DNA from: Mariprofundaceae bacterium
GTDB lineage: Bacteria > Pseudomonadota > Zetaproteobacteria > Mariprofundales > Mariprofundaceae
Length of the DNA stretch: 32,197 nt
Direction of reading: 5' to 3'
Assembly: GCA_015488375.1 (NCBI GenBank)
Contig: WFNX01000067.1
Location: forward strand, 1 to 32,197
The notes below the pieces were generated by a model. That model did no database searches. It was given only the letters and a program-made list of their open reading frames with translations, and had not been told where the DNA came from. Positions 1 through 32,197 of the stretch are shown one piece after another. Both the position numbers and the translations under genes were made by a program. Numbering within the stretch: the first letter of the stretch is position 1; each line of letters starts with the position of its first letter.

Positions 1-2453
1 ACATTATGCAGGGTTCTCATCGTTTCCTCGCGGATGCGGTCAAGCATGGCCGAGAACAGCTCAAACGATTCACGTTTGTATTCCTGAATCGGCTGCTTCT
101 GGGCATAGCCGCGCAGGCCCACGCTCTGGCGCAGGTGATCCATGGCCAGCAAGTGTTCCTTCCACAGGTTGTCCAGAATCTGCAGCACGAGGAATTTCTC
201 AAAAGCGCGCATCTGTTCGGCGCCGGTCATGGCTTCCTTGGCCGCCATATGCGCTTTCAGGGCTTCGGTGATTTTCACGGCCATATCCCCGGCCGTATCC
301 ACATCATCGCCGGCCAGCCATTCGGCAGGCTCACAGTCCACGGATAACTGCTCGTGCAGCGCCTGTTTCAGGCCCTCCAGATCCCATTCTTCCGGGTGTC
401 CTTCAAGGTATTGCGCTACCAGGCGTTCGGCATAGTCGGCTTGCATATCGTCGATCACATCGCGAACATCGTCAGCCAGCAGCAGTTCGCGTCGCTGGGC
501 ATAAATGACTTCGCGCTGCTTGTTCATCACATCATCATATTCAAGCAACTGTTTGCGAATATCGAAGTTGCGGCCTTCGACCTTTTTCTGCGAATTCTCG
601 ATGGCCTTGGTGATCCAGGGGTGCTCAATGGCCTCGCCTTTTTCAAAGCCCATCTTGGTCAGCATGGCCTGCATCTTTTCACCGCCGAAGATGCGCATCA
701 GATCATCTTCCAGCGACAGGTAGAAACGGGTCACACCCGGGTCGCCCTGACGACCGGCTCGACCGCGCAGCTGATTGTCGATGCGCCGCGATTCATGGCG
801 TTCGGTGCCGACGATATGCAGGCCTCCGGCAGCCACGACCTCATCATGTTCGGCCTTGCAACGTTCGCGGATTTCCTGTGCCTTGCGCTCGCGTTCTTCA
901 TCGGAAAGGTTTTTCGGCAGCGCCGCAATCATCATATCCGGGTTGCCGCCGAGCATGATGTCGGTACCACGGCCGGCCATGTTCGTGGCAATGGTGACGG
1001 CATTCTTGCGTCCGGCCTGGGCCACGATTTCCGCTTCGCGCTCATGATGTTTGGCATTGAGTACTTCGTGCCGGATGCCCTTCTTGTTGAGCATGATGGA
1101 CAGATGTTCGGATTTCTCAATCGATGTCGTACCGACGAGAATCGGCGCGCCGCTCTGATGCGTGCCGATGATATCGCGGATAATGGCTTCGTATTTGTCT
1201 TCCGTGTCACGATAGACCACATCCGGCAAATCCTTGCGGATCATCGGCTTGTTGGTCGGCACGATGACGACCTCGAGCTTGTAGATTTTCTCGAATTCCT
1301 CGGCCTCGGTATCGGCCGTGCCGGTCATGCCGGCCAGCTTCTCATAGAGGCGGAAATAGTTCTGGAAAGTAATCGAGGCCAGCGTCTGGTTCTCCGGCTG
1401 CACTTCCACGCCTTCCTTGGCCTCGATGGCCTGATGCTGACCGTCGGAGTAGCGACGGCCGGGCATCATGCGACCGGTGAATTCATCGATAATGATGACT
1501 TCACCGCCGCGCACGATGTAGTCCACTTCGCGTGTGAACAGGGTATTGGCGCGCAGCGACTGCGTAATCGCATGCATGATGTTGACGTTCTCGATATCGT
1601 AAAGGTTGCCTGTCGGCAACAGGCCGGCCTCACGGCACAGCGTTTCGATATGCTCCATGCCCTTCTCGGTGAAGGCGACGGCCTTGTCCTTTTCATCCTT
1701 TTCGTAATCGGATTCATCCAGTTGCTTGATTAAGGCATCGGCCTGTTTGTACAGGTCGGTGGCCTGTTCGGCCGGGCCGGAAATAATCAGCGGCGTACGC
1801 GCCTCGTCGATAAGGATGGAGTCCACCTCATCGACAATGGCGAAATGGTATTCGCGCTGTACCAGGTCTTCGCTGCGGAAGGCCATGTTATCGCGCAGGT
1901 AATCGAAGCCGAACTCGTTATTGGTGCCGTAGGTGACATCGGCGGCATAGGCGGCGCGCCGTTCATCATTATCGATGCCATGCACGATAACGCCGGTTGT
2001 CAGTCCCAGGAAGTGATACAGCTTGCCCATCCATGCGGCATCGCGCGAAGCCAGATAATCATTGACCGTGACCACATGCACGCCGCGGCCGGTCAGTGCA
2101 TTGAGATACACCGGCAGGGTGGCCATCAGCGTTTTACCTTCACCGGTCTTCATTTCCGAGATTTTGCCCTGATGCAGAATCATGCCGCCGATGAGCTGCA
2201 CATCATAATGGCGCATGCCCAGCACGCGTTTCGAGGCTTCACGGCAAACCGCGAAGGCTTCCGGCAACAGGTCATCCAGTGATTCGCCCTGTTCCAGGCG
2301 CTGTTTGAATTCGCCGGTTTTGGCCTGTAATTGCGCATCATCCAGCGCCTGAATGTCACTTTCCAGTGCATTGATGCGGTCCACCAGCGGGTACAGCTCT
2401 TTCAGGATGCGATCGTTACGGCTGCCGAAGATTTTGGTCAGAATGTTGAACAT
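1..2453 (-). CDS. secA: Preprotein translocase ATPase subunit SecA (C-terminus truncated by window edge)
   Basis: My own minus-strand translation from the ATG at 2453: [28 protein letters not shown]..., ...[42 protein letters not shown]..., ...[13 protein letters not shown]..., ...[35 protein letters not shown].... The frame at 158 matches the frame at 2453. It is absent from the supplied ORF track because its stop lies outside the window. Confidence 0.97.
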
Positions 2454-2478
2454 GGGCGAAGAACTCCGCGTCGGGGAT

Positions 2479-3630
2479 TTACGATTCCCGTGAATTTAGA
2501 AAGGCGCTGATTCTACTGATGCCGCATTGAATGTCATCCAGCCCGGTAGCATAGGAAAAACGCACGTGCTCCCGCGCCCGGTAGCGGCCGAAGTCCTCGC
2601 CCGGCGTGATGGCAACACCGGCGCATTCCAGCAGTTCGCGGCAGAAGGATGGCGCATCATCGGTGAGTCTGCGCACATTGGCATAGATGTAGAACGCGCC
2701 CTGCGGTTCGACGACGATATCGAAACCGAGGGCGGGCAGTGTGTCCAGCAGGAAGCGCCGCCGCTCGTCATAGGCCCGGCGCATGGCCTCGGTGGCCTCC
2801 GTCGCCCCCAGGGCGGCGATGGCGGCATATTGCGATAAGGTGGGGGCGGCGATGAAGATGTTCTGCATCACGCGGCGGCAGGCATCGATCAGCGCTTCGG
2901 GCACGATCACCCAGCCGATACGCCAGCCGGTCATGGCCCAGCGTTTGGAGAAACCGTTGACGACAATGGCCTGATCGTCGAACTCCAGCGCCGAGCGGGC
3001 GCGCACGCCGTAGGTCAGGCCGTGATAAATCTCGTCGGAAATCAAATGGCCGCCATGCGCCCGGCAGTATGCGGCGATGGCGGTGAGCGCATCATCGCAG
3101 ATCAGCGTGCCGGTCGGATTGGACGGATTGATGACCACGGCGGCACGGGTGTCGTCGCGCCAGTGGCGCTCCAGCAGCTCAGCCGAAAGGTGATAGCGCG
3201 TCTCCGGCCCGACCGGGATATTGATCGGGCAGCCGCCGGCCAGGCGAATGAAGTTGCGCTGGCAGGGGTAGCCGGGATCGGAGAGCAACACCGATTCGCC
3301 GGCCTCCAGCAGCACGGCATAGAGCAGGCTGAAGGCGCCGGAGCTGCCCGGCGTGATCAGGATGCGTTCGGGAGCGACGGAAACGTTGTATTCTCGCGCA
3401 TACCAGTCGGCCAGCGCCTGCTGCAGTGCGGGATTGCCGGTGGACGGCGTGTAAAAATTATCGCCACGATCAAGCTGACGATGGGCTTCGGCAATCACTG
3501 CGGCCGGCGTGGGAAAGTCCGGCTCACCGATTTCCATATGAATGATGCGGCGGCCGGCGGCCTCCAGTTGTTTGGCCCGTTCCAGCAATTGCATGACCCG
3601 AAACGGCTCGATCTGATCAATTCTGCGCAT
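2479..3630 (-). CDS. Pyridoxal-phosphate-dependent aminotransferase, class I/II
   Basis: 383 aa; [29 protein letters not shown] and [16 protein letters not shown] (PLP lysine motif) are fold-type I aminotransferase motifs. Substrate not assignable. Confidence 0.93.
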
Positions 3631-4113
3631 GGCCCGATATTAGCGGCAAGCGGTCGGCCGGCCTATGCCGGATGTGTCGGGAAGGAGATATCATTTCCGG
3701 ATATCGCCGCGAGTGCTTTTCGCCGGATATGCTGCCTGTCATGCGTCTGTCGAGAACAGCCTGAATCAATCTGTGCCTGAAAAGATCCGGAGCACCCTCA
3801 TATTCATCCGGCAATGCACAGTCCGGGTTTTCATAAACTTCAACATGTATGGGCCATCGGCACATGAAATGATTGTCGGATAGTTTCTTGTCCGTATTTT
3901 GATCAACCGGCGGGTACGCCCTTCGCCGAGATAGATGGCGTTCGCCAAAATATCAGCAGCCTTGCCGCCTGCCTGTGTTATATCCAAACGCATCCTCCTG
4001 GTGAATGATGTTTTGCGTATGGCTGGTGTCCTCTTTTCCAGCATGTTCCCCTCTTCAGGCTATTCTCAATAACTATTGTGGTTGAGGTGATTGCGACCAA
4101 GCCCCAAAGCGGC

Positions 4114-6024
4114 TCATCCGCTATGTCGGATTTCCGCGTGGAGTTGTTGTTTGATCTCCCTGCTGAGTTGCGGAACCTGCAGAGGCTTTTTCAGGACATG
4201 GTAATGAGCATCGGCAGGCAGGATTTCCATCTGCTGATGCAGGTCGTAGCCGGTGATGAACAGCACGGGGCGATGAATGCCAAGCGCATTCAAGCGTAGC
4301 AGGGTTTCCGGCCCGGAGAGTCCGGGCATGACGATATCACACAGAATGAGCGCTACATCATCACCTTGCGTTTGCATCAGTTCAATGGCCTGCTGGCCAC
4401 TTCCCGCCAGTAACACGCGGTAGCCGATGGATTGCAGTAATTCGCCATGTGTTTGAAGCAGGAAAGGATCGTCATCCACCAGCAACACGCATTGTCCTTC
4501 GCCGCATTCAATCGTGTTTGCTGTGGCATCGACATTTGTTTCACATGCGGGTGTGTCGTTGGTCACGGACTGGCTTTCTTCCAGCAGGGGGAGATAGATG
4601 CGAAAGCATGTCCCCTGTCCTGCCTGGCTGTCCACATTGATGTAACCGCCGTGGCTATTCATGGTAGCATGAGTCATGCTGAGTCCGAGGCCTGTTCCTT
4701 CACCTGCCTGTTTGGTGGTGAAGAAGGGATCGAAAATGCGGTGGATGTGTGTCTTGTCAATGCCACAGCCGTTATCTTCAATCTGCAATTCCAGGGCATG
4801 TTGCACGGGAGGGTGTGTGATCTCCTCGGGCGAAGCCAGTTGTTCGCCGGAAACGACGGATGCCTGCAGGCAGATGCGCGGCTTTGCGCATTCGCTGACG
4901 GCTTGGCAGGCATTATTGATGATATTGATCACGACCTGCCGCAGGCGGGCGTTGTCACCATGCAGCCAGGCTTCATTCGGAATATCAATGTTCACATCAA
5001 AGCGGATCTGTTCGTCCATGGTCAGTCGAGCCAGTTCGACCACATCCTGCAGAAATTTCCGGACAGAGAAGGTCTCCATTGTGCCGGAGTCGGGATGGGT
5101 AAACAGTTTCAGGCGGTTGATTACTGTCGAGGCGCGTTCCAGTTCGTCATGCATCAGGCGCAATCGGGAGCGGCGCTTTGTTTCATCATCATCCTTTTCC
5201 AGTAAATATACACAGCCCATCATAGCAGCCAGGATATTGTTAAAGTCATGTGCCAGGCGGCTGACCATGGTGCCCATTGCCTCCATCTTTTGCGCTTGGA
5301 TAAATTGTTGCTGAGTTTGCCGCCAAGCCTGATGAATCTTTTCCTTTTCACGAATTTCTTCGGCCAGTCGTTCGGCTGTTTGCCGCAGGGAAGTAGTGCG
5401 CTGCACAACTTCCTGTTCCAGATGGTCGCGTGCGCGTTCCAGTTCGGTGCGCGTGGCCTCCAGTTGTTGATTGGAGACCTGCATGCGGCGGTTTTCGCTT
5501 TCTCGATGGCTCTCGAAGATGTGTGCCATGGAGGCAAGGAAGAAATACATGACGCCGGCCATCAGCAGGGAAATTGGTGAATAGGTCAGAAACGGTTGCA
5601 CAATAAAATGCAGCAGGGTGAGCAGGAGCAGGAATCCTGCCAGAATAAGAATTTGTACGCGGGCAGTCCGGCAACCAAACAACGGGTAACAGAGCATGGG
5701 AAAGATCATGCTCCAGTAGAGTCCGGAATTGTCGATGCCGCCATCGATGAACAGCAGACTCAGGATGACAAAGCTGCTGATCAGAAGAAACTGCTTGATT
5801 TTCTCGATATGGGTGTTGTTGAGGAAAAGCAACAGGCAAAGCAGGAAACAGAGGTCGAGCAGGATTTCTGCCAGTCCGAGGATTAGATGGTCATGCAGCA
5901 GATTAAGTGCGCTGAAGAAAGCGATAAGGGGAATGGAAATATAGAAAATAAGGCGCAGTACCTTATATTGGTAGCTGGAGAGCTCCTCATTCTCTGCAAC
6001 GTGTATCCTCATGAAACTAATCAT
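4114..6024 (-). CDS. Hybrid sensor histidine kinase: multi-TM N-terminus, HisKA/HATPase, C-terminal receiver domain
   Basis: 636 aa; several hydrophobic segments; H-box RLAHDFNNILAAMMG; N-box INIINNACQAV; DNGCGID, GEGTGLGLSM; receiver VLLVDDDPFLL...ILCDIVMPGLSG...LFITGYD...LKKPL. Confidence 0.93.
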   Translation of the reverse strand: MISFMRIHVAENEELSSYQYKVLRLIFYISIPLIAFFSALNLLHDHLILGLAEILLDLCFLLCLLLFLNNTHIEKIKQFLLISSFVILSLLFIDGGIDNSGLYWSMIFPMLCYPLFGCRTARVQILILAGFLLLLTLLHFIVQPFLTYSPISLLMAGVMYFFLASMAHIFESHRESENRRMQVSNQQLEATRTELERARDHLEQEVVQRTTSLRQTAERLAEEIREKEKIHQAWRQTQQQFIQAQKMEAMGTMVSRLAHDFNNILAAMMGCVYLLEKDDDETKRRSRLRLMHDELERASTVINRLKLFTHPDSGTMETFSVRKFLQDVVELARLTMDEQIRFDVNIDIPNEAWLHGDNARLRQVVINIINNACQAVSECAKPRICLQASVVSGEQLASPEEITHPPVQHALELQIEDNGCGIDKTHIHRIFDPFFTTKQAGEGTGLGLSMTHATMNSHGGYINVDSQAGQGTCFRIYLPLLEESQSVTNDTPACETNVDATANTIECGEGQCVLLVDDDPFLLQTHGELLQSIGYRVLLAGSGQQAIELMQTQGDDVALILCDIVMPGLSGPETLLRLNALGIHRPVLFITGYDLHQQMEILPADAHYHVLKKPLQVPQLSREIKQQLHAEIRHSG

Positions 6025-6148
6025 GGAGGAATTTGGATAAAAAATCCATTCTTCGGAGCGATTGTTGTTGAGTAAGGGGTGAAAGGGGGCGTGGTGTATG
6101 GACTGTTGGCGCTGGTGTCACGGGATGTTCCGGTTTAGAGTCCTGATC

Positions 6149-7339
6149 ATGGCTGAACAATACGATATGGTGGTGATCGGCGCCGGAATCAGTGGCTTGT
6201 CCATGGCCTGGCGGGCACGGCAGGCGGGTATGCGCGTGCTGGTGCTGGAGAGGGAGCAACGCGCCGGCGGCTGTTTCCATTCGGTGGCCGTGGATGACGG
6301 AGGCTCCCCGTTCTGGCTGGAGCTGGGCACGCATACCTGCTTCAATTCTTATACGCGCCTGTTGGCAATGCTGCAGGAGCTGGGGCTGGCCGGGCAGTTG
6401 CAGGCGCGGCGCAAGCTGCGCTATCGCCTGCTTGCCGATGGACGCCTGTATTCGATTCCTTCGCGCCTGCACTGGCTGGAGCTGTTTGGTCATGCCTGGC
6501 GGCTGTTTTCGCTGGACAAGGCAGGGCGATCGGTGGCCGGCTATTATCGCACGCTGGTCGGTGAACGGAATTACCGCGAGGTATTTCGGCATGCGTTCAA
6601 TGCCGTGATTTGCCAGCCGGCGGATAACGTGCCGGCCGATATGCTGTTTCGCAAGCGGTCGCGCAACAAGGATGTGATGCGCAGTTTCACGATGCCGCAG
6701 GGCTTGCAGCAGATTATCGATGCGCTGGAGAAGCGGCTTGATTGCCGCAAGGGACAGGAGATCCGCAGCCTGCGCCATGAGCAGGGCAGGTTTGATGTGG
6801 TGACGGATGATGCGCACTATGCGGCCCGGCTGCTGGTGTGCGCCACGCCGACGACGGCCGCGGGCCGGCTGCTGCGCGATGCATTCCCGGATATTGCGCG
6901 GCGTTTGTCCGCCATCGATGAGGTGGTGGTGGAATCGGTCGGCGTGGTGGTCGAGCGGCAGACGCTGTCGCTGGAGGAGATCGCCGGCATTATCGCCGCG
7001 GATGATGATTTCTATTCGGCGGTCTCCCGCGATGTGGTTGACCATGAGCACTGGCGGGGATTCAGTTTTCATTTCCGCCCAGGGCGTCTGGATAAGGCCG
7101 GCAGGCTGCGGCGTGTGTGCGAGGTGCTGGGGGTTGATGAAGGGGCATTGCAACACGTGTTTCATAAAACCAATCGCCTGCCGGCGCCGGATATGGAGCA
7201 TCATGCGCGCATTGCCGGGATTGATCGTGCGCTGGACGGGTTGCCGCTGGGGCTGGTCGGTAATTATTTTGCCGGCGTGGCCGTGGAGGATTGTCTCGAA
7301 CGCGTGGAAAAGGAATGTGCCCGGTTGAGTCTGCGATGA
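6149..7339 (+). CDS. FAD-dependent amine oxidase / protoporphyrinogen oxidase (HemY)-like protein
   Basis: MAEQYDMVVIGAGISGLSMAWRARQAGMRVLVLEREQRAGG is the N-terminal dinucleotide-binding motif; the C-terminal GLPLGLVGNYFAGVAVEDCLERV resembles the PPOX/amine-oxidase flavin motif. Start placed at the internal ATG 6149 of ORF 6098..7339. Confidence 0.82.
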   Translation: MAEQYDMVVIGAGISGLSMAWRARQAGMRVLVLEREQRAGGCFHSVAVDDGGSPFWLELGTHTCFNSYTRLLAMLQELGLAGQLQARRKLRYRLLADGRLYSIPSRLHWLELFGHAWRLFSLDKAGRSVAGYYRTLVGERNYREVFRHAFNAVICQPADNVPADMLFRKRSRNKDVMRSFTMPQGLQQIIDALEKRLDCRKGQEIRSLRHEQGRFDVVTDDAHYAARLLVCATPTTAAGRLLRDAFPDIARRLSAIDEVVVESVGVVVERQTLSLEEIAGIIAADDDFYSAVSRDVVDHEHWRGFSFHFRPGRLDKAGRLRRVCEVLGVDEGALQHVFHKTNRLPAPDMEHHARIAGIDRALDGLPLGLVGNYFAGVAVEDCLERVEKECARLSLR

Positions 7340-7770
7340 TCCGCTATTTTTCCCTGCTTGCCGTACTGGCGCTCGGTGGGTGCGGTGATGGGCGTGTGGA
7401 TGTCATGTTCGAGTGCGCCTCGCCCGGTGGCGAATACGTTGCAACGGCATACCGTGTGGCAACCGGTCAGCGGCCGAACCAGCGGCAGCTACGCCTGAAT
7501 GTGCGTCCCCGGTTGCTGCCGTTTGATGCCGATATGTACAGTTTTGCGTTCCGTTACGGGGATGATGTGATTCTGCAGTGGCAGGATGCGCGGCATTTGC
7601 AGGTTGTGTATCCGCAACATGCGCAGATTCTGCGTCAGGAACGCGTGCTGTTCGGCACCAGCCAGACATACAGTTCCACGGATTCGTTGATGATCGATTA
7701 CCGTGAGCGACCATCCACGCACGGTTATTTCATGGTTGAGACACGTTGCAGGCCACCGTCCGGGGGCTGA
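7336..7770 (+). CDS. Small hypothetical lipoprotein
   Basis: MIRYFSLLAVLALGGCGDG lipobox-like signal peptide; ATGA overlap with the upstream FAD oxidoreductase stop supports translational coupling. Confidence 0.7.
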   Translation: MIRYFSLLAVLALGGCGDGRVDVMFECASPGGEYVATAYRVATGQRPNQRQLRLNVRPRLLPFDADMYSFAFRYGDDVILQWQDARHLQVVYPQHAQILRQERVLFGTSQTYSSTDSLMIDYRERPSTHGYFMVETRCRPPSGG

Positions 7771-7771
7771 G

Positions 7772-9049
7772 TTATTTTACCAGGCATGGCTCCTGTTTGG
7801 CTTCCTCGTGGTGCCCGGGAGCTTCGAGTCGCCCGGGCTGTGTCCGGATGCCGGGAAGGCGAATGCTGACAGTACATCCTTCGCCTTCCCGGCTGGAGAT
7901 ATCGATCGTACCATGATGCAGCAGGATAATGCCGCGTACTGCAGCAAGTCCGAGGCCGCGTCCGAGGAAACGCGTGGAATAGAAGGGCTCGAATACGCGC
8001 GAGAGGTTGTCGGGGTCGATGCCATGAGCGTTGTCCCGGAATTGCAGTACACAAACGTCGTCTTGCTTTTCGAGAGAGATGGATATCCGGGCGGAAGATG
8101 GATCGCAGGCTTCTCTGGCATTGTTCCAGAGTTCGCTCAGAACTTCCCGCATCAGCGTAGTATCCATGGCACAGCGAACGGGATGGTCCGGCAACCGGGC
8201 CCGGGGGATGACAGTCATGTTCTGCTCCAGGCTGCGAAGATCCTCAAGCCATGTTCGAATCAGGGAGCCGAGGTCCATGGATTGCATTTCCAGTGCCATA
8301 TGATCAGCGCAATACAACAACTTCCTGGCGAGGGCGCTGGTTTCCTCGGCCTTGTGTTCAATCATCCCGATCAGCTTGTTGGCGGATTCTTCCGGGCCAG
8401 GCTCGCGCAACAGAAAGGCGCTGCCGTGAATGACATGCATGGCATTATTGATCAGATGTGCCAGGCCAGCGGCAATGGTCTGGATCGTGGTCAGCTTTTC
8501 CTTTTCAGCCTGCTCTTTGGCCAGCAGTTGTGCAGTGTTCAGGCGTTCTTCATGATGTGTCCGGTTGTGCCGGATAAACAGGATGGCAATAGCAGCACAG
8601 GCAATTTGTCCTGCCAGTGTGCCGATTTGGAGATCCAGAGGGTAGCCGGATGGCAATGGCTCCAGAATGAACAGGGTCAGCGTGCCAAGAAAAATCATCG
8701 TGACCCAGGGGTAGGCGGCTTCCTGCATGAACAGGAACAGCGCAATGATCACAACAGGAAGCCATACTGCCGCCTCGGCTTGCAGGTGAATGCCGGTCAG
8801 AATGGCAATGGTGGCAATGGCGGCGGAAAGATGCATGGCTATCTGCATTCGGCCGATGTATGTCATCGCGAAGGTCAGCAGGAACGCTGTACCGGCCATG
8901 CCGGTCATTTGCATCAGGGCCAAGCGGTTGGTGAAACCATAGAAGATGCTGAAGCCCAGTGAGATCAGCGTGGCGAACAGCATCATGCGTTGCAGATAGA
9001 CAGGGCTGACAAGGGGTTTGTGTTCGGACAGTAAATGCCTTATACGCAC
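7772..9049 (-). CDS. Membrane sensor histidine kinase (HisKA/HATPase_c, no receiver)
   Basis: 425 aa; hydrophobic N-terminal half; AAGLAHLINNAMHVIHGSAFLL (H-box), LSELWNNAREACDP (N-box), FRDNAHGIDPDNLSRVFEPFYSTRFLGRGLGLAAVRGI (G1/F/G2). Apparent GTG start at 9049. Confidence 0.88.
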   Translation of the reverse strand: MRIRHLLSEHKPLVSPVYLQRMMLFATLISLGFSIFYGFTNRLALMQMTGMAGTAFLLTFAMTYIGRMQIAMHLSAAIATIAILTGIHLQAEAAVWLPVVIIALFLFMQEAAYPWVTMIFLGTLTLFILEPLPSGYPLDLQIGTLAGQIACAAIAILFIRHNRTHHEERLNTAQLLAKEQAEKEKLTTIQTIAAGLAHLINNAMHVIHGSAFLLREPGPEESANKLIGMIEHKAEETSALARKLLYCADHMALEMQSMDLGSLIRTWLEDLRSLEQNMTVIPRARLPDHPVRCAMDTTLMREVLSELWNNAREACDPSSARISISLEKQDDVCVLQFRDNAHGIDPDNLSRVFEPFYSTRFLGRGLGLAAVRGIILLHHGTIDISSREGEGCTVSIRLPGIRTQPGRLEAPGHHEEAKQEPCLVK

Positions 9050-9056
9050 GTCCGGC

Positions 9057-10553
9057 TTAGCCCCCGGTGGAATGTTTCGGCCATGTCAGCACCGGCCTGC
9101 GTGCAGCCTGCGTTTCATCCAGTCGGCGGCGGATCGGATGCAGCGGGGCGGCATGCAGCGCCTCGGTATCGCCCTGCTCGCAGGCCGCGGCAATCTCCAG
9201 CATGGCATCGCAGAAGGCATCGATGGCCTGGCGCGACTCGGTTTCCGTGGGCTCGATCAGCATTGCGCCATGCACGATGAGTGGGAAATAGACCGTCATC
9301 GGATGGAAGCCGAGATCGATCAGGCGCTTGGCGATATCCAGCGTTTTCACGCCGTGGCGGTTCTGATGGGCGTCGGTGAGCAGGCATTCATGTTTGCACA
9401 GTCCCGGGAACGGCACATGGTAGGCGCTTTCAAGGCGATGCAGCATGTAATTGGCATTGAGCACGGCATCCTCGGCAATGCGGTGGATATGCTCCCGGCC
9501 GAAGGCCGCGATATAGGCCGTGGCGCGCAGCAACACGCCGACCTGACCCAGCGAGCCGAACACCGGGCCGATGCTGGCCTCGTCCTCATGCACGATGCGA
9601 TAGGCGTCCTTCGCCTTTTCGATGCGCGGCACGGGAAGAAACGGCGCCAGCGTATCGTTGACGGCGACAGGGCCTGCGCCCGGTCCGCCGCCGCCATGCG
9701 GCGTGGAGAACGTCTTGTGCACATTGATGTGCAGACAGTCGATGCCCATATCGCCGGGGCGTGCCTTGCCGACAATGGCGTTGAGGTTGGCGCCGTCACC
9801 ATAGACGAGGCCGCCGGCTTCATGCACAAGATGGCAGATTTCCGCGATATTGGATTCGAAATGCCCCGTCGTGTTCGGGTTGGTCAGCATCAGCGCCGCG
9901 ACTTCGTCGTTCAGATGCGCGCGCAATACTTCCAGATCAATCTGGCCATTGGCTGCCGACTTGATTTCCACGGTTTTCATGCCGGCCAGGGCGGCTGAGG
10001 CCGGATTGGTGCCATGGGCCGAATCGGGCACGAGCACGATGCGCCGCTTGTGGTCGCCGCGCTTATCATGCCAGGCGCGGATCATCATAATGCCGAGAAG
10101 CTCGCCGTGCGCGCCGGCGGCCGGCTGCAGGCTTACATGCGGCAGGCCGGAAATCTCGCCCAGCGCATGCTGCAGCTGGTAGAGCAGGGCCAGCGCCCCC
10201 TGCACCGTATCTTCCGGCTGATCGGGATGAATATGTGCCAGCCCCGGCAGGCGCACCAGCTGTTCGTTGATGCGCGGGTTATATTTCATCGTGCAGGAAC
10301 CGAGCGGATAGAAGCCGGTTTCGATGCCGTGATTCCATTGTGACAGGCGCACGAAATGGCGTACGGTTTCCGGCTCGGACAGGCCCGGAATGCCGGCCTC
10401 CTCGTTGCGCAGGAAAGCCTGCAATGCGGCCGGCGCCTCGGCATCCGCAAGCCCTGGCAGGGCAATGGCCTCGCTGGCGCGGTGCGCGCGCTCAAACAGC
10501 AACGGCTCTTCATGCATCAGGCCGCGCGTGCCGGAATAGTTCGCTGCATTCAT
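9057..10553 (-). CDS. gcvPB: Glycine dehydrogenase (decarboxylating) subunit 2
   Basis: 498 aa; DGANLNAIVGKARPGDMGIDCLHINVHKTFSTPHGGGGPGAGPV (PLP lysine region of P-protein); adjacent to gcvPA. Confidence 0.96.
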   Translation of the reverse strand: MNAANYSGTRGLMHEEPLLFERAHRASEAIALPGLADAEAPAALQAFLRNEEAGIPGLSEPETVRHFVRLSQWNHGIETGFYPLGSCTMKYNPRINEQLVRLPGLAHIHPDQPEDTVQGALALLYQLQHALGEISGLPHVSLQPAAGAHGELLGIMMIRAWHDKRGDHKRRIVLVPDSAHGTNPASAALAGMKTVEIKSAANGQIDLEVLRAHLNDEVAALMLTNPNTTGHFESNIAEICHLVHEAGGLVYGDGANLNAIVGKARPGDMGIDCLHINVHKTFSTPHGGGGPGAGPVAVNDTLAPFLPVPRIEKAKDAYRIVHEDEASIGPVFGSLGQVGVLLRATAYIAAFGREHIHRIAEDAVLNANYMLHRLESAYHVPFPGLCKHECLLTDAHQNRHGVKTLDIAKRLIDLGFHPMTVYFPLIVHGAMLIEPTETESRQAIDAFCDAMLEIAAACEQGDTEALHAAPLHPIRRRLDETQAARRPVLTWPKHSTGG

Positions 10554-11896
10554 GTGCTTTGCTCCAGAATGGTCAGGTAGTCGGCGATGTCCTCTGCCTC
10601 GGTCATCTCCGTTGTGGCGACAAGCAGGTGGCGGTTATCGGCGGTCGTATCGATCTGCTCCAGCGCGATACCGGCGAAGATGCCCGCTTTCCTCGCCGCA
10701 GTCAGGAAACCCTGTCGCGCCTCATGATCGCGGAAGCTGAGCACGGTTTCATTGTAGCGCGGTCCTCTCGCGGCGCTGATCTGTGGCGGCAGGCCCTGTA
10801 CCAGCCGCTCAAGCGCGGCCGCGCTGCGCAGGGCGACTTCGCGCAGGCCGGCATCGCCGAGCAGGGCCAGATAGCAGGCGTTGGCCGTACACATCAGGCC
10901 CTGATTGGAGCAGATGTTGCTGGTTGCCTTCTCCCGGCGGATATGCTGTTCGCGTGTGGACAGCGTGAGTACGAAGCCGCGCTTGCCGTCGGCATCCTCG
11001 GTCATGCCGCAGACGCGACCGGGCATCTGGCGAACGAATTTCTGCTTGCAGGCAAACAGGCCGATATGCGGCCCGCCCAAGCCCATCGGAATGCCCAAAG
11101 CCTGACCGGAGCCGACGACGATATCGGCGCCCATGGCGCCGGGCGGCGTGATCAGGCCGAAGGCCGTGGCATCGGAAAAGGCCACGACCAGCAGCGCGCC
11201 ATGCGCATCGCAGGCCCGGCGCAGCTCGCCAAGGTCGTAAACCGAGCCGTAGAAATCCGGGTATTGCACGATGATGCAGGCCGTTTCGTCATCAATGGCG
11301 GTCGCCAGTGCCGCGCCATCGGTGTCAAACTCCGGGCAGGGAAGCGCGTTGACCTGGCCATCCAGCCTTGAGAGGTATTGCGCGGTGACGGCGCGATAAC
11401 GCGGATTGAGGCTATGGGCCAGCAGCACCTTGCCGCGGCGGGTGATGCGCCGCGCCATCAGCGCGGCTTCGGCCGTGGCCGTGGCCGCATCGTACATCGA
11501 GGCATTGGCCACCTCCATGCCGGTCAGCCGCGCGATCATGGTCTGAAACTCGAACAGCGCCTGCAGCGTGCCCTGCGAGATTTCCGGCTGATAGGGGGTA
11601 TAGGCCGTGAGGAATTCACCGCGCGAAATCACGTAATCGACGACGGCGGGAATGAAATGATGGTAGGTGCCGCCCCCAAGGAAATAGCGATGGTTGCCGG
11701 TATGCCGGTTGCTTTCCGCGGCCTCGGTGAAGGCGCGGATGATGGCCGCTTCGCTGGCCGCCGGCGGCAGCTTAAGGCTGCCCGGCGCGATATGGAACTC
11801 GCGCGGGATATCGGCAAACAGGGCGTCAATGGCATTGACGCCCATGGCCTGCAGCATTTGCCTGCGATCATCATCGGTATGGGGAAGGAAACGCAT
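10550..11896 (-). CDS. gcvPA: Glycine dehydrogenase (decarboxylating) subunit 1
   Basis: 448 aa; MRFLPHTDDDRRQML..., FLGGGTYHHFIPAVVDYVISRGEFLTAYTPYQPEISQGTLQALFEFQTMIARLTGMEVANASMYD. 4-nt overlap with gcvPB. Confidence 0.96.
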   Translation of the reverse strand: MRFLPHTDDDRRQMLQAMGVNAIDALFADIPREFHIAPGSLKLPPAASEAAIIRAFTEAAESNRHTGNHRYFLGGGTYHHFIPAVVDYVISRGEFLTAYTPYQPEISQGTLQALFEFQTMIARLTGMEVANASMYDAATATAEAALMARRITRRGKVLLAHSLNPRYRAVTAQYLSRLDGQVNALPCPEFDTDGAALATAIDDETACIIVQYPDFYGSVYDLGELRRACDAHGALLVVAFSDATAFGLITPPGAMGADIVVGSGQALGIPMGLGGPHIGLFACKQKFVRQMPGRVCGMTEDADGKRGFVLTLSTREQHIRREKATSNICSNQGLMCTANACYLALLGDAGLREVALRSAAALERLVQGLPPQISAARGPRYNETVLSFRDHEARQGFLTAARKAGIFAGIALEQIDTTADNRHLLVATTEMTEAEDIADYLTILEQST

Positions 11897-11948
11897 GATT
11901 ATGCCTCGGTTACGGGATCAGGCGGCCTGCGCGCAGGCCACGGCAGTC

Positions 11949-12323
11949 TTATTCTTCGAGATAAGTGGTGTAGGTGGCCTCATCGAGCAGTTCGGCGGTT
12001 TCGCCGTTCATGCGCACTTTGGCGATCCAGCCTTCGCCATAGGCGTCGGTATTGACTTTTTCCGGCTCGGATTCCAGCAGGGTGTTGACCTCGATCACTT
12101 CACCGCCAACCGGCGCATAGACATCGGATACGGCCTTGACCGATTCGACCACGGCGAAGGCTTCGCCCGGCGCAAGCTGGCGGCCGATTTCCGGCAATTC
12201 CACGAAGACGATATCGCCCAGCGCTTCCTGGGCATGATCGGTGATGCCCAGCGTGGCCGTATCGCCCTCGATGCGAACCCATTCGTGTTCCTTGGTGTAT
12301 TGCAAATCTGCAGGAATGGTCAT
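11949..12323 (-). CDS. gcvH: Glycine cleavage system H protein
   Basis: 124 aa; [39 protein letters not shown]...[21 protein letters not shown]; the ESVKA lipoylation motif is present. Confidence 0.97.
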
Positions 12324-12385
12324 GATTTATACTCCCTGGTGATGATCGGCGGATGGGCCAAGCATAGCAAGCCTGCCCGCCTCAG

Positions 12386-13477
12386 CTACGATTTTTTTAC
12401 CCGGCTGCGCACAAACGGCGTCCGCGTGCGTTCGGCGGCAATGCGCCGGCCGCGGATTTCGACGGAAAACTCGCCAGTCTCGGCATGTTCCGGCTGCACA
12501 TAGGCCAGCGCAATGCCGCCGGCTATCGGGCTGAACATGCCTGAGATCACTTCACCTGTGGCGGCATCGCCGGCAAAGACGCGGTAATGCTCGCGCGGAA
12601 TGCCGCGGCCGGTCAGCTTCAGTGCGATCAGGCAGCGCTCCGGCCCCTGCTCGCGGCGGGCCCGCACGGCATCGCGGCCGATGAAATCGCCCTTGTCCAG
12701 CTTCGTAATCCACATCAGTTTCGCCTCTACCGGCGTTACCTGATCGGAAATTTCGTGACCGTACAGCGCATAGCCCATCTCGGTGCGCAGCATATCGCGC
12801 GCGGCAAGCCCGATCGGCCTGGCTCCTGCCGCCAGCAATGCGCGCCACAGCGGCACGGCCAGCGCATTGGGGAGATACAGCTCGAAGCCGTCTTCGCCGG
12901 TATAGCCGGTGCGCGAAATCATCACCGCATGGTCATCGATCTCGGTGGTCGCAAAGCGGTAATAGCCGATGCCTGCCAGATTGATATTCACCAATGGCTG
13001 CAGGGTGGACTGGGCCTGTTCGCCCTGCAGGGCCAGCAGCGTGGTCGCATCGGATTCATCGCATACGCTGACCCTAAAGGGCGCGGTTTCGCGTTGCAGA
13101 TGCGCCAGGTCCTTGTGGCGGTTGGCGGCATTGATGCACAGGTAGTATTCGTCGTCCGAGAGCTTGTAGGTGGTGATGTCATCGATGAAGCCGCCTTCAT
13201 TGTTGAGCAGGGCGGAATATTGCACCTGTCCTTCCGTCAGGCGACTCACGTCATTACTCGTGACATATTGCAAAAAGGCCAGCGCATCCGGCCCCTGCAC
13301 GCGCACCTGCCCCATATGCGAGATATCGAACAGGCCGCAGCCGCCATCGCGGACGATATGATATTCCTTCAGTGCACCGGCCGGGTACTGCACCGGCATT
13401 TCAAAGCCGGCGAACGGCACCATCTTGCCGCCGGCGCTGCCATGTTCGTCAAACAGGGGTGTGCGGGCGAGTGTCAT
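12386..13477 (-). CDS. gcvT: Aminomethyltransferase (glycine cleavage T protein)
   Basis: [66 protein letters not shown]...[15 protein letters not shown]. Start refined to 13477 within ORF 12386..13855. Confidence 0.96.
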
Positions 13478-14337
13478 GCGGCATCTCCCAGATGGGTTTT
13501 GAAGGACTGGACGGTGTTGGCCAGCAGCATCGTGATGGTCATCGGGCCGACGCCGCCCGGCACCGGCGTGATCCAGGCCGCGCGCCGGCTGGCGGTGGCG
13601 AAATCGACATCGCCGGTCAGGCTGCCGTCGGGCAGGCGGTGGATGCCCACATCGATGACGATGGCGCCGGGCTTGATCCATTCGCCGCGAATCAGGCCCT
13701 GCCTGCCGGCGGCGGCCACGACGATATCCGCGCGCGCGATATGCGCTTGCAGATCGCGGGTAAAGCGATGGCAGACCGTGACCGTGGCCCCGGCCAGCAG
13801 CAGTTCCAGCGCCATCGGACGGCCGACGATATTGGAGGCGCCGACAATGACGCATTCCTTGCCGTGCAGATCCTCGCCGGTTTCCTCCAGCAGCTTCATG
13901 CAGCCATAGGGGGTGCAGGAGCGCAGAGCGGGCTTGCGCGCGGCCAGCCGGCCGAGGTTGTAGGGATGAAAGCCATCGACATCCTTGCCCGGATCGATGG
14001 CCTCGATGATGGTCTCCGGGTTGATATGCTCGGGGACCGGAAGCTGGACAAGGATGCCATCCACCTTCGGATCCTGATTCAGTTCCGAAATCAGGCCGAG
14101 CAGATGCTGCTGGCTGGTCTCGGCCGGCAGCTCGTGCGAGAATGAACGAATGCCGATTTGTTTGCAGGCGGATTTCTTGTTGCGCACATACACGTGCGAG
14201 GCCGGATCGTCGCCGACGAGGATGACGGCGAGCCCCGGCGCGCGGCCGTGCTTCTCCGTCAGGGCGGTCACATCGTCCGCCAGTGTGCTGCGCAGGCGCG
14301 ATGCCAGCGCTTTGCCATCCAGGATTTGTGCTTTCAT
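13474..14337 (-). CDS. folD: Bifunctional methylenetetrahydrofolate dehydrogenase / methenyltetrahydrofolate cyclohydrolase
   Basis: [22 protein letters not shown]..., [87 protein letters not shown]. 4-nt overlap with gcvT. Confidence 0.97.
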
Positions 14338-14387
14338 AAGACCGCGCATTGTTGCAGCAAGCGGCGTTTCAGACAATGATAAGCTGC

Positions 14388-14630
14388 ATGCGAATCGGGA
14401 TTGAGCCGGGGTGCACGAAAACGGAGCTGATTGCGCTGGGTGACGAGGGTCTGGAGCGCCGGGGCGCGGCTGTGGGTAACGCGGCTTGTCAGGCGGTGAT
14501 GGCGGACTATTGTGCGCGGCTGGCGCTGGCCGGGGTGATCAATATTCTGGATCCGGATGCGATCGTGCCGGGCGGAGGACTGTCGAACATGGATATAGTA
14601 TATGAGGCCGTGCCGGCGCAGTGGAGGTGA
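14388..14630 (+). pseudogene. Internally deleted remnant of a ROK-family sugar kinase (fructokinase/Mak-like)
   Basis: [23 protein letters not shown] corresponds to the ROK N-terminus (MRIGIDLGGTKTEVIALGD...); after about 25 residues the ORF jumps to [40 protein letters not shown], corresponding to the ROK C-terminal motif (RLAxxLAxVxNILDPDVIVLGGGMSNxDxLYxxV). The central roughly 200 aa, including the zinc-binding and catalytic regions, is missing, but the frame is open. Confidence 0.8.
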
Positions 14631-14634
14631 GGGC

Positions 14635-14994
14635 ATGAAACTGATGCATATGGGGCTCTTGGTGTCCGATCTTGCGCGGGCGGCACGGTTTTATGAACAG
14701 GTGCTGGGGCTATGCCGCATTCCCCGGCCGGCGCTGGATTTTGCCGGCATCTGGTACGGCCTGGATGAGGGGCAGGCCCTGCATCTGATGCAGCTGGAGA
14801 ATCCGTATGCGCATTGCGCCCTGCCGGCGCATGGCGGGCGGGATCGGCACATGGCCCTGCAGGTGGAGGACCTGGCGGCGGTCCGGCTGCGTCTGGAGCG
14901 GGCCGGCATCCCCTATACGCTGAGCCGTTCGGGCCGGGCGGCCCTGTTCTGCCGGGATCCGGACGGCAATGCGATCGAGCTGATGCAGGCCTGA
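14635..14994 (+). CDS. VOC superfamily (glyoxalase/bleomycin resistance/dioxygenase-like) protein
   Basis: MKLMHMGLLVSDLARAARFYEQVLGL...HMALQVEDLAAVRLRLERAGIPY...ALFCRDPDGNAIELMQ; GGAGG ribosome-binding site just upstream. Confidence 0.88.
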   Translation: MKLMHMGLLVSDLARAARFYEQVLGLCRIPRPALDFAGIWYGLDEGQALHLMQLENPYAHCALPAHGGRDRHMALQVEDLAAVRLRLERAGIPYTLSRSGRAALFCRDPDGNAIELMQA

Positions 14995-15011
14995 GTGGTT
15001 CCAGGGGCTGG

Positions 15012-16355
15012 TTATTGGCGTCCCTGATGCAGGCTTTCGAAAAAGATGCGGTCGATATCTTCATGCCAGTCCTGATGCCAGGCCTTCAGCCAGCGTTCGG
15101 CCTGGGTCTGGCCGGATTCAACGGCATGGATAACCGGCGCCAGGAACAGACTTTCATCCTGTCCGGCATCATTGGTGATATGGATGCGCGCCAGTCCTGC
15201 GGCCGCGATATCCAGCATCTGCTCGCATAATTCCAGCACCGTGGTCTGGCGAAAGGGCGTGGCAAGTGCCGTGCGCGGCACGGCCTCGCGCAGGGCAAGA
15301 ACTTCGGCATGGCTCCAGTCGGCAATCATGTTCCAGGCGTGGTCTTCAGCTTGTGCATCATATAATAATCCTTTCCACAGGGCCGGCAGCGAACAGATCC
15401 ATGGCCAGGGACCGGCATCGGCGCCGCGCATTTCCAGATACTGTTTCAGACGCACGTCGGGGAACAACGTGGAGACATGCAGCTCCCAGTCGTCCATGCT
15501 CGGGTATTCGCCGGGCAGTTGTGCAAGTCTGCCCTGCATGAAATCACGGAAACTGGCGCCGGCGCAATCGATATAACGATTCTCGCGGATGATAAAATAC
15601 ATCGGCGCATCCAGTGCCCATTCGGTATAGGCGGCAAAGCCGAAATCCTCGGTAAATACACAGGCCGGGATGCCGGTGCGCCCGGGGTCGGTATCCAGCC
15701 AGCAGGCGGCGCGACGGGAGAGAAAACCGGAAGGCCTGCCGTTTTCAAACGGACTGGCTGCATACAGGGCTGTTACCAGCGGTTGCAGGCACATCGCGAT
15801 GCGCATTTTGCGCGCCATGTCGGCCTCATCGGAAAAATCGAGATTGGCCTGTACGGTGGCTGTGCGCAGCATCATGTCCAGGCCGCCATTGCCGACGCGG
15901 GGCATGTAGCGGCGCATGACCTCATAGCGGGCTTTCGGCATCCACGGGATAGCCTCGCGTGCCCATTTGGGCTGGAAGCCAAGGGCCAGAAAGCCGATGC
16001 CCAGTTCTTCCGTAGCCTGGTGCAGCAAATGCAGGTGGTCGGTCGTTTCCCGGCAGGTATCGAAGATGCTGTTTAATGGCGCGCCGGAAAGCTCCAGCTG
16101 GCCGCCTGGCTCCAGCGTGATCGATGCCATGCCCCGGCGCAGGCCGATGATGTGATCATTTTCCATGATCGGCTGCCAGTCTTCCCGGCACAGCATTTGT
16201 AGCAGCGCGCTGATGCTGCGCTCACCGGCATAGGGGATCGGACGCAGGGTTTCCTTGCAGAAGCCGATTTTTTCATGTTCGGTGCCGATGCGCCAGGCAT
16301 GTTTCGGTGTGCTGCCGCGGGCGAACCAGCCGGCCAGATCCTCGATGGTTAACAT
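15012..16355 (-). CDS. gshA: Glutamate-cysteine ligase (GCS2, plant/proteobacterial type)
   Basis: 447 aa; WRIGTEHEKIGF, ITLEPGGQLELSGAPL, RYMPRVGNGGLDMMLRTATVQANLDFSDEADM, ...FPDVRLKQYLEMRGADAG. Confidence 0.94.
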   Translation of the reverse strand: MLTIEDLAGWFARGSTPKHAWRIGTEHEKIGFCKETLRPIPYAGERSISALLQMLCREDWQPIMENDHIIGLRRGMASITLEPGGQLELSGAPLNSIFDTCRETTDHLHLLHQATEELGIGFLALGFQPKWAREAIPWMPKARYEVMRRYMPRVGNGGLDMMLRTATVQANLDFSDEADMARKMRIAMCLQPLVTALYAASPFENGRPSGFLSRRAACWLDTDPGRTGIPACVFTEDFGFAAYTEWALDAPMYFIIRENRYIDCAGASFRDFMQGRLAQLPGEYPSMDDWELHVSTLFPDVRLKQYLEMRGADAGPWPWICSLPALWKGLLYDAQAEDHAWNMIADWSHAEVLALREAVPRTALATPFRQTTVLELCEQMLDIAAAGLARIHITNDAGQDESLFLAPVIHAVESGQTQAERWLKAWHQDWHEDIDRIFFESLHQGRQ

Positions 16356-16504
16356 CGCGTCATGCTAACCCGGATTTTTCATGATGACCATGCGCCGGGA
16401 CAGGGAAGGTCGAGGGCTTTGAAGCACGGGGTTGCCGCGCGAAGGGGCCGGAGGCGGGAGCGCGATGTATATACTACTGCGCGTGGCGGGTGTTGCAAAA
16501 TGAC

Positions 16505-16529
16505 ACACGCCCGGTGTGGCGTGTTGACA
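16505..16529 (+). promoter_or_regulatory. Inverted repeat ACACGCC-n6-GGCGTGT abutting a TTGACA (-35-like) box upstream of the Cyc2-like gene
   Basis: ACACGCC 16505-16511, GGCGTGT 16518-16524, TTGACA 16524-16529. No good -10 hexamer found at 16-18 nt, so the promoter call is weak. Confidence 0.35.
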
Positions 16530-16651
16530 CTGAATGTGAGGGGGGTCACAGTTGCGCAGTCTTCCCGGAAGGAATGCGTGCTTTGATGCATGACGGAGGG
16601 GAAAGAAACAAATGGCTCTGCGGAGTCAAATTTTTGGAGGAAATTACAGAT

Positions 16652-17944
16652 ATGAAGAAAATGCTTCTTTCTGCTGCTGCCTTCGCTGTTGTTGCTGTTT
16701 CTGCTGTTGCAGTTGCACCGACGACTTCTGAGGCAATCCCGGCGTTCGCACGCCAGACCGGCGCTGCTTGCTTGAGCTGCCATTTCATGAGCTTCCCGAC
16801 GCTGTCCAGCTTCGGTCGTTCATTCAAGGTTAACGGCTTTACCGACGTAGGCGAACAGGCGCTGGTTGAAGACGAAGGCCTGTCCATTCCGGCTTCGCTG
16901 AACATCACGGCCGTGGTTCGTCCGCAGTTCCAGAGTGTGAGCACAACGGGTGCTCCGACGACGAAGACGGCTGCAATTACGGCTGACCAGGTGCTGTTGA
17001 TCGGTGGTCGCTTTGGTACCAATAGTGGTGTGTTCATCGAATATGATGGCACATTCGCCAATGTTCAGATCATGAACTCGTTCGACTTCGGTTCGTTCCG
17101 TGCTGGTGTGAATATCTTTAACACCGGTTTCGGTGAAACGGCTGGTCTGGAACTGTCCTCCGTACACGGTCAGCATGGTGGTTTGCTGAATGGTAAGAAT
17201 CTGTCCGCTGAAAACACCCTGGCTTCTGCCGGCGGCAACACCGGTGGTGTGGCTTTCTGGGCTGCCAACGATTGGGCCATGGCATCTGTTTCATTGATCA
17301 CTGACGGTATTGCACTGGATGGCGCAACTTCTAACTCTTTGAAGCTGGCTCCTTCGTTCCGTGTGTTCCTGCAGCCTGAAATTGCCGGTTGGGAAACAGG
17401 CTTCGGTGGTGGTGTCACTTCTGGTCGCACGGGCAACAACGCCACGGTTCAGGCCGTTGGTGCTGCATTGGGTCTGATTGGCCCTGCGCCGCTCCCGGCT
17501 GCTCTGCCGGCAACGTGGCAGGCTGAGATGAAGAAGTGGTTCCTGGACTTCCAGGCCCATGGCGAGCTGGGTGATACGCAGGTTGGTGTTTATGCTGACT
17601 TCGCTTCTGCCAAGAAGTCTTCCGCTGCTGCTGGTACGGGTAACAAGGTCAATCTGTTCAACATGACGCCTGGCGATCTGGAAGGCTGGCACTTCCGTGG
17701 TAACGTCAAGCCGATGCACAATGTGATTTTCGGCGCCGGTTATGGCGAAATGAAGAATAAGGACAACCTGGCTGCTCTGTTCACGGGCTCGAAGACACGT
17801 CAGTGGCAGATCGGTGCCGAGTATGAAGTATATCAGAACTTCGTAATCTCGCTGATCTACAACAACACGAAGGTTACACCGAACGTAGGCCTTGGTTCGA
17901 CCACGACGAAGACCACGTTGTTGGATATCGAAGCACTTATCTAA
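16652..17944 (+). CDS. cyc2: Cyc2-type monoheme outer-membrane cytochrome-porin fusion (candidate Fe(II) oxidase)
   Basis: 430 aa; signal peptide MKKMLLSAAAFAVVAVSAVAVAPTTSEA; IPAFARQTGAACLSCHFMSFPTLSSFGRSFKVNGFTDVG = N-terminal CxxCH module followed by a Gly/Asn/aromatic-alternating beta-barrel-like region. Shine-Dalgarno TTGGAGGAAA at about 16635. Confidence 0.85.
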   Translation: MKKMLLSAAAFAVVAVSAVAVAPTTSEAIPAFARQTGAACLSCHFMSFPTLSSFGRSFKVNGFTDVGEQALVEDEGLSIPASLNITAVVRPQFQSVSTTGAPTTKTAAITADQVLLIGGRFGTNSGVFIEYDGTFANVQIMNSFDFGSFRAGVNIFNTGFGETAGLELSSVHGQHGGLLNGKNLSAENTLASAGGNTGGVAFWAANDWAMASVSLITDGIALDGATSNSLKLAPSFRVFLQPEIAGWETGFGGGVTSGRTGNNATVQAVGAALGLIGPAPLPAALPATWQAEMKKWFLDFQAHGELGDTQVGVYADFASAKKSSAAAGTGNKVNLFNMTPGDLEGWHFRGNVKPMHNVIFGAGYGEMKNKDNLAALFTGSKTRQWQIGAEYEVYQNFVISLIYNNTKVTPNVGLGSTTTKTTLLDIEALI

Positions 17945-17968
17945 TCGGTACTTCGATTGTCGATCCGG

Positions 17969-17998
17969 AAGGGGCGCTTTGTGCGCCCCTTCTTTTTT
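17969..17998 (+). terminator. Rho-independent terminator of the cyc2-like gene
   Basis: Perfect stem AAGGGGCGC / GCGCCCCTT with 5-nt loop TTTGT, followed by CTTTTTT. Confidence 0.93.
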
Positions 17999-18051
17999 GG
18001 CCGTGCGCCGATGGTTGACCGCGGCCCTGATTCCGGCTTGAATGCGCGACC

Positions 18052-18759
18052 ATGAAATGCTACCTGAAAAACGCCCTGAAAATTTTTCCCCTGCTGGCCC
18101 TGCTGGCCGGCTGTGCGGACGGCATGCCGCAACTGTTCTGGGAAGTCGATGATAAGACGCCGGACTATGCACGCTCTGCCGGCTCCGCCGGGACGCAGGC
18201 GGAGGCTAACAAGCACCTGGAAGTGCCGCCCGAGCTGCGCGGGAAAATCGGCGTGCCGATGGCGGAGCAGGTGGCGGTGCATAACAGCCGTGAATTGCCT
18301 GAAAAGTATCGGCGGGCCGTTGCCGGCAAGGCCGTTTCACTGGATGCGCGCGTTTATCCTGTAGCCGCAGCCGATGTTTTCTCGGCAACGGTGGATGCCA
18401 TGACGAGTCTGAATCTGCCGGTGGATTCCGTGGATTCTCCCAGCGGCATTGTCACGACGGACTGGGTGCGCAAGGGCGCGAACAGTGCCTCGATTGCGGC
18501 CATGTTCGGCTATACATCCGGCACCATGACGCGACATCGCTTTATCGTGCGCGTATTTCGCCTGCAGCAGGAAACACCGGCCAGCAAGCTGGAAATTCGC
18601 ATGCTGGGTCAGTCGTATGAAAACGGCCATTGGGTGAACAAGCCATTCAAGCGTGCGCCCAGCGAGGAGCTGTTTCAGCGCGTTGAGGAAATTCTGGGTA
18701 TGAAGCAGGCGGAAACGCAGGCAACGCAGACGGGCGCGGAGATTCCCGAAAGCGAATAG
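18052..18759 (+). CDS. BamC/NlpB-like outer-membrane lipoprotein
   Basis: Lipobox LLALLAGCADG; NKHLEVPPELRGKIG...; VFSATVDAMTSLNLPVDSVDSPSGIVTTDWV resembles the BamC helix-grip repeat. Remote similarity only. Confidence 0.65.
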   Translation: MKCYLKNALKIFPLLALLAGCADGMPQLFWEVDDKTPDYARSAGSAGTQAEANKHLEVPPELRGKIGVPMAEQVAVHNSRELPEKYRRAVAGKAVSLDARVYPVAAADVFSATVDAMTSLNLPVDSVDSPSGIVTTDWVRKGANSASIAAMFGYTSGTMTRHRFIVRVFRLQQETPASKLEIRMLGQSYENGHWVNKPFKRAPSEELFQRVEEILGMKQAETQATQTGAEIPESE

Positions 18760-18790
18760 GTCCGGCGAAACGCCGGATCGCTCTGCCTGA

Positions 18791-19576
18791 TCAGTCGATC
18801 AATCGGGCCAGCGCCTGGCCCGGATCGGGCTGACGCATCAGGGATTCACCGATCAGAAAGCCGTAGATGCCATGTTCGTTCATCAGGCGGATATCCCCGG
18901 TCGTATTGATGCCGGATTCGGTAATGACGGTTTTTTGCCCATCGACGGCATCCAGCAGCTCCAGCGTGGTTTGCAGGCTGGTTTCAAAGGTATGCAGGTT
19001 GCGGTTATTGATGCCGATCAGTGAGGTGTCCAGCCTGAGCGCACGATCCAGTTCCTGCCGGTTATGCACTTCCGGCAACACCGACAGTCCCTGCTCGCGG
19101 GCGCAGGCAGTCAGTTCGGCGGCCAGCATATCGTCGATCATGGCCAGGATGAGCAGAATCGCATCGGCGCCCATGGCGCGTGCCTCGATAACCTGATACG
19201 GATCAAGCATGAATTCCTTGCGCAGCACGGGCAGGTCCACCCTCTGCCGGATTTGCCGGACATACTCATCGCAGCCCTGGAAATATTTGACATCGGTTAA
19301 TACCGACAGGCAGCAGGCGCCGCCCCGGACATAGCTTTCGGCAATGGACACCGGATTGAAATCGGCGTGGATGACGCCCTTCGACGGGCTGGCCTTTTTG
19401 ACTTCGGCAATCACGGCATTCTGTTGCCGGCGGACTTTTGTTTGCAATGCGGCGGCAAAGTCCAGCGGCTGGTAGTCACCGGCCTGCTCCAGGAGCACTG
19501 CTTCCGGGCGCTGCTGTTTGCAATGCGCAACCCACTCCCGTTTATAGGCTGCAATCTCATCCAGAATCGAGGGCAT
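18791..19576 (-). CDS. trpC: Indole-3-glycerol-phosphate synthase
   Basis: MPSILDEIAAYKREWV...VIAEVKKASPSKGVIHADFNPVSIAESYVRGGACCLSVLTDVKYFQGCDEYV...LPVLRKEFMLDPYQV...LIGINNRNLHTFETSL...ESGI. Start refined to 19576. Confidence 0.97.
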   Translation of the reverse strand: MPSILDEIAAYKREWVAHCKQQRPEAVLLEQAGDYQPLDFAAALQTKVRRQQNAVIAEVKKASPSKGVIHADFNPVSIAESYVRGGACCLSVLTDVKYFQGCDEYVRQIRQRVDLPVLRKEFMLDPYQVIEARAMGADAILLILAMIDDMLAAELTACAREQGLSVLPEVHNRQELDRALRLDTSLIGINNRNLHTFETSLQTTLELLDAVDGQKTVITESGINTTGDIRLMNEHGIYGFLIGESLMRQPDPGQALARLID

Positions 19577-19606
19577 ATGCGATCCACCTTGCAAAATGAT
19601 CAGGCG

Positions 19607-19634
19607 ATAATGGGAATGGGTGGCCGGAAGTCAA
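19607..19634 (-). promoter_or_regulatory. Candidate sigma70-like internal promoter for trpC
   Basis: Minus strand TTGACT (19634-19629), 16-nt spacer, CATTAT (19612-19607), within the 126-nt trpD-trpC gap. Confidence 0.4.
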
Positions 19635-19702
19635 TGCTGAAGCCGGTCTGATATGATTATCCATGGGTTCTGCGCGCGCTCCAGCGGAGGTCGTTTCCTC
19701 TG

Positions 19703-20740
19703 TCAGGCGTCTTGTGCGGTTTCGTTGCTGATCCGGATCAGTGCCTCCAGCTTGTGCTGAACGGCTCCCGAATCAATCGCGCGGGCGGCCATGGCGATGC
19801 CGTCACCGATGCCATCGGTTTTGCCGGCGACCCACAGCGCGGCTGCGGCATTGAGCAATACGATATCCCGTCCGGCACCGGGCTGTCCGGCAAAGATATG
19901 ACGCAGTATTTCCGCATTGGTTGCGGCATCATCGCCAGCCAGGGCTGCGGGCACGGCATAGGGCATGCCGAAGGCGGCCGGGTCGATCTCGAAACGGACC
20001 GGTTCGGCATCCCTTTCGACCAGTACGGCATCGGTGATGGTGGTGGTGGTGATTTCATCCAGGCCATCGCGTCCGTGTACAACGAGTGCGCGCGTGCAGC
20101 CCAGTTGCTGCAACGCACGGGCCATGAGTTCAAGCTTGTCTGCGGCGAAGACGCCCAGTACCTGATATTCGGCGCCGGCCGGGTTGGTCAGAGGCCCCAG
20201 CAGATTGAACACCGTACGGATACCCAGTTCGCGGCGAACCGGGCCGGCATATTTCATGGCCGGATGCAATGCCTGGGCAAACAGAAAACCGATGCCGGCT
20301 TCGTCAATGCAGCGGGCCACCTGTTCGGGTGAAATGTCCAGCCTGACGCCGAGCGCCTCGAGCACGTCGGCGGCGCCTGATTTCGATGACATGGCCCGAT
20401 TGCCATGCTTGGCGACGGGCACGCCACAGGCTGCAACGACAAATGAGACGGCGGTGGAGATATTGAAAGTTTTGGCGCCATCGCCGCCGGTGCCGCAGGT
20501 ATCAATAAGCCCGCGGCTGGCCGGCCGGATGCGCGTGGCGGCCGCACGCATGGCGCGTGCCGCGCCGGCAATGATCCCGGCATTTTCTCCGCGGATGGAC
20601 AGACCCATAAGAATGGCTGCGATTTGTGCCGGACTGGCCTCGCCCTGCATGATGGCCGTGAATATTTGCTCGCTGTGTGCGGCATCGGGCAGATCGCCGG
20701 CCTGAAGCCCGGCAATGGCCTGGCGGATGATCTCATTCAT
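19703..20740 (-). CDS. trpD: Anthranilate phosphoribosyltransferase
   Basis: 345 aa; [74 protein letters not shown]. Confidence 0.97.
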
Positions 20741-21311
20741 GCCGCTCTCCCGTGATGCGCAGAAAGTTCTTCAGCATGGTATGGCCATGTTCGGTCAGGA
20801 TGGATTCCGGATGGAACTGCACGCCGAAGGTCGGATGATCGCGGTGGCGCAATCCCATGAGTTCGTTTTCCTGCGTCCATGCCGTGCGCAGCAGGCAGTC
20901 GGGCAGGGGCTCGGGCACGATCAGGGAATGATAGCGTGTGGCCGTGAAGGGTGAGGGGATGCTGCGGAATACGCCCTGTCCGTCGTGATGGATCGGGCTG
21001 GTTTTGCCGTGCATCAGACGCGGCGCGCGAACAACCCGGCCGCCAAAGACTTCAGCGATGGACTGATGGCCGAGACAGACGCCGAGAATCGGAATATGGC
21101 CGGAGAAGCGGCGGATCACCTCCATGGAAATGCCGGCTTCATGCGGCGTGCAGGGGCCCGGTGAAATCAGGATATGATCCGGGTGCATGGCGGCGATTTC
21201 ATCCGTGGTGATTTTGTCATTGCGGAACACCTGCGGGTTTTCGCCCAGTTCGCCCAGGTACTGCACCAGATTGAAGGTGAATGAATCGTAATTGTCGATG
21301 ACCAGAATCAT
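20733..21311 (-). CDS. trpG: Anthranilate synthase component II (glutamine amidotransferase)
   Basis: 192 aa; [23 protein letters not shown]...[14 protein letters not shown]...[17 protein letters not shown]...[14 protein letters not shown]. Confidence 0.97.
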
Positions 21312-22753
21312 GCGTTTTCTCCGTCACGCGGCTGCAGTTCGGCCAGTGCCACGGCGCGGAACATGGCCGTGGCCTTGTTGACGCACTCGCGATGTTCATT
21401 GGCCGGAACCGAATCGGCCACAATGCCTGCGCCGGCCTGAATATGGATCATATGATCGTGAATCACGGCCGTGCGAATGGCGATGGCCGTATCCATGCGT
21501 TCCCCGCCGAAGCCGATATAGCCGACGGTACCGGCATAGGGGCCGCGGGCCACCGGTTCCAGTTCGTGAATGATTTCCATGGCGCGCACCTTGGGAGCGC
21601 CGGAAACCGTGCCGGCCGGGAAGGAGGCGGCCAGCAGGTCGAGGCAATCGGTATCGGCGCGCAAGGTGCCTTCCACCTGCGAGACAATGTGCATGACATG
21701 CGAATAGCGTTCGATGGTCATCGATTCGGACAGGTGTACCGAGCCGTATTCACAGACCCGGCCAAGATCATTGCGGCCGAGATCAACGAGCATGACATGC
21801 TCGGCAAGTTCCTTTTCATCGGCCAGCAGATCCTTTTCCAGTGCCTGATCTTCGGCTGTGCTCCTGCCGCGGGGGCGTGTGCCGGCAATGGGTCGCAGCA
21901 CGGCATGGCGGCCTTCCTTGCGCACCAGGATTTCCGGTGAGGAGCCGACGAGAATCGTATCGCCGATATGCAGGTAGAACAGATAGGGCGAAGGGTTGAT
22001 ATGGCGCACGGCGCGATAGACATCAAACGGATCACAGGCCAGTTCACGGCTGAATCGCTGCGACAGAACCACCTGAAAAATATCGCCGGCAAGGATGTAT
22101 TCGCGCGCCCTGGCGACGGCGGCTTCAAAATCTTCCCGTGCAGTGACAGCCGCCGGTGGCGATACGGCCGCGTAATCCACATCCAGCTTCAGTGCGCTGG
22201 CCATCTGGCCTTCGTAAAGGCTGGATTCCATACGGTCCAGAATCTTTTCCGCCTCATCTTCGGCATCGGCGGCAAGTCGCACGCAGCAGGTCAGCGTACC
22301 CTTCAGATTGTCAAAGATCATGAATCGATCAACCAGCAGAAAGGCCGATTCCGGTGCCTGCACCGGATCAGGCAGATCATCGGGGATGTCCTCGAAACGG
22401 GATACCAGTTGATAGCCGAAATAACCGACCGCGCCGCCGGTAAACGGCAGATCATCATCCTGCAGCAGGGGTTGTTCGATCACATGGGTGCGCAGCCATT
22501 GCAGCACATCCGTGTCGTCATGTTCTTCCCGGCCATCGCGATAGCGAATATGGGTGCCTTGCTTGTCAAAACAGGCGGTGCAGGCCGGGCTGATGCCGAG
22601 AATGCTGTAGCGCCCCCATTGTTCACCGCCTTCGGCGGATTCAAACAGAAAACAGTCGCCGCGATGTGTCAGTCGTGAGAACACGCCGGGTGCGGTCAGG
22701 CAGTCGGCGGACAGGGTGCGACGGAACAGGCGCAGATTTTTTTGCATCATCAT
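21308..22753 (-). CDS. trpE: Anthranilate synthase component I
   Basis: [81 protein letters not shown]. Start set at 22753 ([13 protein letters not shown]...). The upstream 50 aa of ORF 21308..22903 is an antisense read of a tRNA gene. Confidence 0.96.
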
Positions 22754-22806
22754 GTTGACAAGCCTCGGTTGCTGTGGCGAAATGCGCGCCCTTCCGCAAG
22801 GAGTAC

Positions 22807-22882
<76 letters not shown>

Positions 22883-22891
22883 TCTTTGATC

Positions 22892-22921
22892 AGGGTCCGG
22901 CATGCCGGACCCTTTTCTTTT
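22892..22921 (+). terminator. Rho-independent terminator downstream of tRNA-Ala
   Basis: Fully palindromic AGGGTCCGGCATGCCGGACCCT followed by TTTCTTTT. Confidence 0.9.
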
Positions 22922-23047
22922 GTGTTCAGGCCATTTGCCGCCGCAGCCGGGCGATGAAACATAAGGAAATTCAGAGCTAATCGTTTCATTGCGCGAAACG
23001 CTACATTTTCTCGCTTTGGCGGGCTATACGAATTTTGGCGGAAGTTT

Positions 23048-24520
23048 TCAGGGCTTATCGCTGGCCATGATTTCATCCCACATTGCATCAATACGCTGTT
23101 TGACCCCGGCATCCATGCTGATCGGGCGCCCCCATTCGCGGTCGGTTTCGCCCGGCCATTTGTTGGTCGCATCGATGCCGACCTTGGAGCCCAGCCCGGC
23201 CACCGGCGAGGCGAAATCGAGATAGTCGATGGGCGTGCGTTCCACCATGGTGAAATCGCGCGCCGGATCGCAGCGCGTGGAGATGGCCCAGATCACTTCC
23301 GGCCACGAACGGCAATCGACATCGGCATCCACGACGATAATGAACTTGGTGTACATGAACTGGCGCAGGTAGGACCAGACGCCGAACATCACGCGCTTGG
23401 CATGGCCGGCATAGCCCTTGTTGATCGACACGACGGCCACACGATAGGAGCAGCCTTCCATGGGCAGGTAGAAGTCCACGATTTCCGGGAACTGTTTCTG
23501 CAGGATGGGTACGAATACCTCGTTGAAGGCAAGACCCAGCACGGCCGGTTCATCGGGCGGCTTGCCGGTATGCGTGGAATGGTAGATGGCATCGGCGCGC
23601 ATGCCCATGCGCTCGACGGTAAACACCGGGAAGCGCTCGACTTCATTATAATAGCCGGTGTGGTCGCCATAGGGGCCTTCCTCGGCGTATTCATCCAGTG
23701 AAACATAGCCTTCCAGTACGATTTCGGCACTGGCCGGCACCTGCAGCGGTACCGACAGGCAGTCGCTGAGCACGGTACGCTCGCCGCGCAGCAGGCCGGC
23801 AAACTGGTATTCGGACAGGGTGTCCGGGATGGGGGTGACGGCGGCCAGAATCGTGGACGGATCGGCACCAATGACCACGGCGCAGGGGAAGCGGTCCATG
23901 CCCGCAGCCTTTGCTTCGCGGTGGTCCTGCGCGCCGCCACGGTGTTTCAGCCAGCGCATGATCAGCTTGTTGCGGCCAAGCAGTTGCTGGCGGTAAATGC
24001 CCATGTTCTGGCGCGATTTATGCGGCCCCCTGGTGACCACCAGTCCCCAGGTGATCAGCGGGGCGGCATCTTCCGGCCAGCAGCGCTGGATCGGCAGCAG
24101 GTTCAGGTCCACTTCATCGCCGCTGAGCACGCGCTCCTTCCAGGCTGCCTTGCCGGTGGTTTTCGGATGCATGTCCAGCACCTTGCGCAGGAGCGGAAAT
24201 TTCTCCCATAAATCCTTCATGCCCCTGGGGGGCTCCGGTTCCTTCAGATAGGCCAGCAGTTCGCCGATGGAGCGAAGTTCAGCAGCCGATGCACGCCCCA
24301 TGCCCAGCGCGATGCGTTCGGCGGTGCCGAACAGGTTGGTCAGCACCGGCATGTCCGAGCCCCTGACGTTCTCGAACAATAAGGCCGGGCCGCCGGCGCG
24401 CAGCACGCGGTCGGAGATTTCGGTGATTTCCAGATCGGTGCTGACAGGGATGGTGATGCGGTGCAGCAGGCCCCTGGTCTCCAGTTCCCGGATAAAGGCG
24501 CGCAGGTCAGAATAGCTCAT
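23048..24520 (-). CDS. ubiD: UbiD-family prenylated-FMN decarboxylase (4-hydroxy-3-polyprenylbenzoate decarboxylase)
   Basis: 490 aa; [22 protein letters not shown]..., [86 protein letters not shown]. Confidence 0.95.
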
Positions 24521-24846
24521 GCCGCGGCCTCTTGCTGGTCGTCAGCAATGTCAAAGACATGTTCCAGCCGATACAGCTGCAGCATATCCCGCGTTGCCTT
24601 GCCGAGATGGCAGAGCTGGAAGCGGCCCCCGCTCTGCCGTGCCCAGGCCACGCCTTCCAGCAGGGTTGCGGCACCCGAGGCATCGACGCGCTGCCCGGCA
24701 AGATCAACGCAAATGTAGCGGGCATCCTGTCGGAACTGTTGCTGCAGGATTTCGCGTAATTGCGGCGAGGTGTGATGGGTGACATCCCCGGATACCACGA
24801 GGTGGATGCCTTGCGCAGTCTGCGAAACGTCAACGGAAAAAGTCAT
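24517..24846 (-). CDS. STAS-domain protein (anti-sigma factor antagonist / MlaB-like)
   Basis: 109 aa; [70 protein letters not shown]; DxSG core retained. 4-nt overlap with ubiD. Confidence 0.82.
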
Positions 24847-25023
24847 GAAACACTCCGGGCCTGTGCGGCAGGCTCAAGCTTAACCCGGTTTTTCGGTCAG
24901 GGCACCTGTCAGTTTGTCCGCGTATGCGGCGCAGGCAACCATCCTTGCACCATCTGCAGGGCTTGGGTAGCGTCCCGCTGCCGTAAAAAAACAAACGGTT
25001 TTTCTAACTATTCGGGGGCTATT

Positions 25024-26934
25024 ATGCTGGAAAGCATGCGCAATCATGCGCAATCATGGATTGCCAAAGTCATTCTTGGGGGCGTTGCCCTTTCTTTTGT
25101 TTTATGGGGCGTCGGCGACTATTTTCTTGGCGGGCAGGTTCAGCCGGTTGCCGAAGTTGATGGCTCGCCTATTGGTCAGACCGAGTTCGTGCAGGCCTAT
25201 GAACGTCAGTTGAATAATTATCGTCGCATGCTTGGCAGTAATTTTTCCAAGGAACTGGTTCGCTCCCTGGGTCTGAAGGATAATACCCTGCAAACCATGA
25301 TCAATCGTCGCCTGATGCTTGATGAAGCGAACAAGCTGGGACTGACGGCGCCGGAATCGATGGTGATTGCCAGCGTGCGTCAGGAAGCGGCATTTCAGTC
25401 GGCGGGTAATTTCGATCCGCAGCGTTACCGCATTCTGACCCGCAATATGGGTTATGCGACGCCGCAGGATTATGAGCAGGATCTGAAAGTTAATCTGCTG
25501 ATTGATATGCTGCAAAAAACCATTGTGGATTCGGCGCGTGTCAGTGAGCAGGAAGTGCGCGAGCAGTATGAACGGGATTACGAGAAGCGTGTGCTGGCTG
25601 CCGTGGTCGTGGAGCCGGCATCCCTGGAAAAGGATATTACCATTGATCATGACAAGGCATTGGCGTGGTATGAGGCGCATAAGGATCAGTATATGTCGCC
25701 GTTGCGGGTGCGTCTGAAGCTGGTGGATATTGATCCGCTGGATATGGCCAAGGATCTGGCAGTCAGCAAGGCGGATCTGGACAAGGCCTATGAGGAAAAC
25801 CTGCAGCAATATACCCGGCCTGAACAGCGCCATGCCCGCCATATTCTCATCAAGGTTTCTCCTGATGCCTCAGAAGGTGTGCGCAAGGCGGCGCGCGAAA
25901 AAATCGAGGCGGCCCTGAAGCGCGTGCGTTCGGGAGAGGATTTCGCCAAGGTGGCGAAAGAGGTTTCGCAGGACAGCTCCGCCAAGCAGGGTGGTGATCT
26001 TGGCTGGTTCGCCCAGGGCGCGATGGTGCCGCAGTTTGATGCGCAGGTCTTCAGCATGCAGCCGGGTGAGATCAGTGATGTGGTGGAAACCCAGTTTGGT
26101 TTCCATATCATCAAGCTCGAAGGCGTGAAGCCGCGGGAAGTGCTGCCGCTGGAGAAGGTGAAAGCGGAACTGGAAGCGGAGATTCGTCGCCGCATGGGCG
26201 CTGATGAAGCCTACCAGCTGTCGCAGGATCTGGACGATGCCCTGGGCATGGAGGATTCGCTGTCGGCTGCGGCTGAATCCGTCGGTCTTAACGTTCGTGA
26301 AATCGGTCCGATCAGCCAGAATGAAGCCTTTGCTGAAAAGGCACTGTCTGATCCGGCCATTCGCAATCAGGTGTTTTCCGCCCGGCCGGGTGATCCGATT
26401 GAGATTCATGAAACGAATGACGGGCACTTCATTGCATTCGAAATTGTGGAGCGGGTGCAGCCACAGGTGCTGCCGTTCGAGAAGGTCGCCAAACGTGCAA
26501 CCGATGATGCACGCAGGGACGCCGCCCGCAACAAGGCGCGTGAGCTGGCTGAAAAAATATTGAAGGCAGCAAACGGAAAGAACGCGGATGAGCTGGCACA
26601 GCAATTTTCGCTGCCCAAGTTTATATCCAAGCCCTTGCGCGCCAACGGCTCCGGTGATCAGGCGCCATGGCTGACCCGTTCAGTGCTGGATGCCGCTTTC
26701 CGAACGGCGAAGGGGCAGTGGCTGACGAGCGTGCAGCAGGTTCCGGACGGCCTGGCTGTTGTGCAGGTGCAGGACGTGATTCCTGCATCCGAAGAGGAAT
26801 TCCAAAAACAGCAGGACAGCATTCGCCAGCAGGTGAAGAAGAGCAAGGGCGCGGTGCGCTTTGCCCGCTGGATGGATTCGGTGCGTGAGCAGCATGAGAT
26901 TATCGTGCATCCGGAAGTGATCGAGCGCTTCTGA
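25024..26934 (+). CDS. ppiD: PpiD/SurA-like membrane-anchored peptidyl-prolyl cis-trans isomerase
   Basis: MLESMRNHAQSWIAKVILGGVALSFVLWGVGDYFLGG single-TM N-terminus; RHARHILIKV...SGEDFAKVAKEVSQDSSAKQGGDLGWFAQGAMVPQFDAQVFSMQPGEISDVVETQFGFHIIKL parvulin domain. Start refined to 25024. Confidence 0.93.
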   Translation: MLESMRNHAQSWIAKVILGGVALSFVLWGVGDYFLGGQVQPVAEVDGSPIGQTEFVQAYERQLNNYRRMLGSNFSKELVRSLGLKDNTLQTMINRRLMLDEANKLGLTAPESMVIASVRQEAAFQSAGNFDPQRYRILTRNMGYATPQDYEQDLKVNLLIDMLQKTIVDSARVSEQEVREQYERDYEKRVLAAVVVEPASLEKDITIDHDKALAWYEAHKDQYMSPLRVRLKLVDIDPLDMAKDLAVSKADLDKAYEENLQQYTRPEQRHARHILIKVSPDASEGVRKAAREKIEAALKRVRSGEDFAKVAKEVSQDSSAKQGGDLGWFAQGAMVPQFDAQVFSMQPGEISDVVETQFGFHIIKLEGVKPREVLPLEKVKAELEAEIRRRMGADEAYQLSQDLDDALGMEDSLSAAAESVGLNVREIGPISQNEAFAEKALSDPAIRNQVFSARPGDPIEIHETNDGHFIAFEIVERVQPQVLPFEKVAKRATDDARRDAARNKARELAEKILKAANGKNADELAQQFSLPKFISKPLRANGSGDQAPWLTRSVLDAAFRTAKGQWLTSVQQVPDGLAVVQVQDVIPASEEEFQKQQDSIRQQVKKSKGAVRFARWMDSVREQHEIIVHPEVIERF

Positions 26935-26955
26935 TACAGCTCGCTTCAAGACTGC

Positions 26956-26990
26956 AAACACCCGCGCATTGTCGCGGGTGTTTTTGTTTT
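26956..26990 (+). terminator. Rho-independent terminator downstream of ppiD
   Basis: AAACACCCGCG-CATTGT-CGCGGGTGTTT then TTGTTTT. Confidence 0.92.
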
Positions 26991-27027
26991 ACTTGTCTGC
27001 AGCCACCCAATCCATAGGCTTCGCGCA

Positions 27028-27215
27028 ACATTTCAGGTGCCCGGGTGATGTGATGTCGCAGGGTGAAACGGGAAGTCCGGTGCGGATGCAAGTCCAAGGC
27101 CGGCGCAGCCCCCGCTACTGTAATCCTGACAAATTCGTTTGCAGGCCACTGGAGGTGTTTTCCGGGAAGGCAAGGGCGAAGGCGGAAGAGGGAGAGCCAG
27201 GAGACCGGCCTGAAA
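27028..27215 (+). ncRNA. Cobalamin (AdoCbl/B12) riboswitch aptamer upstream of btuB
   Basis: Consensus blocks in order: TTTCAGGTGCCCGGGTGATG, GGGTGAAACGGGAAGTCCGGTG, GCAAGTCCAAGGCCGGCGCAGCCCCCGCTACTGTAATCCTGAC, GCCACTG, GAGAGCCAGGAGACCGGCCTG. Confidence 0.95.
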
Positions 27216-27220
27216 TGGTT

Positions 27221-27293
27221 ACGATATGCGTTCGGGGTGCGACGAAACAGCAGGTGCTTTTTACCTGCGTTCCCTGGCCCCGTTGCATAACGT
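27221..27293 (+). promoter_or_regulatory. Candidate expression platform: long nested hairpin between B12 aptamer and btuB ribosome-binding site
   Basis: Outer stem ACGATATGC..CGGGG (27221-27237) pairs with CCCCGttGCATAaCGT (27278-27293); inner hairpin GCAGGT-GCTTTTT-ACCTGC (27250-27268). No U-tract. Confidence 0.6.
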
Positions 27294-27334
27294 TCACAAT
27301 AAAACGATGCACGGCGGGTGCAGGAGGATATGCA

Positions 27335-29260
27335 ATGAAATACAGACAGACAATGTGGGCGGTTCTGGCCTGCATGGCGTGTGCCGTTCAGGCGCAGGCA
27401 GACGATATCGGCACAATGATTGTCACCGATGACAAGGCGCCTTCAAAAGCGGCAACATCAGCTCATAGTGTGACCGTGATTGATCGGGAGATGATCGAAC
27501 GCAGCCATGCGGCCAGCGTGGCTGAATTGTTGCGGGGCGTTGCCAATATCGTGGTTCGTGATGTTACCGGGGTGGGCGCCAAATCGCAGGTTGATCTCGG
27601 AGGCTATGGTGAGTCGGCCGCAGCCAACAGTGTGGTGTTGATTGACGGTCGAAGGGTGAATGCACCGGATTTGTCCGGAGTGGACTGGAGCCAGATTCCC
27701 GTTGACCAGATTGAACGCGTGGAAATTGTGCATGGCGGCGGCTCGGTATTGTATGGCCAGGGCGCTGTTGGCGGAGTCATCAATATCATTACGCGTGTGC
27801 CGGAGTCCGGCGGACAGGCGATGATCGAGGCCGGTAGTTTCGGGCATTATAATGCGGCCGTCCGTGCAGGCGTGGATAGCGATACAAGCCGTATGGAGAT
27901 CAATGTTTCCGGCCAGTCAACAGACGGCTATCGCAAAAACAGTTCCTTTGAACGTTTTGACGGCGGGGCGCGCGCGGAAGTTGATCTTTCCTCATCGCTG
28001 ACGGCCTCGCTGAAAGGCAATTTCCATCATGACCGGGTTGGCCTGCCGGGTTCGTTAACGGCCACCCAGGTGGCCGCCGATCCACGGCAAACCAACAACC
28101 CGAATGATTTCGCGCGTACGGATGACGGCTTTATCGACGGCGGGCTGTTATGGGATATTGCCTCCGGACTGGAGCTGAATGTCGAGGGCGGTGTGCGCCG
28201 GCGCAATGTGCATTCGGAATGGGTTTCCTTTACAGCCAATTCGGATTATCTGTTGCTCGATAAATCCATTCGCCCTTATCTGCGCTATTCGTTTGGTGAT
28301 GCGGTCCGTACTTCGGTGACGGCTGGCGCCGATATTCATGCCGGCGATGGTTCATTTGCCTTTGGCGGTGCGTTTCCTTTGCCGACAACAACGTTCAGCC
28401 GCAGTCATCAGGGATATTATGTCTATACCGATGTTCGCGATAATGGCGGACGCTGGCATCTCAATGGTGGCGTGCGCAGCGAGCGCCTGTCTGACACCTT
28501 TGTGCAGGCGACGCGTCAGCAGGTGTCGCAGAATCGTACGGTGTGGGAAATCGGTGCCTCGGTTGCGCCTGTTCGCCAGTTGCATGTACGTGCTTCGGCA
28601 TCGACATCGGTACGTTTTCCGTTGCTTGATGAACGTTTCAGCTTTTTCAGCGGTACGGTCAATACCGCGCTGGTTGCCCAGACCGGGCAGCACTGGGGCG
28701 TGGGTATGCGCTTTGGCGATGAGCGTACAAGCCTTGATGTCGGATTTAATCGCGCCGACCTGAAGCATGAGATTTTTTATAATCCGCTGGTGTTTGCCAA
28801 TGCCAATTATACGGACCCGACACGGCATGATGTCCTGATGCTGCAGGGACACTGGCGTATCACGGAGACGGCGGATGTATCGGCCAGTTATACCTATACC
28901 AGGGCCACTTTTCGAGGCGGTGCGTTTGACGGCAAGGATGTGCCGGCCGTGCCTCAGCATGCTTTTGGTGGACGTGTGAACTCGGACTGGGGCAATGGCC
29001 TTACCACGGTGCTGGATGGCAGCTATGTCGGAGCATCCTATCTGATCAGTGATCAGGGAAATGTACGTCCGAAACTTGCTGCGTATTTTCTGCTCAATGC
29101 TGCAGTGAATTATCAATGGCATGATATTGAGTTTTTCGTCCGTGGTGAAAACCTGACCAATACCAAATACAGCAGCTATGGCGTGAAAGGATTTGCCGGT
29201 GATGCGTTTTATCCTTCACCGACGATCTCCGTACGCGGCGGGATACGCTATTCATTCTGA
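27335..29260 (+). CDS. btuB: TonB-dependent cobalamin receptor BtuB
   Basis: MKYRQTMWAVLACMACAVQAQADDIGTMIVTDD (signal peptide plus TonB-box-like GTMIVT), plug SVVLIDGRRVNAPDLSGVDWSQIPVDQIERVEIVHGGGSVLYGQGAVGGVINIITR, C-terminal ...GGIRYSF. AGGAGG at 27322; B12 riboswitch upstream. Confidence 0.92.
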   Translation: MKYRQTMWAVLACMACAVQAQADDIGTMIVTDDKAPSKAATSAHSVTVIDREMIERSHAASVAELLRGVANIVVRDVTGVGAKSQVDLGGYGESAAANSVVLIDGRRVNAPDLSGVDWSQIPVDQIERVEIVHGGGSVLYGQGAVGGVINIITRVPESGGQAMIEAGSFGHYNAAVRAGVDSDTSRMEINVSGQSTDGYRKNSSFERFDGGARAEVDLSSSLTASLKGNFHHDRVGLPGSLTATQVAADPRQTNNPNDFARTDDGFIDGGLLWDIASGLELNVEGGVRRRNVHSEWVSFTANSDYLLLDKSIRPYLRYSFGDAVRTSVTAGADIHAGDGSFAFGGAFPLPTTTFSRSHQGYYVYTDVRDNGGRWHLNGGVRSERLSDTFVQATRQQVSQNRTVWEIGASVAPVRQLHVRASASTSVRFPLLDERFSFFSGTVNTALVAQTGQHWGVGMRFGDERTSLDVGFNRADLKHEIFYNPLVFANANYTDPTRHDVLMLQGHWRITETADVSASYTYTRATFRGGAFDGKDVPAVPQHAFGGRVNSDWGNGLTTVLDGSYVGASYLISDQGNVRPKLAAYFLLNAAVNYQWHDIEFFVRGENLTNTKYSSYGVKGFAGDAFYPSPTISVRGGIRYSF

Positions 29261-29927
29261 TCGGTGGCATCTGTTGCCATGGGTGGCCGTCAGCCTGGCC
29301 ACCCATGGCATGCTGCTGTATATGTTTTACATCAGCTTCAAGGATATCCCTGTGCCTGCTCCGGCAGGGCAGGTGATGGTTGTTGCCCTGCAGGACGGTG
29401 TGTCTGTACATGCCCGCGCTCAGCCTGCCGCTGATTCTGCGCCGCAGGTGCAACAGGCTGAAACAAGCAGCATGGATGAGCATCGGCAGATGGCCGTTAC
29501 GTCGCCTGCGGTTCGTGTGCAGCGCAGACGCGAAGTGGCGGCAGCGCCGGCACAACATCAGCCTGTATCGGCGGAGCCTGCAGACCGAGGCAATATCAGG
29601 ACGCAGGGCATAAATGCGCAAGCCGCAAAGCAGACCGTGCCTGCCGCACAGGCCATGGCCGATCGTGAACAGCGGTTGTTGCGGATACGGCGGCATCTTG
29701 AACATTTCAAATATTATCCGGCAAGTGCACGGCGGCGCGGCATTGAAGGTCGGGTGGAAGTGGCGTTTGATCTGGATGCCCGGGGGATGGCAAGCCGTTT
29801 GCAACTGTTATCCCGTTCCGGCTACCGCATTCTGGATCGAGCTGCTCTGGAAACCGTGCGGCGCGCCAGTCCTTTTCCGGCCCGCGGCGGGCATTATCGT
29901 TTTCAACTGGTGTTCAGGCAGTCATGA
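29193..29927 (+). CDS. tonB: TonB-family energy transducer
   Basis: N-terminal TM LPWVAVSLATHGMLLYMFYISF; C-terminal FKYYPASARRRGIEGRVEVAFDLDARGMASRLQLLSRSGYRILDRAALETVRRASPFPA is the TonB C-terminal signature. Exact start uncertain (it overlaps btuB unless a rare start near 29274 is used). Confidence 0.87.
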   Translation: MPVMRFILHRRSPYAAGYAIHSDRWHLLPWVAVSLATHGMLLYMFYISFKDIPVPAPAGQVMVVALQDGVSVHARAQPAADSAPQVQQAETSSMDEHRQMAVTSPAVRVQRRREVAAAPAQHQPVSAEPADRGNIRTQGINAQAAKQTVPAAQAMADREQRLLRIRRHLEHFKYYPASARRRGIEGRVEVAFDLDARGMASRLQLLSRSGYRILDRAALETVRRASPFPARGGHYRFQLVFRQS

Positions 29928-30730
29928 GGGCATGGCTTCTGGGCATCCTGTTGCTGACGGCCGTCCCCGTACAGGCGGCGGACAGGGTGCTGGCACTGGC
30001 ACCGCATGTATGCGAAATGCTTTATGCCATTGATGCGGGTGCAGCAGTGGCCGGTGTTGTTGATTATTGTGATTTCCCTGCCGCAGTTCAGCGCAAACCG
30101 CATGTGGGCAATTATCGTCGTATCAATGTGGAAGCCGCCTTGCGTTTGCATCCGCAAGTCGCCGTAGTGCTTAGTCGCCAGATTCCGGGGGTGACGAGAC
30201 TGGAGCATATGGGCGTTCGTATCGTGACCTCGGACCCGCGCAGTTTCGAAGAGATTTTTCATGATCTGCTGATGCTGGGAGAGCTGACGAATCACCGTCG
30301 GCAGGCTGAGGCGCTGGTGCAGCAGCAGCGCATGCGTCTGCAGCAAATCCGGCAGCAGGCCGCCGATAATGTGCGGGTGTTTTATGAATTGTGGCCGGAC
30401 CCTCTGATGACGGCGGGTGGCAAAAGCTTTATCCATTCATTAATTGAGCTCGGTGGAGGGCATAATGTGTTTGGCGACATCGCACTGGAGTCGCCGCATG
30501 TAAATGTTGAAGCCGTGCTGCGCGCTGAACCCGAGTTGATCATTATTCCGCTGGAGCGCCGGCGACTGACTGATCGAAAGCGCTTCTGGCAGCACTGGCT
30601 TGGTCCATCGGTGCGTTTTGCCGCCATTGACCCGGATTTACTGCATCGGCCGGGGCCGCGACTGATTGAAGGGCTGGAACAGTTGCAGCAGGCATTGCTT
30701 GCTGTCCGCTCAGCGAAGGAGTTGAAATAG
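29924..30730 (+). CDS. btuF: Cobalamin ABC transporter substrate-binding protein
   Basis: MRAWLLGILLLTAVPVQAADRVLALAPHVCEMLYAIDAGAAVAGVVDYCDFP...VGNYRRINVEAALRLHPQVAVV...MTAGGKSFIHSLIELGGGHNVF; ATGA overlap with tonB; operon context. Confidence 0.9.
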   Translation: MRAWLLGILLLTAVPVQAADRVLALAPHVCEMLYAIDAGAAVAGVVDYCDFPAAVQRKPHVGNYRRINVEAALRLHPQVAVVLSRQIPGVTRLEHMGVRIVTSDPRSFEEIFHDLLMLGELTNHRRQAEALVQQQRMRLQQIRQQAADNVRVFYELWPDPLMTAGGKSFIHSLIELGGGHNVFGDIALESPHVNVEAVLRAEPELIIIPLERRRLTDRKRFWQHWLGPSVRFAAIDPDLLHRPGPRLIEGLEQLQQALLAVRSAKELK

Positions 30731-30776
30731 TGTGCCGGTATTGCCGGGTGGCATATCAGGTCGGGAGCCGGCCGGC

Positions 30777-31703
30777 ATGATGCGCGGGTTGTTGTTGACG
30801 CTGGGGTGCGCGCTGGTGCTGTGGTTGTCGCTGGGCATGGGTGAACACTGGCTGAATCCGCTGACGGCCGAGGGGCAGGATGCCCTGATTTTATGGCAGT
30901 TGCGGGCGCCGCGGCTGATACTGGCCTTTGCGGTTGGCGGACTGCTGGCGCTGGCCGGTGCCTGGTTTCAGGTGTTGCTGGGAAATCCGCTGGCCGAACC
31001 TTACGTGCTGGGGGTGGCCGGCAGTGCTTCGGCCGGTGCCGTGGCCGGGCTTATGGGCTGGCCGGATTCGGCGCTGGTCATGTCGATCGGTGCCTTTGTC
31101 GGGGCATGGCTGGGCATTGCCTGCGTCATGTTTTTTGCCCATTTGGGGCCCAACCGGATGCTGCTGGCCGGTGTGGTACTGGCCGCATTCTGGGCGGCTG
31201 TGCTGGCGTTATTGCTGGCCCTGTTGCCTGAGCAGGGGCTGTTTCGTGCCTTTGCCTGGATGATGGGCGATCTTGGCCAGTCCGATATGCCGTTGCCTTT
31301 ACTGCTGGCGGCATGGTTACTGGCTCTGGCGTGCGGGCTGTTGTTATCCCGTTCGCTGGATATGTTATTGCTGGGTGAACGTCATGCCGAGGCCCTGGGC
31401 GTGAATGTACATCGCTTGCGCCGGCAATTGTTGCTGCTGGCCTCGGCGGTGACGGCGCTGGCGGTGACGGCTGCCGGTACCATCGGTTTTATCGGGCTGG
31501 TGATTCCGCATTTGATGCGTCTGCTGTTTGGTTCCCTGCACCGACTGGTATTGCCGGCCTCGGCCGTGGGCGGGGGACTGTTGCTGATGCTGGCCGATGC
31601 TGCGGCCCGCAGCCTCATTGCCCCGGCCGAGTTGCCGGTCGGTGTGTTGACGGCGATGATCGGTGTGCCGGTTTTCCTGCTGCTATTGCTGAGGCGGTCA
31701 TAA
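30777..31703 (+). CDS. btuC: Cobalamin ABC transporter permease (FecCD family)
   Basis: LRAPRLILAFAVGGLLALAGAWFQVLLGNPLAEPYVLGVAGSASAGA; AAGTIGFIGLVIPHLMRLLFGSLHRLVLPASAVGGGLLLMLADAAAR. Likely start 30777 (ATGATGCGC); the longer ORF begins at 30732. Confidence 0.92.
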   Translation: MMRGLLLTLGCALVLWLSLGMGEHWLNPLTAEGQDALILWQLRAPRLILAFAVGGLLALAGAWFQVLLGNPLAEPYVLGVAGSASAGAVAGLMGWPDSALVMSIGAFVGAWLGIACVMFFAHLGPNRMLLAGVVLAAFWAAVLALLLALLPEQGLFRAFAWMMGDLGQSDMPLPLLLAAWLLALACGLLLSRSLDMLLLGERHAEALGVNVHRLRRQLLLLASAVTALAVTAAGTIGFIGLVIPHLMRLLFGSLHRLVLPASAVGGGLLLMLADAAARSLIAPAELPVGVLTAMIGVPVFLLLLLRRS

Positions 31704-32197
31704 TGGCGGCCCTGTTGCAGTTGTCAGGGGTAGGCATCACGCGTGCGGGCCGGGTGTTGCTGGAGAATATGAATGAGGCGCTGTATGGCGGGCAAATTAC
31801 CGTGGTGCTGGGGCCCAATGGTGCCGGAAAATCCAGCCTGCTGCTGGCGATGGCCGGATTGATTCCCTGTGCGGGCAGCATGATGCTGTGCGGCGCACCG
31901 CTGTCTTCCTATGACCGTCAGGCATTGTCCCGATGCGTTGCCTGGCAGGGCGAATTACCGCCGGCGGAATTCGGGCTGACTGTTCACCAGCGTCTGCAAC
32001 TGGTGTGCAGGGATCAGGCGCGCATCAGGAAGCAGGCCAACATCATGGATGCGGATGGGTTTCTGACCCGTTCGCTGGGGCATTTGTCCAGCGGGGAGCG
32101 CCAGCGCGTGGAACTGGTGGCACTATCCTTGCGTGAAGCGCCGCTCTGGCTGCTGGATGAACCGATGTCGCACCTGGATCTGAAATATCAGTTGCGC
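31703..32197 (+). CDS. btuD: Cobalamin ABC transporter ATP-binding protein (3' end outside the window)
   Basis: Translated from ATG at 31703 (TAATG overlap with btuC): MAALLQLSGVGITRAGRVLLENMNEALYGGQITVVLGPNGAGKSSLLLAMAGL...LSSGERQRVELVALSLREAPLWLLDEPMSHLDLKYQLR; Walker A, signature and Walker B present. Missing from the ORF track because it is open-ended. Confidence 0.92.
   Translation, partial: MAALLQLSGVGITRAGRVLLENMNEALYGGQITVVLGPNGAGKSSLLLAMAGLIPCAGSMMLCGAPLSSYDRQALSRCVAWQGELPPAEFGLTVHQRLQLVCRDQARIRKQANIMDADGFLTRSLGHLSSGERQRVELVALSLREAPLWLLDEPMSHLDLKYQLR

Follow-up and report, generated by a model that had tools for sequence, protein, structure and literature searches.

The cyc2 locus

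The window, by which we mean the whole analysed stretch of 32,197 nucleotides, contains a cyc2 gene encoding a fused cytochrome-porin (Table 1). The preliminary description of this DNA regarded the gene as a stand-alone transcription unit with its own terminator, placed between gshA and trp genes, and this view stands: a strong intrinsic terminator follows the stop codon, and the neighbours were confirmed as a gshA-type GCS2 gene and as trpC, trpD and trpG. The adjacent lipoprotein had been called BamC-like, but its sole match is a weak one to DUF3576, and we describe it as DUF3576-like. As also described, no electron-transport genes are adjacent to cyc2; the cytochrome c matches, the cbb3 oxidase and RuBisCO of this genome are all non-neighbouring. 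The order gshA, cyc2, DUF3576 lipoprotein and trpC-D-G recurs, whole or in part, in genera g1, g5, g6, g10 and g12, and a stand-alone cyc2 is therefore ordinary in Mariprofundaceae. Elsewhere in the window, a gene for a TonB-dependent receptor stands in a row with genes for a TonB-like protein, a periplasmic binding protein and a FecCD-like permease. The group resembles an operon for the uptake of siderophores, heme or B12; apart from the Pfam match of the receptor, these genes were recognized by eye.

Table 1 Features of the cyc2 locus and of a second gene group in the window
Feature	Position	Strand	Remarks
gshA-type glutamate-cysteine ligase (GCS2)	15012..16355	-	Divergent neighbour, 296 nt from cyc2
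Shine-Dalgarno sequence GGAGG	16636..16640	+	11 nt 5' of ATG; from sequence
cyc2 CDS	16652..17944	+	430 aa, stop included; ATG at 16652, stop ends at 17944
Signal peptide, residues 1-28	16652..16735	+	By inspection
Cyc2 signature, residues 28-51	16733..16804	+	AIPAFARQT, CLSCH (16769-16783), PTL
Heme (cytochrome) module, residues 29-80	16736..16891	+	Three short helices in model; invariant E73-D74 in linker
Porin-like beta-barrel, residues 81-430	16892..17941	+	16-17 strands in model
Intrinsic terminator of cyc2	17967..17993	+	11 pairs, 8 of them G-C, T tail; strong
Lipoprotein, weak DUF3576 match	18052..18759	+	3' neighbour; kept in several genera
trpC, trpD, trpG	18791..21311	-	Convergent neighbours
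TonB-dependent receptor to FecCD-like permease	26969-31703	+	Four consecutive genes

Family assignment and predicted fold

Cyc2 has been defined by the motif AXPXFAR[Q/K][T/Y] shortly N-terminal of CXXCH, a PXL four residues further on, a minimum length of 365 aa and a porin domain (Keffer 2021, PMC8406198). In the window protein, a signal-like N-terminus recognized by inspection (K2-K3, a hydrophobic core and SEA preceding I29) leads into AIPAFARQT at residues 28-36; five residues separate its arginine from the first heme cysteine, C40, and CLSCH (residues 40-44) is followed after four residues by PTL (49-51). There is no cysteine outside CxxCH, and at 430 aa the protein exceeds the length threshold. 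Its signal peptide is near-identical among aligned orthologues, and across 33 aligned sequences the N-terminus is conserved and the barrel hypervariable. The AxPxFAR-5-CxxCH pattern has two sites in the DNA of the 1.78 Mb genome and none in the reversed control, so the motif is not due to chance. Sequence searches of Pfam, NCBIfam, PHROGs and the PDB with the window protein matched no family, a search of viral contigs found no relatives, and on plasmids the only matches were weak ones over 9-31% of the query, to genes from other Pseudomonadota annotated as cytochrome C or as hypothetical.

An AlphaFold model built on 33 aligned orthologues (pLDDT 80, pTM 0.79) has the heme motif surrounded by three short helices, after which come 16-17 strands. 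The best structural matches in the PDB (Foldseek) are porins, namely PorB, OprP (rank 2), OprO (rank 5), OmpT and Omp32, with TM-scores of only about 0.5. The phosphate porins OprP and OprO (2O4V and 4RJW) are alike in barrel fold (E 7e-11 and 3e-10), but they lack the heme module and share 12-13% identity with the window protein. Both are published templates for Cyc2-PV1. For Cyc2, about 17 strands have been counted (PMC10654088). The model thus bears out a heme module fused to an OprP/OprO-like barrel, and open reading frame, motif and model agree on the signal peptide, single CxxCH and outer-membrane barrel that had been read from the DNA.

The exact published signature, the porin fold and orthologues throughout Mariprofundaceae uphold the initial assignment to the Cyc2 family: the gene is a cyc2, an already known kind, and a new member of it. 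The host genus, within Mariprofundaceae, is uncultured, and one relative in it originates from a hot spring rich in iron. Since bare CxxCH occurs seven times in the six-frame translation of the window, a fortuitous motif in a protein unrelated to Cyc2 might be imagined. We give next to no credence to such a protein, which is refuted by the rarity of the complete motif (once in the window, twice in the genome), by 44 orthologues and by the porin fold.

Cluster 1 Cyc2, as known from Mariprofundus ferrooxydans PV-1 and further Zetaproteobacteria (PMC8406198, PMC7029218), has in common with the window protein the signal peptide, the motif AxPxFAR[QK][TY] / CxxCH / PxL and its spacing, the single heme, the OprP/OprO-like barrel, the family and the host class. 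The Cluster 2 Cyc2 of Acidithiobacillus ferrooxidans is likewise a fused cytochrome-porin iron oxidase, but its gene is part of the rus operon, alongside cyc1 and coxBACD (PMC10654088), a cluster that the window cyc2 lacks; about 20-22% identity has been reported between the A. ferrooxidans and PV-1 proteins (PMC7029218). A further zetaproteobacterial form, here called type B (FARKYG..C.SCHTMFPKL), also combines a heme motif with a domain of barrel length. It differs from the window protein, which we call type A, in very low full-length similarity, a gap of three rather than four residues between CxxCH and PxL, and a longer linker.

Host genome and the second cyc2-like gene

The window genome is 87% complete. 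It encodes a complete cbb3 oxidase (ccoN, ccoO and ccoP above cut-off, on contig C9), RuBisCO on a contig other than that of cyc2, and proteins giving 21 cytochrome c domain matches, in agreement with the chemolithotrophic host proposed earlier. The placement in Zetaproteobacteria, proposed along with it, is borne out by close matches among named records, which are metagenome-assembled genomes (MAGs) of Mariprofundaceae or Zetaproteobacteria plus one labelled Gammaproteobacteria. Carbon-fixation capacity is variable inside the window's genus: RuBisCO is present in the window genome (G000) and in G002, and a search of G001 (97% complete) gave no match. The latter is J005, a Zetaproteobacteria MAG of Jinata Onsen published as lacking RuBisCO (PMC6759342).

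Of 74 family genomes, 58 yielded type A cyc2 (in two cases only via a distant type-B match) and 27 yielded type B. Type A is the sole type in two single-contig genomes, which measure 2,537,610 and 2,301,665 bp, and the orthologue in the smaller one is 60% identical to the window protein. The closed iron-oxidising Mariprofundus isolates CP-5 (2.54 Mbp) and CP-8 (2.30 Mbp) have a cyc2 homologous to that of PV-1 (PMC5513912). According to published data, all ZetaOTUs carry Cluster 1 and fewer carry Cluster 3, 65% of those together with Cluster 1 (PMC7029218). As this near universal occurrence of Cluster 1 and partial occurrence of Cluster 3 match the distribution of types A and B, we infer that type A corresponds to Cluster 1 and that type B is probably Cluster 3.

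The second motif site in the window genome falls at the beginning of a gene truncated at the edge of contig C125 (G000:C125:3-149, minus strand; FARKYGLSCNSCHTMFPK), and a type-B C-terminal piece lies at the end of contig C4 (G000:C4:9349-9570, minus strand). As the two pieces are of the same type, this second, distant cyc2-like gene is probably whole and was split by the assembly. The family motif is present in both genes, so the roles might be reversed, in which case the C125 gene would be the true Cluster 1 cyc2 and the window gene a member of Cluster 3 or of some other cluster. The distribution of the two types over the 74 genomes, the occurrence of type A alone in both single-contig genomes and the published ZetaOTU pattern make such a reversal very improbable.

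One genome of genus g10 (G081; 99% complete, 4 contigs) has a type-B cyc2 and no detected type A, and so departs from the rule by which every member of Zetaproteobacteria carries Cluster 1. In addition, proteins of 76-94 aa at L053 (G015:C132) and L057 (G030:C155) represent a barrel-less Cyc2-like heme module with the motif PxFSRQxGxxCxxCH. Similar proteins are likely also encoded at G007:C23 and G019:C4, and none was found in the window genome.

Conserved residues and proposed function

Among the 44 orthologues, H44 of CxxCH is the sole conserved histidine, and no methionine, histidine or lysine in the mature protein shows conservation sufficient for a common sixth heme ligand. H175 is conserved in nearly all proteins of the A1 clade (see below) and sits in a long loop that is replaced in the A2 clade. 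In contrast, E73, D74, E130, R34 and Q35 are invariant. We suggest that E73-D74 may lie close to the heme and may bind Fe2+ or tune the heme. The matter of the conserved histidine and absent distal ligand was not found in the main text of the paper reporting the potential of Cyc2-PV1. The absent conserved distal ligand and the invariant E73-D74 and E130 offer targets for point mutants addressing electron uptake from Fe2+ by a single-heme porin; the missing ligand is, along with the exchange pattern described below, the point to follow.

We consider it highly likely that the gene encodes a Cluster 1-type Cyc2 of Mariprofundaceae (Zetaproteobacteria), an exported porin-cytochrome oxidising dissolved Fe2+. 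PV-1 Cyc2 oxidises dissolved Fe2+ and has a potential near 208 mV. The gene, its motif, fold and orthology are observed, as are the cbb3 oxidase and RuBisCO of this genome and its many c-type cytochromes; the following scheme adds predictions on where the protein is located, on its heme loading, on the direction in which electrons flow and on Fe(II) as the donor. The protein would be exported via Sec, receive one c-type heme in the periplasm at C40-C43/H44, and insert its barrel into the outer membrane with the heme module at or in the periplasmic mouth. Dissolved Fe2+ would enter the pore and pass an electron to the heme, from which it would travel via periplasmic c-type cytochromes to the cbb3 oxidase encoded elsewhere, and part of the electrons may be driven uphill to form NADH for carbon fixation.

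Cluster 1 cyc2 is frequently the top-expressed gene in Mariprofundaceae (PMC7029218). The fraction of T-ending four-fold codons in the window gene is 0.45, compared to 0.03-0.21 in its neighbours and 0.24-0.26 in EF-Tu and EF-G, and this codon use suggests a gene adapted to high expression. A porin-cytochrome of the Cyc2 family could have a main task other than energy-yielding Fe(II) oxidation, e.g. iron detoxification or the use of another electron donor. The function of the wider family is unproven and alternative roles have been raised in the literature; the window genome has a second cyc2-like gene, and a genus-mate keeps cyc2 although RuBisCO is not detectable. We nevertheless regard another main task as unlikely, given that two single-contig genomes have type A only, that the codon use is suggestive of high expression and that the host possesses RuBisCO and a cbb3 oxidase.

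Proposed exchange between A1 and A2 barrels

In the tree, type A barrels form two clades, A1 and A2, with full support, and genera g3, g9 and g10 each contain both. Trees forcing each genus together were rejected (p-AU 4.4e-55 for g3, 2.9e-64 for g9 and 1.3e-7 for g10), whereas a control tree of gshA kept every genus intact. We compared the A2 loci (L031, L043-L046 and L162-L164, in genomes G004, G005, G020, G021, G034, G067, G068 and G076) with A1 loci. A1 and A2 copies occupy the same neighbourhood in g9 and g10. Between A1/A2 pairs the flanking genes are mostly 66-91% identical (28-56% for a few faster ones), and cyc2 is only 31-35% identical; two A1 copies of g10 with similar flank divergence share 69% in cyc2. 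The AlphaFold model of an A2 protein is weaker (pLDDT 65), but porin-like nonetheless.

The simplest reading, as these comparisons suggest, is that the mature protein was replaced by recombination behind the native signal peptide. We lean towards the more general proposal that in Mariprofundaceae the mature part of Cyc2 behaves as an interchangeable cassette. Homologous recombination at a single chromosomal locus would swap the heme module and barrel for a deeply diverged allele of the A1 or A2 kind; the crossover would fall close to the signal-peptide boundary, and the host signal peptide would be kept. Alternatively, an ancient tandem pair may have undergone differential loss, its 5' ends having been homogenised. 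G030 and G036 do carry cyc2 in tandem, both copies being A1, and no genome among those examined has A1 and A2 together. The tandem duplicates are located at G036:C314 and G030:C23; the match scores of the G036 copies are identical, and an assembly artefact is possible there. Horizontal transfer of Cyc2 is known (PMC12442345), and our literature search found no report of in-place cyc2 exchange behind a retained signal peptide.

A separate case is genus g1, where cyc2 has 93% amino acid identity and its flanks 67-81%; at four-fold sites cyc2 reaches 62%, as against mostly 39-52% in the flanks and 63% in folD. A later transfer of cyc2 than of its flanks is suggested by these values, but they would also be accounted for if a highly expressed gene is under purifying selection.

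If the cassette proposal is true, the iron oxidase would be a hypervariable porin of the cell surface, exposed to diversifying pressure (phage, ligand or iron supply), and one could ask whether barrel type is a trait tied to iron supply or phage. Cyc2 trees could then not be read as organism history, and molecular clocks on Cyc2 would blend the ages of alleles and lineages.

Conservation of the signal-peptide DNA

Between A1 and A2 copies of one genus, in groups picked for comparison after the first alignments had been seen, the signal-peptide DNA is 93-98% identical, compared to 64-75% upstream and 70-83% just downstream. This segment thus stays specific to the genus while the mature protein falls into separate clades, a pattern suggestive of replacement by recombination. 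The signal-peptide DNA does not appear to be a repeat common to other genes, as the genome contains no other strong match. Between most of the same-genus relatives compared, this segment is more conserved than the rest of cyc2. It is conserved between A1 copies as well, and selection on the signal-peptide DNA itself therefore contributes to the identity. In the window gene, 0.70 of the four-fold codons of the signal peptide are T-ending, and it is possible that this codon pattern has a role in the mRNA or in translation.
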